Assembly: GCF_000424325.1 (NCBI RefSeq)
Contig: NZ_AUJR01000029.1
Location: 1 to 64,000, forward strand
Direction: 5' to 3'
Origin: [Clostridium] clostridioforme AGR2157
GTDB taxonomy: Bacteria; Bacillota; Clostridia; Lachnospirales; Lachnospiraceae
DNA length: 64,000 bases
Notes under the pieces: model-generated
What the model was told of the DNA's origin: nothing
Database searches by the model: none
The model's input: only the letters and a program-made list of their open reading frames with translations
Shown: piece after piece, positions 1-64,000 of the stretch
Numbering within the stretch: the stretch's first letter is position 1
Layout of the letters: the number at the start of each line of letters is the position of its first letter
Position numbers and translations under genes: made by a program

Positions 1-1
1 G

Positions 2-166
2 GAAGAATTCCCGAAGTTGAAAAAGAAATATTGGGGACAGCATATATGGGGAAGAGGATATTTTTGCGGAACGGTAGGGGAAGTAGATCAAAAAATGATA
101 GAAGAATATATAGAGAAGCAGGGAAAAGAAGAAGGCTACGATAATTTTTCGATAGGAGAAGAATGA
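2..166 (+). CDS. tnpA: IS200/IS605 family transposase TnpA, C-terminal part
   Basis: Only the last 54 codons lie in the window; the gene begins upstream. The frame reads KKKYWGQHIWGRGYFCGTVG and then an acidic/basic helix ending in a TGA at 164. This matches the C-terminal end of Y1 (HUH) single-strand transposases of IS200/IS605, where the tail helix carries the catalytic tyrosine (here the EEYIEKQGKE segment). The protein would cut and rejoin single-stranded DNA at hairpin-marked ends. The hairpin-rich tract that follows is the expected right end. Whether the full gene is intact cannot be seen. Confidence 0.82.
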   Translation, partial: EEFPKLKKKYWGQHIWGRGYFCGTVGEVDQKMIEEYIEKQGKEEGYDNFSIGEE

Positions 167-333
167 CTACTTCAGTAGGGCTTTAGTAGACTACAGTCTA
201 AGAAGAAAGGGCTTCAGCCCTGCTGTGAGTTCAGTCGCAAAAGCAGGGGCTTTAGCCCCCACTGCGACTTTCAGTCGCTTAACGGCGGCCTTTAGGCCGC
301 ATCAACCCACCGGCTTTAGCCGGTGGTAGTTGA
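167..333 (+). mobile_element. IS200/IS605-type right end with five consecutive hairpins
   Basis: The tract contains perfect or near-perfect short palindromes at 208-221, 246-259, 264-278, 285-300 and 307-326, most sharing a CTTTAG/CTTCAG-like loop. The last one (CCACCGGC-TTTA-GCCGGTGG) is flanked by CAAC and GTTG. IS200/IS605 elements are recognised by TnpA through subterminal hairpins, so the last hairpin is the best candidate for the true right end. The others may be nested ends or earlier insertions. No open reading frame of substance is present. The element ends about 60 bp before lysC. Confidence 0.6.
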
Positions 334-391
334 GTTTATGAAATACGTTCCATATCCGGCGCATAGCAAAGAAACAAGGGAGACAGACAAG

Positions 392-1711
392 ATGAAAAAA
401 GTGGTGAAGTTCGGCGGAAGTTCATTGGCCAGTGCAAGACAGTTTAAGAAAGTAGCGGATATCATTAAATCGGATAAGTCCAGAAGATACGTGGTTCCTT
501 CCGCGCCAGGCAAGCGAAGCGACAAGGATGAGAAGGTGACGGACCTGCTCTATGCCTGTTACGACGCAGTGACAGAAGGAAGGTCCTATAAGAAAATCCT
601 GGAGAAGATTAAGAGCAGGTATATGGATATCATCGACGGCCTGGATTTAAACCTGAACCTGGACCACGAATTTGACAGGATAGAGGAGAATTTTCTGGCA
701 AAGGCAGGCAGGGATTACGCTGCTTCCCGCGGGGAATACTTAAACGGCATCGTGGCAGCCCACTTCCTGGGATTTGAATTTGTGGATGCGGCGGAAGTCA
801 TTTTCTTTGATGAAAACGGAAATTTTGAGTCAGATCACACCAACCGGGAGCTGTCCGAGCGCCTGGAGCATGTGGAAAAGGCTGTCATCCCTGGTTTTTA
901 TGGTTCCAAGCCGGACGGGACCATCAAAACATTTTCCAGAGGCGGTTCAGATGTTACAGGATCCATTGTGGCCAAGGCCATTCACGCAGATATGTACGAG
1001 AACTGGACAGACGTATCCGGTGTTCTGGTGACAGACCCCAGAATCGTGGAGAATCCGGAAGTCATTGAGACCATTACATACAAGGAACTGAGGGAACTTT
1101 CATACATGGGAGCCAGCGTCCTTCACGAGGACGCCATTTTCCCGGTGCGCAAGGAAGGCATCCCCATCAATATCAGGAACACTAACCGTCCTGAGGACAA
1201 GGGAACCCTTATTGTGGAGAGCACCTGCCGCAAGCCGCGTTACACCATCACCGGCATTGCAGGCAAGAAGGGATTCTGCTCCATCAACATAGAAAAGGCC
1301 ATGATGAATGCCGAGGTTGGTTTTGGGAGAAAGGTGCTCAGCGTGTTTGAGCAGTACGGCATCTCCTTTGAGCACATGCCCTCCGGCATCGACACCATGA
1401 CCGTCTATGTGCACCAGTCGGAATTCGAGGAGTTTGAGCAGTCCGTCATAGCCGGAATCCACAGGGCTGTGGAGCCGGACACAGTGGAACTGGAGTCAGA
1501 CCTGGCGCTGATTGCAGTGGTGGGACGGGGCATGCGTTCCACCAGAGGAACAGCCGGCCGCATCTTTTCCGCCCTGGCCCATGCAAGAGTCAATGTGAAG
1601 ATGATCGACCAGGGATCCAGTGAGTGGAACATCATCATCGGCGTGGAGAACGATGATTTTGAGACGGCAATCAGGGCCATCTATGATATATTCGTGACCA
1701 CGGAACTGTAG
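392..1711 (+). CDS. lysC: Aspartate kinase (aspartokinase)
   Basis: This enzyme phosphorylates L-aspartate, the first step to lysine, threonine, methionine and diaminopimelate. The start at 392 gives 439 residues opening with VVKFGGSSLA, the conserved KFGGSS nucleotide/aspartate-binding motif. An in-frame extension to 323 would run into the IS hairpin and is unlikely. A weak AAGGGAG site lies 5' of the chosen ATG. The C-terminal third contains two ACT regions (GIAGKKGFCSINIEK and ALIAVVGRGMRSTRGTAG), so feedback control by an amino acid is expected. The gene stands alone, with the IS end just upstream and a terminator downstream. Its native promoter may have been displaced by the IS. Confidence 0.93.
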   Translation: MKKVVKFGGSSLASARQFKKVADIIKSDKSRRYVVPSAPGKRSDKDEKVTDLLYACYDAVTEGRSYKKILEKIKSRYMDIIDGLDLNLNLDHEFDRIEENFLAKAGRDYAASRGEYLNGIVAAHFLGFEFVDAAEVIFFDENGNFESDHTNRELSERLEHVEKAVIPGFYGSKPDGTIKTFSRGGSDVTGSIVAKAIHADMYENWTDVSGVLVTDPRIVENPEVIETITYKELRELSYMGASVLHEDAIFPVRKEGIPINIRNTNRPEDKGTLIVESTCRKPRYTITGIAGKKGFCSINIEKAMMNAEVGFGRKVLSVFEQYGISFEHMPSGIDTMTVYVHQSEFEEFEQSVIAGIHRAVEPDTVELESDLALIAVVGRGMRSTRGTAGRIFSALAHARVNVKMIDQGSSEWNIIIGVENDDFETAIRAIYDIFVTTEL

Positions 1712-1741
1712 GAAGTCTGCTTATTGTATAGTACACAAGAA

Positions 1742-1776
1742 GCTTCGCGGGGAATGATTTCTCTGCGGGGCTTTTT
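1742..1776 (+). terminator. Rho-independent terminator of lysC
   Basis: A 13-bp stem (1742-1754 with 1759-1771), paired throughout when G-U pairs are allowed, closes a 4-nt loop and is followed by five T residues. It lies 30 bases after the lysC stop. Confidence 0.75.
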
Positions 1777-1790
1777 CTGAGGTGAGGCAG

Positions 1791-1880
1791 AGCGGGCTTC
1801 CTCTGTCCGGGTTTCCTCTGTCCGGGTTTCCCCTGTCCGGGTTTCCCCTGTCCGGGTTTCCCCTGTCCCGCCTTCCCCTG
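1791..1880. repeat. 15-bp tandem repeat, about six copies
   Basis: The unit TCCGGGTTTCCCCTG is repeated in perfect phase. Three consecutive copies at 1821-1865 are identical, one at 1806-1820 has a single change, and there are degenerate copies at each edge. The array is strongly strand-asymmetric (C/T-rich on +). It lies between the lysC terminator and the next gene's promoter region. A multiple of three keeps a minus-strand frame open through it, but that frame overlaps lysC and its terminator and is not credible as a gene. Confidence 0.85.
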
Positions 1881-1892
1881 CCCAATTTTTCA

Positions 1893-1921
1893 TTTTATTA
1901 TAGTTGAAAGTGTGATATACT
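1893..1921 (+). promoter_or_regulatory. Candidate extended -10 promoter for the polyphosphate phosphotransferase gene
   Basis: TGATATACT (TG-A-TATACT, -10 at 1916-1921) is an extended -10 motif 38 bases before the ATG. The corresponding -35 position (TTTTAT, 1893-1898) is poor. A TTGAAA at 1904-1909 with TAAAAT at 1925-1930 is an alternative but has only a 15-bp spacer. Confidence 0.35.
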
Positions 1922-1959
1922 GGATAAAATAGTAAACAGGAAGAGAAGGAGGGGGTCAT

Positions 1960-3462
1960 ATGCTTGAAAAGATTGATTTAAGTAAAAAAGTTGACAAGAA
2001 GACTTACCGCAGGGTCATGGACGAGGCGGAAGAGAAGCTGGGGCTTTTGCAGAGAGAGTGTAAGGATGCGGGAATTCCGGTCATTCTGGTGTTTGAGGGA
2101 ATGGGAGCTGCCGGCAAGGGAGTGCAGATTAACCGGCTCATACAGGCCCTGGATCCCAGGGGCTTTGATGTCTATGCCTGCGACCGCCCCACGGAGGACG
2201 AGCAGATGCGGCCCTTTCTGTGGCGCTACTGGACAAAGACGCCTGCAAAGGGCAGAATCGCTGTCTTTGACCGATCCTGGTACCGCAGTGTCCAGGTGGA
2301 CCGTTTTGACGGCCTTACCCCGGAGGATAAGCTTGGGGATGCGTACCAGGATATCCTGTCCTTTGAGAAACAGCTGTGCGATGACGGCACTGTCATCATG
2401 AAGTTTTTCCTGTATATAGACAAGGATGAGCAGAAGAAGCGTTTTAAGAAGCTGGAGGGGTCCAAGGAGACCTCCTGGCGGGTGACGGACGAGGACTGGA
2501 ACAGGAATAAGGACTTTGACCGGTATCTGAAGATGAATGAGGAGATGCTGGAGAAAACAGATACAGACTATGCGCCCTGGGTCATCATAGAAGCAGTGGA
2601 CAAGGATTATGCCGCCCTTAAAATCGTCAGCTCGGTTATGGACCGCCTGGAATATGAGCTGGAGCACCGCAGGCCGGAAGACGAAAAAACGGCGCAGAGG
2701 CAGGAAGCCAAGACCAGGGAGCGGTTTAAGAACGGCGTGCTCTCCGGCATCGACCTCTCAAAGAGCCTTACGGAGGAGGAGTATAAGACCCGCTTGAAAA
2801 AGCTTCAGAAGCGTCTGGCAGAGCTTCACAGCGAACTTTACCGTCTCAGGATTCCGGTTGTCATCGGTTTTGAGGGCTGGGATGCCGGAGGTAAGGGAGG
2901 AGCCATCAAACGTCTGACCAGCAATCTGGACCCCAGAGGATACAGGGTGAATCCAACGGCGGCCCCCAATGACATTGAGAAGGTACACCACTATCTGTGG
3001 CGATTCTGGAACAATGTGCCAAAGGCAGGCCACATCGCCATCTTTGACCGCACCTGGTATGGAAGGGTCATGGTGGAGCGGATTGAAGAATTCTGTTCGG
3101 AAGCCCAGTGGAGACGGGCCTACCAGGAAATCAACGAGATGGAATCCCATATGGCCAATGCCGGAGCAGTGGTTCTTAAATTCTGGCTCCACATTGATAA
3201 GGATGAGCAGGAGCGCAGGTTCAGGGAACGCCAGGCCAATCCTGCCAAGCAGTGGAAGATTACGGACGAGGACTGGCGCAACCGTGAGAAATGGGACCAG
3301 TATGAGGAAGCGGTCAACGAGATGCTCATACGCACTTCCACCACCTATGCCCCATGGATTGTGGTGGAGGGCAATGACAAACGATATGCCAGGGTAAAGG
3401 TCCTCCAGACTGTGGTGGATGCCCTGGAAAAGAAAATAAAGGAAGTAAAGACAGACAAATGA
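1960..3462 (+). CDS. pap: Polyphosphate:AMP phosphotransferase, tandem PPK2 domains
   Basis: The 500-residue protein consists of two PPK2 domains in a row, roughly residues 1-240 and 260-500, as in class II PPK2 / PAP enzymes that use polyphosphate to phosphorylate AMP. Each half has a P-loop and a Walker B/lid segment: FEGMGAAGKG (about 46-54) with VFDRSWY, and FEGWDAGGKG (about 304-312) with IFDRTWY. Only the second P-loop keeps the aspartate (D308) normally needed for catalysis. The first half has glycine there, which fits the known division into a structural N-domain and an active C-domain. An AAGGAGGGGG site precedes the ATG. The stop overlaps the next gene by 4 bp (ATGA), so the two are probably co-translated. 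Confidence 0.88.
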   Translation: MLEKIDLSKKVDKKTYRRVMDEAEEKLGLLQRECKDAGIPVILVFEGMGAAGKGVQINRLIQALDPRGFDVYACDRPTEDEQMRPFLWRYWTKTPAKGRIAVFDRSWYRSVQVDRFDGLTPEDKLGDAYQDILSFEKQLCDDGTVIMKFFLYIDKDEQKKRFKKLEGSKETSWRVTDEDWNRNKDFDRYLKMNEEMLEKTDTDYAPWVIIEAVDKDYAALKIVSSVMDRLEYELEHRRPEDEKTAQRQEAKTRERFKNGVLSGIDLSKSLTEEEYKTRLKKLQKRLAELHSELYRLRIPVVIGFEGWDAGGKGGAIKRLTSNLDPRGYRVNPTAAPNDIEKVHHYLWRFWNNVPKAGHIAIFDRTWYGRVMVERIEEFCSEAQWRRAYQEINEMESHMANAGAVVLKFWLHIDKDEQERRFRERQANPAKQWKITDEDWRNREKWDQYEEAVNEMLIRTSTTYAPWIVVEGNDKRYARVKVLQTVVDALEKKIKEVKTDK

Positions 3463-4700
3463 GTGAGACGAACCATGTAATTGTAATTGGCGCAGGGGCG
3501 GCCGGCATGCTGGCCGCCATAGCTGCAGCCAGGGAAGGCGCTGCCGTGGAGCTGTGGGAACAGAACGAAAAGCCGGGTAAAAAGCTGTTCATCACAGGCA
3601 AGGGCCGGTGTAATGTGACCAATGCCTGCGATATGGAGGAGCTGCTCGGCTCGGTGGTAAGCAATTCCAAATTCCTGTACAGCAGTTTTTACGGTTTTAC
3701 AAACAAGGACATGATGGATTTGCTGGAACAGGCAGGGCTTCGCCTGAAGGTGGAGCGGGGAAACCGGGTATTTCCCCAGTCCGACAAGTCGTCAGACGTC
3801 ATCAGCACCCTGTCCGGCCTTTTGAGACAGGCAGGAGTCAAGGTGCGCCTGAATCAGAAGGCGGACGGGCTGGCGGTGGAGGACGGCGTGTGTAAGGGCG
3901 TACGGTGCGGCGGCAGGATACAGGCAGCCGACCGTGTCATCGTGGCTACCGGCGGCCTGTCCTATCCCACCACCGGATCCACCGGGGACGGCCTTAAATG
4001 GGCTGTGGACAGCGGCCACAGACTTACGGAGCTGTCGCCGGCCCTGGTTCCCTTTGAGGTAAAGGAGACAGAGACCGTTAAGGAGCTGCAGGGCCTTTCC
4101 CTTAAAAATGTGGAGGCGGCTGTATATGACGGAAAAAGGGAGCTGTACAGGGAGTTTGGAGAAATGCTGTTCACCCATTTCGGGGTCAGCGGACCCGTGC
4201 TCTTAAGCGCCAGCTCCTTCTGCGCCAAGGCCATAAGGAAGAAGCCCCTGCGCCTGGTGATTGATTTGAAGCCGGCCTTGTCATGGGAACAGCTGGACGA
4301 GCGCATCCTCAGGGATTTTTCAGACAGCAGGAACAGGCAGTTTAAGAACGCCCTGAGCCGCCTCTATCCGGCAAAGCTGATTCCGGTTATCATTGCCCTC
4401 AGCGGAGTGGACCCGGATAAGAAGGTGAATGAGGTCACCAGGGAGGAACGGCGCGGACTGGCAGAGGCAACCAAGGCCCTGGAGTTTACCCTGACCGGGC
4501 TCAGAGGCTATAAGGAAGCCATCATAACCCAGGGCGGCATATCCGTAAAGGACGTAAATCCCTCCACCATGGAGTCCAAGAAAGTCCGGGGCCTGTATTT
4601 TGCGGGGGAGATATTGGATTTGGACGCAGTGACAGGCGGCTTTAACCTTCAGATTGCATGGTCCACGGGCTGGGCGGCCGGAAAGGCTGCGGCGTCATAG
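3459..4700 (+). CDS. HI0933/BaiN-type NAD(P)/FAD-dependent flavoprotein
   Basis: This is a 413-residue flavoprotein of the HI0933 (BaiN/RdsA-like) family. The N-terminus holds the dinucleotide fold motif VIVIGAGAAGMLAA, followed by the family signature GKKLFITGKGRCNVTN. The C-terminus has the second FAD-contacting segment GLYFAGEILDLDAVTGGFN. Family members are soluble oxidoreductases of largely uncertain substrate. BaiN has been linked to bile acid reduction in a gut clostridium, but that role cannot be assigned here from sequence. It is translationally coupled to the upstream phosphotransferase through an ATGA overlap. Confidence 0.85.
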   Translation: MSETNHVIVIGAGAAGMLAAIAAAREGAAVELWEQNEKPGKKLFITGKGRCNVTNACDMEELLGSVVSNSKFLYSSFYGFTNKDMMDLLEQAGLRLKVERGNRVFPQSDKSSDVISTLSGLLRQAGVKVRLNQKADGLAVEDGVCKGVRCGGRIQAADRVIVATGGLSYPTTGSTGDGLKWAVDSGHRLTELSPALVPFEVKETETVKELQGLSLKNVEAAVYDGKRELYREFGEMLFTHFGVSGPVLLSASSFCAKAIRKKPLRLVIDLKPALSWEQLDERILRDFSDSRNRQFKNALSRLYPAKLIPVIIALSGVDPDKKVNEVTREERRGLAEATKALEFTLTGLRGYKEAIITQGGISVKDVNPSTMESKKVRGLYFAGEILDLDAVTGGFNLQIAWSTGWAAGKAAAS

Positions 4701-4787
4701 CGCCGGGAACACCGGGGATGCCTGGCTCGGCAGAATACATGAGTACAATAAAATTACATGAACACAGGACAGGAGAGAATGCAACAC

Positions 4788-5465
4788 ATGGAGTATTTCA
4801 ATATTGCCATTGATGGTCCGGCAGGCGCCGGTAAAAGCACCATCGCGAAGCTGGCTGCTGAAAAGCTGGGATTTGTATATGTGGATACGGGAGCCATGTA
4901 CCGTTCCATGGCCCTGTATTTTATCAGGCAGGGCATATCGCCGGAGGATGAGGAGGCCATAGCCAGGGCCTGCTCTCAGGTGGAGGTCACCATCCGCTAT
5001 GCGGACGGAGCCCAGCAGGTCATTTTAAACGGAGAGGATGTATCAGGACTGATTCGGTCAGAGGAAGTGGGACGCATGGCGTCCGCCACGTCTGTGTACG
5101 GGCCTGTCAGGCAGAAACTGGTTCAGCTCCAGAAGCAGCTGGCCAGGGAGGCGGATGTAATCATGGACGGCCGGGATATCGGCACCTGCGTGCTGCCGGA
5201 CGCTCCGGCTAAGATTTACCTGACTGCCTCTGTGGAAATCCGCGCCAGACGCCGCTTCAGGGAGCTGGAGGAAAAGGGGGAGGCCTGCGATATCAGGGAA
5301 ATCGAGAAGGATATAGAGGAGAGGGACTACCGGGACATGCACCGGGAGAACTCGCCTTTAAGGCAGGCGGAAGACGCGGTGCTCCTGGATTCCTCCCACA
5401 TGACCATCGACCAGGCAGTGGATTCCATCATACGCATAGCCAGGGAGCGGGGGTATGAGGGATAG
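4788..5465 (+). CDS. cmk: Cytidylate kinase
   Basis: Phosphorylates CMP and dCMP to the diphosphates. The P-loop IDGPAGAGKSTIAK lies at the extreme N-terminus, followed by the CMP-binding region TGAMYRSMAL and the VIMDGRDIGTCVLPDA segment typical of bacterial Cmk. The start at 4788 (225 residues) is chosen because AGGAGAG at 4771-4777 is 10 bases away and the family begins almost directly with the P-loop. In-frame ATGs at 4758 and 4779 have poorer sites. The stop lies 2 bp before ispH, the cmk-ispH-S1 order common in clostridia. Confidence 0.93.
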   Translation: MEYFNIAIDGPAGAGKSTIAKLAAEKLGFVYVDTGAMYRSMALYFIRQGISPEDEEAIARACSQVEVTIRYADGAQQVILNGEDVSGLIRSEEVGRMASATSVYGPVRQKLVQLQKQLAREADVIMDGRDIGTCVLPDAPAKIYLTASVEIRARRRFRELEEKGEACDIREIEKDIEERDYRDMHRENSPLRQAEDAVLLDSSHMTIDQAVDSIIRIARERGYEG

Positions 5466-5467
5466 CC

Positions 5468-7459
5468 ATGGACAGGAAAGTCACAGTAGCAAAGAGCGCC
5501 GGCTTCTGCTTTGGCGTGGAACGTGCAGTGGACCAGGTCTATGAACAGATCGAAGCCCTGAAGAGCAAAAAGGCATCCGGCCCCATCTACACCTACGGCC
5601 CCATTATCCACAATGAGGAAGTGGTAAAGGATTTGTCGGATAAGGGTGTTATGGTTCTGGAGACAGAGGATGAGCTGAGAGCGCTTCCCAAAAACCAGGG
5701 AACGGTCATCATCCGGTCCCACGGCGTCAGCAGGCATGTGTATGAGATCTTGAAGGAGCGGAACGTGGCCATCGTGGATGCCACCTGTCCCTTTGTGAAG
5801 AAAATACACCGCATTGTGGCGGAGCACTCCGCGGCCGGGGAGGCAGTGGTAATCATCGGAAGCCCGGACCATCCTGAGGTGGAAGGAATTAAGGGATGGG
5901 GGAATGAACATACTACGGTTATAAAGGATGGGGAGGGGGTAGACAGCTACCGCCTGCCCGAGGGCCGAAAGTTATGTATCGTGTGCCAAACGACATTTAA
6001 TTACAACAAATTTAAAGAATTAGTTGAAAAATTTTTAAAAAAGGGTTATGATAGTAGTGTTTTAAATACGATTTGCAATGCAACACAGGAAAGACAAGTG
6101 GAGGCAGCAAGAATTGCTTCGCAGGTGGACGCTATGATTGTGATTGGCGGCAGGCATTCTTCCAACACCCAGAAGCTTTACGAGATATGCCTCAAGGAGT
6201 GTAAAGACACTTTTTACATTCAGACACTCGGCGATTTAGATCCTGACAGTGTATCTTCTGTGCGCAGCGTAGGTATTACAGCTGGGGCATCCACCCCAAG
6301 AAAAATTATTGAGGAGGTTCATACCAGAATGGCAGAGCAGAGTTTTGCAGAGTTATTAAAGGAAGAGGAAGAATCAACCAAACCAATACGTACAGGAGAG
6401 ATAGTCACCGGTCAGGTCATCGAAGTCAGCAAAGATGAGATAATACTGAGTATTGCAGGTAATAAGTCCGAGGGAGTTATCACCCGTGACGAATACAGCA
6501 ACGACAGCAACGTGGATTTGACCACAAAAGTACAGATTGGTGAAGAGATGGAGGCCAAGGTCATTAAGCTTAATGACGGCGTAGGCATGGTTTCCTTATC
6601 CTATAAGCGTATGGCAGCTGACAGAGGCAATAAGCGTCTTGAAGAGGCATTTGAGAATCAGGAGGTTCTGACGGCAAAGGTAGCACAGGTATTAGACGGC
6701 GGCTTAAGCGTTGAGGTTGAGGGCGCAAGGGTATTCATTCCGGCCAGCCTTGTATCTGACAGCTATGAGAAGGACCTGTCCAAGTATGCAGGTCAGAATG
6801 TTGATTTTGTTATCACAGAATTCAATCCTAAGAGAAGAAGAATCATCGGCGACAGGAAACAGCTTCTGGTTGCACAGAAGGCGAAGCTGAAAGAAGAACT
6901 GTTCGCAAGAATCCAGCCAGGCGATACCGTTGACGGAACAGTTAAGAACGTAACTGACTTCGGCGCGTTCATTGATTTGGGCGGTGCAGACGGACTTCTT
7001 CATATTTCCGAGATGAGCTGGGGCCGTGTTGAGAATCCTAAGAAGGTATTCAAGGCAGGCGACCAGGTAAGGGTACTGATTAAGGATATCCAGGGAGAGA
7101 AGATTGCCCTGAGCCTTAAGTTCCCTGAGGCTAATCCATGGGTCAATGCAGCTGACAAGTACGCGGTTGGCAACGTGGTATACGGCCGTGTGGCACGTAT
7201 GACTGATTTCGGCGCTTTTGTTGAGCTGGAGCCAGGTGTGGACGCACTGCTTCATGTATCCCAGATTTCCAGGGAGCATGTTGAAAAGCCTGCTGATGTT
7301 TTAAGGATTGGCCAGGAGATTGAGGCTAAGGTAGTAGACTTTAACGAGGCTGACCACAAAATCAGCTTAAGCATCAAGGCCATGCTGGCACCTGCTGCAC
7401 AGGATGCGGATGTGGCTGACGTGGACATTGATGCCATGTCACAGTACACAGAAGCATAA
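5468..7459 (+). CDS. ispH: Bifunctional 4-hydroxy-3-methylbut-2-enyl diphosphate reductase / S1 RNA-binding protein
   Basis: This is a 663-residue fusion. Residues 1-285 are IspH, the last enzyme of the MEP isoprenoid pathway. The three iron-sulfur cysteines are visible in KSAGFCFGVERAV, VDATCPFVKK and LNTICNATQERQ, along with the SHGVSRHVYE histidine segment. From about residue 300 there are four S1 OB-fold repeats, including NVTDFGAFIDLGGADGLLHI and RMTDFGAFVELEPGVDALLH, as in ribosomal protein S1. This IspH-RpsA fusion is well known in clostridia. Codon use shifts along the gene: the S1 part uses codons typical of highly expressed genes, and a short A/T-rich patch lies inside the IspH part (about 5985-6080). 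A terminator follows immediately. Confidence 0.93.
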   Translation: MDRKVTVAKSAGFCFGVERAVDQVYEQIEALKSKKASGPIYTYGPIIHNEEVVKDLSDKGVMVLETEDELRALPKNQGTVIIRSHGVSRHVYEILKERNVAIVDATCPFVKKIHRIVAEHSAAGEAVVIIGSPDHPEVEGIKGWGNEHTTVIKDGEGVDSYRLPEGRKLCIVCQTTFNYNKFKELVEKFLKKGYDSSVLNTICNATQERQVEAARIASQVDAMIVIGGRHSSNTQKLYEICLKECKDTFYIQTLGDLDPDSVSSVRSVGITAGASTPRKIIEEVHTRMAEQSFAELLKEEEESTKPIRTGEIVTGQVIEVSKDEIILSIAGNKSEGVITRDEYSNDSNVDLTTKVQIGEEMEAKVIKLNDGVGMVSLSYKRMAADRGNKRLEEAFENQEVLTAKVAQVLDGGLSVEVEGARVFIPASLVSDSYEKDLSKYAGQNVDFVITEFNPKRRRIIGDRKQLLVAQKAKLKEELFARIQPGDTVDGTVKNVTDFGAFIDLGGADGLLHISEMSWGRVENPKKVFKAGDQVRVLIKDIQGEKIALSLKFPEANPWVNAADKYAVGNVVYGRVARMTDFGAFVELEPGVDALLHVSQISREHVEKPADVLRIGQEIEAKVVDFNEADHKISLSIKAMLAPAAQDADVADVDIDAMSQYTEA

Positions 7460-7477
7460 GATTTGAATTTATGAGGA

Positions 7478-7512
7478 CTGGTTATGGGCTTTGGCCCATA
7501 GCCGGTTTTTTT
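7478..7512 (+). terminator. Rho-independent terminator of ispH-S1
   Basis: The stem CTGGTTATGGGC / GCCCATAGCCGG (two G-U pairs) is followed by seven T residues, 18 bases after the ispH-S1 stop. Convergent with the kinase remnant on the other strand. Confidence 0.85.
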
Positions 7513-7567
7513 GATGCTTAATTGCCTTTAATCTCCATATCAGCTTGTGATTGTGCCTGGTTCCGTG

Positions 7568-7924
7568 CTATACTGGAACAAAAACGTTGCTGTAATCGAA
7601 TTTCAATATGCCGTGATACCGTTCCGCCAGATACCGCACAGAGGTGGTGCCGGTTCCCATATCCTCCCGTTTGGATGAGAGGAAACGTCCGTCCTTCATC
7701 CGTATGAGATGGGAATAGGTGTTCTGTATGGAAAGGGCAATCATGGATTCGCCGGCCTGACCGATGTTGATGGTGATGGAGGGCGTTCCCTGGGTCTGCC
7801 TTTGACATGCCTCCACTGCGTTGGAGAGAAGGTTGCCCAGGATGGTGCAGAAGTCTATCTCCGGGACAGGAAGGCTCTGAGGCAGGGAAATGGAAGAATT
7901 CACCGCGTTTCCCTGGGACCTCAT
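7568..7924 (-). pseudogene. Truncated GHKL sensor kinase: ATP-binding domain only
   Basis: The frame has its own ATG at 7924 overlapping the regulator's stop (TGATG) and a GGAGG site at 7931-7935. It encodes only 118 residues: a few leading residues, then the N-box ILGNLLSNAVEACQ and a G-box-like MGTGTTSVRYLAERYHG of an AgrC-type HATPase domain. The membrane region and the phosphorylatable histidine domain are absent. This looks like a kinase that lost its middle by internal deletion while keeping its start and its C-terminal third. A functional stand-alone ATPase is possible but would be unusual. Confidence 0.65.
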
Positions 7925-8652
7925 CAGATGCCTCCGTTTAGTTTGGAGAACTGGTAATCTGCATACTGCTGATGAATCTGCGACCGCATGGTCCTGGTAA
8001 TAGGCAGATGTTCTCCGGTTGTCAAAATAAACTCTGATTTCTCTATGGAGAAAACCTTGTCCATGTTGATGATGCAATTCCGGTAGCAGCATATGAACTG
8101 GGTGTAGATAAGGAGCATACCGGAAAAATCTTCAAACCGCATATAAGTGCGGACCGTCTTGTCGGGAAGATGGATTTGTATGTAGTGGTTTGAATAATCT
8201 GTGTAAAGGATAGAGTCAACGGGAATCTTAAGCATGATGCGGCTTTCCTTTACCTCTATATAATGACTCTGCTTCCTGCGGGATACAGACATAAAATACT
8301 CCATGGTATGGCTGAACTTCTCATAGCGGATGGGCTTTACCATGTAATCCAGAGCCCGGACCTCATATCCCTTCAGGGCAAAATCCGTACTGCTGGTGGT
8401 GAACACGATGGTACAGGAATCATCATCCTTACGGACCTTTTCAGCGATTCGGATGCCGGAAGTCTCATTCCGGAGAAAAATATCTAAGAATATAAGGTCA
8501 AAGCTGCCCCTTTCCCAGCAGCGAAGGAAATCGGCGGCAGTATTGAAGATGGTCGTCTGCTGGCAGGTATGTGTGTCAGAACAATAGGTAGATATAAAGC
8601 CGGCTAACTGACGAGCCTCATCTATCGAGTCGTCGATGACTGCAATGTTCAC
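7924..8652 (-). CDS. LytTR-family (AgrA/LytR-like) response regulator
   Basis: The 242-residue protein has a receiver domain (acidic pair D7-D8, predicted phosphoacceptor D57 in FDLIFLDIF, conserved lysine in DYMVKPI) and a C-terminal LytTR DNA-binding domain (about 140-240, with ILYTDYSNHYIQIH and FICCYRNCIINMDKV). It starts at a GTG with AAAGGAAGG a few bases upstream. Such regulators usually respond to peptide or cell-density kinases. Here the downstream partner kinase is only a stump, so the natural input may be lost. A good sigma-A promoter lies upstream on the same strand. Confidence 0.88.
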   Translation of the reverse strand: MNIAVIDDSIDEARQLAGFISTYCSDTHTCQQTTIFNTAADFLRCWERGSFDLIFLDIFLRNETSGIRIAEKVRKDDDSCTIVFTTSSTDFALKGYEVRALDYMVKPIRYEKFSHTMEYFMSVSRRKQSHYIEVKESRIMLKIPVDSILYTDYSNHYIQIHLPDKTVRTYMRFEDFSGMLLIYTQFICCYRNCIINMDKVFSIEKSEFILTTGEHLPITRTMRSQIHQQYADYQFSKLNGGI

Positions 8653-8745
8653 GGTGCCCTTCCTTTCTTTTGTATATCAACAGGGTAACAAAAGCCATAT
8701 AAATTATCCTGTGACGGTACGTTATGAAACAATCCATATAGGTTC

Positions 8746-8774
8746 AGTATAATATACAACAAATTAAATTGCAA
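8746..8774 (-). promoter_or_regulatory. Sigma-A type promoter of the LytTR regulator
   Basis: On the minus strand TTGCAA (8769-8774) and TATACT (8746-8751) are separated by exactly 17 bp. Transcription would start near 8739, giving a leader of roughly 90 nt before the GTG at 8652. Confidence 0.6.
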
Positions 8775-8801
8775 GGGCAATTGGAATAAGTTGTAAGAGC
8801 G

Positions 8802-8830
8802 GTATAGGCAGGCCCCTGCCTGGGTATAAT
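8802..8830 (+). promoter_or_regulatory. Candidate promoter of the spore protein gene with an internal palindrome
   Basis: GTATAG (8802-8807) and a perfect TATAAT (8825-8830) are 17 bp apart, 47 bases upstream of the SASP start. The GTATA hexamer resembles forespore sigma factor (sigma-G) -35 elements, but the -10 is of vegetative type, so the sigma factor is uncertain. The spacer is almost entirely an inverted repeat, AGGCAGG-CC-CCTGCCT (8806-8821), a plausible operator. Confidence 0.4.
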
Positions 8831-8876
8831 CCATTTGTACTTATTTTGTATCAGCAAGAAAGGAGCAAGAACCTAC

Positions 8877-9089
8877 ATGGGAAAGTCTAAGAAGAATGAG
8901 GCATTTGATCCCCATAACCTGAGTGCACAGGACCAGCTTAAGTTTGAGATTGCCCAGGAACTGGGGTTGGACGCAAAGGTCATGGAGGGCGGATGGAGAA
9001 GCCTGACAGCCAAGGAAAGCGGCAAGATAGGGGGCCTTATCACAAAGCGCAAACGGGAACTTAAGAAAGAGGCATTGCAGCAGGAATGA
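8877..9089 (+). CDS. Alpha/beta-type small acid-soluble spore protein
   Basis: The 70-residue protein has the SASP signature KFEIAQELGLDAKVMEGGW followed by LTAKESGKIGG and a basic tail LITKRKRELKK. These proteins coat and protect spore DNA and are made in the forespore. The start at 8877 follows AAAGGAGC at a distance of about 10 bases. The gene is monocistronic in appearance, and a promoter for the next gene overlaps its 3' end. Confidence 0.9.
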   Translation: MGKSKKNEAFDPHNLSAQDQLKFEIAQELGLDAKVMEGGWRSLTAKESGKIGGLITKRKRELKKEALQQE

Positions 9090-9103
9090 TTTTCCGATAT
9101 ACT
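9075..9103 (+). promoter_or_regulatory. Sigma-A type promoter for the cobalamin cluster (cbiG)
   Basis: TTGCAG (9075-9080) and TATACT (9098-9103) are separated by 17 bp, straddling the SASP stop codon. Transcription would begin near 9110, about 35 bases before the cbiG ATG. That leaves no room for a cobalamin riboswitch. Confidence 0.55.
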
Positions 9104-9144
9104 GTTTTATATCTGTAATCAGGAATGATACAAAGGAGACGGGA

Positions 9145-10284
9145 ATGAAGATAGGAATGATCTGTTTTACGGCAAGAGGCGCCGGAATATGCCGCCTGCT
9201 GTGCCGCCGGTTCAGGGATACAGGAACAGAGTGCCAAGGATATGTGCCGCGGCGCTTCTGGAAGCCGGAATGGGAGGCGGAGGGTATCCTGCCTCAGGAC
9301 AATTCCCTTTCGGAATGGACCGGATCCATGTTTGGACAGAAGAGGGCGCTGGTGTTCATCGGCGCGGCCGGTATTGCAGTCAGGGCTATTGCGCCCTTTG
9401 TCCGGGATAAGATGACAGACCCTCCTGTGGTGGCGGCTGATGAAGCCGGGCATTTCTGTATCCCCCTGTTGTCAGGCCATGTGGGGGGAGCCAATGAGCT
9501 GGCTGAAAGGATGGCGGGCTGGCTTCAGGGCATACCGGTCATAACCACGGCAACGGATGTCAACGGTGTATTTGCGGTGGATGTCTTTGCAGCCCGCAGC
9601 GGTCTTTGCATAACAGACAGAAAAGAGGCCAAAGAGATTTCTGCCTGGCTGCTGGATGGCGGGAAGGTGGGTTTTTTCTGTGACGCGGAGTGCCATGGGG
9701 CGGAGAGCGCGTCCGGCGCCGGGTCTTGGAGAAACTGGATTTCAGACAGAGAAACAGGAATCTTTGGGGAGGGCGCCAAGGGCATATGCAGACATAATAT
9801 ATGCATGAATAGCGTGTGCAGGCATAACATATGGATTACATTCCGAAACAGTGAAAGGCCTTCCTTCCTTCGCCTGGTTCCAAAGATGGTTGTGGTGGGC
9901 GTGGGCTGCAGGAAGGGAACCCCGCCGGATGTCCTGGAACGCCGTGTCCTGGAAGCGCTGGAGGATAGTGGCATTGACCCGGCGGCGGTAAAGGCATTGT
10001 CCACCATTGACATTAAGGCCAAAGAGGCAGCGGTGTCGCAGCTGGCCGGCAGGTACGGGTGGGAGCTTCGTACATTTACATCCGGGGAACTGCTGGCTGT
10101 GGAAGGAGAGTTTGAGGAATCCGAGTTTGTAAGATCCACGGTGGGCGTGGGCAATGTCTGCGAAAGGTCCTGTACGGCCGGGGGAGGAATCCTTCTGATA
10201 CATAAGCGGGCCGGAGAAGGGGTGACGGTGGCGGCAGCCATAGAGCCGGTTGCAGGAGCCGGTCACAGGGAAATTAGACATTGA
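9145..10284 (+). CDS. cbiG: Cobalt-precorrin-5A hydrolase CbiG
   Basis: Opens the delta-lactone ring of cobalt-precorrin-5A in anaerobic corrin synthesis. The N-terminal domain carries FIGAAGIAVRAIAPFVRDK and the CbiG hallmark IPLLSGHVGGANELAERMA followed by ITTATDVNGVFA. The C-terminal domain (about 250-379) has VGVGCRKGTPPDVLE and STIDIKAKEAAV. At 379 residues the protein is slightly longer than usual. The linker contains an apparent internal duplication (17-bp near-identical direct repeats at 9787-9803 and 9817-9833, both read as CRHNI). AAAGGAGA precedes the ATG. First gene of the cobalamin cluster. Confidence 0.92.
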   Translation: MKIGMICFTARGAGICRLLCRRFRDTGTECQGYVPRRFWKPEWEAEGILPQDNSLSEWTGSMFGQKRALVFIGAAGIAVRAIAPFVRDKMTDPPVVAADEAGHFCIPLLSGHVGGANELAERMAGWLQGIPVITTATDVNGVFAVDVFAARSGLCITDRKEAKEISAWLLDGGKVGFFCDAECHGAESASGAGSWRNWISDRETGIFGEGAKGICRHNICMNSVCRHNIWITFRNSERPSFLRLVPKMVVVGVGCRKGTPPDVLERRVLEALEDSGIDPAAVKALSTIDIKAKEAAVSQLAGRYGWELRTFTSGELLAVEGEFEESEFVRSTVGVGNVCERSCTAGGGILLIHKRAGEGVTVAAAIEPVAGAGHREIRH

Positions 10285-10309
10285 GAAATGCAGTTGGATA
10301 TGATATACT
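10281..10309 (+). promoter_or_regulatory. Sigma-A type promoter for cbiD and downstream genes
   Basis: TTGAGA (10281-10286, overlapping the cbiG stop) and TATACT (10304-10309) are 17 bp apart, and the -10 is extended (TG-A-TATACT). It gives the cbiD-onward genes a start of their own about 35 bases before the ATG. Confidence 0.55.
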
Positions 10310-10350
10310 TTTCCATAGTTTAAGTCAGATGTTGGACAGCAGGTGGGACT

Positions 10351-11553
10351 ATGGCAGATTCGTACATCTATAAGAATCAGAAAAAATTGAGATGGGGATA
10401 CACCACAGGTACTTGTGCGGCAGCGGCTTCCTTGGCAGCTGCCGTTATGTTGTTGCAGGGCAGGAGAATGGAGCAGGTATCCCTGACAACGCCAAAGGGA
10501 GTCCGTCTGGACCTGGAGGTGGAGGAAATGGATACGGGGGAGAACCGTGTATCCTGCGGTGTCAGAAAGGATGCAGGCGACGACCCGGATGTGACGGACG
10601 GGCTTATGGTGTATTCACAGGTCCGGCTGCCGGATGCGGACAGCGTTGATGTCAGCGGTGCCGGTGGGGATTATGTGTATGAGAAGGACGGATTACGGCT
10701 GAATTTATCCGGAGGAGTGGGAGTGGGAAGGGTAACTCAGTGCGGTTTGAGCTGCGAAGTGGGAAAGGCGGCCATTAACCCGGTTCCCAGGCAGATGATA
10801 TTTGAACAGGTGGCCGGTGTGTGCCGGGAATCCGGTTTTAAGGGTGTGCTTTCCATTGAAATCCGTGTACCGGGAGCTTTTAAGGTGGCGGATAAGACCT
10901 TTAACAGCCGTCTGGGAATCCAGGGAGGCATATCCATACTGGGGACCAGCGGAATGGTGGAGCCCATGAGCGAGACAGCGCTTCTTGACACCATACGGCT
11001 GGAGCTGAGGCAGAGGATACGTAAGGGGGAGAAGAACCTCCTGGTGACACCGGGAAATTACGGTGAGAACTTTGTAGGCAATGTACTTGGTCTTGGCCTG
11101 GGACAGGCTGTGAAATGCAGCAACTTCATAGGCAGTACCATTGACATGGCGGTGGAAGAAGGTGCTGAGTCCATACTGCTCATAGGCCATGGCGGTAAGC
11201 TAATCAAACTGGCAGCCGGTATCATGAATACCCATTCCTCCTGGGCGGATGGGAGAATGGAAATCCTGGCAGCCCACGGAGCTGCCTGCGGCGCGAAAAG
11301 AGAGCTGGTGGAACAGATTCTGGAAGCAGTGACCGTGGATGAGGGGCTGCGCCTTCTGGAGACAGAGGATGGCCTGCGTGAACAGGTGATGAAGCGGGTG
11401 ATGGGGCGGCTGGAACAGCATATGAAACGGCGGGCCGGTGAACGTCTGAGGGCAGAGGCCATTGTATTTACCAATGAACGCGGAATACTGGGCGCAACCA
11501 CCGGCGCAGATGATTTGCTTATGTTTTTTACGGACAGAATGAGGAATAGATGA
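10351..11553 (+). CDS. cbiD: Cobalt-precorrin-5B (C1)-methyltransferase CbiD
   Basis: Methylates C1 of the corrin ring in the anaerobic pathway. The 400-residue protein has the family-defining N-terminal segment RWGYTTGTCAAAASLAA and later TPGNYGENFVGN and LLIGHGGKLIKLAAGIMNTH. The length is a little above the usual 360-380. A candidate promoter lies in the 66-bp gap before it, and the next gene follows after 13 bp. Confidence 0.94.
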   Translation: MADSYIYKNQKKLRWGYTTGTCAAAASLAAAVMLLQGRRMEQVSLTTPKGVRLDLEVEEMDTGENRVSCGVRKDAGDDPDVTDGLMVYSQVRLPDADSVDVSGAGGDYVYEKDGLRLNLSGGVGVGRVTQCGLSCEVGKAAINPVPRQMIFEQVAGVCRESGFKGVLSIEIRVPGAFKVADKTFNSRLGIQGGISILGTSGMVEPMSETALLDTIRLELRQRIRKGEKNLLVTPGNYGENFVGNVLGLGLGQAVKCSNFIGSTIDMAVEEGAESILLIGHGGKLIKLAAGIMNTHSSWADGRMEILAAHGAACGAKRELVEQILEAVTVDEGLRLLETEDGLREQVMKRVMGRLEQHMKRRAGERLRAEAIVFTNERGILGATTGADDLLMFFTDRMRNR

Positions 11554-11566
11554 AAGGCGGAATGAG

Positions 11567-13081
11567 ATGATACATATAGTAGGAGCAGGTCCGGGCGCAG
11601 TTGATTTGATTACGGTCAGGGGAAAGAGACTCTTGTCAGAGGCAGATGTGGTCATATATGCGGGTTCCCTGGTCAGCCGGGAGCTTTTAGACTGGGTCAG
11701 GCAGGATGCCAGGATTTATGACAGCGCCTCCATGGACCTGGAGCAGGTCATGGAAGTGATGGAACAGGCGGAACGGGACGGTCTTACCACGGTGCGCCTT
11801 CATACCGGGGATCCCTGCCTCTACGGTGCCATACGGGAACAGATGGACGGTCTGGATGCTAGGGGGATAGGTTATGATATATGTCCCGGGGTCAGCTCCT
11901 TCTGCGGAGCCGCCGCAGCGCTTGGGATGGAGTATACCCTGCCCGGCATCAGCCAGAGTGTAGTCATAACCAGGATGGCCGGTAGGACACCTGTGCCGGA
12001 ACGGGAATCCATAGGGAAATTTGCTGCCCACGGCAGCACCATGGTGATATTCCTGAGCGCCGGCATGACGGGAGAATTGTCAGAGGAGCTGATGAAGGGC
12101 GGATATCCGGGGGATACGCCCGCAGCCATTGTATATAAGGCAACCTGGCCGGACCAGAAGGTGGTCCGGTGTACGGTAGCTGCCTTAAAGGAGACGGCAG
12201 ACAGGGAAGGAATCCATAAGACCGCGCTTATTGTGGTGGGAAATACCGTGGCCCAGACCGGCTATGAGCGATCAAAGCTTTACGACCCCGCCTTTACCAC
12301 CGGATTCCGTGTGGGCCGTGAAGATATCCAGAGGAAACAGGAGCCCGGAACACTCTATGTGGTGGGGATGGGACCAGGAGAAAAAAAGCAGATGACGGGA
12401 CAGGCCCTGGAAGTGATGGAGCAGTGCCAGGTCATAGCCGGTTACACGGTCTATGTGGACCTGGTAAGGGGATTGTTCCCCCAAAAGGAATTTTTGACCA
12501 CTGCCATGACCAGGGAAGAGGAACGGTGCCGGAAGGCGTTTGAATGCTGTATGGAGGGAAAGAATACAGCCATGATATGCAGCGGGGACGCAGGGGTTTA
12601 TGGAATGGCGGGCCTCATACTGGAACTGGCAAAGCAGTATCCCGGCGTCAGCGTCAGGACAGTGCCGGGAATCACGGCTGCCTGCGCGGGGGCGGCGGTT
12701 CTGGGAGCCCCGCTGATGCACGATTTTGCTGTCATAAGCTTAAGCGACCGGCTTACGCCCCTGGAGGTCATATGGAACCGGGTAGAGGCCGCGGCCCAGG
12801 CGGATTTTGTCATATGTCTGTACAACCCGGCCAGCAAGGGACGGCCTGACTATTTCAGGCAGGCGTGCAGCCGTATTCTTAAGTACAGGGCAGGGCATAC
12901 CGTGTGCGGGCTGGCTGTGAACATCGGCAGGGAAGGGGAAGGGACGGAGGTCCTTACCCTGGAGGAGCTGAAGGAACGCCGGGTGGACATGTTCACCACG
13001 GTCTACATCGGCAATTCCCATACCAGGCAGATTGGCCCCTATATGGTCACGCCGAGAGGTTACAGGTATGAAGGAAATTAA
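11567..13081 (+). CDS. cbiF-cbiH: Fused cobalt-precorrin-4 methyltransferase (CbiF) and precorrin-3B C17-methyltransferase (CbiH)
   Basis: Two tetrapyrrole methyltransferase domains lie in one 504-residue chain. Residues 1-250 match CbiF/CobM (MIHIVGAGPGAVDLITVRG, YAGSLVSRELL, HTGDPCLYGA). Residues 262-504 match CbiH/CobJ (LYVVGMGPGEKKQMTGQALE, GYTVYVDL, CSGDAGVYGMAGLILE, VPGITAACAGAAVLGAPL). A single frame runs through both without internal start or stop signals. CbiH contracts the ring at step 3-4 and CbiF methylates C11 next, so the fusion joins two successive steps, with the domains in reverse pathway order. It overlaps cbiJ by 14 bp. Confidence 0.92.
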   Translation: MIHIVGAGPGAVDLITVRGKRLLSEADVVIYAGSLVSRELLDWVRQDARIYDSASMDLEQVMEVMEQAERDGLTTVRLHTGDPCLYGAIREQMDGLDARGIGYDICPGVSSFCGAAAALGMEYTLPGISQSVVITRMAGRTPVPERESIGKFAAHGSTMVIFLSAGMTGELSEELMKGGYPGDTPAAIVYKATWPDQKVVRCTVAALKETADREGIHKTALIVVGNTVAQTGYERSKLYDPAFTTGFRVGREDIQRKQEPGTLYVVGMGPGEKKQMTGQALEVMEQCQVIAGYTVYVDLVRGLFPQKEFLTTAMTREEERCRKAFECCMEGKNTAMICSGDAGVYGMAGLILELAKQYPGVSVRTVPGITAACAGAAVLGAPLMHDFAVISLSDRLTPLEVIWNRVEAAAQADFVICLYNPASKGRPDYFRQACSRILKYRAGHTVCGLAVNIGREGEGTEVLTLEELKERRVDMFTTVYIGNSHTRQIGPYMVTPRGYRYEGN

Positions 13082-13889
13082 GAGGAGTATCATACTGTTT
13101 GCAGGGACCACGGAGGGGAGGCTGCTGGCTGAATATCTTCAGGAGCTTAACCGACCCTTTGTAATCTGTGTGGCTACCGGATATGGAAGGGATTTGCTGG
13201 AGGATATATGCAGGCCGGACCATGACGGATGCATGGAGATACGCCAGGGGCGTCTTAATGTTACGGAAATGGAGCGGATGTTTGATAAGCTGCGGCCGGA
13301 ACTGGTCATTGACGCCACCCATCCATATGCGGTGGAAGTAACCCGAAACATAAGAATTGCCTGTTCCAAAAGAAAGGGCCTGCGGCTTATAAGGTGCCTG
13401 CGTGAACCGGGGGCCGGGGACAGCCGGCCGGGAGTAATCCATATGCCGGATGTGGAGGCGGCAGTCACATGGCTGTCCTCTGTGACGGGAAATATTCTGG
13501 TGACCACGGGCAGCAAGGAGCTGGCCGCGTACACAAGAATAAGGGATTATGAGCAGAGGATTTATGCCAGGGTCCTGCCCTCGGCGGAGGCCGTGGCCCA
13601 GTGCAGGAGTCTGGGATTTGAGGGCCGCCATATCATCGCCATGCAGGGACCTTTTTCAGAGGAAATGAATCTGGTACAGCTCAGGGAATACGGATGCGCT
13701 TATCTGGTGACCAAGGACGGCGGCGCAGCCGGAGGCTTTTCGGAAAAGATAAAGGCAGCGCACAGGGCCGGTGCTGCGGCAGTGGTGATTGACCGGCCGG
13801 GCAGCGGGGAAGGCATATCCCTGGATGAGATAAAGGGACAGCTAAAGGAGTGGATGGAACATGAAAAGAAAGGAAGCATATATGGATGA
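13068..13889 (+). CDS. cbiJ: Precorrin-6A / cobalt-precorrin-6A reductase
   Basis: Reduces the corrin macrocycle at the precorrin-6 stage. The start at 13068 (273 residues) places SIILFAGTTEGRLLAEYL, the CbiJ/CobK nucleotide-binding start, near the N-terminus; the longer frame from 13032 adds only an unconserved stretch. Other family motifs are VIDATHPYAVEVTRNI, NILVTTGSKEL and YLVTKDGGAAGGFSEK. It begins inside the end of cbiFH and its end is overlapped by cbiET, which indicates translational coupling. Confidence 0.9.
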   Translation: MKEIKRSIILFAGTTEGRLLAEYLQELNRPFVICVATGYGRDLLEDICRPDHDGCMEIRQGRLNVTEMERMFDKLRPELVIDATHPYAVEVTRNIRIACSKRKGLRLIRCLREPGAGDSRPGVIHMPDVEAAVTWLSSVTGNILVTTGSKELAAYTRIRDYEQRIYARVLPSAEAVAQCRSLGFEGRHIIAMQGPFSEEMNLVQLREYGCAYLVTKDGGAAGGFSEKIKAAHRAGAAAVVIDRPGSGEGISLDEIKGQLKEWMEHEKKGSIYG

Positions 13890-15180
13890 TTTAAGGCCAA
13901 TCGTATATCTGGTGGGCATAGGAATGGGGGGAGAGGACCAGCTGACGGGCCGGGCAATGGATTGCCTGGAGGCGGCCCAGGTGGTGATGGGGGCGGACCG
14001 GATGCTGGACAGCGTCAGCGCGTACACCGATAAGAAGCGGGTATTTTCAGCCTATAAGCCCAGTGAGATGGTACAGTGGCTGGGCAGCTTCCGGTGGGAT
14101 GAGGCAGCCCTGGTGCTGTCAGGAGACACCGGCTTTTACAGCGGGGCTGAGGCGGCGGCCAAGGCATTTGTGCGGGAGGGATGGGACGTGGAATTTGTTC
14201 CGGGTGTGTCCAGCCTGTCCTATTTCTGCGCCAGGCTGGGAAAGAGCTGGCAGAATGTCCATCCGGTCAGCAGCCATGGACGGGACTGCGATGTGGCTGC
14301 CCATATCCGCAGCTTCAAGAGCTGCTTTATCCTGCTGGGCGGAGCCGGCAGCGTGCCGGATTTGTGCCGCCAGCTGGTCAGCAGCGGAATGAGCAACGTG
14401 ACCATATGGGCCGGAGAAAATTTTTCATACGAGGATGAACGCATTGCTTGGGAAATGACTCCTGCCGAGCTTTTAATGGAGGATGAGCGCCTTCCCTTTG
14501 GCAGCCTGGCCTGTGTACTGGTGGAGAATACAGAGGCGGCGGAAGGACAGCTTTATCCCCAGCCCGGTCCCGAGGATCACGACTATATCCGGGGCCAGGT
14601 GCCTATGACAAAAAAGGAGGTACGGAGGATATCCCTTGAGAAGCTGTGTATCGGCACCCAGGCCGTGTGCTATGATATCGGGGCCGGCACCGGCTCCGTG
14701 GCGGTGGAGATGGGAATGGAGATACGCAAGCGGGGCGGCAGCGGCCAGGTGTATGCCATTGAGCGGAACCGGGAAGCCCTGCAGCTGATTGAATCCAACT
14801 GCCAGAAGTTCCACGGAAGCTGGATGGGATTTCACATTGTGGAAGGCGAGGCGCCTGAGGCCATGAAGGGACTGGAACCGCCCACCCACGCATTCATCGG
14901 CGGAAGCGGCGGCCGTATGCGTGAAATCGTGGCAGCCCTTCTTGACGCCAATCCCCATGTGAGAATCGTGGCCAATGCCATTACACTGGAGACAGTGGGC
15001 GAGATTCTGGCGTGTATGAAGGAATTTGAATTTGCCACAGGAGAGATAACCCAGGTATGGGCGGCCCCCGTGGATGCGGTGGGAAGCTACCATATGCCAA
15101 AGGCGCAGAACCCGGTATATGTGGCGGTCATGCAGGACCCAAAAGACGACGGGGGAGATATACAATGGCAGGAGTTATGA
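13882..15180 (+). CDS. cbiET: Cobalt-precorrin-7 C5-methyltransferase / C15-methyltransferase-decarboxylase (CbiE-CbiT fusion, CobL-type)
   Basis: The N-terminal half (about 1-215) is a CbiE tetrapyrrole methylase (VYLVGIGMGGEDQLTGRAMD, VLSGDTGFYSGA, FVPGVSSLSYF). The C-terminal half (about 225-432) is a CbiT SAM-dependent methyltransferase with CYDIGAGTGSVAVEMGM and AIERNREALQLI. The start at 13882 is preferred because AAAGGAAG lies 6 bases upstream and CbiE proteins start close to VYLVGIG; an ATG at 13861 is also in frame. It overlaps both neighbours. Confidence 0.92.
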   Translation: MDDLRPIVYLVGIGMGGEDQLTGRAMDCLEAAQVVMGADRMLDSVSAYTDKKRVFSAYKPSEMVQWLGSFRWDEAALVLSGDTGFYSGAEAAAKAFVREGWDVEFVPGVSSLSYFCARLGKSWQNVHPVSSHGRDCDVAAHIRSFKSCFILLGGAGSVPDLCRQLVSSGMSNVTIWAGENFSYEDERIAWEMTPAELLMEDERLPFGSLACVLVENTEAAEGQLYPQPGPEDHDYIRGQVPMTKKEVRRISLEKLCIGTQAVCYDIGAGTGSVAVEMGMEIRKRGGSGQVYAIERNREALQLIESNCQKFHGSWMGFHIVEGEAPEAMKGLEPPTHAFIGGSGGRMREIVAALLDANPHVRIVANAITLETVGEILACMKEFEFATGEITQVWAAPVDAVGSYHMPKAQNPVYVAVMQDPKDDGGDIQWQEL

Positions 15181-16712
15181 TAGCGGCTCCGGGAAGCGGC
15201 AGCGGGAAGACCATGGTAACCTGCGGCCTGCTGACCCTTCTTAAGAGAAAGGGATATAATCCGGCTGCATTTAAGTGCGGACCGGACTACATTGACGGCC
15301 TGTTCCACCGCAGGGTGCTGGGAGTGGAAAATGGCAACCTGGACAGCTTTTTTGAGACCGGGACACATATGAGACAGAAGCTGTCCCGGAGCATGGAACA
15401 CCATTTTGTGGTGGCAGAAGGTGTCATGGGATATTTTGACGGTCTGGGGGGCGTGTCCGTTCAGGGGAGTTCCTTTGAGATTGGAAGTATTCTTGAACTT
15501 CCGGCCATTCTGGTGGTGGATGGAAGAGGAGCCAGCTTATCGCTGATGGCTTTGATTCAGGGATTTTTGGAGTATGATATGATGGCGGAAACAGATAGTG
15601 AGAAAAAAGCTCACAAAGCACATGGAGGTATTTGCGGAAACTCAGGCTGCCGTGGGAACAGTGATAAAGAAAATAACATAAAGGGCATCTTTTTCAACCG
15701 CATGTCCCCCATGATATATAACCGCCTAAAACCCATGGTGGAGGAACGGTTTCAGATTCCGGTCATAGGATATTTGCCTGAACTGAAATTCCTTCAGGTG
15801 GGAAGCCGTCATCTGGGGCTGGTGCTTCCGGATGAGATAGATGGAATCAGGGAGCAGCTGGAACAGCTGGCCGACCGGATGGATGACAATTTGGAGTGGG
15901 AACCGCTTTTGAGGATTGCTGCTGACGCAGGCGGCTGTGACAGGGCGGTACTGGTCCGGGCAGAGGCATGCTTCGTCGGGAAGCCGTGGAACGGGCCGGG
16001 AACTGAGTCCAAAACTGGAACCGTACCGCATTTTCGTCTGGGAATTGCCAGGGATGAGGCATTTTGCTTTTATTATGAGGACAACCTAAGGGCCATGGAA
16101 CAGGCTGGAGCCGAGCTTGTATATTTTAGCCCGCTCCATCAGAAGGAACTGCCGGAGGGACTGGACGGGCTGATACTGGGGGGCGGTTATCCTGAAAACC
16201 ATGGGGAGGCTCTGGCGGCGAACAGGACCATGCGGGATTCGGTGGCGGCAGCGGCCGCATCCGGGATGCCCATTCTGGCAGAGTGCGGGGGGTACCTCTA
16301 TCTGCTGGACAGTCTGGAGGGGGATGGCGGAAAGGAATATCCCATGGCAGGTGTTTTGAGGGGCCATGGATACAGGGCCGGAAAAACCGGCAGGTTTGGA
16401 TACATAACCCTGCGGCCCAATCGCAGCCTTCCCTTTCTTCAGGAAGGGGCAGAGATAAAAGGCCATGAATTTCATTACTGGGACTGCAGGTGCGGGGAGG
16501 ATGAATTTTGCATGAGGGCTGTCAAGCCAAATGGCGGCCGTTACTGGCCCTGCATGAGAACAGCGAAACGGGTGATGGCCGGATTCCCCCACCTTTATTA
16601 TCCTTCCTGCCCTGAACTGGTTCAAAGGTTTGCCGGACAGTGCGTGGAATATGGAAAGGAACATGGCGAGGAACACGACGAGGAACATGACGGAAAGGAA
16701 CATGAGCTATGA
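15165..16712 (+). CDS. cbiA: Cobyrinate a,c-diamide synthase CbiA
   Basis: Glutamine-dependent amidation of the a and c side chains. The start at 15165 gives 515 residues opening with the P-loop APGSGSGKTMVTCG. The C-terminal class I glutamine amidotransferase domain has LILGGGYPENH and the catalytic cysteine in ILAECGGYLYLLD. The length exceeds the usual ~455-460 for two reasons: an insertion around residues 140-170 (His/Gly/Asn-rich), and a charged C-terminal tail after YGK made of repeated KEH/EEH units with four histidines. The tail is unusual for CbiA and could bind metal; that is inference. It overlaps cbiET by 16 bp and cobT by 4 bp. Confidence 0.92.
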   Translation: MAGVMIAAPGSGSGKTMVTCGLLTLLKRKGYNPAAFKCGPDYIDGLFHRRVLGVENGNLDSFFETGTHMRQKLSRSMEHHFVVAEGVMGYFDGLGGVSVQGSSFEIGSILELPAILVVDGRGASLSLMALIQGFLEYDMMAETDSEKKAHKAHGGICGNSGCRGNSDKENNIKGIFFNRMSPMIYNRLKPMVEERFQIPVIGYLPELKFLQVGSRHLGLVLPDEIDGIREQLEQLADRMDDNLEWEPLLRIAADAGGCDRAVLVRAEACFVGKPWNGPGTESKTGTVPHFRLGIARDEAFCFYYEDNLRAMEQAGAELVYFSPLHQKELPEGLDGLILGGGYPENHGEALAANRTMRDSVAAAAASGMPILAECGGYLYLLDSLEGDGGKEYPMAGVLRGHGYRAGKTGRFGYITLRPNRSLPFLQEGAEIKGHEFHYWDCRCGEDEFCMRAVKPNGGRYWPCMRTAKRVMAGFPHLYYPSCPELVQRFAGQCVEYGKEHGEEHDEEHDGKEHEL

Positions 16713-17767
16713 CATTGAAGGAAGCAATGAAGAGCATTAAGCCCGCCAGCCAGGCCCTCAGGCGTCAGGCAAAGCAGCGCTGGGATAAGGTGGCCAAGCC
16801 TTTGGGAAGCCTGGGAGTCCTGGAAGAGGATATCATACGCATAGCCGCTGCATCCGGCAGCCTGGCAGTCAGCCTGCATCCCAGGGCCATTGTGGTCATG
16901 TGTGGGGACAATGGCGTTGTAAAGGAAGGCGTGACCCAGACAGGACAGGAGGTTACCGCCATTGTGGCAGGAAACATGGCTCAGGGAAATTCATGTGTCT
17001 GCCTTATGGCCCGTCAGGCAGGGGCCGATGTGATTCCTGTGGATGTGGGTATGGCCTGCCATGACGCGGTTCCCGGCATGGTGAACCGGAAAGTGGCATA
17101 TGGGACAAAGGACTTCCTGGAGGAACCTGCCATGACCAGGGAGGAAACAGTGAAGGCCATGGAGGCAGGAGCAGATATGGCCGCGGAACTGAAACAAAGG
17201 GGGTATGTGCTGGCCGGCTCCGGAGAAATGGGAATCGGCAATACCACTACCAGCAGCGCCCTTCTTTCCGTACTTCTGGATATGGACCCCGAACTGGTGA
17301 CGGGCCGGGGGGCAGGTCTGACCACAGCCGGTTACAACCGCAAGGTGCAGGTCATAAGGGAAGGAATCCGTATCCGCAAGCCGTCCGGGAAGGATCCGGT
17401 GGACGCGCTGTCCAAAGTGGGCGGCCTGGATTTGGCGGCCCTGACCGGCTTTTATATTGGCTGCGCGGCCTGCGGCCTGCCGGTGGTGCTGGACGGACTC
17501 ATAACAGGGGCAGCCGCTCTGGCTGCCGTCAGAATCTGCCCGGATGTAAAAGGATATCTGCTGGCCTCCCATATTTCAGCCGAGCCTGCCGGGGCAATGG
17601 TCCTTGATGCCCTTGGCCTTAAACCCGCCATTTCTGCGGGAATGTGTCTGGGGGAGGGCACCGGCGCAGCGGCCCTGTTTCCGCTTTTAGATATGGCGGC
17701 GGCTGTGTACACGCAGATGAGCAGCTTTGATGACATCCATATGGAAGCGTATGAGCATCTGGTGTGA
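16709..17767 (+). CDS. cobT: Nicotinate-nucleotide--dimethylbenzimidazole phosphoribosyltransferase
   Basis: Activates the lower-ligand base as an alpha-riboside phosphate. The 352-residue protein has VVMCGDNGVVKEGVTQTG, GSGEMGIGNTTTSSAL, the GAGLTTAGY stretch and the C-terminal CLGEGTGAA with the catalytic glutamate. The ATG overlaps the cbiA stop (ATGA). No bluB or bza genes are nearby, so the source of the lower base is not shown. Confidence 0.94.
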   Translation: MTLKEAMKSIKPASQALRRQAKQRWDKVAKPLGSLGVLEEDIIRIAAASGSLAVSLHPRAIVVMCGDNGVVKEGVTQTGQEVTAIVAGNMAQGNSCVCLMARQAGADVIPVDVGMACHDAVPGMVNRKVAYGTKDFLEEPAMTREETVKAMEAGADMAAELKQRGYVLAGSGEMGIGNTTTSSALLSVLLDMDPELVTGRGAGLTTAGYNRKVQVIREGIRIRKPSGKDPVDALSKVGGLDLAALTGFYIGCAACGLPVVLDGLITGAAALAAVRICPDVKGYLLASHISAEPAGAMVLDALGLKPAISAGMCLGEGTGAAALFPLLDMAAAVYTQMSSFDDIHMEAYEHLV

Positions 17768-17806
17768 TTGGGATTAACATGATGACATGATGATAGGAGA
17801 CCAAGG

Positions 17807-18451
17807 ATGATTACTCTGGTGACAGGCGGAAGCGGCAGCGGAAAATCAGAATATGCAGAAGGGCTTATTCTGGATTCATCCTGTTCCCGCCGTTTTTATG
17901 TGGCTACCATGATTGCATATGGAAAAGAGGGAAGGGATAAGGTGGAGCGTCACCGTATGCTCCGAAAGGGAAAGGGGTTCATCACCATAGAAAAACCCTG
18001 GGATGTGGGAAGGGTGATGTTTGAAGAGTATGAGGCCGGTTCAGGCGCTTCATCCCGGACAGACCGGACCCTTTTGCTGGAGTGCGTATCCAACCTGGCG
18101 GCCAATGAGATGTTTAAGGAGGAGGGGACAGAGAAAACGGAAGCAGGAGAGCAGCAGGGCAGTCCGATCCAATACCTGTCCCATAAGATTGCGGGGGACA
18201 TCATTTCCCTGGCCGGACAGGTTCGGGATATGGTGATTGTCACCAATGAAGTGGACCGGGATGGAATCTGTTACGGACCTGAGACAATGGAGTATATCCG
18301 TCTCATGGGCTGCTTGAATCAGAAGCTGGCCGCTGCCGCAGACCGGGTGGTGGAGGTGGTTTATGGCATTCCCGTGTTCTGGAAGCCTTCCTCCTCCGGA
18401 CAGGCAGCGGTTGGGGTTGACTTGATAAGAAGGGAGTGTCAGGGAGAATGA
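17807..18451 (+). CDS. cobU: Adenosylcobinamide kinase / adenosylcobinamide-phosphate guanylyltransferase
   Basis: Phosphorylates and then GMP-activates adenosylcobinamide. The protein begins ITLVTGGSGSGKSEYAEG (P-loop) and contains the KVERHRMLRKGKGF segment with the histidine expected to carry GMP. The C-terminal block is VIVTNEVDRDGICYGPE then LNQKLAAAADRVVEVVYGIP. At 214 residues it is longer than the usual ~180 because of an acidic insertion near residues 100-125. Its last bases overlap cobS. A shorter, diverged CobU-like gene lies two genes downstream. Confidence 0.93.
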   Translation: MITLVTGGSGSGKSEYAEGLILDSSCSRRFYVATMIAYGKEGRDKVERHRMLRKGKGFITIEKPWDVGRVMFEEYEAGSGASSRTDRTLLLECVSNLAANEMFKEEGTEKTEAGEQQGSPIQYLSHKIAGDIISLAGQVRDMVIVTNEVDRDGICYGPETMEYIRLMGCLNQKLAAAADRVVEVVYGIPVFWKPSSSGQAAVGVDLIRRECQGE

Positions 18452-19281
18452 ACGGACTTTATTCCTGTATCATAGCGGTTTCCACGTATTCCAAGATACC
18501 CATGCCCAACGTGGAGTGGACCGAGGATCGTATGCGCTACGTTATGTGCTTTTTTCCTCTGGTAGGGATCGCGCAGGGAGCGGTTCTGGGCCTTTGGCTT
18601 TATCTTTCACTGGATGTGCTGAAGCTGTCCGTGGCCGCTGCGGCTCTCATTGGGGCAGCCGTTCCCCTGCTGGTAACCGGAGGGATTCATATGGACGGTT
18701 TTCTGGATACCATGGATGCCATTCATTCCTATGGTGACAGAAGCAGAAAGCTGGAGATTCTGAAAGACCCGCACCTGGGAGCCTTTGCGGTCATTTCCTT
18801 TGGCGTTTACATGATGCTCTATCTGGGTGTTTTTCTCGAGTACCTGTCTCTTGTCCTGAGGGTGGACATGGGGGACAGATATTTTCTTTACGCGGTTCCC
18901 TGCCTTGTGTTTGTGATGGAGCGGGCCTTCAGCGGCCTTTCCGTGGTCACATTTCCCCGGGCCAAAAAGCAGGGCCTGGCAGCCGGATTTGGCGGAGCAG
19001 CAAAAAAAAAGACGGATTCCCTGGTGCTGCTTCTGTGGATGCTTATTTGCCTGGGAACAGGCGCGGCAGCCGTTAAGATGGGCTGTCACGGGGCAGGTAT
19101 ACTGGCAGGAGTACTGCTTATGACCCACCTGGCCGTGTTTATATGGTATTACAGGATGTCTGTGAAACAGTTTGGCGGAGTGACGGGAGATTTGGCCGGA
19201 TGCTTTTTGCAGGTATGCGAACTGGCCGGTCTGGCGGCAGCCACAGTCCTTTTAAAGGCAGGCTTGATGGGAGGAATGTAG
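18448..19281 (+). CDS. cobS: Adenosylcobinamide-GDP ribazoletransferase (cobalamin synthase)
   Basis: Integral membrane enzyme that joins adenosylcobinamide-GDP to alpha-ribazole, giving the final cobalamin. It has several hydrophobic segments and the CobS motif GIHMDGFLDTMDAIHSYGDR followed by LEILKDPHLGAFAV. The ATG at 18448 overlaps the cobU stop (ATGA) and has AGGGAG 11 bases upstream; an in-frame GTG at 18436 is less likely. 277 residues, slightly longer than the usual ~250. Confidence 0.93.
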   Translation: MNGLYSCIIAVSTYSKIPMPNVEWTEDRMRYVMCFFPLVGIAQGAVLGLWLYLSLDVLKLSVAAAALIGAAVPLLVTGGIHMDGFLDTMDAIHSYGDRSRKLEILKDPHLGAFAVISFGVYMMLYLGVFLEYLSLVLRVDMGDRYFLYAVPCLVFVMERAFSGLSVVTFPRAKKQGLAAGFGGAAKKKTDSLVLLLWMLICLGTGAAAVKMGCHGAGILAGVLLMTHLAVFIWYYRMSVKQFGGVTGDLAGCFLQVCELAGLAAATVLLKAGLMGGM

Positions 19282-19283
19282 GA

Positions 19284-19703
19284 ATGATTTTGGTAACAGG
19301 AGGAAGTTCCCAGGGTAAGAGGGAGTTCGTCAGGCAGTACCTGGGGGGACAGGATACGGATGTATTTGTTTGGACAGAGGGCGCAGAGGCCTCCTGGGAG
19401 GAATTTATGGACGGCAGGTTCTGCCGTGATTTCCAGTTCTTTGTCAGGCGGGTGATGGAGGGCAGCGCAGTCCCTTGTGGCCATGAACGCAAGGGACCGG
19501 TCACGGAACAGCTTCTGGAGGAGCTGCTTGCCGGACCAAAGGACCGCGTCCTGGTGACAGACGAGACAGGCTGCGGCATCGTGCCCGCAGATGCGTTTGA
19601 ACGCCTGTACCGGGAGGAGACGGGGCGGCTCTGCTGCCGGATTGCCGGGGAGGCAGAGGAAGTGTGGCGGGTGTGCTGCGGGATAGGGATGCGGATTAAA
19701 TGA
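19284..19703 (+). CDS. Short, diverged CobU-like protein
   Basis: The 139-residue protein starts ILVTGGSSQGKREFVRQYL, a CobU-type P-loop with an altered sequence. Its C-terminus is recognisably CobU: VLVTDETGCGIVPADAFERL, then EETGRLCCRIAGEAEEVWRV. The middle of CobU, including the His-containing HRxxR segment that accepts GMP in the nearby full-length CobU, is missing. GGGAGG lies about 9 bases before the ATG and the gene sits 2 bp after cobS, so it looks expressed. It could be a kinase-only enzyme, a regulatory partner or a decaying duplicate; the sequence does not decide. Confidence 0.75.
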   Translation: MILVTGGSSQGKREFVRQYLGGQDTDVFVWTEGAEASWEEFMDGRFCRDFQFFVRRVMEGSAVPCGHERKGPVTEQLLEELLAGPKDRVLVTDETGCGIVPADAFERLYREETGRLCCRIAGEAEEVWRVCCGIGMRIK

Positions 19704-19717
19704 CGAGGTAGGTAGAC

Positions 19718-20716
19718 ATGGACATTACGTGGCTGGATATATGGAAATTTCATGGTACGGCCCTGCTGGCGGGATGTGTGATTGACTGGATGATAGGGGA
19801 TCCCTTATGGTTACCCCATCCGGTGCGCCTCATGGGAACCATGATTGCCGGAATGGAATCGCGGCTTAGAGGATGGACAGAGGGGACGGGAAAGAAAGGG
19901 CAGTCCCGGGCAGGGCTCATCCTCACCGCCTCCATGTGCATGATATGGTGGTGCGTTCCATGGGCAATCGTTCACGCGGCGGAGCATCTGTGGCTGACCG
20001 GGGCCTGGGCAGTGCTTCTGCTGGCAGAGGGATTCCTGTGCAGTCTCATGCTGGCAGCCAGGGGACTGTATACAGAAAGCATGAAGGTGTGCCGCAGCCT
20101 GGAGGCAGGGCGCACAGAGGCGGCCAGATACAATGTGTCCATGATTGTGGGAAGGGATACCTCGGTGCTGGATGAGGGCGGAATTGCCAGGGCAGCAGTG
20201 GAGACAGTGGCTGAAAATGCCTCTGACGGTGTCATTGCCCCCTTTTTGTTCATGGCTCTTCTGGGGCCGGCAGGAGGCACGCTGTACAAGGCCGTCAACA
20301 CCATGGATTCCATGGTGGGATACAAAAATGACAGATACCTGTACTTCGGCCGCTGTGCAGCCAGGCTGGACGACCTGCTTAACCTGGCGCCGGCCAGGCT
20401 GACCGGTATCCTGATGGTCCTCGGTGCATGGGTCCTGCCGGGCATGGACGGGGCTCATGCCTGTAAGGTGTTACTTCGGGACAGGAAACGCCACGCCAGC
20501 CCTAATTCCGCCCACGGCGAGGCTGCCTGTGCAGGCGCCCTTCATCTGCGCCTGGCCGGGGATGCCTGGTATTTCGGAACCCTTCATAAAAAGCCATATA
20601 TCGGGGATGACGACAGGGTAATAGAACCGGCGGACATAAGGCGTGCAAACCATCTCATGTTTTTTGCGGAGGGGATGATGGTTCTTGGGCTGGCTGTGCT
20701 GATTCTGCTTTTGTAA
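19718..20716 (+). CDS. cbiB: Adenosylcobinamide-phosphate synthase CbiB
   Basis: Membrane enzyme attaching the aminopropanol (phosphate) linker to cobyric acid. The 332-residue hydrophobic protein begins ALLAGCVIDWMIGDPLWLPH and contains the CbiB core AAVETVAENASDGVIAPFLF, YKAVNTMDSMVGYKNDRYLY and a late SPNSAHGEAACAGAL. It begins 14 bp after the short CobU-like gene, in one transcription unit. Confidence 0.94.
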   Translation: MDITWLDIWKFHGTALLAGCVIDWMIGDPLWLPHPVRLMGTMIAGMESRLRGWTEGTGKKGQSRAGLILTASMCMIWWCVPWAIVHAAEHLWLTGAWAVLLLAEGFLCSLMLAARGLYTESMKVCRSLEAGRTEAARYNVSMIVGRDTSVLDEGGIARAAVETVAENASDGVIAPFLFMALLGPAGGTLYKAVNTMDSMVGYKNDRYLYFGRCAARLDDLLNLAPARLTGILMVLGAWVLPGMDGAHACKVLLRDRKRHASPNSAHGEAACAGALHLRLAGDAWYFGTLHKKPYIGDDDRVIEPADIRRANHLMFFAEGMMVLGLAVLILLL

Positions 20717-20771
20717 TATCAGCCGGTAAGTTTTTGTATTATAGCTGTAAAAAGGGCATATGGAGGTTATT

Positions 20772-21896
20772 ATGGAATATCAACACGGCGGGGACATATA
20801 CAGCCAGGACATACAGATGGATTATTCTGCCAATATCAATCCCCTTGGCATGCCGGAGGCGGTCAGGCAGGCTCTGAGGGACTGTCTGGACAGGGAAGTC
20901 TGCAGCCTGTACCCGGACAGCCGGTGCAAAAAGCTGAGACAGGCCCTGGGCAGGCATCATGGGGTGGAGGATAAATGGATTATCTGCGGAAACGGGGCAG
21001 CTGACTTGATATTCGGCCTGGCGTCCGCCCTGCGTCCTGTACGCGGGCTGGTGACAGCCCCCGCCTTTTCCGAGTATGAGCAGGCATTGAGGTCGGTGGG
21101 ATGCAGGACCGACTATTATTATCTCAGGGAGGATGCGGGATTTGCCCTGGACGCTGCGGGGATGTGCAGCCGTGTACAGGAGGCGGCAGAGAGGGGCGAG
21201 CCCTACGATGTGGTGTTCCTGTGCAATCCCAACAATCCCACAGGATTACCCGTAAAAAAGGAAGAAGTGGAGCAGCTGGCAGGTACCTGTGAGCGTCTGG
21301 GGGTTTATCTGGCAGTGGACGAATGTTTCTGCGATTTCCTGGATGATTCAAAAGCATATTCCGTCATACCCGTCCTGGCCCGGTTTAAGCATCTGTTTGT
21401 GCTTAAGGCATTTACAAAGCTGTATGCCATGGCCGGGTTACGGCTGGGTTACGGCCTGTGCAGTGACAGCGCCCTTCTGGAGCGGCTTCAGGAGGTCCGC
21501 CAGCCCTGGTCCGTGTCGGGCCCGGCCCAGTGCGCCGGCCTGGCGGCCCTTGGAGAGACGGATTTTGTGGAGCACACCAGAGCAGTGATTAAGGGGGAAC
21601 GGGAGAGGCTTTCAGGCGCCCTCCAAAACCTGGGCTTTCAGGTATATCCCTCCCGGGCCAATTATCTGTTCTTTCGGGACCGGGAAGAGGACGGGATTTT
21701 GGAAAAAGGCCGGCTTTACCGGGAACTGCTGCGCCGCCGCATCCTGATTCGCAGCTGCGCCAATTATCCGGGGCTGGACTCATCCTTCTACCGTATCTGT
21801 GTTAAGCTGAGACAGGACAATGAACAGCTCATCCGGGAAATGGCCCGGGTGCTTGAGAGGAGGAAACCATGTCCGAACATACAAAGTCAATCATGA
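20772..21896 (+). CDS. cobD: L-threonine-O-3-phosphate decarboxylase / PLP aminotransferase-like protein
   Basis: A fold-type I PLP enzyme (374 residues) related to histidinol-phosphate aminotransferases. In a cobalamin cluster next to cbiB it is best read as CobD, which makes (R)-1-amino-2-propanol phosphate from threonine phosphate. Visible motifs are [41 protein letters not shown] and the PLP lysine in [18 protein letters not shown]. The start at 20772 is supported by GGAGG five bases upstream, better than the ATG at 20760. It overlaps cbiP by 28 bp. Confidence 0.87.
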
Positions 21897-23533
21897 TTCA
21901 GGGAACCATGTCCAACGCGGGAAAGAGCATCCTGGCAGCCGGGCTGTGCCGCATCTTTTACCAGGACGGCTACAGGACAGCGCCCTTTAAATCCCAGAAC
22001 ATGGCCCTTAATTCCTACATAACCCCTAAAGGGCTGGAGATGGGACGGGCCCAGGCCGTGCAGGCGGAGGCAGCGGGAATTGTCCCCGATGCGGACATGA
22101 ATCCCATTCTATTAAAACCTACCACGGATGTGGGCAGCCAGGTTATCGTCCATGGGATTTCCAGGGGCAATATGAAGGCCAGGGATTATTTTGCCTGTAA
22201 GAAATCCCTGGTGCCGGATATCATGGCCTCCTACCGGCGGCTGGAGGAACAGTACGATGTCATCGTCATAGAGGGCGCCGGAAGTCCGGCTGAGATTAAC
22301 CTGAAATCCGATGATATCGCGAACATGGGCATGGCGGAGATGGCGGACGCCCCGGTGCTTCTGGTGGGGGACATTGACAGGGGCGGCGTCTTTGCCCAGC
22401 TCTACGGCACGGTGGCCCTGCTGACAGAGGAGGAGAGGAAGCGTATAAAGGGATTAATCATCAACAAATTCAGGGGCGACAGATCCATACTGGAGCCCGG
22501 AATTTCCATGCTGGAGGATCTGTGCCATATACCGGTGGTGGGGGTGATACCTTACATGGATGTGGATATCGAGGATGAGGACAGTCTGAGCAGCCGGCTG
22601 AACACAGGAAACAGCAAAGCTCCTGCCGGGGTGGATTTGGCGGTGATTCGTTTTCCGCGCATATCCAATTTTACGGATTTTAATGTGTTTTCAGGAATCC
22701 CCGGGGTGTCACTGCGCTATGTGACAAAGGCTTGTGACCTTGGAAACCCTGACATGGTCATCCTTCCCGGTACAAAGAATACCATCCATGACCTGCTGTG
22801 GATGCGCCAGAACGGGCTGGAGGCGGCAATCCTTAAGCTGGCGGACCGCCAGGTGCCTGTGTGGGGAATCTGCGGAGGTTACCAGATGATGGGGGAGGTG
22901 CTGGAGGATGCAAAAGGGGTGGAGTCAGGCCTTCCTTCCCGGACAGCCGGAATGGGCCTGCTCCCCCTTAAGACGGAGTTTGAGGAAGAAAAGATAAGGA
23001 CCCAGGTGGAAGGCGCCTTCGGTGAGCTGGACGGCTGCCTGGGCGGCCTGTCAGGAAAATCCATTGGGGGATATGAGATTCACATGGGCCGCACGTTTAT
23101 TGACCGGGAAGAGGGGGCCGCTGACACGGCCAAAATCGTTTCCTGGCGCAGGGAACCGGAAATATGCCGCCCCATGGACTATGTGATGGAAACAGGAAAG
23201 GACAGGCTTTTATCCAGGAAGGCCAGGATGGATGGGTGGAACAGGGGAAATATCTACGGCACCTATGTCCATGGAATCTTTGACAGCCCCGGAATTGCCA
23301 GGACAGTGGCAGAGGCCCTGGCCGCGGCAAAGGGCCTCTGCCTGGAACAGGCGGCGGATATGGATTACAGCACTTACAGGCAGCAGCAGTATGATAAGCT
23401 GGCAGAATCGCTCAGGGAGAATCTGGACATGGAGGCCGTGTACAGAATTATGGGCATCAGCCGAAAAGGAAAAGGAGAGGAGAAGCCGGATGACGGATAT
23501 ACAGTTGGAACAGGTACTGCCGGGAGATATTGA
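21869..23533 (+). CDS. cbiP: Cobyric acid synthase
   Basis: Amidates side chains b, d, e and g of adenosylcobyrinate a,c-diamide. The N-terminal dethiobiotin-synthetase-like domain has [20 protein letters not shown] and [10 protein letters not shown]. The C-terminal glutamine amidotransferase has [12 protein letters not shown] with the nucleophile cysteine and the late histidine in [10 protein letters not shown]. At 554 residues it is longer than the usual ~490-510. It overlaps cbiC by about 44 bp, the largest overlap in the cluster. Confidence 0.93.
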
Positions 23534-24146
23534 GAGGCGCAGTTTTGAGATCATACAGGAGGAACTGTCCTTGCAGGGCATACATCCGGAGCCTGAAAAT
23601 GAAATGGTTATCAAGCGGGCCATCCACACCACGGCGGATTTTGACTATGCACAAAACCTGTTATTTTCCGGTCAGGCTGTGAAAAAGGGGATGGAGGCAT
23701 TAAAAGCCGGCGCTGTCATTGTCACGGATACCAATATGGGGCTGTCCGGGATCAATAAAAAAAGGCTGTCCGCCCTGGGCGGGGAAGCCTTCTGTTTCAT
23801 GGCAGATGAGGATGTGGCGTTACAGGCAAAGGAACAGGGCACCACCAGGGCTGTGGCCAGCATGGAAAAGGCGGCCAGGCTCTATGGATTGCAGGGGCGT
23901 CCGCTGATTTTTGCCGTGGGCAATGCTCCCACGGCCCTGGTCCGCATTTATGAGCTAATAGAGGAAGGACTGGCCGCCCCCGCCCTTGTCATCGGCGTGC
24001 CGGTGGGATTCGTGAATGTGGTCCAGTCAAAGGAACTGATTCTGACCCTGGAGGATACGCCGTATATTGTGGCAAGGGGAAGAAAAGGCGGCAGCAATGT
24101 TGCCGCCGCCATCTGTAACGCGCTGTTATACCAGATTCCGGTGTAG
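23490..24146 (+). CDS. cbiC: Cobalt-precorrin-8 methylmutase
   Basis: Moves the C11 methyl group to C12 to give cobyrinic acid. The start at 23490 (218 residues) has AAAGGAGAGG about 9 bases upstream. Family motifs are [13 protein letters not shown] with the catalytic histidine, [23 protein letters not shown] and [14 protein letters not shown]. It is the last gene of the cobalamin run and faces the purF paralogue. No clear terminator was recognised in the 36-bp convergent gap. Confidence 0.93.
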
Positions 24147-24182
24147 TGCGCGGCTGAAAGCAGTTTTCAGACACGCCCCGGC

Positions 24183-25589
24183 CTATTTCCGGCCGCTCCA
24201 GCAGTAGGTGCAGAGCTTGCAGGGGGAGATGCCGATGGACTTCACCAGGTCATCCAGCCTGTGGTAACGAAGGGTGGTGAATCCCAGGCGCTTGCGGATT
24301 TCCTCAATCATCTCTTTGTAATTGGCGCTGTCCGGGTCCGTGTAAGTGTTTAACACATCGCGGGACACATTATCGCCCTCCCTGTCCCGGATGATGCGCC
24401 TGGTAATCAGGTCCAGCTCTGAGGTGGAACGGGAGAAATTAAGGTAGGGGCATCCGAACATAAGGGGAGGGCAGGCCGGACGTATATGCACTTCCTTTGC
24501 CCCGCTCTGGTACAGGAATTCCGTTGTCTCACCCAGCTGGGTGCCTCGAACTATAGAGTCGTCGATGAGCAGCAGCTTTTTGCCGCGGATCAGCGCGTCC
24601 ACAGGAATCAGCTTCATGCGGGCGATCAGGTTTCTCTGGCCCTGGTTCTGGGGCATGAAGGAGCGGGGCCAGGTGGGGGTGTATTTGATGAAGGGACGGG
24701 CAAATGGAATGCCGGATTCATTGGCATACCCGATGGCGTGCGCGATGCCTGAGTCAGGCACGCCCGCAACCACCTGGGGCTGCGCGTCATCCCTCTTTGC
24801 CAGCAGCTTCCCGCACTCATAGCGCATGCTCTCCACATTGATGCCCTCGTAACTGGATGTGGGATAGCCGTAATATACCCACAGGAAGGAGCATATCTTC
24901 ATTTCTTCCCTGGGAGGGCTGACCGTCTCCACGCTCTCAGGCGTCATATATACGATTTCGCCGGGCCCCAGTTCTTTGTAGTCCGTATATCCCAGATTGA
25001 TGTAAGCAAAGCTTTCAAAGGAGGCGCAGTAGGCATCGTCCTTGTGCCCGATGACAATGGGGGTTCTTCCGAATTTATCCCTGGACGCATAGATTCCTTC
25101 CGGAGTCAGCAGCAGGATGGACATGGAGCCCTCTATCTTTTCCTGGGCATAAAGAAGACCCTCCACCAAGGTGGATTTCTGGTTGATGAGGGCAGCCGCC
25201 AGCTCCGTTGCATTGATGCGCCCGTGGCTCATTTCCATGAAATGGATATGGCCGTTTTCATAGGCTGAGGCCACCAGCTCTGCCTCGTTGTTGATTTTTC
25301 CCACTGTGATTATGGCAAAGCTGCCCAGGTGGGACTGAATCAGAAGGGGCTGGGGTTCGTTGTCGGAGATACATCCGATTCCCAATGTTCCCTCCAGCTC
25401 GTCCAAATCTCCGTCAAATTTCGTACGGAAGGGAGTGTTTTCAATATTGTGGATGGACCTTGTAAAGCCCTGGCTGCCGTATACGGCCATTCCGCCTCTC
25501 TTTGTCCCCAGATGGGAGTGATAATCCACTCCGAAAAACAAGTCCAGGGTACAGCTGTTTTTTGATGCAACACCAAATATTCCGCCCAT
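24183..25589 (-). CDS. Amidophosphoribosyltransferase (PurF) paralogue lacking the N-terminal cysteine
   Basis: The 468-residue protein has the PurF layout: an N-terminal Ntn glutamine amidotransferase domain (about 1-225) and a C-terminal phosphoribosyltransferase domain with the PRPP loop LLLIDDSIVRGTQ (340-351). PurF needs cysteine as its first mature residue, but this protein begins MGGIFGVASKN, with glycine there, so glutaminase activity by the normal mechanism is not possible. Cysteines C233, C380, C457 and C460 fall where the Fe-S ligands of B. subtilis PurF would be. AAGAGG precedes the start. No purine genes are adjacent. It may be an ammonia-dependent or regulatory paralogue; the function is inferred only at family level. 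Confidence 0.8.
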   Translation of the reverse strand: MGGIFGVASKNSCTLDLFFGVDYHSHLGTKRGGMAVYGSQGFTRSIHNIENTPFRTKFDGDLDELEGTLGIGCISDNEPQPLLIQSHLGSFAIITVGKINNEAELVASAYENGHIHFMEMSHGRINATELAAALINQKSTLVEGLLYAQEKIEGSMSILLLTPEGIYASRDKFGRTPIVIGHKDDAYCASFESFAYINLGYTDYKELGPGEIVYMTPESVETVSPPREEMKICSFLWVYYGYPTSSYEGINVESMRYECGKLLAKRDDAQPQVVAGVPDSGIAHAIGYANESGIPFARPFIKYTPTWPRSFMPQNQGQRNLIARMKLIPVDALIRGKKLLLIDDSIVRGTQLGETTEFLYQSGAKEVHIRPACPPLMFGCPYLNFSRSTSELDLITRRIIRDREGDNVSRDVLNTYTDPDSANYKEMIEEIRKRLGFTTLRYHRLDDLVKSIGISPCKLCTYCWSGRK

Positions 25590-25667
25590 ATGTCATACCT
25601 CTTTTATCTATGTGTTTGTTTTATGCCTTCACGATTGATTACGGCTCTGTCTGCCGGTTACGGACTT

Positions 25668-25697
25668 ATCATAACATATATTAGTAGTACAGGACAA
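25668..25697 (-). promoter_or_regulatory. Candidate promoter of the PurF paralogue
   Basis: On the minus strand TTGTCC (25692-25697) and TATGAT (25668-25673) are separated by 18 bp, leaving a leader of about 70 nt before the ATG at 25589. No purine riboswitch is recognised in that leader. The rest of the 230-bp gap to 25820 holds nothing else that can be supported. Confidence 0.4.
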
Positions 25698-25819
25698 TAT
25701 GATTGATATATTATTTATACTTATGAGAAACTATAAGCACGCCTGGAAGAGCCTTCCGGAGAATATTCACTTTTGCACCGGGATGACAATTTCATGCATT
25801 TGAGGTATACTTGTGATAA

Positions 25820-26167
25820 ATCTCCTGGACCCGTAAAAGCGTCTACCTGGGCAGGCCCTGGAGGGATTACGCCAGGACGGTGCTCATTGACTGCTATCTG
25901 GGGCCCCACATATGCCGTGAGGGATGGCATGACTGGGATAAAAAGGACGCGCGGTCCACCCTGTTTTACGGTGAATACGGAAGCTATGGACCGGGGGCGG
26001 CGGGCCGGGAGGCATCGGAACAGGGTAAAAGGGACCGGGGTACATCAAGGCCGGACTGGGTTTCCATGCTTACCCGTGAACAGATACAGGACTACACCAT
26101 GGAACAGGTTCTGGGCGGAACGGACGGGTGGAATCCCGGGGCATATATTGTAAGAAGGAAGGGATAA
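25820..26167 (+). pseudogene. Pectinesterase remnant, C-terminal part
   Basis: The frame opens directly after stop codons, without a start, and reads SVYLGRPWRDYARTVLIDCY, then EGWHDWDKKDARSTLFYGEY and GSYGPGA, and later YTMEQVLGGTDGWNPG. These are the conserved late blocks of family 8 pectin methylesterases, including the YLGRPWR segment near the catalytic site. The N-terminal two thirds is absent and the sequence upstream is unrelated, A/T-rich and full of stops. It is a 5'-truncated relic ending 4 bp before the YesN-type regulator. Confidence 0.8.
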
Positions 26168-26171
26168 ACGC

Positions 26172-27809
26172 ATGGAATTATACCGTATCATACTGGTGGA
26201 CGACGAGGAAGAGGTCAGGCAGAGTATCATCAGGAAGATTGACTGGACGGGAGCCGGTTTCTGCGTGGTTGGGGATGCGGAAAACGGGGAGGAGGCCCTG
26301 GAAAAAGTGGAGGCCCTGGAGCCGGACCTGATACTGACGGACATCAGGATGCCCTTTATGGACGGCCTTTCCCTGGCTGAACGGGTGAGGCAGAAATATC
26401 CCTCGGTTAAAATCGTGATTTTTTCAGGCTACGATGATTTTGAGTATGCCAAGCAGGCCATAAAGCTGAATGTGACGGAGTACATCCTGAAGCCTGTGAA
26501 TGTGGAGGAGCTGACTGCCATCTTAAAGCGCATCAAATCCAACCTGGACGATGAGATCGAGCAGAAAAGGAATGTGAGCCTGCTGCGTGAAAATTATATT
26601 CGCAGCCTTCCCATTCTCAGGGACCAGTTTTTAAACGAGCTGGTGGGAAGCACTGTGCCCGGAAATGTACTTAAGGAAAAGCTGGCTGAGTATGATATCC
26701 CGCTGGCAGGAGCCAAGAAATGGGTGGCCGCGGCCATTGACATAGAGCCGGAGGAGATCCGGGAGGGGAATATGCTGCCTCTCCACAAGGAGAGGGACCT
26801 GATTCCCATTTCCGTCATGCAGATAGTGGAGGAGAAGCTGGGGAACTATTGCCGTTCTTCCGTATTCACTTCCTCCAGGACCTCCTGGTCTGAGCTGGCC
26901 CTTATTGCTGCCATTGATGAGGATAACAGCCAGACAGGACTGATTGACGTTCTGGGGGATATCTGCAAGGAGACAAAGAAGATTCTGGAGGTGCCCATCA
27001 CCATTGGCATCGGCCACAGCTGCCAGGACCTGGGGGAGATCAGCGGCTCCTATAAGGCGGCCGTGGACGCCCTTGGCTATAAGGCCATCGTGGGAGCGGG
27101 AAGCACCATCTACATCAATGACGTGGAGCCTGTAAGCGGGGGAAAACTGAGTTTTGACAGCAAGGACGAAGCGGAACTCATTGCGGCCATCAAGTTCGGC
27201 CCCAGGGAGAAGATAGAGGAAGCAGTACAGGCAGTCATGGATAAAATGAGCGATGCAAAGGTGCATTTCAGGCAGTGCCAGGCATATATGCTCAGCGTGT
27301 CCAGTTCCATTGTCCAGCTGATTCAGCAGTATGACCTGGACCTGGAACAGCTGACGGAGGAGGGGGAGGAGCAGGGGGATACCTTTGCCGTCATACCCAG
27401 GATGATGAAAAAGGAGGACTTTGCCCACTGGCTTCTCTCGGCCGCCCTCAGGATGAACCAGGCCATGAACCGGGAGCGGGATAATACCATGAAGCAGGTC
27501 ATCCAGAAGGCCAGGGAATATATTATTGACAATTACCAGGACCCGGATTTATCCGTGGAGAAGATATGCCGCCAGCTGCACATGAGCCCGGCCTATTTCT
27601 CCACCATGTTCAAGAAGGAGACAGGGCAGGCATATACCGCCTACCTGACCCAGGTCCGCCTGGACAAGGCAGTGGAGCTTCTCAACAAGACCGATGACAA
27701 GACCTATGTTATAGCGGCCAAGGTGGGATATCAGGAGCAGAATTATTTCAGCTATGTGTTCAAAAAGCGTTTCGGGGTCTCGCCCACCAAGTTCAGAGGG
27801 GCAAAATAG
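26172..27809 (+). CDS. YesN-type response regulator with AraC DNA-binding domain
   Basis: The 545-residue protein has a receiver domain (D10-D11, predicted phosphoacceptor D57 in LILTDIRMPFMDG, lysine in EYILKPVNVEEL), a long middle region (about 130-430) and a C-terminal AraC/XylS double helix-turn-helix (about 440-545: DLSVEKICRQLHMSPAYFS, then VAAKVGYQEQNYFSYVFKK). Such regulators switch on sugar transport and degradation operons. It forms an operon with the YesM kinase and two binding-protein-like genes, and its likely target is the mgl promoter downstream. Confidence 0.9.
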   Translation: MELYRIILVDDEEEVRQSIIRKIDWTGAGFCVVGDAENGEEALEKVEALEPDLILTDIRMPFMDGLSLAERVRQKYPSVKIVIFSGYDDFEYAKQAIKLNVTEYILKPVNVEELTAILKRIKSNLDDEIEQKRNVSLLRENYIRSLPILRDQFLNELVGSTVPGNVLKEKLAEYDIPLAGAKKWVAAAIDIEPEEIREGNMLPLHKERDLIPISVMQIVEEKLGNYCRSSVFTSSRTSWSELALIAAIDEDNSQTGLIDVLGDICKETKKILEVPITIGIGHSCQDLGEISGSYKAAVDALGYKAIVGAGSTIYINDVEPVSGGKLSFDSKDEAELIAAIKFGPREKIEEAVQAVMDKMSDAKVHFRQCQAYMLSVSSSIVQLIQQYDLDLEQLTEEGEEQGDTFAVIPRMMKKEDFAHWLLSAALRMNQAMNRERDNTMKQVIQKAREYIIDNYQDPDLSVEKICRQLHMSPAYFSTMFKKETGQAYTAYLTQVRLDKAVELLNKTDDKTYVIAAKVGYQEQNYFSYVFKKRFGVSPTKFRGAK

Positions 27810-27874
27810 ATACAAAAGGCCTGCCGCGCCGCGTATTGCGGGAACGCGGCAGGCAGCGTAAAGGAGCAGGGGAC

Positions 27875-29671
27875 ATGTTGTTTGAGAAGCAGAGGATTAA
27901 GCTGCAGAAGGCCAGTATACGGTACATCATATTCATCTACTTTACACTGACGGCCCTGGCCGCCAGTATATTCATAGGCATTTCCCTGTATTCCAGGCTG
28001 TCGGGCCAGATGTCCGCCACCATCCGGGAGGAGAACCAGATTCTGATTAATCAGATCACCAGGTCCATGGAGGATTACCTGCGGACCGTGATGAAGCTGT
28101 CTGATTCCCTGTACTACGGGGTGGTCAAGAATGCGGACCTGGCCAGCGGTTCCATCGGAAGCGAGATGACTCTTCTCTATGACAACAACAAGGACAATGT
28201 GGAGAATATTGCCCTTTTGTCCAAGGAGGGAAAGCTGTTAGAAGCCGTGCCTGCGGCCCGACTTAAGACAAATATGGATGTCACCGGGGAAAACTGGTTT
28301 ACCTCCACCCTGGAGAAGACGGAGAACATGCATTTCTCCACGCCCCATGTCCAGTACATCTTTGACGGCAGCGAGAACCAATACCGGTGGGTCATTTCCC
28401 TGTCAAGGGCAGTGGAAATCACCCAGGGACCTTCCACGGACCAGGGAGTCCTGCTGATTGACATACGCTACAGCAGTCTGGAGCAGCTCTTTGACGGGGT
28501 AAATCTGGGGAACGGAGGCTATGTCTACTTAATCAGCAGCAGCGGGGAAATCATATACCACCCCCAGGCCCAGCTTATTGACTCGGGAATCGTCCGGGAG
28601 AACAACCTGGAGGTATCCGGACTCAGGGACGGCAATTACCGTCAGACCGTGGACGGGGAGGAACGGACCGTCACGGTTAAGACCGTGGGATACACAGGCT
28701 GGAAGGTGGTGGGGGTGACGCCTCTTGACGGCGTGTCCCTCAACAATATCAAGACAAAGCTTCTGGTAATTTTCATGATTGCCTTTGTCCTTTTTATCAT
28801 GACCATCATCAATTCCTATATCTCCTCCAGGATAACGGACCCCATCAAGGAGCTGGAGAAATCCGTCAATGAAATTGAGGCAGGCAATCTGGAGACAGAG
28901 GTCAGGAGCGGAGGTTCCTACGAGATACAGCATCTGGGCAATTCCATACAGAACATGGCCCGGCAGATAGGGCGGCTTATGGACGATATTGTGGCGGAGC
29001 ATGAATCCAAGCGAAAGAGCGAGTTCGACACCCTCCAGGCGCAGATTAACCCCCATTTCCTATATAACACCCTGGATATCATTGTGTGGATGATTGAAAA
29101 TGAGAACCTGACCGACGCGGTGCGGGTCGTGACGGCCCTGGCCAGGTTTTTCCGAATCAGCCTCAGCAGGGGAAAAAGCATTATAGCTGTCAGGGATGAG
29201 CTGGAGCATGTGCGCAACTACCTTATGATTCAGCACATGCGCTATAAAAATAAGTTTACCTATACCGTGGAAGCAGAGGATGAGGTCCTTGACCTGGCCA
29301 GTCTCAAGCTTATCCTCCAGCCTCTGGTGGAAAATGCCATCTATCACGGCATGGAATTCATGGACGGCGACGGGGAAATCCGCATCCGGGCATGGCGCCA
29401 GGATAAGGATTTATTCATGAGTGTATCGGACAACGGCCTGGGGATGACCCGGGAGCAGGTGAAACGGCTGTTCGGGGATACGGACCACGTGCCGTCAGGC
29501 AGGGGATCCGGCATTGGAGTGAAGAATGTCAACGAGCGTATCCGTCTGTATTTTGGAAATGGCTACGGACTGGAAATCGAGTCGGAGCCGGATGAAGGGA
29601 CCACGGTCACGGCCCATCTGCCGGCCATCCCCTACGAGAAAGTAAAGAAAGAGGGATCCTATGTTAAATAA
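27875..29671 (+). CDS. YesM-type membrane sensor histidine kinase
   Basis: The start at 27875 (598 residues) follows AAGGAG. There is one N-terminal transmembrane helix (YIIFIYFTLTALAASIFIGI), an extracellular Cache-like region up to about residue 285, a second helix (LLVIFMIAFVLFIMTIIN), a HAMP domain, the His_kinase domain with QAQINPHFLYNTLDI (predicted phospho-histidine H394) and an HATPase with GSGIGVKNVNERI. It pairs with the YesN-type regulator upstream. The sequence downstream overlaps the next gene by 11 bp, which suggests that the membrane-anchored binding protein is made together with the kinase. Confidence 0.92.
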   Translation: MLFEKQRIKLQKASIRYIIFIYFTLTALAASIFIGISLYSRLSGQMSATIREENQILINQITRSMEDYLRTVMKLSDSLYYGVVKNADLASGSIGSEMTLLYDNNKDNVENIALLSKEGKLLEAVPAARLKTNMDVTGENWFTSTLEKTENMHFSTPHVQYIFDGSENQYRWVISLSRAVEITQGPSTDQGVLLIDIRYSSLEQLFDGVNLGNGGYVYLISSSGEIIYHPQAQLIDSGIVRENNLEVSGLRDGNYRQTVDGEERTVTVKTVGYTGWKVVGVTPLDGVSLNNIKTKLLVIFMIAFVLFIMTIINSYISSRITDPIKELEKSVNEIEAGNLETEVRSGGSYEIQHLGNSIQNMARQIGRLMDDIVAEHESKRKSEFDTLQAQINPHFLYNTLDIIVWMIENENLTDAVRVVTALARFFRISLSRGKSIIAVRDELEHVRNYLMIQHMRYKNKFTYTVEAEDEVLDLASLKLILQPLVENAIYHGMEFMDGDGEIRIRAWRQDKDLFMSVSDNGLGMTREQVKRLFGDTDHVPSGRGSGIGVKNVNERIRLYFGNGYGLEIESEPDEGTTVTAHLPAIPYEKVKKEGSYVK

Positions 29672-30629
29672 AGGAAAAATACTCTGGTGCATATGGGCCG
29701 GTATCCTGGTCCTGCTGTTTTTGATGTCCTCCACGGATCTGATTATCAAGGAAAAGAAAAATGAGGTATATCCGATTTCCGTCATCATAGAGGGGGACAA
29801 CGACGACTACTATGTGAATTTCAAAAAGGGTATGGACCAGGCCGCGGTGGAGTTCCATGGGGATGTCAGTTTTATCACCCTTTATGCATCCGATGACCAG
29901 GCGCAGCAGATGGAGCTGGTAAAACGGGAAATCAGGGACGGTACCAGGGCGGTGCTCCTTGCTCCGGTGAAGCCTGAGGAGGCGGTAAGGGAACTGGAGG
30001 ATATGAACCCCGGCTGCCCCGTCATCCTTCTGGGCCAGTCTCCGGATGAGAGAGGGGATCTGGATACTATCGGTGTGGACGGCAGAGAGATTGGAAGGCT
30101 GCTGGGCGAGGCGGCTTCCAAGGCCCCCAGGGATGTGCCGGTCTATCTCTTTTGCAGGGGGCTGGACTATGGGAACAGCGCCCGGGTCTATGAGGGTGTC
30201 AGGACTGTGCTGGATGCGCAGGGGTATCATTACCGGCTCATTGAGAGGAAAGACCAGGACACATACCGTCAGGCCATACAGGAAACGGACTCTATCGGAG
30301 GCGGCAGGATTACCATTATAGCCCTGGATGTACAGTCGCTGGACCAGGCGACCCGGATACTGGAGGAAAACACCATATACCAGGGCAGGGTGGCAGGACT
30401 CTACGGCGCCGGAAGCACCACATCCCTGCTCAGGGCTCTGGACCAGGGAGTTATCACGGGGCTGACTGCTTATAACCAGTTTGACGAGGGATATTTAAGC
30501 GTGAAGCAGGCAGTGGAAGCCATCCAGGGTACGCGCCAGAAGCAGCAGACCATGCTGGAGGCCATCTATGTGGATGAGGATAAGCTGAGGGATAAGACAT
30601 ACGAGAAAATGCTCTATCCCATTGAGTAA
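29661..30629 (+). CDS. Membrane-anchored periplasmic-binding-protein-like sugar sensor
   Basis: The 322-residue protein has an N-terminal membrane anchor (ILWCIWAGILVLLFLMSS) with no lipobox, followed by a type I periplasmic-binding-protein fold (YPISVIIEGDNDDYYVNFKK at the start, VILLGQSPDERGDLDTIGVD in the middle). It sits in the kinase-regulator operon rather than with transporter subunits. That suggests a sensing accessory that presents ligand state to the YesM-type kinase, as known for some clostridial and Bacillus systems. The ligand is unknown, probably a sugar. Confidence 0.75.
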   Translation: MLNKGKILWCIWAGILVLLFLMSSTDLIIKEKKNEVYPISVIIEGDNDDYYVNFKKGMDQAAVEFHGDVSFITLYASDDQAQQMELVKREIRDGTRAVLLAPVKPEEAVRELEDMNPGCPVILLGQSPDERGDLDTIGVDGREIGRLLGEAASKAPRDVPVYLFCRGLDYGNSARVYEGVRTVLDAQGYHYRLIERKDQDTYRQAIQETDSIGGGRITIIALDVQSLDQATRILEENTIYQGRVAGLYGAGSTTSLLRALDQGVITGLTAYNQFDEGYLSVKQAVEAIQGTRQKQQTMLEAIYVDEDKLRDKTYEKMLYPIE

Positions 30630-30679
30630 GCGGGAGCGGCTGCGATAAGAAGAAACGTGATAAGGAAAGGGGCATTGCG

Positions 30680-31732
30680 GTGAAACGGAATTGGATGTAT
30701 CTATTGGCAGCCTGTATGGGGGCGGCTGTCCTCATAGGGTTGTGGCAGTACAGGGGAAGGGAAGACGGGCGGCAGGGGGATAAGAACTCCATCCGCATCG
30801 GGGTTCTGCTCTACCGGGGGGACGATACCTTCATCGGTACCCTGCGCTCCGGCCTGGAGGACAGGGCAAAGGAATATGAACAGGAAACAGGGATCAAGGT
30901 GAAGTTAGATATCATGGACGCCAAGGGGAGCCAGAATACCCAGAACAGCCAGGTGGAACGCCTGATTTCCCTGGGCTGCGATGCCCTGTGCATCAACAGC
31001 GTGGACCGTTCGTCGGCTTCCATCATCATTGACAAGGCCATGGATGCAGGCACTCCGGTGGTGTTCTTTAACCGGGAGCCGGTGGAGGAGGACATGAACC
31101 GCTGGGAAAAGCTGTACTATGTGGGAGCGGACGCCAAGGAATCGGCCATGCTCCAGGGAAACATCCTGGTGGATGCCTACCGCCAGGATTCACGTATCCT
31201 GGATGCCAATGGCAACGGCCTGGTAAGCTATGTGCTCCTGGAGGGGGAGACCAGCCATCAGGATTCCCTGATCCGCACGGAGTGGTCCATCCAGACACTA
31301 AAGGACGGGGACGTTCCGCTGGAGAAGATTACGGGAGGAATTGCCAACTGGGACAGAAGCCAGGCATCAGCCCTGATGGAGCAGTGGCTGAAGGAGTATC
31401 CGGGCCAGATTGAACTGGTGGTCAGCAACAATGACGACATGGCCCTGGGAGCCATCGACGCCATGAACCGGGCCGGAATCGGGGCCAATTCCATCAAGGT
31501 GGTGGGTATCGACGGCACCCCTGTGGGCATAAAGGCCCTGGAGGAAGGGTATCTTTTCGGTACAGTGGAATCAGATAAGGAACGCTACGCCCAGGCCATA
31601 TTTGACATTGTCTGGAGCCTGTCCCTGAACCAGGACCCAAAGGACAGGGTGCCGCAGCTGGATGGAAATTATTACTGGTGTCCTCAGAGGGCTTTGACCC
31701 AGGCTGAGGCAAAAGTGCTTAAAAATCAGTGA
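30680..31732 (+). CDS. MglB-like galactose/glucose-binding protein, canonical domain order, membrane-anchored
   Basis: The 350-residue protein starts at GTG. A short hydrophobic N-terminus (residues 6-22) probably anchors it; a Cys at residue 12 resembles a lipobox but leaves a very short signal. The binding fold is in the usual order: SIRIGVLLYRGDDTFIGTL (37-55), DALCINSVDRSSAS, TPVVFFNREP (125-134), GETSHQDSLIRTEW, VVSNNDDMALGA, VVGIDGTPVG. These match E. coli MglB sugar-contact regions. Lying in the signalling operon upstream of the mgl promoter, it may be a second sensor or an alternative binding protein. It is the reference for recognising the permutation in the next gene. Confidence 0.85.
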   Translation: MKRNWMYLLAACMGAAVLIGLWQYRGREDGRQGDKNSIRIGVLLYRGDDTFIGTLRSGLEDRAKEYEQETGIKVKLDIMDAKGSQNTQNSQVERLISLGCDALCINSVDRSSASIIIDKAMDAGTPVVFFNREPVEEDMNRWEKLYYVGADAKESAMLQGNILVDAYRQDSRILDANGNGLVSYVLLEGETSHQDSLIRTEWSIQTLKDGDVPLEKITGGIANWDRSQASALMEQWLKEYPGQIELVVSNNDDMALGAIDAMNRAGIGANSIKVVGIDGTPVGIKALEEGYLFGTVESDKERYAQAIFDIVWSLSLNQDPKDRVPQLDGNYYWCPQRALTQAEAKVLKNQ

Positions 31733-31775
31733 GTCATATCAAAAACACCGATGAAAAAAGATAAAATCGAAGAAA

Positions 31776-31831
31776 TTTTATAATTATTCTATAAAAATCA
31801 TATGGAAAAATGCACAACCAGGTCGTATAAT
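31776..31831 (+). promoter_or_regulatory. mgl operon promoter with adjacent palindrome
   Basis: TGGAAA (31803-31808) and a perfect TATAAT (31826-31831) are 17 bp apart, 60 bases before the binding-protein ATG. The -35 is weak, as expected for an activated promoter. Just upstream is an inverted repeat, TTTTATA-7-TATAAAA (31776-31796), a candidate site for the YesN-type regulator. The surrounding 150 bases are A/T-rich and contain no gene. Confidence 0.5.
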
Positions 31832-31890
31832 AAACTTGTTGTTAAGCAAAAACAACCAAAGACAACAAAACTATAAGGGAGGAATTAAAA

Positions 31891-33231
31891 ATGAAGAAAG
31901 CATTAAGTGTTGCTCTTGCGTGTTCCATGGCATTATCACTGGTTGCCTGCGGAGGCGGCAGCAAGCCAACGGAAGCACCAACCACAGCCACTGCAGGGGA
32001 TACCACAACCGAGGCAGCAGCAGACACAACCGCGGCAGACTCAGCAGCGGCACCGGAAGCAGGCGCAGAGGTGGCAAACAAGGATAAGCCTTTAGTATGG
32101 TTCAACCGCCAGCCATCCAGCAGTGCGACAGGACAGCTTGATATGACAGCCTTGAATTTCAATAAGGATACATATTATGTAGGTTTCGACGCAAACCAGG
32201 GTGCTGAGCTTCAGGGAATCATGGTTAAGGACTACATCGAGAAGAACATCGACTCAATTGACCGCAACGGCGACGGAATCATCGGCTACGTTCTGGCAAT
32301 CGGAGACATCGGACATAACGACTCTATCGCACGTACAAGAGGTATCCGTAAGGCTCTTGGCACCGCGGTAGAGAAAGACGGCAACATCAACAGCGATCCT
32401 GTTGGTACAAACGCTGACGGTACAGCAACTGTTGTACAGGACGGCTCCATCGAAGTTGGCGGAAAGACATATGTTGTCCGCGAGCTTGCTTCCCAGGAGA
32501 TGAAGAACTCCGCAGGCGCTACATGGGATGCTGCCACAGCAGGTAATGCAATAGGCACATGGTCTTCTTCTTTTGGCGATCAGATTGATGTTGTTGCATC
32601 CAATAACGACGGTATGGGCATGTCCATGTTCAACGCATGGTCCAAGGACAATAAGGTTCCTACATTTGGCTATGATGCAAACAGCGATGCAGTAGCTGCT
32701 ATCGCAGAGGGCTACGGCGGCACAATCAGCCAGCATGCAGACGTACAGGCTTACCTGACTCTTCGCGTACTGCGTAACGCACTGGACGGAGTTGATATTG
32801 ATACAGGTATCGGCACAGCAGACGATGCAGGCAATGTCCTGAGTTCTGATGTATATGTTTACAAGGCAGATGAGCGTTCCTACTACGCACTGAACGTTGC
32901 TGTTACTGCTGAAAATTATACAGATTTCACAGATTCCACAATGGTATATGCACCTGTATCCAATCAGCTGGATGAGGCTGCCCATGCCACAAAGAATGTA
33001 TGGCTGAATATCTACAACTCAGCTGATAACTTCCTTGGATCAACCTATCAGCCTTTGCTTCAGAAATACGATAAGCTTCTCAACCTTAAGGTTGACTACA
33101 TCGGCGGCGACGGGCAGACAGAGTCCAATATTACAAACCGTCTTGGAAATCCAAGCCAGTATGACGCATTTGCCATCAACATGGTTAAGACAGACAATGC
33201 AGCTTCATACACATCTCTGCTTGAGCAGTAA
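31891..33231 (+). CDS. mglB: Galactose/glucose ABC transporter binding lipoprotein, apparently circularly permuted MglB
   Basis: The 446-residue protein has a lipoprotein signal ending LSLVAC (C20), then a Thr/Ala/Glu-rich linker (21-64). The folded part does not start with strand beta-1 of MglB. It starts at KPLVWFNRQP (66-75), which matches residues 125-134 (TPVVFFNREP) of the upstream paralogue, and continues in normal order: DTYYVGFDANQGAELQG, the calcium-loop-like DRNGDGIIGY, GHNDSIARTR, ASNNDGMGM, FGYDANSD. After the normal C-terminus the missing start appears: NVWLNIYNSADNFLGSTY (369-386) to YDAFAINMVKTDNAASYT. The sugar-contact Asp, Phe, Asn, His, Arg and Trp positions of E. coli MglB are retained, so it should bind hexose. 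It is followed by mglA and mglC. Confidence 0.85.
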   Translation: MKKALSVALACSMALSLVACGGGSKPTEAPTTATAGDTTTEAAADTTAADSAAAPEAGAEVANKDKPLVWFNRQPSSSATGQLDMTALNFNKDTYYVGFDANQGAELQGIMVKDYIEKNIDSIDRNGDGIIGYVLAIGDIGHNDSIARTRGIRKALGTAVEKDGNINSDPVGTNADGTATVVQDGSIEVGGKTYVVRELASQEMKNSAGATWDAATAGNAIGTWSSSFGDQIDVVASNNDGMGMSMFNAWSKDNKVPTFGYDANSDAVAAIAEGYGGTISQHADVQAYLTLRVLRNALDGVDIDTGIGTADDAGNVLSSDVYVYKADERSYYALNVAVTAENYTDFTDSTMVYAPVSNQLDEAAHATKNVWLNIYNSADNFLGSTYQPLLQKYDKLLNLKVDYIGGDGQTESNITNRLGNPSQYDAFAINMVKTDNAASYTSLLEQ

Positions 33232-33258
33232 TATTTATTAAAATAAAGATGTACTGTT

Positions 33259-33284
33259 ATTAGGGAGAAGAAATTCTCCCTAAT
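33259..33284 (+). promoter_or_regulatory. Intercistronic stem-loop with GAAA tetraloop
   Basis: A perfect 11-bp stem (33259-33269 with 33274-33284) is closed by GAAA, 27 bases after the mglB stop. No T-run follows, so it is more likely an RNA-stabilising or partial-termination hairpin. It would favour excess binding protein over the ATPase and permease. Confidence 0.6.
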
Positions 33285-33329
33285 ATTAAATACTGAAACC
33301 TATCAATCTACATATACAGGAGTAAAATA

Positions 33330-34838
33330 ATGGCAGATAAGAAAGATGATATCGTCTTATCAATACGCGGTATGAGCAAGTCCTTCGGCCGGAACAGAGT
33401 TCTGGACCATATCAACCTGGATGTGAAGCGCGGAACCGTTATGGGGCTTATGGGTGAGAACGGAGCTGGTAAGTCAACCATGATGAAGTGCCTTTTCGGC
33501 ACCTACCAGAAAGACGAGGGAAATATCTTCCTGAACGGCAAGGAAGTAAGCTTTTCCGGACCAAAGGATGCTCTTGAAAACGGCATTGCAATGGTTCACC
33601 AGGAATTGAATCAGTGTCTGGAACGGAATGTAATTGACAATTTATTCCTCGGACGTTATCCGGTCAATTCCATGGGTGTAATTGATGAAGGCAGGATGAA
33701 AAAGGAAGCAGCCGAGCTCTTTAGAAAATTGGGAATGACCGTTAACCTCACTCAGCCCATGAGCCGCATGTCCGTATCACAGAGGCAGATGTGCGAAATC
33801 GCCAAGGCCATCTCCTACAATTCAAGGGTGATTGTTCTGGATGAGCCCACATCCTCCCTGACCGTGCAGGAGGTTAATAAGCTCTTCGAGATGATGAGGA
33901 TGTTAAAGGAGCAGGGAATCGCCCTGATTTATATTTCCCACAAGATGGATGAGATTTTTGAAATCTGCGATGAGATATCAGTGCTTCGGGACGGCAATCT
34001 GGTTATGACAAAGAGCACCAAGGATGCAAACATGAATGAGCTGATTGCGGCAATGGTCGGCCGTTCCCTTGATAACCGGTTCCCGCCTGTTGACAATACC
34101 CCCGGTGATGTGATTCTGTCCATCCAGAATCTGTCCACAAAGTTTGAGCCTCACTTGCAGGATGTTTCATTTGACGTAAAAGAAGGAGAAATATTCGGGC
34201 TGTACGGCCTGGTAGGAGCAGGGCGCACGGAACTTCTGGAAACAATCTTTGGTGTCCGCACCAGAGCGGCGGGACGTGTTTATTTTAATAACCGTCTTAT
34301 GAATTTCAGCAGCGCAAAGGAAGCCATGGAGCATGGTTTTGCCATGATTACCGAGGAGCGGAAGGCAAATGGCCTGTTTTTAAAAGGGGACCTTACCTTT
34401 AATACCACCATTGCCAATCTGCAGCAGTATATGTCGGGCATAGCGCTTTCCGATGCAAAGATGATAAAGGCCACGTCAAACGAAATTAAGATCATGCACA
34501 CCAAGTGCATGGGCCCCGACGATATGATTTCCAGCCTTTCCGGCGGAAATCAGCAGAAGGTCATTTTCGGAAAGTGGCTGGAGCGCAGTCCGCAGGTGTT
34601 TATGATGGACGAACCTACACGAGGAATCGACGTGGGCGCAAAGTATGAAATATATGAGCTTATCATCAATATGGCGAAGCAGGGGAAGACAATCATCGTT
34701 GTTTCTTCTGAGATGCCGGAGATTCTCGGAATTACAAACCGTATTGGTGTTATGTCAAATGGACGTCTTTCCGGAATTGTTAATACAAAAGAGACAAATC
34801 AGGAAGAACTTTTAAGGCTCAGTGCAAAATACCTATAA
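33330..34838 (+). CDS. mglA: Galactose/methyl-galactoside-type ABC transporter ATPase MglA
   Basis: The 502-residue ATPase has two ABC domains in tandem, typical of ribose/galactose importers. Domain 1 has GENGAGKSTMMKCLFG, a degenerate signature MSVSQRQMCEIAKAI and Walker B VIVLDEPTSSL. Domain 2 has an atypical P-loop GLVGAGRTELLE, the signature LSGGNQQKVIFGKWL and VFMMDEPTRGIDVG. Asymmetric sites of this kind are usual in MglA/RbsA. It powers import through MglC. Confidence 0.93.
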   Translation: MADKKDDIVLSIRGMSKSFGRNRVLDHINLDVKRGTVMGLMGENGAGKSTMMKCLFGTYQKDEGNIFLNGKEVSFSGPKDALENGIAMVHQELNQCLERNVIDNLFLGRYPVNSMGVIDEGRMKKEAAELFRKLGMTVNLTQPMSRMSVSQRQMCEIAKAISYNSRVIVLDEPTSSLTVQEVNKLFEMMRMLKEQGIALIYISHKMDEIFEICDEISVLRDGNLVMTKSTKDANMNELIAAMVGRSLDNRFPPVDNTPGDVILSIQNLSTKFEPHLQDVSFDVKEGEIFGLYGLVGAGRTELLETIFGVRTRAAGRVYFNNRLMNFSSAKEAMEHGFAMITEERKANGLFLKGDLTFNTTIANLQQYMSGIALSDAKMIKATSNEIKIMHTKCMGPDDMISSLSGGNQQKVIFGKWLERSPQVFMMDEPTRGIDVGAKYEIYELIINMAKQGKTIIVVSSEMPEILGITNRIGVMSNGRLSGIVNTKETNQEELLRLSAKYL

Positions 34839-34847
34839 GGGGGATTC

Positions 34848-36509
34848 ATGGATATGGCGAAAGGAAACAATGAGACTCTTACGGCTGAACAGGAAATGCG
34901 GCTGCGCCAGCCAATTGAGGATTATGTTGGCGAAATTCAGAAAAAAATCGACAGTCTCAGAGCGGACGGCACAAACAAGGTAGTCGCTCTGCAAAATAGT
35001 ATTGATGCAACAAAGAGAGACCGTTCCCTTACAAAGGAAGAAAGGGAAAACAGAATTGCGGCTAACAGCACGGAGATGGAGAAAGCAAAGGCTGTTGAGT
35101 CAAAGAACAAGGATGAGATTGCAAAATTAATCTCCGATGCGGAGAGTTACCTTAAGGCACATTTTGATAAGGATTATTATCTGCCGTTAAAGGAAAGCTG
35201 TGAGCGGGAAAAAGCGCTTGCAAAGGAAAAATACGACATTAAAGTTGCGGAACTGAACAAAGAACATGAAAATACCCTCTCAAAGCTTACGGACCATCAG
35301 GAGATAAAGGATGAGAAGTATGTTCATAAGAACCGCCTGTTTGACGCAAAGATGGACCTGGACAAGGAGCTTCAGCGGATCAAGGACAGAAGGCATGCGG
35401 CATTTGTCTGGCAGTATCACCTGATTGACATGCTCCGCCTGTCTAAATTCACCTTCATGGAGACCAGGGCGCAGAAATGGGAGAACTATAAATATACATT
35501 CAACCGCAGGACATTCTTACTGCAGAATGGACTGTATATCGCTATTATCCTGATTTTCATCGGACTGTGTATCGCTGCGCCGGTGATAAAGAATGTTCAG
35601 CTGCTTACCTATAATAACGTTTTAAATATCTTGCAGCAGGCTTCTCCGAGAATGTTCCTGGCTCTGGGCGTTGCTGGACTCATCCTCCTTACCGGTACGG
35701 ACCTTTCCATAGGACGTATGGTTGGTATGGGCATGACCACCGCGACAATCATCATGCATCAGGGCATCAACACAGGCGCTGTGTTCGGACACGTGTTTGA
35801 CTTCACAGGCATGCCCATTGGAGTAAGAGTGGTATTTGCCCTGGTAATGTGTATCATCTTATGTACATGCTTTACGGCCATCGGAGGTTTCTTTACCGCT
35901 AAATTCAAGATGCATCCGTTCATTTCAACCATGGCCAACATGCTGGTCATTTTTGGACTTGTAACATATGCCACAAAGGGTGTATCCTTTGGTGCCATTG
36001 AACCGGCTATTCCAAAGATGATTATTCCAAAAATAAACGGGTTCCCAACCATTATCCTGTGGGCAGTGGCTGCCATCGTAATCGTATGGTTCATCTGGAA
36101 CAAGACCACCTTCGGCAAGAATTTATACGCAGTAGGCGGTAACCCGGAAGCAGCAGCTGTTTCAGGTATCTCCGTATTCGGAGTAACCATGGGAGCATTC
36201 ATTCTGGCAGGCATCCTTTACGGATTCGGATCCTGGCTGGAATGCGCAAGAATGGTAGGTTCCGGCTCCGCTGCTTACGGCCAGGGCTGGGAGATGGATG
36301 CAATCGCAGCCTGCGTGGTTGGCGGCGTATCCTTTACCGGCGGTATCGGTAAGATTTCAGGCGTAGTAGTCGGCGTACTTATATTCACCGTACTCATCTA
36401 CTCCCTTACCATTCTCGGTATTGACACAAACCTTCAGTTCGTATTCGAGGGCATCATTATTATAACCGCTGTAACACTTGACTGCTTGAAGTATGTTCAG
36501 AAGAAGTAA
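34848..36509 (+). CDS. mglC: Galactose-type ABC transporter permease MglC with N-terminal helical extension
   Basis: Residues from about 223 to 553 form a usual RbsC/MglC permease with multiple membrane helices (LYIAIILIFIGLCIAAPVI, then ALGVAGLILLTGTDLSIGRM and VGGVSFTGGIGKISGVVVG). In front lies a ~220-residue hydrophilic region, very rich in Lys, Glu, Asp and Ala with heptad-like spacing (for example residues 75-180), predicted helical or coiled-coil and cytoplasmic. E. coli MglC has no such domain (336 residues). Nothing in it is recognised as an enzyme. The frame is continuous from a start preceded by AAGGGGGA. The gene ends at the paired repeat elements. Confidence 0.87.
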   Translation: MDMAKGNNETLTAEQEMRLRQPIEDYVGEIQKKIDSLRADGTNKVVALQNSIDATKRDRSLTKEERENRIAANSTEMEKAKAVESKNKDEIAKLISDAESYLKAHFDKDYYLPLKESCEREKALAKEKYDIKVAELNKEHENTLSKLTDHQEIKDEKYVHKNRLFDAKMDLDKELQRIKDRRHAAFVWQYHLIDMLRLSKFTFMETRAQKWENYKYTFNRRTFLLQNGLYIAIILIFIGLCIAAPVIKNVQLLTYNNVLNILQQASPRMFLALGVAGLILLTGTDLSIGRMVGMGMTTATIIMHQGINTGAVFGHVFDFTGMPIGVRVVFALVMCIILCTCFTAIGGFFTAKFKMHPFISTMANMLVIFGLVTYATKGVSFGAIEPAIPKMIIPKINGFPTIILWAVAAIVIVWFIWNKTTFGKNLYAVGGNPEAAAVSGISVFGVTMGAFILAGILYGFGSWLECARMVGSGSAAYGQGWEMDAIAACVVGGVSFTGGIGKISGVVVGVLIFTVLIYSLTILGIDTNLQFVFEGIIIITAVTLDCLKYVQKK

Positions 36510-36517
36510 GTAAGTTA

Positions 36518-36778
36518 GGTGTTTCCGTCCGTGATTGAAATAAGTCTGGGGGCTGTGGATACGGCTGCGGGACTAGTATTTCTAGGACGCTGAAAATCGG
36601 CTAAATACAAGAGGCTGGCTGCCAAAACTCGCGGCCAAGCCTCTTTTTATATTTAGGTACTGAGCTCAAACAGTTGTCAGCCAGCCTCTTAACGCCGCTT
36701 TCCACCGTCCAAGAACTACACGCCCCTGTAGATGCATCCACATCCCCCAGCCTTATTTCAATCACCCACCACGCACCT
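36518..36778 (+). repeat. Structured ~235-nt element, copy 1 (forward), with 30-bp terminal stem
   Basis: Core 36531-36765: arms 36531-36560 and 36736-36765 are complementary at 28 of 30 positions. Inside are further helices: AAGAGGCTGGC can pair with GCCAAGCCTCTT (ending in TTTTT, 36609-36646) or, alternatively, with the later CAGCCAGCCTCTT (36678-36690). There is also a small hairpin CTACA-CGCCCC-TGTAG (36716-36731). Blocks conserved with copy 2 include CGGCTAAATRCAAGAGGCTG, CAAAACTCGCGG, CAGTTGTCAG and CTTAACGCCG. No convincing ORF is present. The first hairpin may also end mglC transcription. It could be a structured RNA or a palindromic mobile element. Confidence 0.8.
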
Positions 36779-36868
36779 CCCTTCACCAAAAAAAGGAGTG
36801 ATGCGACAGCAGGACTATCTGTTTTTTCGTTTTATCTGCGCCATGGATGCAAGTGATGCAGGAGCGAT

Positions 36869-37128
36869 GGGTACGTAGTGGGTGAGGGAAAGGGAGAGGG
36901 GGGAGTGGGATGCATCTACAGGGGCGTGTAGGGGTTAGTCTGCGGGAACCGGCGTTAAGAGGCTGACTGACAACTGTCTGAGCCCGATACCTGAAGGCAG
37001 AAAGAGACTGACCGCGAGTTTTGTCAGTCAGCCTCTTGCATTTAGCCGGTTTCCGGAGGCTTAGCCCTACTAGCCCCGCAGCCGTATCCCACTCCCCCCT
37101 CTCCCTTTCCCTCACGGACGGAGGAACC
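36869..37128 (-). repeat. Structured ~235-nt element, copy 2 (reverse), with perfect 30-bp terminal stem
   Basis: Arms 36882-36911 and 37086-37115 are perfectly complementary over 30 bases. Read on the minus strand, the core aligns with copy 1 almost end to end, yet the terminal stem differs at 13 of 30 positions with matching changes on the other arm. Short flanks are shared too (CCGTCC before, CCACYACGYACC after). The ~90 bases between the copies (36779-36868) hold no recognisable gene. The two copies lie tail to tail between mglC and the CYTH gene, so the whole 36.5-37.1 kb gap is non-coding. Confidence 0.8.
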
Positions 37129-37147
37129 TCCCCCTCCCCCGCATCTA

Positions 37148-37600
37148 CTACCTCCCACAAGCCAACCTACTATTTTGATACTCCCTGGTAAACGTAACAT
37201 CCTTCCCAAACCACTTTGGGGGCTGGAAGGACAGGGCTTCTTCTTCGGTGGGGAATTCCACCTCGGCCAGAATGAGGCCGGCGTAGCGGCCTTCGAAGAC
37301 GTCCAGTTCAATGGTCAGATGGACGGAGTCATCCAGGGGGATGAGATAGCGTTTTTTTGTGAGTATAACGCCGTCGGCCTTGGGCAGAAGGTGGGAGTAG
37401 GCTTCGCGGGTCAGCGGAAGATTGTATTCTTCCCTGGACAGGAGCCCCCTGCCCTTATAGGTGAGATAGAAGTCCTCATCCTCCTGACGGATGCGGACCA
37501 CCGGGTCAGTGCAGAGATAGGCCTGTTCAATCTGATGGAAGGGATGGGTGTCATAGCCCTCCGGAAGACAGGGAACCAGGAATTTACGTTCGATTTCCAT
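37148..37600 (-). CDS. CYTH-domain (triphosphate tunnel) protein
   Basis: The 150-residue protein begins MEIERKFLV, the ExExK signature of CYTH/TTM proteins. Alternating charged residues on beta strands follow (VVRIRQEDEDFYLTYKG, LTIELDVFEGRYAGLILAEVEF). Family members bind triphosphates in a tunnel with divalent metals; bacterial ones are often tripolyphosphatases, and CyaB-like cyclases are a minority. The substrate here is unknown, though a polyphosphate enzyme lies elsewhere in the window. AAGGAGG precedes the start. It converges on the repeat elements. Confidence 0.85.
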   Translation of the reverse strand: MEIERKFLVPCLPEGYDTHPFHQIEQAYLCTDPVVRIRQEDEDFYLTYKGRGLLSREEYNLPLTREAYSHLLPKADGVILTKKRYLIPLDDSVHLTIELDVFEGRYAGLILAEVEFPTEEEALSFQPPKWFGKDVTFTREYQNSRLACGR

Positions 37601-37757
37601 ATGGGAAAACCTCCTTGCTGTGATTGTCGATTAGTGGATTTTACTAACTATTTTCATTTTTTCCATTTTACAATCATATCATTTAACTCTTTTCCTGAAA
37701 AGTGATAAATGATAAAATAAAACTACTATGCGGTAAATGGCGGAAAGGGAGATTATT

Positions 37758-38312
37758 ATGGCAAAGGTTTATGCATTTCTTGCGGATGGACTGGAAGAGG
37801 TTGAATGTCTTGCGGTTGTGGACGTGCTCCGGCGTTCCGGTGTGGAGGTGACGCTGGTGTCTGTTACAGGGAACAGGAAAGTAACTGGTTCTCATGGAAT
37901 TGAGTTGGGGACTGACGCCCTGTTTGAGGATGTGGATCCGGATGTGGCAGATGTGCTGTTTTTGCCCGGAGGAATGCCGGGAACGAACAATCTGAAAGCA
38001 CATAAGGGTCTGGGAGCGGCTGTGGAGTGTGCCAACAAGCAGGGCAGAAGGATTGCGGCCATCTGCGCGGCGCCAAGCATCCTGGGGAGCATGGGGCTCT
38101 TAAAGGGCAGGACGGCCACCTGCTATCCGGGATTTGAGGACCAGCTCACAGGCGTGTCCTACACCAGCCAGGGTGTTGTGACGGATGGCAACATCACCAC
38201 CGGCAGGGGCCTGGGATTTGCCCTTGATATGGGACTGGAACTGATTCGCCTGCTTCAGGGTTCCCAGCAGGCCCAGAAGATTGCAGCGGCGATCCAGTAC
38301 AACTGGGGATAG
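37758..38312 (+). CDS. DJ-1/PfpI family protein (ThiJ/YajL-like)
   Basis: The 184-residue protein carries the DJ-1 nucleophile elbow IAAICAAPSILG with the reactive cysteine, the conserved early glutamate in FLADGLEEVECLAVVD, and FLPGGMPGTNNL. It resembles YajL/ThiJ, which are linked to protein deglycation, chaperone or glyoxalase-like roles; the exact activity is not readable. The start at 37758 follows AAAGGGAGA. The longer frame from 37737 is unlikely. Confidence 0.88.
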   Translation: MAKVYAFLADGLEEVECLAVVDVLRRSGVEVTLVSVTGNRKVTGSHGIELGTDALFEDVDPDVADVLFLPGGMPGTNNLKAHKGLGAAVECANKQGRRIAAICAAPSILGSMGLLKGRTATCYPGFEDQLTGVSYTSQGVVTDGNITTGRGLGFALDMGLELIRLLQGSQQAQKIAAAIQYNWG

Positions 38313-38393
38313 CATCCGGACGAGGGAAACTCCCGTTCTGTTCCATATCATGTGTATGTGGGATGGAATGGAAGTTTTTTTTGTAAAAAACGC

Positions 38394-38422
38394 TGGTGTT
38401 TTTAAAATGAGCATGCTATAAT
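38394..38422 (+). promoter_or_regulatory. Extended -10 promoter of tig
   Basis: TGCTATAAT (TG-C-TATAAT, -10 at 38417-38422) is a strong extended -10. The -35 position (TGGTGT, 38394-38399) is weak. The start of transcription would be about 65 bases before the tig ATG. The remainder of the 180-bp gap holds nothing else recognised. Confidence 0.55.
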
Positions 38423-38493
38423 GGTACATTGAAGTGTAGCGCCCTCATGGATTATGGGCGAACCACATATATTTTAAGGAGGAACCCGTAAAA

Positions 38494-39780
38494 ATGAGTG
38501 TACAAGTAGAAAAATTAGAAAAAAACATGGCCAAACTGACAATAGAGTTAAGCGCAGAGCAGTTTGAGGATGCAATGAAAAAAGCCTTCAATAAGAGTAA
38601 GAACAAGTTTAATATTCCAGGCTTCCGTAAGGGCAAAGCACCTCGCGCCATGATTGAAAAGATGTATGGCGAAGGCATCTTTTATGAGGATGCTGCTGAT
38701 GAAGCCATCAACGCAACCTGCATGGAGGCAATGAATGAAAGCGGACTGGAGATCGTTTCCAGACCGGAAGTTGCCGTTGAGCAGATTGGCAAGGACAAGC
38801 CGTTCATCTATACCGCAACCGTAGCCGTAAGACCGGAAGTGACCCTGGGCGAGTACAAGGGCATCGAGGTAGAGAAGGTGGATGCAGCTGTTAAGCCGGA
38901 GGATGTGGAAGCCGAGCTCAAGAAGGTTCAGGAGCAGAACGCAAGACTTCTGACTGTAGAGGACAGGCCGGTTGCTGACGGCGACCAGACAGTCATTGAC
39001 TTCGAGGGATTTGTTGACGGCAAGACATTTGACGGCGGCAAGGCAGCTGATTACCCATTGACCATTGGTTCCCATTCCTTCATCGATACATTTGAGGAGC
39101 AGCTGGTTGGCAAGAGCATTGGCGAAGAGTGCGAGATTAACGTAACCTTCCCGGAAGAGTATCATGCAGCTGAACTGGCCGGAAAGCCGGCAACCTTTAA
39201 GGTGACTGTAAAGGAAATCAAGGTAAAGGAACTTCCGGAACTGGATGATGAGTTTGCAGGAGAGGTTTCTGAATTTGACACTCTGGATGAATACAAGAAG
39301 GATATTGAGACAAAGGTTCTTGAGAGAAAGCAGAAAGAAGCTGCTTCCGAAAACGAGAACCGTGTAGTTGACAAAGTAGTGGCAGGCGCTTCCATGGAGA
39401 TTCCTGACAGGATGGTGGAAGGCCAGATTGACAACATGGTTCAGGAAACAGCCCGCCGTATGGAGAGCCAGGGTCTGTCCATGGATCTGTACCTGAAGTA
39501 TACTGGCATGACCATGGAGCAGATGAGAGAGCAGATGAAGCCGCAGGCCTTAAAGAGAATCCAGACCAGACTGGTGCTTGAGGAAGTTGTAAAGGCTGAG
39601 AACCTGCAGGTTTCCGACGAGAGACTGGATGAGGAGATTGCCAAGATGGCGGCCGCTTACCAGATGGAGGCTGACAAGTTAAAGGGTTATATGTCAGACC
39701 GTGATAAGGACCAGATGAAGGAAGATATTGCTGTTCAGGAAGCTGTTGATTTCCTGGTGGCAGAAGCAAAACTGGTATAA
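38494..39780 (+). CDS. tig: Trigger factor (ribosome-associated chaperone and prolyl isomerase)
   Basis: The 428-residue protein has the ribosome-binding loop FNIPGFRKGKAPRAMIEK (about 44-61), an FKBP-type PPIase domain (about 155-245, with GDQTVIDFEGFVDGKTFDGG and LVGKSIGEECEINVTFPEEY) and a helical C-terminal chaperone domain. It binds nascent chains at the ribosome exit. AGGAGG precedes the ATG. It heads the tig-clpP-clpX-lon-yihA region common in Firmicutes. Confidence 0.96.
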   Translation: MSVQVEKLEKNMAKLTIELSAEQFEDAMKKAFNKSKNKFNIPGFRKGKAPRAMIEKMYGEGIFYEDAADEAINATCMEAMNESGLEIVSRPEVAVEQIGKDKPFIYTATVAVRPEVTLGEYKGIEVEKVDAAVKPEDVEAELKKVQEQNARLLTVEDRPVADGDQTVIDFEGFVDGKTFDGGKAADYPLTIGSHSFIDTFEEQLVGKSIGEECEINVTFPEEYHAAELAGKPATFKVTVKEIKVKELPELDDEFAGEVSEFDTLDEYKKDIETKVLERKQKEAASENENRVVDKVVAGASMEIPDRMVEGQIDNMVQETARRMESQGLSMDLYLKYTGMTMEQMREQMKPQALKRIQTRLVLEEVVKAENLQVSDERLDEEIAKMAAAYQMEADKLKGYMSDRDKDQMKEDIAVQEAVDFLVAEAKLV

Positions 39781-39964
39781 TTCACATATGATACGGGGGG
39801 TTCACAGCGCTTATTTAACTGGCTTTGAATCTCCCTGGTTTCTTATAAGTGAACTAGCCACTGCACTAGACTCGCGAAATACCTCGTCAAGTGCCAGTGA
39901 CATATATCGCACGTAAGTGTCTGAAAGACAGACACTAAGTGCTCATAACTAGGAGGATGGTTAA
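39781..39964 (+). other. clpP leader / tig-clpP intergenic region with hairpins
   Basis: No gene is present. It contains a clear 8-bp hairpin (39916-39936: AGTGTCTG-AAAGA-CAGACACT) just upstream of the clpP ribosome site AGGAGG, and a weaker upstream pairing between GCCACTG-CACT and AGTGCCAGTG. No T-run and no CIRCE or CtsR box were recognised. Confidence 0.4.
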
Positions 39965-40546
39965 ATGAGTTTAGTACCTTATGTCATTGAGCAGACCAGC
40001 CGCGGCGAGCGTTCTTATGACATCTATTCAAGATTACTGAAGGAGAGGATTATATTCCTGGGCGAGGAAGTAAACGATGTGTCCGCAAGCCTTGTGGTGG
40101 CACAGCTCTTATTCCTGGAGTCAGAGGACCCAGGCAAGGATATCCATCTGTATATCAACAGCCCGGGCGGTTCTGTATCTGCGGGATTTGCCATCTATGA
40201 CACCATGAACTATATTAAGTGCGATGTGTCTACCATCTGTATCGGCATGGCAGCCAGCATGGGCGCATTCCTTCTTTCCGGAGGCGCCAAAGGCAAGCGT
40301 TTCGCTCTGCCTAATGCTGAAATCATGATTCATCAGCCTTCCGGCGGGGCCAAGGGTCAGGCCACAGAGATTAAAATTGTGGCGGAGAATATCTTAAAGA
40401 CAAGAAAGAAATTAAACGAAATCCTGGCAGCAAACACAGGGAAGCCCCTGGAAGTGATTGAGCGCGATACGGAGCGTGACAATTACATGTCTGCATCGGA
40501 GGCCAAGGAATACGGCCTTATTGATGAAATCATCGCACATCATTAG
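39965..40546 (+). CDS. clpP: ATP-dependent Clp protease proteolytic subunit
   Basis: The 193-residue serine protease forms the tetradecameric chamber used with ClpX. The catalytic serine is in [16 protein letters not shown], the histidine in [15 protein letters not shown], and the acid residue follows in the [12 protein letters not shown] region. It is followed by clpX, its ATPase partner. Confidence 0.97.
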
Positions 40547-40617
40547 TGCTGCGGCGCTAAGGCATCAGGCCGGTAACGTAAAACAGCAAGTAAAGGATAT
40601 GAAAGGTTAGGTATCGT

Positions 40618-41937
40618 ATGCCAATGAGACCAGATGACACGATTCGGTGCTCCTTCTGCGGAAGGACACAGGATCAGGTACGAAAGATGATTGCCGGAGC
40701 GGGCAACAACAATGTGTATATCTGTGACGAGTGCATAGAATTGTGCTCTGAGATTCTGGAAGAGGAGCTGGAAGGCCAGGATGAAGGGGGGAGCCCTGCA
40801 CTGGCCGATATACGTCTTCTGAAGCCAAAGGAAATCAAAGCATTTTTAGACGAATATGTCATCGGACAGGATGACGCCAAGAAGGTGTTGTCCGTTGCGG
40901 TTTACAATCACTACAAGAGGGTGACGGCATGCCAGAACATGGACGTGGATGTGCAGAAGAGCAACATCCTCATGGTAGGGCCCACTGGCTCAGGTAAGAC
41001 CTATCTGGCCCAGACCCTGGCTAAGATTCTCAATGTTCCCTTTGCCATTGCAGACGCTACTGCACTGACAGAGGCCGGATATGTGGGCGAGGATGTGGAG
41101 AACATTCTGTTAAAGCTTATCCAGGCAGCTGATTATGACATCTCCCGTGCCGAATACGGCATTATATATATTGACGAGATTGATAAGATTACCAAGAAGT
41201 CCGAAAATGTATCCATCACCAGGGATGTTTCAGGCGAGGGCGTCCAGCAGGCGCTTCTCAAGATTCTGGAGGGTACAGTTGCCAGCGTTCCGCCTCAGGG
41301 CGGCAGGAAGCATCCGCACCAGGAGCTTCTTCAGATTGATACCACCAACATCCTGTTTATCTGCGGCGGTGCCTTTGATGGCCTGGAGAAGATTGTGGAG
41401 CAGCGCATCAGCGCCGGTTCCATTGGTTTCAACGCCGAGGTGGCAAATAAGAACGACCTGAACATCGATGAGCTGCTCAAGAAGGTGGAGCCAAAGGATT
41501 TGACCAAGTTCGGGCTGATTCCCGAGTTCATAGGCCGTGTGCCGGTGATGGTTTCTCTGGAACAGCTGACAAAGGACGCCATGGTGCGCATCCTGTCAGA
41601 GCCGAAAAATGCCCTGATGAGACAGTACCAGAAGCTGTTTGAGCTGGACAATGTGAAGCTGGAATTCACCCAGGAGGCTCTGGAGGAAATTGCACAGCTG
41701 GCAGTAGACCGCAAGATTGGCGCCAGAGGACTGCGCTCTATCCTTGAATCAGTGATGATGGACCTTATGTATGAGATTCCGTCCGACGATTCTATCGGAA
41801 TCTGTACCATTACCAGAGACGTAGTGAGAAAAGCAGGACAGCCGGAATTAGTATACCGCGACATGCCTCCTGCATCTGCCCGAAAACCGTTGTCAGAACG
41901 GCTTAGAGGGGACAGCAAGACAGGAGAAATTGCGTAG
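40618..41937 (+). CDS. clpX: ATP-dependent Clp protease ATP-binding subunit ClpX
   Basis: The 439-residue AAA+ unfoldase has an N-terminal C4 zinc-binding domain (CSFCGRTQ at 11-18, CDECIELC at 37-44), Walker [17 protein letters not shown], Walker [12 protein letters not shown], and the IGF loop used to dock on ClpP in the [12 protein letters not shown] region. It unfolds tagged substrates into ClpP. Confidence 0.97.
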
Positions 41938-41975
41938 GCTGTCATGCTCCTGTGACAATTTAGAAGAAAGAAAGG

Positions 41976-42053
41976 GCCGCTGCAAATCAGATATGACCCG
42001 GACCAGAAGGCCTGTTTTCCGGCCGGTCCGGCACCTGCATTGCAGCGGCTTTT
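41976..42053 (+). terminator. Rho-independent terminator after clpX, long two-part hairpin
   Basis: An outer 10-bp stem GCCGCTGCAA / TTGCAGCGGC (41976-41985, 42040-42049) encloses an inner stem CCGGACC / GGTCCGG and is followed by TTTT. It separates clpX from lon. Confidence 0.75.
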
Positions 42054-42086
42054 AAATGGTTAAGATACAAGAGGTGAAGATTGAGA

Positions 42087-44393
42087 ATGGGAGAACAAGT
42101 GATTACGATGCCCGTGGTGGCCCTCAGGGGTCTGACCATACTTCCGGGTATGGTATTGCATTTCGATATAAACAGACCGAAATCAGTGGCAGCCGTAGAG
42201 CGGGCCATGGTGGGAGACCAGAAACTGTTTCTTGTGGCCCAGAGACATCCTGAAATTGTGGAGCCGGAGCAGGGGGATTTGTTCCAGGCAGGTACTATCG
42301 CAGTGGTGAAGCAGCTGGTGAAATTGCCGGGCAAGGTGGTACGTGTGCTGGTGGAAGGACTGGAGCGCGCCGAGCTTCTGTGTCTGGAGGCCGAGGGACC
42401 GGCCATGATGGGCGAGATTGCCCCCATAGAATCGGAGGAGGACCTGGACAACCTGACTCAGGAGGCTATGCTGCGCATCCTGAAGGACAAGCTGGAAGAA
42501 TATGGAAGGGTTAATTCCAAGATTACAAAGGAAATTCTGCCCAATCTGTTGATTATTACAGATCTGAATGAGATGCTGGACCAGATTGCCATTCAGCTGC
42601 CATGGGATTATACCATCCGCCAGACCGTGCTGGAGAACAGCTCTCTGTCGGCCAGGTATGAGGTAGTGATGCACACTCTGCTGACTGAGATGGAGATATA
42701 CAGGATTAAGAAGGAATTTCAGGAAAAGGTAAAGGCCGATATCGACCAGAACCAGAAGGAATACATCCTCAGGGAGCAGATGAAGGTCATCCGCCAGGAG
42801 CTGGGAGAGGACGCTGTGTCGGACGCAGACGAATACCAGAAGAAGCTGGATGCACTGAAGGCTGACAAGGAAGTAAAGGAAAAGCTCTACAAAGAGATTG
42901 AGCGTTTCCGCAATATGCCGGCTGGAAGCCAGGAGGCCAATGTGCTGCGCACCTATGTGGAAACTCTGCTGGACCTGCCCTGGAAGAAGATGTCCAAGGA
43001 CAATGACGACATCAAACATGCCGAGAAGATACTCAACGAGGACCACTATGGACTGGAGCAGGTAAAGGAGAGAATCCTGGAATACCTGGCTGTCCGCGCC
43101 CTGACTAAGAAGGGCACCAGCCCTATCATCTGTCTGGTGGGACCTCCCGGGACCGGCAAGACATCCATTGCCCGATCCGTGGCAAGGGCCCTGAATAAGA
43201 AATACGTGCGCATCAGCCTGGGAGGTGTCCGGGACGAGGCGGAAATCAGGGGACACAGGAAAACCTACGTGGGCGCCATGCCCGGCCGTATCGTGGAAGG
43301 CATGCGTCAGGCCGGTGTGAGCAATCCGCTGATGCTTCTGGATGAGATTGACAAGGTCAGCAGCGATTACAAGGGCGATACCTCCTCCGCGCTTTTGGAG
43401 GTACTGGACGGGGAACAGAATGTGAAATTCAGGGACCACTATGTGGAACTGCCCATTGACCTGTCCCAGGTCCTGTTTATTGCGACGGCCAATACCACCC
43501 AGACCATACCGGGCCCTCTGCTGGACCGTATGGAACTGATTGAGGTCAACAGCTACACGGAAAATGAGAAGTTTCACATAGCCAGGGACTACCTGGTGTC
43601 AAAGCAGATGGAGCGCAGCGGCCTGAAGGACAGTCAGATTACATTTTCCGATAAGAGCCTGGAAAAAATCATACACAACTACACCAGGGAAGCAGGCGTC
43701 AGGAATCTGGAGCGCCGCATCGGGGATGTGTGCCGCAAGGCAGCCAGACAGTTCCTGGAGGATAAGAAGAAATCCATCAAGATTACGGAGAGCAATCTGG
43801 AGAAATACCTTGGCAAGGAAAAGGTGACCTTTGAGAATGCCAATGAGGAAGATGAAATCGGCATTGTGCGCGGCCTGGCCTGGACCAGTGTGGGAGGCGA
43901 TACCCTTCAGATAGAAGTCAATGTGATACCGGGCAAGGGAAGCCTTCTGATGACCGGACAGCTGGGAGATGTGATGAAGGAATCCGCCCAGACAGCCCTG
44001 ACCTATGTGCGGTCCGTATGCCCGGAATATGGGATTGCCGACGATTATTTTGAGAAGCACGACATCCACATCCATATCCCGGAAGGGGCAGTGCCAAAGG
44101 ACGGACCATCTGCGGGAATCACCATGGCCACAGCCATGCTGTCCGCGGTGACAGGTAAAAGCGTCCAGGCCAAGGTGGCCATGACCGGGGAGATAACCCT
44201 CCGGGGACGGGTCCTGCCCATCGGAGGACTGAAAGAAAAGATACTGGCAGCCAAGATGGCCCATATAGAGAAGGTACTGGTACCTGACAAGAATCGGCCG
44301 GATATGGCGGAGCTGTCCAAAGAAATCACCAATGGACTGGACATCGTGTATGTAAAGGCCATGGAGGATGTGGTCTCGGAGGCGTTTGTTTAA
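42087..44393 (+). CDS. lon: ATP-dependent protease Lon (LonA)
   Basis: The 768-residue protein has an N-terminal substrate domain (VALRGLTILPGMVLHF), an AAA+ domain with GPPGTGKTSIARSVARAL and LMLLDEIDKVS, and a C-terminal protease domain with the Ser-Lys dyad (the serine in PKDGPSAGITMAT). The start at 42087 has GAGGTGA about 10 bases upstream. It has no membrane segment, so it is LonA rather than LonB. Confidence 0.97.
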   Translation: MGEQVITMPVVALRGLTILPGMVLHFDINRPKSVAAVERAMVGDQKLFLVAQRHPEIVEPEQGDLFQAGTIAVVKQLVKLPGKVVRVLVEGLERAELLCLEAEGPAMMGEIAPIESEEDLDNLTQEAMLRILKDKLEEYGRVNSKITKEILPNLLIITDLNEMLDQIAIQLPWDYTIRQTVLENSSLSARYEVVMHTLLTEMEIYRIKKEFQEKVKADIDQNQKEYILREQMKVIRQELGEDAVSDADEYQKKLDALKADKEVKEKLYKEIERFRNMPAGSQEANVLRTYVETLLDLPWKKMSKDNDDIKHAEKILNEDHYGLEQVKERILEYLAVRALTKKGTSPIICLVGPPGTGKTSIARSVARALNKKYVRISLGGVRDEAEIRGHRKTYVGAMPGRIVEGMRQAGVSNPLMLLDEIDKVSSDYKGDTSSALLEVLDGEQNVKFRDHYVELPIDLSQVLFIATANTTQTIPGPLLDRMELIEVNSYTENEKFHIARDYLVSKQMERSGLKDSQITFSDKSLEKIIHNYTREAGVRNLERRIGDVCRKAARQFLEDKKKSIKITESNLEKYLGKEKVTFENANEEDEIGIVRGLAWTSVGGDTLQIEVNVIPGKGSLLMTGQLGDVMKESAQTALTYVRSVCPEYGIADDYFEKHDIHIHIPEGAVPKDGPSAGITMATAMLSAVTGKSVQAKVAMTGEITLRGRVLPIGGLKEKILAAKMAHIEKVLVPDKNRPDMAELSKEITNGLDIVYVKAMEDVVSEAFV

Positions 44394-44478
44394 AGCGCGG
44401 ATGAGGCTGGTTCTGAGCGGGCTCCGGGAGGGCCGGTGACAAGTTACGGCGAACGGATATGAATTAGGAGAAACAAAT

Positions 44479-45060
44479 ATGATTATAAGAGACGTGAATC
44501 TGGAGACAGTATGCGGCGTGACCAGCAAGCTGCCGGAGAATACACTGCCGGAGTTTGCATTTGCGGGCAAGTCCAATGTGGGGAAATCATCCCTCATCAA
44601 TGCGCTGATGAACCGCAAGGCCTATGCAAGAACCTCCTCGCAGCCGGGCAAGACCCAGACCATCAATTTTTACAACATTAACGGAACATTGTATTACGTG
44701 GATCTGCCGGGTTACGGCTATGCCAAGATAGCGGTTGAGGTCAAGGAAAAATGGGGCAAGATGATAGAGCGGTATCTCAGGAATTCCCAGATGCTCAAGA
44801 TGGTGTTCCTGCTCATCGATATCCGCCACGAGCCCTCAGCCAACGACAAGCTGATGTATGAATGGATTATCTTCAACGGATACCACCCCGTCATCATTGC
44901 CACCAAGCTGGACAAGATTAACCGCAGCCAGATACAAAAACACGTGAAGATGGTGCGGGAAGGCCTTGGGATGGAAAAGGACGGCATCATCATTCCTTTC
45001 TCGGCAGAGACAAAGCAGGGCAGGGATGATATATGGGACCTTATAGAGGGGAGCATGTAG
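44479..45060 (+). CDS. yihA: Ribosome biogenesis GTPase YihA/YsxC (EngB)
   Basis: The 193-residue circularly ordinary GTPase has G1 FAGKSNVGKSSLINAL, G2/G3 with TQTINFYNINGTLYYVDLPG and G4 ATKLDKINRSQ. It acts in assembly of the large ribosomal subunit. It typically follows lon or clpX in Firmicutes, as here, 85 bp after lon with AGGAGAAA before the ATG. Confidence 0.96.
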   Translation: MIIRDVNLETVCGVTSKLPENTLPEFAFAGKSNVGKSSLINALMNRKAYARTSSQPGKTQTINFYNINGTLYYVDLPGYGYAKIAVEVKEKWGKMIERYLRNSQMLKMVFLLIDIRHEPSANDKLMYEWIIFNGYHPVIIATKLDKINRSQIQKHVKMVREGLGMEKDGIIIPFSAETKQGRDDIWDLIEGSM

Positions 45061-45157
45061 GCTGCCCGTATCCCTGTGGTCCTGAAGCCGGCCTCCGGTA
45101 AGATTAAGGAAATGCATACGTATTGACGAAACATCGGAGACTCGCATCTGATTCAAA

Positions 45158-45185
45158 TCGACTTATCCGGCATTTATCGTATAAT
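45158..45185 (+). promoter_or_regulatory. Candidate promoter of the phosphodiesterase gene
   Basis: TCGACT (45158-45163) and a perfect TATAAT (45180-45185) are 16 bp apart, about 80 bases before the ATG at 45268. Confidence 0.45.
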
Positions 45186-45267
45186 ATATAAGGGTATGAA
45201 TGAAAAATAAGACAGCGGGCGGAATGGTAATCCAGACGCGTCCGGCTGTATCTGGAGGTATTATGTA

Positions 45268-46167
45268 ATGGAAACGGGACCAATACGGGTGGCTGTCATG
45301 GCAGACACCCATGGAGTGCTCCGGCCGGAGGTGGAGAGGATTCTTGAAACCTGCGATGTGATTGTCCATGCAGGGGATTTTGACAATCAGATGCTGTATC
45401 ACAAGCTGAATGTGGACCAGCCCCTGTATGCGGTAAGGGGCAATAATGACAGGGGATGGTCGGGGGGCCTTGGCCTGGTGAACCGGTTTGAAATCGGCGG
45501 GGTAAAATTCATCATGGCCCACGAACGTGTGGATATTCCCAGTATGCTTAAGGATATACAGGTGGTCATATTCGGCCATTCCCATATGTACTATCAGCAG
45601 GAAATCAGCGGAAGGCTTTGGCTGAACCCGGGAAGCTGCGGTTATAAGCGTTTTACCCTGCCCCTTTCCATGGCAGTGATGACCATTGAGGACGGAAAAT
45701 ATGAGGTGGAGACTATCTGGCTGGAACATGGATACGGCACGCCCGGAGCAGCCGCCATCCAGAGGGAGAAGACCAGGGTCAGCAAGTATGAAAAGCAGCA
45801 GAAGCGCTATAAGCAGAAGGCGGGAAAGACAGCCGGCCAGAACCGGGCTGCCAAGGAAGCCGTCCGGGCAGAATTGGCTGAGGGCGCGCCAAAGGCAGCT
45901 AAGTATGGCGGACATCCGGCGGCCAAGCCGGAGGCTCCTAAGGCGGAAGCCCATCTGATTAACGGTCCGGAGCAGGAGAAGGAGTATTTGTTCCTGATAG
46001 CGAAAATATTACGCCTTAGAAAAGCAGGTGAGTCCAGAGAATGGGTCATCCAGAATCTGGGAGAGAATTTCAGGCTGGCGGCAACCATCTACGACATATG
46101 CGAAAAAAAGCCGGACTCAAATGCCCGGCAGATTTTGGAAATGTTATTGGAACAGCTTTCTTTTTAA
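45268..46167 (+). CDS. YfcE/MJ0936-type metallophosphoesterase with C-terminal extension
   Basis: Residues 1-160 are a calcineurin-like phosphodiesterase with the metal-binding set VMADTHG, IVHAGDFDN, VRGNNDRG and FGHSHMYY. Residues 165-215 are a lysine/alanine/glutamine-rich linker, and the last ~65 residues form a helical segment (KEYLFLIAKILRLRKAGES, NARQILEMLLEQL). The extension is absent from typical YfcE proteins (about 160-185 residues) and is not recognised. GGAGG precedes the ATG. Confidence 0.85.
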   Translation: METGPIRVAVMADTHGVLRPEVERILETCDVIVHAGDFDNQMLYHKLNVDQPLYAVRGNNDRGWSGGLGLVNRFEIGGVKFIMAHERVDIPSMLKDIQVVIFGHSHMYYQQEISGRLWLNPGSCGYKRFTLPLSMAVMTIEDGKYEVETIWLEHGYGTPGAAAIQREKTRVSKYEKQQKRYKQKAGKTAGQNRAAKEAVRAELAEGAPKAAKYGGHPAAKPEAPKAEAHLINGPEQEKEYLFLIAKILRLRKAGESREWVIQNLGENFRLAATIYDICEKKPDSNARQILEMLLEQLSF

Positions 46168-46209
46168 TCGGTACAGGTAATGGACTGATAGGGCAGGCAT
46201 GGATAAAAG

Positions 46210-46728
46210 TCAGGATAAAAGTGACCGCATGACGTGGGCATAGATTTCCTGGCTTTTTGTTTTCCAGGTATTGCACATGGATTCGGCCTGCTCCCTGTCA
46301 GGGACGGACAAATCCAGCCGAATCAGGGTCGTCTTATTCTCCCGGACCTCACAGTGGACAATGTAGTCCTGATTGGTCCCCTTGTAGAAGTCGGCCGTGG
46401 TGCCCACCTCCTCCCGGAGACGGAACTTATTCTCCTTAAGGTAATGGTCCATGTCCTCAATGATGGCAGAGGATATGTTCTTGCCAAAGAAGTTAAGGGT
46501 TTCCTCGCCCTCCTTGGTGATGTCATACCGGGTGCTGTTGTGGCTGGCCTCCTTGTGCACCAGGCCGGCGTCTTCCAGCTCATTTAAGGCCTGCTGGAGG
46601 GTAAAATAGGTGGTGTATTCATGCTCTGTGAAAAAGTTGGTGAGCTGGGCATTGGTCAGGGGGAAGTTCACCTGCTTCAACATATAGAGATTCATCAGTT
46701 TGTACAAGGTCATAGGTTCAGTCAGCAT
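46210..46728 (-). CDS. DUF4364 family protein (winged-helix-like)
   Basis: The 172-residue protein matches the clostridial DUF4364 family: TLYKLMNLYMLKQVNFPLTN, a winged-helix-like segment FTLQQALNELEDAGLVHKE and a C-terminal domain with VHCEVRENKTTLIRLDLSVP. Its function is unknown; a DNA-binding role is suggested by the fold only. The ATG at 46728 has GGAG 10 bases upstream; the GTG at 46737 is too close to it. It lies 29 bp downstream of the malic enzyme gene, probably in one transcript. Confidence 0.8.
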   Translation of the reverse strand: MLTEPMTLYKLMNLYMLKQVNFPLTNAQLTNFFTEHEYTTYFTLQQALNELEDAGLVHKEASHNSTRYDITKEGEETLNFFGKNISSAIIEDMDHYLKENKFRLREEVGTTADFYKGTNQDYIVHCEVRENKTTLIRLDLSVPDREQAESMCNTWKTKSQEIYAHVMRSLLS

Positions 46729-46757
46729 ATCATACACACTCCATCAGGGTTTTCTTA

Positions 46758-47912
46758 TTATTTTCTAATGTGGTCCTTTACCGCGCTGCTGACCACGTCC
46801 GCCACGCGGGGGTCAAAGGCTTCGGGAAGTATATTCTCGTCGCTTAAATCCGTTTCATCCACCAGTCCGGCAATGGCTTCGGCGGCAGCCAGCTTCATTT
46901 CCTCGGTGATAGAGGGAGCGCGGCCTTCCAGTGCGCCCTTAAAGATTCCGGGGAATACCACCACGTTGTTTACCTGGTTGGGGAAGTCGGAACGGCCGGT
47001 CCCGACCACACGTGCCCCGGCAGCCTTTGCCAGGTCAGGCATGATTTCCGGAACAGGGTTTGCCATGGCAAAGAGAATGGCGTCCTTATTCATGGATGCT
47101 ACCATGTCCTGGGTCACGATTCCGGGAGCAGATACGCCGACGAATATGTCAGCGCCCTTCATGGCATCTGCCAGGGTACCGGTCCTGTGCTCTAAGTTGG
47201 TCACGTCCATCATCTTTTCCTGCATCCAGTTAAGGCCTTTTGCGCCCTTGTTTAGTATACCGCTCTTATCGCACATGGTAACATGGGCAAATCCATAGGT
47301 CAGCAGCAGCTTTGTGATGGCAATGCCCGCGGAACCGGCGCCGTTTACTACCACGTAACAATCTTCCTTCTTTTTGCCGGTCAGCTTGAGGGAGTTGATG
47401 ACACCGGCCAGGACCACGATGGCAGTGCCGTGCTGGTCGTCATGGAATACGGGAATGCTCAGCCTCTCTTTTAATGCTTCCTCTATCTCAAAACATCTGG
47501 GGGCGGAGATGTCCTCCAGGTTGACGCCGCCAAAGGCAGGGGCAATGCGCACAACCGTCTCAATGATTTCCTGGGTGTCCTGGGTATCCAGGCAGATGGG
47601 GAATGCGTTGACGCCGCCGAATTCCTTAAAGAGCACTGCCTTGCCCTCCATGACCGGCATGGCTGCCAGGGGGCCTATGTTGCCCAGGCCCAGTACGGCG
47701 CTTCCGTCGGAGACAACGGCAATGGTGTTGGATTTGATGGTGTACCGGTAAGCTGCCTCCGGGTTACCGGCAATCACCTTGCAGGGCTCGGCAACGCCTG
47801 GGGTATAAGCAAGGGCCAGGTCTTCCCTGGATGCCACCTTTGCCTTTGATGTGGTTTCAAGTTTTCCCTTCCATTCCTCATGGAGCAGCAGTGCTTTTTC
47901 ATTGGTTGTCAT
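46758..47912 (-). CDS. NAD(P)-dependent malic enzyme (oxaloacetate-decarboxylating malate dehydrogenase)
   Basis: Converts malate to pyruvate and CO2. The start at 47912 gives 384 residues. Motifs are DLALAYTPGVAEPC, VSDGSAVLGLGNIGPLAAMP, the metal/substrate site in PVFHDDQHGTAIV and the NAD-binding VVNGAGSAGIAITKLLL. It is the short bacterial type without the phosphotransacetylase-like tail. Confidence 0.94.
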   Translation of the reverse strand: MTTNEKALLLHEEWKGKLETTSKAKVASREDLALAYTPGVAEPCKVIAGNPEAAYRYTIKSNTIAVVSDGSAVLGLGNIGPLAAMPVMEGKAVLFKEFGGVNAFPICLDTQDTQEIIETVVRIAPAFGGVNLEDISAPRCFEIEEALKERLSIPVFHDDQHGTAIVVLAGVINSLKLTGKKKEDCYVVVNGAGSAGIAITKLLLTYGFAHVTMCDKSGILNKGAKGLNWMQEKMMDVTNLEHRTGTLADAMKGADIFVGVSAPGIVTQDMVASMNKDAILFAMANPVPEIMPDLAKAAGARVVGTGRSDFPNQVNNVVVFPGIFKGALEGRAPSITEEMKLAAAEAIAGLVDETDLSDENILPEAFDPRVADVVSSAVKDHIRK

Positions 47913-48199
47913 AATCCATTCCGTCCTTTTTCTTAATAGTAGAAACACAAAAATGCATTTTTATATATCATAACAATTTTGGAAGTGTTTATCAAGTTCC
48001 TTTTGAAATCAGTTCGGTTTGGCGGCACTTGTGCGGCGGTACAGGCCGGGGAGGGGAGGACAAAGGAGAAATGGAAGAACATGGAACCCATGGTTTGAAC
48101 AAAAGATGTAATTAAAACTTTTAAAACCACCTGAAATGTGATATCATGTTACGTGAGTGTGGACATTTTACACAGAAGGATAAAGATACAGGTGGTACT
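47913..48199. other. Divergent intergenic region, no gene seen
   Basis: About 290 bases between the malic enzyme start (minus) and the DUF5717-like gene (plus). It is A/T-rich at both edges with a G/C-rich centre. It must hold both promoters, but no well-spaced -35/-10 pair was found with confidence. Confidence 0.4.
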
Positions 48200-51100
48200 A
48201 TGAGGGAACGTATTAACCGTCTGGCCAGGGGAATCATTGACAATGGTTCGCCGGAGCTGGTGCTGACACCGGATCGGGTAGAGGCTTCGGTTCCTGCGGG
48301 TGAGGTCATCCGTGGCGAGATATTGGTGAGCAGCGGCAATAACCTGCATATAAAAGGGCTGGTGTATTCCAGCCATGAAAGGGTCCGGGTGGTGAACAGC
48401 GCCTTTGGCGGGCTTCGCAACCGGATTATATATGAAGTCAACGTGGGTTTTTCAGAGCATGGGGACGAAATCAAGGGATCTTTTTACCTGGTCACCAATG
48501 GTGGTGAGAGGGAGATTCCTTATTCTTTGCGCGTACAGGCCGGTGATTCAGGGGAGGTTCTGGGAAATTTAAAGACTCCCAGGGACTTTGCCCTGCTGGC
48601 CAAGAAGGACCTGGAAAAGGCGCTGAGGATTTTTGAATACCAGGATTTTACAGAGGCCCCCTTCATGCAGGATTCCCGGGTCCGTACCATCTATGACGGG
48701 TTAATGGGAAGGGCGGGCAGGAGGAATCTTCTGGAGGAATTCCTGGTGGCCCTGCAGGTGAAGGAACCGGTAAAGCTTACGCTGGAGACCGGAACCAGGA
48801 CCTATGAGAATCTGACAGGAATCGCAGAAGATTATATAGATATAGCAGCAGGAACCTGGGGGTATGTGACGGCGGACATAACCGCGGACGCTTCCTTCAT
48901 TGAACTGGGGACTTTCCGGATTACGGACCAGGATTTTGTCCAGGGCCGGTGCAGGGTAGGATACCGCATTGTTCCGTCCGGGCTTCACAGAGGAAGGAAT
49001 TTTGGGTGCATCCGCATTAAATCCCTGCGGGAGGAATTTCTTATTTTCGTGGAGGCGGAGAGGCATCATGCAGCCGGAAGCGCGGAGCGTGAATCCGGAA
49101 CGGATCGGTTCATGGACCATGGGAGCTTATATAAATACTTATCTCTGCGCCTGGACTATGAGGCAGGGGTTTATGAGCCGGCCCTTTTCTTAAACCAGAT
49201 GATGAAGGAGACAGAGCATCTCAGGTCGGATTTTCCGGGGGATGAGAGGGCCAAACTGATACAGGCAGAGCTTCTTATATTAAACGGCAGGGAGGACAAC
49301 GCCTCCCTGGCTTTAGACGATGCCAGGGACCATGTGCTGGCCCACAGGGAAGAGCAGGTGGAATTATACTGCTTCTACCAGTATCTTCGTCTGGAAATCA
49401 AGCCGTCTGTCCAGCAGAAGGAATCCCTGGTCCGCTATTTACGCAAGCTTTTGTGGGAGGATGGGGAGATACGGCCGTACCTCTTCCTGATGCTGATGAA
49501 GTTAGACGAAACCATGGCCCAGAATCCTCTGGAGCTGTACCGGTCCATGGCATCCCTTTTCAATCAGGGCTGCAGCAGCCCGTTCCTCTATGCATCGGCC
49601 TGCCGCCTGATGGAAGCCCACCCGGATTTGTTTGTGCGCCTGGGAGATTTTGAGATACAGGCTCTGTATCTGGGCGTACAGAAGGGAATCGTCAGCCGTT
49701 TAACCGCCCTGAGGGCGGCGGGACTGGCACTGGGGATTAAGCATTACAGGAAGCTGGTGGAACGCTTATTTGCAAAGCTGTACCAGACATATGAGGAGCA
49801 GGCGGTTCTGGAGGCCGTGTGCAGCCTGCTCATCAAAGGGGACTGTAAGGAAAGGGACGCATTCGCCTGGTATGAGAAGGCCCTGGAACAGGGCATAAAC
49901 CTGACCAGGCTATATGAGTATTTTCTTTATTCCCTGCCGGAGGATTACGGACATCTGCTGCCTAGGGAGGTGCTGCTGTATTTCTCCTATGATAAGGATT
50001 TGGACAGGCACAGCCGCCAGGTGCTCTACCGGAACATATTGGAATACATGAACCCTTCCGCGGAGCTGTACCAAAATTACACCAGGCATATGGAGCAGTT
50101 TGCCATGGAACAGCTGTTCCAGTCCAGAATCAACCGCTCCCTGGCCGTTATTTACGAGCACATGATTTATAAGGATATGATAGACAGCCGGGTGGCCAGG
50201 GTTCTTCCGGGCATCCTTAAGTCCTGCCGCATCCGGTGCGGGGATTCCAGAATGAAGTATGTCATTGTCCGCTATGAGGAGCTGGAGGACGAGGAAGCAT
50301 TTCTACTGGAAAACCAGTCTGCTTATGTGCCCCTGTTTTCCGACCGCAGCGTCCTTCTGTTCCAGGATGCATACGGCAACCGGTATCTGGACGTGAAGCA
50401 CTGGAAGCTGCCTGTCATGGACCGCCCGGAGCTGCTGGCCCAGTGCTATGAGGTGTATCCGGACCATCCCATGCTCAAGCTTTCCGAATGCAGGGACATT
50501 GTGAACCGCGGGGTGGAGACGGACGAGCAGGCTGCACTGTTGGAAGAGATCGTGACGCAGATGCATTTGAGCCCTGTCTTTGAGGGCAGGCTGATGCAGG
50601 CGGTGACGGATTATTACTGTCAGAAGGCGTCTGAGGATAAGGACGGCGACGGTGTATTTAACTGTGCCTATCTGGTGCAGATTGATAAAAGGCCCATGGC
50701 TGCCAGGCAAAGGCAGCAGATATGCGAGACCCTAATCAGCCAGAATTATATGCGGGAAGCTTATAACATGATTCGGGATTACGGAAGCCAGTATATATCC
50801 ACGCCGCGGCTGATGAAGCTGTGCACCAAGACTATACTGATGAACCTGTTTGACCAGGACGACCTGCTTCTGGGTCTGTCCCATCAGGTGTTCAGGCAGG
50901 GTTGCTATGACAGCGTGATCCTGGACTATCTGTGTGAGCATTTCAACGGAACAGTATCCCAGATGTATGAGGTGCTGATTCAGGGCGTCAGGGAGCATGT
51001 GGAGACTTATGACCTGGAGGAGCGGCTGCTGGGGCAGATGCTGTTTACCGGCTGCTGCGACCAGATGGATTCCGTGTTTGAGCTGTACATGAAGCGCAAG

Positions 51101-51790
51101 ACCGCCAAGGAAATGGTGGTGAAGGCGTATTTTACCCAGAAGAGCGTCCAGTACTTCCTGGAAGAAAAGGATATGGACCAGAGGGTGTTTGAATATCTGA
51201 AGCAGGCAGTGGGAAATACCTTTGACAAGGACAGGATGCCTACTATCTACCTGCTGGCCCTGACGCGGTATTTTTCCACGCTGGACAAGGTGGAGGAGGG
51301 GGATGCGGAGCTGTTAAAGACCATGACATCCCTGCTTTTGGAGGAAGGGCTGGTATTCCCATATACCAGGGAGCTGTCAAAGCATATTCCGGTGCCGGAG
51401 GACATCATGGACAAGGCCATGGTGGAGTACAGGGGCAGGAAGGACGCTCATCCGGAGCTTCAGGTGAGAATTCTGCCGGAGGAAACAGGATTTCACAGCG
51501 AGGACATCCGCCGTGTATACCAGGGGATTTTTGTGAAACAAAAGGTACTCTTTGAGGGAGAAATCATGGAGTACAGGATATATGACTATCTGGACGGACA
51601 CCGCAGGCTTGCGGCAGAGGGACAGGTGGAGTGCGACCATAAGCTGGAGGGAAAGGAGAACAGCCGTTTTGCCTGCCTGAACGAGATGGGAGCAGCAATC
51701 AAAGACAGGGATGACAGCAGGCTTTTAAACGCGATGGAAGACTATCTCAAGAAGTCAGCGGCGCTTGGCAGGCTGTTTCCCATGGAGTAA
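48200..51790 (+). CDS. Large DUF5717-like protein of unknown function
   Basis: The ~1196-residue protein, from the ATG at 48200 (AGGTGG just upstream), matches what is annotated as the DUF5717 family in Lachnospiraceae. The N-terminal ~330 residues look like beta-sandwich modules (SPELVLTPDRVEASVPAGEV, IIYEVNVGFSEHGDEIKGSF, FIELGTFRITDQDFVQGRCR). The remainder is helical and repeat-like, similar to TPR/solenoid arrays (ALYLGVQKGIVSRLTALRAA, AREKL-style helices). No signal peptide or membrane helix is seen, so it is probably cytosolic. Its last base overlaps the next gene region, and the three genes 48.2-53.8 kb form one unit. Function unknown; a scaffold is a guess. Confidence 0.8.
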   Translation: MRERINRLARGIIDNGSPELVLTPDRVEASVPAGEVIRGEILVSSGNNLHIKGLVYSSHERVRVVNSAFGGLRNRIIYEVNVGFSEHGDEIKGSFYLVTNGGEREIPYSLRVQAGDSGEVLGNLKTPRDFALLAKKDLEKALRIFEYQDFTEAPFMQDSRVRTIYDGLMGRAGRRNLLEEFLVALQVKEPVKLTLETGTRTYENLTGIAEDYIDIAAGTWGYVTADITADASFIELGTFRITDQDFVQGRCRVGYRIVPSGLHRGRNFGCIRIKSLREEFLIFVEAERHHAAGSAERESGTDRFMDHGSLYKYLSLRLDYEAGVYEPALFLNQMMKETEHLRSDFPGDERAKLIQAELLILNGREDNASLALDDARDHVLAHREEQVELYCFYQYLRLEIKPSVQQKESLVRYLRKLLWEDGEIRPYLFLMLMKLDETMAQNPLELYRSMASLFNQGCSSPFLYASACRLMEAHPDLFVRLGDFEIQALYLGVQKGIVSRLTALRAAGLALGIKHYRKLVERLFAKLYQTYEEQAVLEAVCSLLIKGDCKERDAFAWYEKALEQGINLTRLYEYFLYSLPEDYGHLLPREVLLYFSYDKDLDRHSRQVLYRNILEYMNPSAELYQNYTRHMEQFAMEQLFQSRINRSLAVIYEHMIYKDMIDSRVARVLPGILKSCRIRCGDSRMKYVIVRYEELEDEEAFLLENQSAYVPLFSDRSVLLFQDAYGNRYLDVKHWKLPVMDRPELLAQCYEVYPDHPMLKLSECRDIVNRGVETDEQAALLEEIVTQMHLSPVFEGRLMQAVTDYYCQKASEDKDGDGVFNCAYLVQIDKRPMAARQRQQICETLISQNYMREAYNMIRDYGSQYISTPRLMKLCTKTILMNLFDQDDLLLGLSHQVFRQGCYDSVILDYLCEHFNGTVSQMYEVLIQGVREHVETYDLEERLLGQMLFTGCCDQMDSVFELYMKRKTAKEMVVKAYFTQKSVQYFLEEKDMDQRVFEYLKQAVGNTFDKDRMPTIYLLALTRYFSTLDKVEEGDAELLKTMTSLLLEEGLVFPYTRELSKHIPVPEDIMDKAMVEYRGRKDAHPELQVRILPEETGFHSEDIRRVYQGIFVKQKVLFEGEIMEYRIYDYLDGHRRLAAEGQVECDHKLEGKENSRFACLNEMGAAIKDRDDSRLLNAMEDYLKKSAALGRLFPME

Positions 51791-51804
51791 TGGAGGAACT
51801 GTCT

Positions 51805-53028
51805 ATGGACGGTCTAGTGATTGGTCTGGATTTAAATGACGACTATACCCAGATATGCTGTTATGATAAAGAAAAGTCGTGGACCATTCCTACGGTCATC
51901 TGCCGGAGGAAGGAAGAGGAAGTCTGGCTCTCAGGGGAGGAGGCCTATGCGGCCACCCTGTTGGGAGAGGGCGTTATCGTGGATAAGCTTCTTAAGATGG
52001 CGGCCAAGGATGGGACATCCACCATCGGAGGCATCTGCTACGGCGGCGGTACGCTGCTTAAGCTGTTCATAGAGAAGATGTTAGGGTATCCCAGGAAGGA
52101 ATACGGGACAGATGAGGTGGCGCAGCTGGTCATCACTCTTCAGAGCGTGGACTGCAGGCTGCTTGACACCCTGATGTACTGTGCCGACTATCTGGAGATA
52201 CCAAGGGACAGGGTCCATGTAATCAGCCATACTGAGGGCTTCATATACTATGTTCTGAGCCAGAAAAAAGAGCTGTGGACCAATCAGGTGGGACTGTTTG
52301 AGCTGTCCAGCGAACGCCTGTGCTATTATGAGATGAAGGTGCAGAGGGGCATGCGGCGCAACATGGTCCAGGCAGAGGCCCAGAACCAGGAGGAGGCATT
52401 TAACCTGGATATCCTGGATTCGCCCTCAGGCAGCCGTCTGGCAGATAAGATACTGACGGCCTGCGGAGAGAAGCTTTTAAACAGGAAGCTGTTTTCGACG
52501 GTGTTTCTGACGGGTAAGGGGTTTGAGCGCCAGGACTGGGCCGGTGGATTTATGCGGTTAATCTGCAACCGGAGAAAGGTATTTGTGGAGTCCTGTCTCT
52601 TTGCCAGGGGGGCAGCTTTCAAGGGCGCTGACTACACCCATCAGGAGACTTCCTATCCCTATGTATTTATCTGCGAGGGAAGGCTTAAGGCGGAGGTGTC
52701 CTTAAAGGTCATGCGCAGAGGGCGGGAAAACCAGCTGGTGGTTGCTTCCTACGGCGACAACTGGTATGAATCCAAAAGCTCCATGGATTTGATTGTGGAC
52801 GGACAGAAGGAGATTGAGTTTACCATCAGTCCGCTGGACTCCAAAAAGAAAAAGCTGGTTAGGATTCCGCTGACCGGATTTCCGGAACGCCCTCCAAAGA
52901 CCACCCGGATTGAGCTTAAGGTGGCTTTTACAGATGAGGGTACCATGACAATGTCTATCCGCGACAAGGGATTCGGGGAGCTGTTCCCATCCTCCGGCGC
53001 GGTGGTGAAACAAGAGGTGAATTTATGA
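51805..53028 (+). CDS. Actin/Hsp70-fold-like protein (DUF5716-like)
   Basis: The ~407-residue protein starts at 51805, with GGAGG about 8 bases upstream; an ATG at 51790 overlapping the previous stop is the alternative. The N-terminus LVIGLDLNDDYTQICCYDK resembles the phosphate-1 loop of ASKHA (actin/sugar kinase/Hsp70) proteins. An Hsp70-like helical layout follows (VHVISHTEGFIYYVLSQKKE) with a phosphate-2-like region (VGLFELSSERLCYYEMK). The C-terminal ~110 residues appear beta-rich. Homologues are annotated as DUF5716 as far as I recall. It is sandwiched between the DUF5717-like and TPR-like genes with overlaps. Confidence 0.7.
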   Translation: MDGLVIGLDLNDDYTQICCYDKEKSWTIPTVICRRKEEEVWLSGEEAYAATLLGEGVIVDKLLKMAAKDGTSTIGGICYGGGTLLKLFIEKMLGYPRKEYGTDEVAQLVITLQSVDCRLLDTLMYCADYLEIPRDRVHVISHTEGFIYYVLSQKKELWTNQVGLFELSSERLCYYEMKVQRGMRRNMVQAEAQNQEEAFNLDILDSPSGSRLADKILTACGEKLLNRKLFSTVFLTGKGFERQDWAGGFMRLICNRRKVFVESCLFARGAAFKGADYTHQETSYPYVFICEGRLKAEVSLKVMRRGRENQLVVASYGDNWYESKSSMDLIVDGQKEIEFTISPLDSKKKKLVRIPLTGFPERPPKTTRIELKVAFTDEGTMTMSIRDKGFGELFPSSGAVVKQEVNL

Positions 53029-53837
53029 GCCTGATACTTTGCAGGCAGGAACCTGTGAAACATCCGTATTATATCGATGTGCTGGGAATCCATATCCACT
53101 CCTCACAGGAGCTGTGTTATATAGTATACAACCATCCGGTTCTGGTGATGGATGATTTCCTGGATGACCTGTTAATTGATTTTATCCGCAGGGATTTGGA
53201 TATGGATTATCTGGCAGGCCGAATGGAGAAGCTGGTGGAAACCGGCACCAGACCGGAGGAGGTCCTGGCCCTGTTCCTGTCGGAATGCGATTATTACAGT
53301 GACAAGGAAATACAGAAATTCAAGCAGACCACAGCGGCCCTGCGGGCCCTGCATCCGGCCCAGTATGAAAAGCAGAGGGCGGATTATATGTTCGGACAGC
53401 AGCAGTACGGCAAGGCGGCGGCCAGGTATGGGAAGATTCTGGAATATCCCAGGGACAAGGTGGTGGAGGACCTGTTTCTGGCAAAGGTCTACAACAACCT
53501 GGGCGCCTGCTACGCCATGATGTTCCAGTTTCACAAGGCCCTGGGATGCTATGACAAGGCCTATGAGCTGGGAAAGGATGATGCTCTGTTAAAACGCGTT
53601 TATTTTCTTACTGTCTTTGCGCCGGAGCTGGATGTGAAGGACAAGTACCAGTCCGTGTTCACGGATGAGCGTAAGAGAAAGTGGAGCGAGGAGATAGACC
53701 TGGCCGCGCTGGAGGCAGGACAGGCAGAGGAAGTCAGAGCCCTGAGGGCATTATTTAAAAAGGATCCCATCAAACGGATGAGCGGCGCGGCTGAGATGGT
53801 GCGCAGGTGGAAGCAGGAGTACCGGATGATGGTCTGA
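53025..53837 (+). CDS. TPR-like protein of unknown function
   Basis: The 270-residue protein's ATG overlaps the stop of the ASKHA-like gene (ATGA). Residues about 115-200 contain at least two TPR-like helical hairpins (YMFGQQQYGKAAARYGKILE; VYNNLGACYAMMFQFHKALG then YDKAYELGKDDALL). The N-terminal ~110 residues are not recognised, and the C-terminus is basic (DPIKRMSGAAEMVRRWKQEY). No signal or membrane segment. It probably works with the two proteins encoded just upstream. Confidence 0.75.
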   Translation: MSLILCRQEPVKHPYYIDVLGIHIHSSQELCYIVYNHPVLVMDDFLDDLLIDFIRRDLDMDYLAGRMEKLVETGTRPEEVLALFLSECDYYSDKEIQKFKQTTAALRALHPAQYEKQRADYMFGQQQYGKAAARYGKILEYPRDKVVEDLFLAKVYNNLGACYAMMFQFHKALGCYDKAYELGKDDALLKRVYFLTVFAPELDVKDKYQSVFTDERKRKWSEEIDLAALEAGQAEEVRALRALFKKDPIKRMSGAAEMVRRWKQEYRMMV

Positions 53838-53898
53838 GCCTATATGGCGTGAAAAGGTTCGGAGATTAAGAATACGATAATAACGGAGGTATTACATC

Positions 53899-54381
53899 AT
53901 GGCATTTGACATAGCAAAGGAACATCTGAGGAAGGCCGGCCTGGATGACCGGGTTTATGAGTTTGAGGTTTCCAGCGCCACGGTGGAGCTGGCAGCCCAG
54001 GCAGTGGGATGTGAGCCGGCCCGCATCGCCAAGACGTTATCTTTTATGGTGGACCGGAAGGCCGTGCTGATTGTGGCGGCAGGGGATGCCAAGGTAGACA
54101 ACCACAAGTATAAGGAGCAGTTTAAGACAAAGGCCAGGATGCTGTCGCCGGATGAGGTGACGGAGATGGTGGGCCACAGCGTGGGAGGCGTGTGCCCCTT
54201 TGGAGTGAAGGAAGGGGTAGCGGTGTATCTGGACGAGTCCCTTAAACGGTTTGATGTGGTGTACCCGGCCTGCGGCAGCGCCAGCAGCGCGGTGAAGCTT
54301 ACGATACCTGAGCTGGAGACAGCTTCCGGGTATCTTGGGTGGATTGATGTCTGTAAAGGGTGGGGGGAAGAACGTATATAG
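53899..54381 (+). CDS. YbaK/EbsC-type aminoacyl-tRNA deacylase
   Basis: The 160-residue protein has the YbaK fold motifs RIAKTLSFMVDRKAVLIVAAGD, the KVDNHKYKEQF segment with the catalytic lysine region, and GHSVGGVCPFGVKEGVAVYLD. The family clears mischarged tRNA (Cys-tRNAPro in YbaK). GGAGG lies before the ATG. It sits upstream of, but separate from, the valS T-box unit. Confidence 0.9.
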   Translation: MAFDIAKEHLRKAGLDDRVYEFEVSSATVELAAQAVGCEPARIAKTLSFMVDRKAVLIVAAGDAKVDNHKYKEQFKTKARMLSPDEVTEMVGHSVGGVCPFGVKEGVAVYLDESLKRFDVVYPACGSASSAVKLTIPELETASGYLGWIDVCKGWGEERI

Positions 54382-54415
54382 TAAAAACACCAGCATAAGC
54401 TTCACCAAAAAACAC

Positions 54416-54444
54416 TTGACAAATCCTCAATTAATTATTATGCT
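54416..54444 (+). promoter_or_regulatory. Sigma-A promoter of the valS T-box transcript
   Basis: A perfect TTGACA (54416-54421) and TATGCT (54439-54444) are separated by 17 bp, about 70 bases upstream of the T-box stem I. Confidence 0.75.
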
Positions 54445-54514
54445 TGATAATCATAAATCAAAGTAAATAAACCCAACAAGCAAACAAAGCAATCCAACAC
54501 AAACACAACGGTAA

Positions 54515-54813
54515 TGAAGAAGAGGAGTACATCATATAAACCATCAGAGAGGGCAGCCCACTGGCTGAAAGGCGGCCCGGCAGAGTATGATGGAAGGTAG
54601 CTTCTGAACTGGAGCAGTGAAGGATGAAACTGAATGACTGGCTGGCGGATATTCCTGTTCTGTCTCCATCCAAAGTTACATTCTGCGTAGCTGCTTCCGA
54701 CCAGCCTGCGTTAAAGGCCCAATGAGACTGCCGGGCATCCGGCAAAACAAAGGTGGTACCGCGGACACTCCGCCCTTTGCCTTCCCTTAACCGGGATTGG
54801 CAAAGGGCTTTTT
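54515..54813 (+). promoter_or_regulatory. T-box riboswitch with transcription terminator, valine-specific
   Basis: Stem I runs from about 54515: GAGGAGTA bulge, AGAGAGGG distal loop, GGCTGAAAGG. The specifier loop reads GTA at 54597-54599 (GAAG-GTA-GCTTC), a valine codon. The conserved T-box AAGGTGGTACCGCGG is at 54750-54764 and would pair with the tRNA acceptor end. A terminator GCCCTTTGCC / GGCAAAGGGC plus TTTTT follows (54772-54813). Uncharged tRNA-Val should stabilise the antiterminator and allow valS expression. Exact 5' limits are approximate. Confidence 0.93.
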
Positions 54814-54886
54814 ATTTTCAGGCATGCAGGCCCTGCCGCCATCACGCGTCACCGGAATCAATTACAAAAAACAAGGAGAACAAACC

Positions 54887-57526
54887 ATGAAGGAACTGGA
54901 GAAAATCTACAACCCGGCGGATATCGAAGACCGCCTGTACCAGAAGTGGCTGGACGGAAAGTATTTCCACGCAGAGGTAAACCGCAGTAAGAAACCATTT
55001 ACCATCGTGATGCCGCCGCCAAACATCACCGGACAGCTGCACATGGGCCATGCCCTGGACAATACCATGCAGGACATTCTGATCCGCTATAAGAGGATGC
55101 AGGGCTGCGAGGCGTTGTGGCAGCCGGGTACGGACCATGCTGCCATTGCCACCGAGGTCAAGGTCATTGACAAGCTTAAGAAGGAAGGCATCGACAAGGC
55201 AGACTTGGGGCGGGACGGATTCCTTAAGGAATGCTGGAAGTGGAGAGATGAGTACGGCACCAGAATCGTAAAGCAGCTTCATAAGCTGGGTTCATCCGCT
55301 GACTGGGACAGGGAACGTTTTACCATGGACCATGGATGCTCTGACGCGGTTCTGGAGGTTTTTGTCAAGCTGTACGAGAAAGGCTACATTTATAAAGGGT
55401 CCAGAATCATCAACTGGTGTCCTTTATGCCAGACATCTATCTCTGATGCAGAGGTGGAGCATGTGGAGCAGAACGGCTTCTTCTGGCACATCAATTACCC
55501 TGTAGTGGGAGAGCCTGGCCGTTTCGTGGAGATAGCCACCACCAGGCCGGAGACCCTGCTGGGAGACACCGCAGTGGCGGTGAACCCGGAGGACGATCGC
55601 TATCAGGATATCGTGGGCAAGATGCTTAAGCTGCCTCTGACAGACAGGGAGATTCCTGTTATCGCCGACCCGTATGTGGACAAGGAATTTGGAACCGGCT
55701 GCGTGAAAATAACCCCGGCCCACGACCCCAACGACTTTGAGGTGGGCAAGCGCCATAACCTGGAAGAAATCATCATCTTAAACGACGATGCCACGGTAAA
55801 TGTTCCGGGCCCATATTTTGGTATGGACCGCTACGAGGCCAGAAAGGCCATTGTGGCTGATTTGGAGGCCCAGGGCCTGCTGGTAAAGGTGGTTCCCCAC
55901 ACCCACAACGTAGGAACCCATGACCGCTGCAAGACCACGGTAGAGCCCATGGTGAAGCAGCAGTGGTTTGTAAAGATGGAAGAAATGGCGAAGCCTGCCA
56001 TTGAAGCCCTAAAGAGCGGCGCCCTTACCTTTGTTCCTGAGAGCTTTGGTAAGACATATCTCCACTGGCTGGAAGGAATCCGCGACTGGTGTATCTCCAG
56101 ACAGCTGTGGTGGGGCCACAGGATACCTGCCTATTACTGCCAGGAGTGCGGAGAAATCGTGGTTTCCAAGGAAGCGCCCCACGCCTGTCCTAAGTGCTGC
56201 TGCACCTGCTTAAAACAGGATGAGGATACCCTGGATACCTGGTTTTCATCAGCCCTTTGGCCATTCTCTACCCTGGGCTGGCCTGAAAAGACAGAGGATC
56301 TGGATTATTTCTATCCCACAGATGTTCTGGTAACCGGATATGACATTATTTTCTTCTGGGTCATCCGTATGGTGTTCTCCGGCCTGGAGCAGACCGGAAA
56401 GCTTCCGTTCCACACCGTGCTGATTCACGGCCTGGTAAGGGATTCCGAAGGACGGAAAATGAGCAAGTCCCTGGGCAACGGCATCGATCCGCTGGAAGTC
56501 ATCGGCAAGTACGGCGCAGACGCCCTGCGCATGACCCTGATTACGGGCAATGCGCCCGGCAATGACATGCGCTTCTACTGGGAGCGTGTGGAGAACAGCC
56601 GCAACTTTGCAAATAAGGTCTGGAATGCTTCCCGCTTCATCATGATGAACATTGAGAAGGCTGCCCAGTCAGGCGAAGTGGCTTTGGACCGCCTTACCAT
56701 GGCTGACAAATGGATTGTGTCCAAGGTAAATACCCTTACCGGGGAAGTGACGGAAAATCTGGATAAATACGAGCTGGGAATCGCCCTTCAGAAGGTTTAT
56801 GACTTTATTTGGGAAGAATTTTGCGATTGGTATATTGAAATGGTGAAGCCAAGGCTGTACAATGAAGATGACGATACAAAGGCGGCCGCCATCTGGACTC
56901 TTAAGCATGTGCTGATTCAGGCGCTGAAACTGCTTCATCCGTTTATGCCGTTTATCTCAGAAGAAATATTCTGCAATCTTCAGGAGCAAGAGGAGACCAT
57001 CATGGTATCCCAGTGGCCGGTTTACAGGGACGACTGGAGCTTTGCGGAGGAAGAGCAGTCCACAGAGACTATCAAGGAGGCCGTAAGGGCTATCCGGGGC
57101 GTGCGTTCATCCATGAACGTTCCTCCCAGCAAGAAGGCTACTGTTTATGTGGTATCGGAGGATCCAGGGCTGCTGCAGATATTCGAGCACAGCAGAAGCT
57201 TCTTTGCCACCCTGGGTTATGCGGGCGAGGTAATTCTCCAGAAGAATAAGGAAGGAATTGCAGACGATGCTGTTTCCGCAGTGATTCACAAGGCAGTGAT
57301 TTATATGCCGTTTGAAGACCTGGTGGATATCGAGAAGGAGATAGAGCGGTTAAAGGGCGAAGAAAAGCGGCTGGCAGGAGAGCTGGCCCGTTCCAGAGGT
57401 ATGCTGGGCAATGAAAAGTTCGTAAGCAGGGCACCGGAAGCAAAGATTGCCGAGGAGCGCGCAAAGCTTGAAAAATATGAACAGATGATGGAGCAGGTGA
57501 AGATACGTCTGGCACAGCTTCAGTGA
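54887..57526 (+). CDS. valS: Valyl-tRNA synthetase
   Basis: The class I synthetase has 879 residues from the ATG at 54887 (AAGGAG 9 bases upstream; the longer frame from 54797 would start inside the T-box terminator). HIGH-type motif PPPNITGQLHMGHALDN; editing domain with TTRPETLLGDTAVAV; KMSKS motif GRKMSKSLGNGIDPLEVIG; a Cys-rich zinc-like region CQECGEIV ... CPKCCC; and the C-terminal coiled-coil arm of ValS. Controlled by the T-box just upstream. Confidence 0.97.
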   Translation: MKELEKIYNPADIEDRLYQKWLDGKYFHAEVNRSKKPFTIVMPPPNITGQLHMGHALDNTMQDILIRYKRMQGCEALWQPGTDHAAIATEVKVIDKLKKEGIDKADLGRDGFLKECWKWRDEYGTRIVKQLHKLGSSADWDRERFTMDHGCSDAVLEVFVKLYEKGYIYKGSRIINWCPLCQTSISDAEVEHVEQNGFFWHINYPVVGEPGRFVEIATTRPETLLGDTAVAVNPEDDRYQDIVGKMLKLPLTDREIPVIADPYVDKEFGTGCVKITPAHDPNDFEVGKRHNLEEIIILNDDATVNVPGPYFGMDRYEARKAIVADLEAQGLLVKVVPHTHNVGTHDRCKTTVEPMVKQQWFVKMEEMAKPAIEALKSGALTFVPESFGKTYLHWLEGIRDWCISRQLWWGHRIPAYYCQECGEIVVSKEAPHACPKCCCTCLKQDEDTLDTWFSSALWPFSTLGWPEKTEDLDYFYPTDVLVTGYDIIFFWVIRMVFSGLEQTGKLPFHTVLIHGLVRDSEGRKMSKSLGNGIDPLEVIGKYGADALRMTLITGNAPGNDMRFYWERVENSRNFANKVWNASRFIMMNIEKAAQSGEVALDRLTMADKWIVSKVNTLTGEVTENLDKYELGIALQKVYDFIWEEFCDWYIEMVKPRLYNEDDDTKAAAIWTLKHVLIQALKLLHPFMPFISEEIFCNLQEQEETIMVSQWPVYRDDWSFAEEEQSTETIKEAVRAIRGVRSSMNVPPSKKATVYVVSEDPGLLQIFEHSRSFFATLGYAGEVILQKNKEGIADDAVSAVIHKAVIYMPFEDLVDIEKEIERLKGEEKRLAGELARSRGMLGNEKFVSRAPEAKIAEERAKLEKYEQMMEQVKIRLAQLQ

Positions 57527-57554
57527 TGAGCCCGGTGAAGGATTAAGACGGATG

Positions 57555-57580
57555 GGACAGGCGGCGGAAGCCGCCTGTCC
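57555..57580 (+). other. Perfect 11-bp stem-loop with GGAA tetraloop downstream of valS
   Basis: GGACAGGCGGC and GCCGCCTGTCC pair perfectly around GGAA. No T-run follows, so it may be a 3'-end stabiliser or a poor terminator between valS and the SARP-like regulator. Confidence 0.55.
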
Positions 57581-57637
57581 ACAGGGAAAGGAAAACAGCA
57601 GCAAGTCAGATACAGGGGTAGAGAGGGAGAGCATAGC

Positions 57638-58849
57638 ATGAATCAATCATCAGGAAATAAGCCGGTTATCCATGTCAGGATGTTCGGCGGCTTCACCATC
57701 ACAATGGATGAAAAGGCCATGAGCGACAGCGATAACCGGTCCAGGAAAGCCTGGAGCCTGCTGAGCTATCTGATAATCAAGCGCAGGGGAGATGTGAGCA
57801 TCAAGGAGCTGTTCAATGCCATCTGGCAGGACGGTGTTCAGGATAATCCTCACGGCGCCCTTAAAACCCTGGTTTTCCGGGTAAGGAAGATGCTGGAGGC
57901 AGCCGGTTTCCCGTCCCGGGATTTGATTCTGAGCCAGAAGGGGGCTTATATGTGGAACCCGGCCTGGGAAACGGAAGTGGATACTGACCGGTTTGAGAGG
58001 CTGTGCCGGAGAATCCTGGACCCGGAAGGGGATGGGAAGAATATGCGGGGTGCATGCCTGGAGGCATTTGAACTCTACAGGGGCATTTTCCTGCCTAAGT
58101 CAGCCGAGGAGAGCTGGGTAGGTCCCATGGCTGCTTATTACCATACATTATATCAGAAGCTGGTTGTTCATATGGCGGAAAAACTGATTCAGGATGAGGA
58201 GTATGCCCAGGTGGAGGAAATCTGCCAAAGGGCTATTGACATTGACCGGTTTGTGGAGGATTTCCATTATTACTGGATCTATGCCGCTTATGGACAGGGA
58301 GAACAGGAGACTGCGCTGAAGCGGTATAAGGATACCACGGATATGTTCTACCGGGAACGCCTGATGACACCCTCAGAGCATTTTAAGGAATTATATAGGG
58401 TCATCAGCAGCAGCGAGCAGGAGGTAGTGACTGACCTGGATGCGATTCAGGAGAATCTGGGCACGGGCAGTGCCGGATGGGGGCATGGTGCATACCAGTG
58501 TGAATATGCCGTGTTTAAGCGCCTGGTACAGCTTGAGCGCAGAGGCGTGGAGCGCAGCGGTGATTCCGTGTACCTGTGTCTTTTGACCTTGGGAGACAGG
58601 AAGGGACGCACCCTGAAACCGGAAATCCAGGCAAGGGCCATGGAACGCCTGAGGGCATCCATCCAGAAATCCCTTCGTTCCAGCGACGTATATGCACGTT
58701 ACAGTGTCAGCCAGTTCATCCTGCTTCTGTATTCCGCCACCTTTGAGAACAGCGGGATGGTCATGAACCGGATTCTGTCCGCTTTCAATAAATCGTATGT
58801 GCGCAAGGATGTGGCGGTGAATTACAGCCTTGACGTGCTGAAACCCTGA
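57638..58849 (+). CDS. SARP/BTAD-type transcriptional regulator with C-terminal GGDEF-like region
   Basis: The 403-residue protein has an N-terminal OmpR-type winged helix (HVRMFGGFTITMDEKAM, then NPHGALKTLVFRVRKMLE), a bacterial transcriptional activation domain with TPR-like helices (about 105-255) and a C-terminal ~120-residue domain (CLLTLGDRKGRTLKPEIQ, YARYSVSQFILLLYSATFEN). The last resembles a degenerate GGDEF/diguanylate-cyclase fold without the catalytic GGDEF loop. Domain order resembles AfsR/DnrI-like activators. The target is unknown; the nearest gene is a DMT exporter. Confidence 0.78.
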   Translation: MNQSSGNKPVIHVRMFGGFTITMDEKAMSDSDNRSRKAWSLLSYLIIKRRGDVSIKELFNAIWQDGVQDNPHGALKTLVFRVRKMLEAAGFPSRDLILSQKGAYMWNPAWETEVDTDRFERLCRRILDPEGDGKNMRGACLEAFELYRGIFLPKSAEESWVGPMAAYYHTLYQKLVVHMAEKLIQDEEYAQVEEICQRAIDIDRFVEDFHYYWIYAAYGQGEQETALKRYKDTTDMFYRERLMTPSEHFKELYRVISSSEQEVVTDLDAIQENLGTGSAGWGHGAYQCEYAVFKRLVQLERRGVERSGDSVYLCLLTLGDRKGRTLKPEIQARAMERLRASIQKSLRSSDVYARYSVSQFILLLYSATFENSGMVMNRILSAFNKSYVRKDVAVNYSLDVLKP

Positions 58850-58863
58850 ATATCAGAGTTTTC

Positions 58864-58895
58864 TTGACAGTAAGGCAGCTGTTCATAACAGCTGC
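58864..58895 (+). promoter_or_regulatory. TTGACA with overlapping 21-bp palindrome (possible operator) before the DMT gene
   Basis: A consensus -35 (58864-58869) is followed by GCAGCTGTT-CAT-AACAGCTGC (58875-58895), a perfect inverted repeat covering the spacer and the presumed -10 (TAACAG or nearby, poor). Absence of a T-run argues against a terminator, so a repressor or activator site is likely. Confidence 0.45.
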
Positions 58896-58924
58896 ACATT
58901 AATTACATACGGCGAGGTCAGACT

Positions 58925-59842
58925 ATGAAGATAAAAAATGCGCTTTTGCTGCTGCTTACAGCCTCCATATGGGGGGTGGCCTTTGTGGCGCAGAGCGTTG
59001 GAATGGATTATGTGGGCCCATTTACATTTAACTGCGTCAGATGCCTTATGGGCGGTGGCGTCCTTCTTCCCTGCATATGGTTTTTTGACAGGAAGAATAA
59101 AAAGAAGGAACAGGTTCCGGTCATACCCGGAGCCAGAAAGACACTGGTTATGGGAGGAATCTGCTGTGGCGTGGCCCTTTGCCTGGCCAGCAATTTCCAG
59201 CAGTTTGGAATCCAGTACACCACAGTGGGAAAGGCTGGGTTCATAACCGCCTGCTACATTGTCATTGTCCCTGTACTGGGGCTTTTATTAGGTAAGAAAT
59301 GCAGCCCTGTGGTTGCCGGGGCAGTAGTTCTGTCCCTGGCGGGTCTGTACATGCTGTGCATGAACGAAGGGGAACTGTCGGTGAACAAAGGGGACCTTCT
59401 CATGCTGGTATGTGCATTTCTCTTTGCAGTGCATATCATGGTTATTGATTTCTTTTCCCCTGTTGTGGACGGGGTAAAGATGTCCTGTATCCAGTTTTTT
59501 GTCAGCGGCATACTATCAGGAGCGGCCATGCTGATTTATGAGACGCCTGAAATGAGCCAGATCATGGCTGCATGGATGCCCGTCCTCTACGCGGGCATCA
59601 TGTCCTGCGGCGTGGCATATACCCTGCAGATTGTGGGACAGAAGGGGATGAATCCAACGGTGGCTTCCCTGATTCTGAGCCTGGAATCCAGTATCTCAGT
59701 TCTGGCCGGATGGGTGATTTTAGGACAGAGGCTTTCGTCCAGGGAAGTACTGGGCTGCGCCCTTATGTTTGGCGCCATCATACTGGCGCAGATTCCGGTG
59801 GGGCGCCGCAGGGAAGCTTCCCTGAACACAGAGGGAAACTAG
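58925..59842 (+). CDS. DMT (EamA) family transporter
   Basis: The 305-residue membrane protein has about ten hydrophobic helices in two EamA repeats. The first begins ALLLLLTASIWGVAFVAQSV with the PFTFNCVRCLMGG signature. The second includes LMLVCAFLFAVHIMVIDFFS and ASLILSLESSISVLAGWVIL. EamA proteins mostly export amino acids or metabolites; the substrate here is unknown. A palindrome-bearing promoter region precedes it. Confidence 0.9.
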   Translation: MKIKNALLLLLTASIWGVAFVAQSVGMDYVGPFTFNCVRCLMGGGVLLPCIWFFDRKNKKKEQVPVIPGARKTLVMGGICCGVALCLASNFQQFGIQYTTVGKAGFITACYIVIVPVLGLLLGKKCSPVVAGAVVLSLAGLYMLCMNEGELSVNKGDLLMLVCAFLFAVHIMVIDFFSPVVDGVKMSCIQFFVSGILSGAAMLIYETPEMSQIMAAWMPVLYAGIMSCGVAYTLQIVGQKGMNPTVASLILSLESSISVLAGWVILGQRLSSREVLGCALMFGAIILAQIPVGRRREASLNTEGN

Positions 59843-59955
59843 AAGGCCCGATACAGAGGGCATACAGAAAACAGCAAATGGGATTCCTGTCGCATCCTGA
59901 CGAAGGGCGGCGAGAATATCCGGTTGCCAATTGAGTGAAATTAGGTTAAGATTAT

Positions 59956-59982
59956 AAAAGCCTGTCCGGCAGACAGGCTTTT
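59956..59982. terminator. Bidirectional-looking terminator hairpin before folC
   Basis: AAAAGCCTGTC and GACAGGCTTTT pair perfectly (11 bp) around CGGCA. The flanking A and T runs allow termination in either direction. It ends only 22 bases before the folC start, so folC must be initiated very close by or by read-through. Confidence 0.65.
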
Positions 59983-60003
59983 AAGAAAGAATGGATTTTA
60001 GTT

Positions 60004-61368
60004 ATGGGACAAGCAGAGGAGTATTTGGACCGCATTCCCATGTGGACCAGGAAAAAGAATTCATTGGAGGATGTCAGGCGATTTCTGGATTATCTGGGAA
60101 ATCCTGACCGGGACAGACCGGCGATTCATGTGGCAGGGACCAATGGCAAGGGTTCTGTGTGCGCATTCCTCACCTCTATTTTAGGGGAGGCCGGTTACAG
60201 CACCGGTACCTTCATCTCACCTCATCTGGTGGATGTGCGTGAACGTTTCCTGATTAATGGAAGGATGGTGGACCAGGAAGGCTTTGAAGGAGCTTTTAAG
60301 ACTGTTTTTGAGGCCAGCAGGAAGCTTACGGGTAAGGGACTCCGCCATCCTACTTTTTTTGAATTCCTGTTTTATATGGCCATGGTCCTGTTCAGAATGC
60401 ATGATGTGGATGTGATGATTCTGGAAACAGGTATGGGCGGCAGGCTGGATACCACCAATGTGCTGGAATGGCCGGCCGCCTGTGTGATTACCTCCATCAG
60501 CATGGACCACACCAGGTATCTGGGCGATACCCTGGCCAAGATTGCAGGGGAAAAGGCAGGCATCATCAAGACCGGCGTTCCGCTTATATTTGACGACGGG
60601 CAGCCGGAGGTCTCCACCATACTGGAGGGCTTTGCCTTCCGCAAGGGAGCAGCCAGATACCCGGTGGGCCGGGATGATTTTCGTGTGGAGGAGATAGGCG
60701 AAAAGGGCCTGTCCATCAGTGCCAGGATGAAGGACGGCAGATGGCTTGAACTGGAGATTCCCTTTGAAGCTTTTTATCAGGCGGAGAACGCCATGCTGGC
60801 TGTACGCACCCTGGACGTCCTGCGCCACCCCGGAGAATGTCCCAGGACAGGATGCCGGATGCCGGGCCACGGTCCATGCATCTGTCGGGACGGAATGGAA
60901 TGGGGAATATCGGACCAGCACATTGTAAAGGGCCTGAAGAATACATTCTGGCCCGGCCGTATGGAGCAGGTGAGGCCGGGAATCTATCTGGACGGCGCCC
61001 ATAATCCCGCTGGTATTGAGGCGTTCATACAGACAGCCGGGGAAATTTCGGACAGACAGGGAAAGAAGCTGTGGCTGTTGTTTGCATCTGTTTCGGATAA
61101 GGATTATGAGCGTATGGCAGAGCAGCTGTGTAAGGAGATGATTTGGGAAGCAGTGGGCGTGGTTCATTTGAACAGTGAAAGAGGACTGGCTGCCGGCGAG
61201 CTGGCCAGGGTATTCAGAACATATACGTCCAGACCTGTTTACTCATACGGGGACACGAACAGCGCGGTTAAGGATATGGCGGAGAAAAGCCGGGAAGGAC
61301 TGTTGTTCTGTGCCGGTTCCCTGTATCTCATCGGCGAGATTAAGGCTGTACTGGAGCAGAAGCACTGA
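60004..61368 (+). CDS. folC: Folylpolyglutamate synthase / dihydrofolate synthase
   Basis: The 454-residue Mur-ligase-like enzyme adds glutamates to folates. Motifs are HVAGTNGKGSVCAFLTSIL (P-loop), FISPHLVDVRERFLING, ILETGMGGRLDTTNV, ITSISMDHTRYLGDTLAKIA and YLDGAHNPAGIEAF. Between the core and the C-terminal domain, where FolC usually passes directly into the IS...I..GL region, there is an insertion of about 25 residues with four cysteines and a histidine (C279, C284, H289, C292, C294). The start codon has a weak ribosome site. Confidence 0.93.
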   Translation: MGQAEEYLDRIPMWTRKKNSLEDVRRFLDYLGNPDRDRPAIHVAGTNGKGSVCAFLTSILGEAGYSTGTFISPHLVDVRERFLINGRMVDQEGFEGAFKTVFEASRKLTGKGLRHPTFFEFLFYMAMVLFRMHDVDVMILETGMGGRLDTTNVLEWPAACVITSISMDHTRYLGDTLAKIAGEKAGIIKTGVPLIFDDGQPEVSTILEGFAFRKGAARYPVGRDDFRVEEIGEKGLSISARMKDGRWLELEIPFEAFYQAENAMLAVRTLDVLRHPGECPRTGCRMPGHGPCICRDGMEWGISDQHIVKGLKNTFWPGRMEQVRPGIYLDGAHNPAGIEAFIQTAGEISDRQGKKLWLLFASVSDKDYERMAEQLCKEMIWEAVGVVHLNSERGLAAGELARVFRTYTSRPVYSYGDTNSAVKDMAEKSREGLLFCAGSLYLIGEIKAVLEQKH

Positions 61369-61405
61369 GCAGTCCTGATAAGATAGCAAGCGAGGAGTGA
61401 TATAC

Positions 61406-61552
61406 ATGATTGATTTTGAAGAGGAGATTGAGCGTTTTAAACCAAGCCTGGATGTGGAAGAGGTGGAGGACGCCATTGTTAAGAGCGATTTGACGGATAT
61501 GACGGACATCATGATGGAACTGATAAAAGAAAGAGGCGAGCGGGACCTGTGA
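61406..61552 (+). CDS. Small acidic protein, 48 residues
   Basis: The ORF starts at ATG with GAGGAG 8-9 bases upstream and encodes a very acidic, helical peptide (IDFEEEIERFKPSLDVEEVE at the start, MMELIKERGERDL at the end). Its stop overlaps the next gene's GTG by 4 bases (GTGA), a strong sign of translational coupling. It lies 37 bases after folC. No family is recognised. Confidence 0.7.
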   Translation: MIDFEEEIERFKPSLDVEEVEDAIVKSDLTDMTDIMMELIKERGERDL

Positions 61553-62859
61553 ATACAGACTATGCAAGAAAGAACCAGCAGATAGCCAACAGCTTCTACA
61601 ATCTGGGCCTGGAAAAGGCCAGGATACGGGATCTGTCCGGTGCGGCCCAGTGCCTGAAGAAGAGCCTGCATTTTAATAAGTATCAGACAGATGCCAGGAA
61701 TCTGCTGGGACTGATATACTATGAGAACGGGGAAGTGGCAGATGCCCTGGTACAGTGGGTCATCAGCCTGAACCTGCAGCAGGAGGATAATCTGGCAGAC
61801 CATTATCTGGATGAGATTCAGAGGAAGCCGGGACAGCTGGAGGTAGAGAGCCAGAATGTGAAAACATTCAATCAGGCCCTCTGGCATGCGCAAAATGGCA
61901 GCGATGATTTGGCCATTCTTCAGCTGGCCAAGGTGGTGGAGTCCAATTCCCATTTTGTGAAGGCCCATCTTCTTCTGGCCCTGTTATATATGGCCAGGGA
62001 GGATTATAATAAGGCCGGGCGCTGCCTGTACAAGATTCTCCAGATTGACAAAAGCAACCAGAAAGCCCTGTACTACATGTCCATTGTAAAGCAGAATACA
62101 GGCAGGGCAGATGCGGAGAAGCGCAAGATGGTGAAGGCATTTTCCCATCGGAAGATGGAGGATGACGATGTCATCATTCCTAATACTTATAAGGAAAATA
62201 CGGGCATTTCCACTGTGCTCCACATCATCATAGGACTGGTTCTGGGCATCATGGCATTTTATTTTCTCATTCTGCCGGCCAGAACAAGGGACCTTAACAG
62301 CATTCATGATAACAACCTGAAATCCTACATGCAGAAGCTCAACAACGCGAATCAGCAGTACGATATTCTGAAATCGGATTACGATGAGCTGGATGCACAC
62401 ACAAAGGAGATTCAGGCCCGTTTGGACGAGCTGACCACAGGCAACACCAGCGTCATTGCCCAGTACCAGGGACTGATTTGGATTCTTCAGGCTTACAGGA
62501 GCGGTGATTTGGCGGCGGCGGCCAAGGCATTTGCAGGAGCCGGCTTTGATTTGATTGAGGACGAAAACATACAGGCCATTGTGGAAAATATCCGTCAGGA
62601 TATGACGGCGAATATCTACCAGAGCCTGGTGGACCGGGGACTTCAGCTGTGGAACGCAGGCAATAAGACAGAGGCCATGGATTATTTCCAGGCCAGCCTG
62701 ACCATAAAGCCGGATAACCCGGAAGCCCTGTTCTATGTGGGGCGTCTGTACCAGGATGCGGGCGACACGGACAATGCCAATTCCATGTTTGACAAAGTGG
62801 TCAATGAATTCCCGGATTCCGAATATGTGGACCGGGCAAAGAATGCCAGGGGTTATTAA
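61549..62859 (+). CDS. Membrane-anchored TPR protein
   Basis: The 436-residue protein starts at a GTG overlapping the small ORF. The N-terminal ~200 residues hold TPR-like repeats (AQCLKKSLHFNKYQTDARNL, AILQLAKVVESNSHFVKAHL, AGRCLYKILQIDKSNQKALY). One transmembrane helix follows (STVLHIIIGLVLGIMAFYFL, about 218-240), then a coiled-coil stretch and a C-terminal TPR pair (AMDYFQASLTIKPDNPEALF, ANSMFDKVVNEFPDSEYVDR). It would scaffold proteins on both sides of the membrane. Role unknown; a sporulation or envelope role is only suggested by its position before spoIIA. Confidence 0.82.
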   Translation: MNTDYARKNQQIANSFYNLGLEKARIRDLSGAAQCLKKSLHFNKYQTDARNLLGLIYYENGEVADALVQWVISLNLQQEDNLADHYLDEIQRKPGQLEVESQNVKTFNQALWHAQNGSDDLAILQLAKVVESNSHFVKAHLLLALLYMAREDYNKAGRCLYKILQIDKSNQKALYYMSIVKQNTGRADAEKRKMVKAFSHRKMEDDDVIIPNTYKENTGISTVLHIIIGLVLGIMAFYFLILPARTRDLNSIHDNNLKSYMQKLNNANQQYDILKSDYDELDAHTKEIQARLDELTTGNTSVIAQYQGLIWILQAYRSGDLAAAAKAFAGAGFDLIEDENIQAIVENIRQDMTANIYQSLVDRGLQLWNAGNKTEAMDYFQASLTIKPDNPEALFYVGRLYQDAGDTDNANSMFDKVVNEFPDSEYVDRAKNARGY

Positions 62860-62877
62860 TTTAAACGGTTTTTCAGG

Positions 62878-62925
62878 AAAGATACTACAGAAGATAAGAA
62901 ATATGTCTTTTGTGGTATCTTTTTT
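62878..62925 (+). terminator. Rho-independent terminator after the TPR gene
   Basis: AAAGATACTACA pairs with TGTGGTATCTTT (one G-U pair) around a 21-nt loop, followed by TTTTTT. It separates the TPR unit from the spoIIA operon. Confidence 0.7.
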
Positions 62926-62959
62926 GATTTTATAGGCACTGAGAAAGGAGTATGGAGGG

Positions 62960-63301
62960 ATGGAACAGAAAACGTTTACGTATGAGGCCAGGGAGCAGAT
63001 GCTGGTGATTCACCTTCCGGGGGAGCTGGACCACCATAACTGCAGGAACCTGAAACGGGATACGGACCTGCTTCTGGCGGAGAATTACATCAATCGGATT
63101 GTATTTGATTTTACACACACATCATTTATGGATTCATCCGGCATCGGGGTGCTTTTAAACCGTTATAAGCAGATGGCGGCCAGCCGGGGAACCGTGGCCT
63201 ATTACGGGGCAGGACCCCAGGTCAGGCGGATACTGGAGATGGGCGGGGTAAGCCGGCTTATCAAAGGATATGAAGACAGGGAATCAGCAATAAAGGGATG
63301 A
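62960..63301 (+). CDS. spoIIAA: Anti-sigma F factor antagonist SpoIIAA
   Basis: The 113-residue STAS-domain protein has the conserved phosphorylation site in FMDSSGIGVLLNRYK (one of S59/S60). Its phosphorylation by SpoIIAB and dephosphorylation by SpoIIE control release of sigma-F in the forespore. AAGGAG and GGAGGG sites precede the ATG. It is the first gene of the spoIIA operon. Confidence 0.96.
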   Translation: MEQKTFTYEAREQMLVIHLPGELDHHNCRNLKRDTDLLLAENYINRIVFDFTHTSFMDSSGIGVLLNRYKQMAASRGTVAYYGAGPQVRRILEMGGVSRLIKGYEDRESAIKG

Positions 63302-63321
63302 AAAAGATGGAGGATAAGAAG

Positions 63322-63756
63322 ATGGAGACAAACAGAGAACATATGAGGCTGGAAATGGAGAGCCTTTCCCGGAATGAGGAGTTTGCCAGGGTGGTGACAG
63401 CTGTGTTCATGAGCAGGCTGGACCCCACCCTGGAGGAGGTGGATGATGTAAAGACAGCCGTATCCGAGGCAGTAACCAATGCAGTCATACATGGCTACAG
63501 GGGCGGCCGGGGAACCATATATCTGGACTTGACCGCAGATATGGAGGAACGGGTCCTGACCGTGGCAGTGAAGGACTGCGGTGTGGGCATAGCGGATGTG
63601 AAACAGGCCATGGAGCCCATGTTTACCACAGACCCCGAGGGAGAGCGCTCCGGCATGGGCTTTTCCTTCATGGAGGCATTTATGGACCAGGTAGAGGTGG
63701 AGTCCGAACCAAATCATGGCACATTGGTGACAATGAAGAAGTCCATCGGCAGGTGA
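63322..63756 (+). CDS. spoIIAB: Anti-sigma F factor SpoIIAB
   Basis: The GHKL protein kinase binds sigma-F and phosphorylates SpoIIAA. The N-box VSEAVTNAVIHGY and the G-box-like region FTTDPEGERSGMGFSFMEAF are clear. The start at 63322 (144 residues) is preferred because GGAGG lies 8 bases upstream and the length then matches B. subtilis SpoIIAB. In-frame ATGs at 63298 (overlapping the spoIIAA stop) and 63307 are alternatives. Confidence 0.95.
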   Translation: METNREHMRLEMESLSRNEEFARVVTAVFMSRLDPTLEEVDDVKTAVSEAVTNAVIHGYRGGRGTIYLDLTADMEERVLTVAVKDCGVGIADVKQAMEPMFTTDPEGERSGMGFSFMEAFMDQVEVESEPNHGTLVTMKKSIGR

Positions 63757-63761
63757 CGGCG

Positions 63762-64000
63762 ATGGATGAGACCATGAAATTAATCAATATGGCTCACGAA
63801 GGGGATAAAGCGGCAAGGGACCAGCTGGTCATGGACAATGTGGGACTCATATGGAGCATTGTCAGGCGGTTCTCAGGCCGGGGATATGAGATGGAGGATC
63901 TGTTCCAGATTGGAAGCATCGGACTGATTAAGGCCATTGACAAATTCGACACAGGGTTTGACGTGAAATTTTCCACCTATGCAGTGCCCATGATTACAGG
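63762..64000 (+). CDS. sigF: RNA polymerase sporulation sigma factor sigma-F, N-terminal part
   Basis: The first 79 codons are present; the gene continues past the window. Region 1.2/2 motifs of sigma-70 family sporulation factors are visible: MDNVGLIWSIVRRFSGRGYE, EDLFQIGSIGLIKAIDKFD and VKFSTYAVPMITG. The ATG at 63762 has AGGTGA just upstream, 5 bases after the spoIIAB stop; a GTG at 63753 is an alternative. Completes the spoIIAA-AB-AC order. Confidence 0.95.
   Translation, partial: MDETMKLINMAHEGDKAARDQLVMDNVGLIWSIVRRFSGRGYEMEDLFQIGSIGLIKAIDKFDTGFDVKFSTYAVPMIT

Follow-up and report, generated by a model that had tools for sequence, protein, structure and literature searches.

An mgl-type operon and its regulatory neighbours

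The window, meaning the whole stretch of DNA that was analysed, comprises 64,000 nucleotides from [Clostridium] clostridioforme AGR2157, a member of the Lachnospiraceae (contig NZ_AUJR01000029.1, positions 1 to 64,000). It carries seven adjoining genes on the plus strand, four of them predicted to be regulatory and three predicted to encode a sugar importer, whose binding protein, here called cpMglB, has its sequence blocks in a circularly permuted order. The genes and their features are listed below.

26172..27809, plus strand: response regulator with an AraC-type DNA-binding domain (Pfam domains)
27875..29671, plus strand: sensor histidine kinase with dCache_1, HAMP, His_kinase and HATPase_c (Pfam domains; alternative start at 27836)
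29661..30629, plus strand: PBP1, a second periplasmic-binding-like protein, weakly TorT-like, with an N-terminal hydrophobic stretch
30680..31732, plus strand: PBP2, a normal-order MglB-like binding protein and putative sensor subunit (Pfam, NCBIfam, neighbourhood and alignment)
31891..33231, plus strand: cpMglB, a 446-aa lipoprotein in circularly permuted (Type Ic) order, predicted to bind glucose/galactose (Pfam order, TpMglB-2 colinearity, rotation test and fold search)
31891..31950, plus strand: lipoprotein signal peptide of cpMglB, up to lipobox Cys20 (sequence; Cys20 nearly invariant in a 25-row alignment)
31951..32076, plus strand: low-complexity Thr/Ala-rich linker of cpMglB, residues 21-62 (sequence; mostly variable in the 25-row alignment)
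32260..32286, plus strand: calcium-loop motif DRNGDGIIG of cpMglB, residues 124-132 (eight of nine positions invariant and residue 130 variable in the 25-row alignment; role by MglB homology)
32989..33201, plus strand: moved block of cpMglB, residues 367-437, C-terminal, predicted to be the first beta-alpha units of the N-lobe (Peripla_BP_7; Pfam PF18610, rotation test and alignment)
33330..34838, plus strand: mglA, importer ATPase (best NCBIfam match PRK10982 MglA, 665.8 bits, under the cut-off of 828)
34848..36509, plus strand: mglC, importer permease, 553 aa (best NCBIfam match MglC, 272.7 bits against a cut-off of 386, residues 220-553 only)
34848..35492, plus strand: N-terminal extension of MglC, about 215 aa, predicted helical (AF2; outside the NCBIfam MglC match)

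The cpMglB open reading frame is as the original prediction described it, 446 codons long with an ATG start and a lipobox (LVAC, Cys20). The same prediction had placed the lipid anchor next to the ligand hinge, which is too strong a statement because the linker of about 42 residues separates the anchor from the fold, which begins at about residue 63. Its further proposal, that the new N-terminus would alter docking on the permease, is conjectural. mglA and mglC lie directly downstream of cpMglB, giving the order binding protein, CUT2-type ATPase and permease known from MglBAC and CUT2 importers. Against the NCBIfam MglB equivalog PRK15395, cpMglB scored 87.1 bits, far under the cut-off of 420, which is what a permuted chain would give.

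Block order of the binding protein

In cpMglB, Peripla_BP_4 matched residues 49-300, from profile position 64 onward only, and Peripla_BP_7 (PF18610) was placed after it, at residues 367-437 (E 4.1e-42), the block order claimed in the original prediction. The upstream protein (30680..31732) had served there as a normal-order internal reference, and it keeps this role because Peripla_BP_4 matched it from profile position 1 (residues 40-314). BLASTP aligned cpMglB residues 67-275 with residues 126-291 of the upstream protein (28% identity, E 6e-20) and bore out the earlier pairing of upstream residues 125-134 with 66-75; upstream residues 38-53, earlier paired with 369-384, belong rather with 368-383 (L44-Y45 with I374-Y375).

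We performed a rotation test in which local alignment scores of the cpMglB core (residues 63-446) were compared between natural and rotated starts. Rotation lifted the score against E. coli MglB from 224 to 255, the best start lying at residues 301-364, as an alignment allowing for permutation had been expected to do, and that against the upstream protein from 204 to 227. For the two normal-order controls the gain was no more than 2 points (471 to 471 and 471 to 473). When the moved block was shuffled, the rotated score was attained in 2 of 1000 cases for E. coli MglB and in 4 of 1000 for the upstream protein. Taken alone, the moved block gave a score that was equalled by 72 of 2000 shuffles against the N-terminus of E. 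coli MglB and by 9 of 2000 against that of the upstream protein, and its sequence similarity by itself would be thin evidence for a permutation. This is in accord with the 13% identity published for the moved part of TpMglB-2 (PMC4990184).

The weak similarity of the moved block to the MglB N-terminus is also what could be said for an MglB gene of the usual kind whose end is chimeric, mis-assembled or frameshifted and so resembles a permutation. We consider this reading vanishingly improbable, given that a one-segment match reaches residues 444-446 in all of the best 80 loci of 452 relatives and that the order is found in 23 of 200 family genomes, in Treponema saccharophilum and in a solved structure. 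With the order recurring in named genomes, in two phyla and in a crystal structure, a chimera or assembly artefact was ruled out.

We take the permutation to be settled by the colinear match of cpMglB to the solved permuted structure of TpMglB-2 (Tp0684). cpMglB residues 63-444 run colinear with chain residues 19-385 of TpMglB-2 (PDB 5jx2, 6bgd, 6bgc; E 2.7e-89 to 2.5e-87), and the next-best solved relatives are normal-order MglBs, which begin at E of about 2e-19 and were matched in two stretches. An AF2 model of cpMglB, built on a 25-row alignment of close relatives, had a mean pLDDT of 53.9 and shows residues 368-432 as beta-alpha-beta-alpha-beta with low confidence; the beta-alpha units that had been expected there do appear, but with such a mean the model can be supporting evidence at most, and the fold rests on homology. 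A fold search with this weak model returned four TpMglB-2 chains as the top PDB matches (E 4.7e-28 to 5.2e-26). The region of the fourth lobe crossover and the connecting segment falls in the aligned stretch of approximately residues 301-366, where pLDDT is below 50. Type Ic proteins encode the first three N-lobe strands after the rest of the fold and carry a lipid anchor; the sequence of cpMglB has this strand order, with which the low-confidence model agrees, and lipobox Cys20 provides the anchor, its lipidation being sequence-predicted. Judged from its sequence, cpMglB is an MglB-type sugar-binding lipoprotein in circularly permuted order.

The permutation is real, but it belongs to an already known class. 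The permuted topology of TpMglB-2 was solved by crystallography in 2016 and named 'Type Ic', a topology that the published account reports in treponemes and in Gram-positive, often gut, bacteria (PMC4990184). Besides that account, we recognised no paper on the permuted protein itself in our searches of the open-licence PMC literature. TpMglB-2 (Type Ic / Cluster Bc; PMC4990184) shares with cpMglB the permuted order, colinear over residues 63-444, a Gln at the position of E. coli MglB (EcMglB) N256, the calcium loop, the lipid anchor and a cognate permease gene. In contrast to TpMglB-2, cpMglB has a Gram-positive host, and a long Thr/Ala-rich linker follows its lipobox Cys, and its gene adjoins a two-component system with binding proteins of its own. 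E. coli MglB is a soluble periplasmic protein. It has in common with cpMglB the sugar-contact residues, the mglBAC gene order and, by homology, the two-lobed fold, whereas the chain order is rotated in cpMglB.

Ligand, transport and sensing

To compare sugar contacts, we aligned 28 permuted proteins, in rotated form, with 19 normal-order neighbours and E. coli MglB. Eight of the EcMglB glucose contacts (D14, F16, N91, H152, R158, W183, N211 and D236) were kept in 28/28 permuted proteins and D154 in 27/28, and N256 was replaced by Gln in 28/28. Among the 19 normal-order neighbours, eight contact positions were kept in all, H152 in 18 and N256 in 16; the protein upstream of cpMglB has Ser at the N256 position. 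cpMglB itself keeps nine of the ten EcMglB contact residues, the tenth being the Gln common to TpMglB-2, and this alignment, together with the eight invariant positions of the calcium-loop motif, upholds the earlier claim that sugar contacts and motif are retained. TpMglB-2 has Gln at the N256 position and Asn at D14 (Table 2 of PMC4990184), whereas cpMglB has Asp at D14, a difference which suggests that the sugar preference may differ. For TpMglB-2, glucose binding with closure was demonstrated, and dissociation constants (KD) of 1.1 uM for D-glucose and 33 uM for D-galactose were reported (PMC4990184).

The kept contact residues and calcium-loop motif make glucose/galactose binding the best inference, and cpMglB is best read as serving a glucose/galactose ABC importer as its binding component. 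It is very likely a Type Ic MglB with its cleft kept, most probably binding D-glucose and/or D-galactose and feeding the MglA/MglC importer. Lipid-anchored and two-lobed, the protein would retain its fold and ligand cleft with the strand order of the N-lobe rotated, would close on D-glucose and/or D-galactose and would hand the sugar to the importer encoded directly downstream.

We further considered the regulatory neighbours. Of the 23 family genomes with the permuted operon, 17 have a kinase and both binding-like proteins next to it, on one side or the other; one of the 17 had no recovered response regulator (L142) and another had the regulator split in two ORFs (L143). The six others comprise two loci that end with the contig about 3.8 kb downstream (L155, L156), one with regulator and kinase and no binding proteins (L158), and three with none of these genes in the stretch examined (L130, L141, L145). 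Agathobacter rectalis has the same seven genes, publicly annotated. None of the four regulatory genes was found in the neighbourhood of the treponeme permuted operon. By analogy with CuaDSR (PMC10384115) and XylFII-LytS, PBP2 may sense sugar for the kinase, with cpMglB feeding the importer, and the two-component system could regulate the operon through this normal-order protein. In those systems too, a histidine kinase and response regulator are accompanied by a separate binding protein and lie near a sugar importer; they differ from the arrangement here, known from gene neighbourhood, in which a normal-order MglB homologue is the candidate for the sensor, accompanied by a second binding-like protein and placed beside a permuted transport protein.

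Distribution and the extended permease

The moved-block family PF18610 occurs as a single copy in the window genome and was found in 15 of 61 relatives, with 12 of 17 in the same genus (a patchy distribution even within the genus), in 23 of 200 family genomes (completeness 90 or more), in 4 of 391 class genomes and in 2 of 299 phylum genomes, each sample including the window's own genome and the samples overlapping. The family count answers the survey of Lachnospiraceae that the original prediction had called for. Scanning named genomes brought up 452 relatives, the best 80 of which all show the permuted order; many of the titles among these 80 are Lachnospiraceae or genera which we take to belong there. 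Of viral contigs, 46 stretches fitted a pattern and none was confirmed as a cpMglB relative. In a tree built from 70 binding proteins, all 28 permuted members fall on one side of one branch with support of 100/100, a grouping present in 100% of 200 bootstrap trees; the separating branch is long and drew long-branch warnings, and the midpoint root serves for drawing only. The permutation is inherited, one origin being enough within the set examined.

Outside the Lachnospiraceae, in the spirochete Treponema saccharophilum, the permuted gene (45.9% identity) precedes genes for an ATPase and a 562-aa permease. This operon (L134) lies on the 382-kb plasmid pTS2. The Agathobacter rectalis locus (L138) lies on a 252-kb record called a plasmid and comprises the full permuted mgl operon, the two-component system and the two binding proteins; a few kb upstream there are integrase and transposase genes.

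The fourth class genome with PF18610 (G872) carries an apparently orphan permuted MglB (L161:9139-10401) with no mglA or mglC in approximately 9 kb on each side; its same-strand neighbours resemble HD-GYP and GGDEF proteins, and its D154 is replaced by Ile. No MglC match was obtained in this genome at E 1e-45, with 5 of 11 first-look candidates scored. The orphan may have been recruited, as a permuted binding protein, into cyclic-di-GMP signalling. It is also the observation that speaks for cpMglB binding a different sugar, or mainly signalling rather than serving uptake, a reading we regard as decidedly improbable in view of the nine kept contacts, the Gln shared with TpMglB-2 at the tenth, and the mglA and mglC genes directly downstream. 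An uptake protein for glucose and/or galactose remains our preferred reading of cpMglB.

MglC here has 553 residues, whereas E. coli MglC has 336 and no extension. The extension belongs to no Pfam family and had no significant sequence match in the PDB (best E 0.093). The whole MglC model from AF2 is weak (mean pLDDT 56.0, on a 25-row alignment of close relatives) and the extension alone is confident, with block pLDDT of 84-94 over residues 11-190 and 67 for residues 191-200 and predicted helices at residues 13-39, 42-57, 63-146 and 150-197. A fold search with the extension gave nothing from the PDB at E of 0.001 or less; the top rows, at E of about 0.2, were a designed helix bundle and BAR domains, which we took as a generic long-helix resemblance. 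We found no description of an N-terminal MglC extension in our searches of the open-licence PMC literature. In the main text of PMC4990184 the word 'coiled' is absent and 'extension' occurs twice, both times as primer extension; according to the same account, TpMglB-2 and its cognate permease Tp0686 have similarly distributed homologues. Our searches of open-licence PMC left one feature of the locus for which we found no published description, namely its pairing with an extended permease.

Scanning 130 loci yielded 87 with a complete MglC ORF, some loci overlapping or repeating, and the extension was matched in 86 of the 87. In five of the 86 less of it lies in the same ORF: 171-179 residues at L072, L086, L092 and L093, and 48 at L077, where the rest is in a neighbouring ORF. 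The exception, L021, has the extension in an adjacent ORF. At this locus (L021:10047-11707) mglC is in two ORFs, with the extension apart from the membrane part, and assembly errors are likely because several other genes there also match partially.

Searching the 200 family genomes for the extension recovered the same 23 that carry PF18610 (E 2.8e-44 or better) and two further weak matches (E 3.5e-4 and 9.1e-4). A weak match in G408 is a 195-aa frame (E 9.1e-4); the one in G524 was rejected as a permease, its ORF resembling RecN. In the phylum sample, extension and PF18610 occurred in the same 2 of 299 genomes. Among plasmid records, 22 had an MglB match, two of which span 80% or more of the permuted protein, and only those two match the extension. 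The 562-aa treponeme permease aligns with the MglC here along the extension, which by tblastn is weakly similar (E 2e-4 over 66 residues).

As a control, we searched 391 class genomes with MglC at E 1e-45 or better, scoring at most five candidates per genome. Matches were obtained in 47 genomes, and 51 were listed: three of 556-567 aa (G000, G129, G773), all in genomes with PF18610, 47 of 333-419 aa and one 201-aa fragment. Of the 48 non-extended places we examined 20, taken for the most part from the head of the list and including the two in the window's own genome. All 20 were mgl-type operons whose MglB is in normal order, and neither the moved block nor the extension was matched in any of them. 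In Fusobacterium animalis, an annotated mglB accompanies a 339-aa MglC.

These co-occurrences, in the family and phylum samples, in the two plasmid records and in the 20 operons that lack the extension, are what would support a functional coupling of permutation and permease extension, the two having been selected together. We consider such coupling unlikely. All the permuted proteins are gathered on one side of a single branch, so that linkage may have passed on a single event; the extension should be cytoplasmic and the binding protein outside, and direct contact is therefore not expected; similarity of the treponeme extension by tblastn is weak; and one orphan permuted protein has no permease nearby. 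Shared descent may suffice for the pairing of the permuted protein with the extended permease. It is conceivable, if rather doubtful, that importers with a permuted MglB form a distinct subclass in which the permuted protein outside and a cytoplasmic helical permease domain of about 200 residues, acting as a control or assembly module (for instance in coupling uptake to metabolism), were kept together in two phyla, with a normal-order MglB paralogue doing the sensing.

Two more mgl-type operons with normal-order binding proteins are encoded in the window genome (L211 and L212, on contigs C13 and C77), so both designs can be compared in one organism. Altogether, raw sequence confirms a natural circular permutation of an importer binding protein that recurs across gut Lachnospiraceae, and the N-extended permease that accompanies the permuted protein poses a testable question, namely why the permuted design persists.
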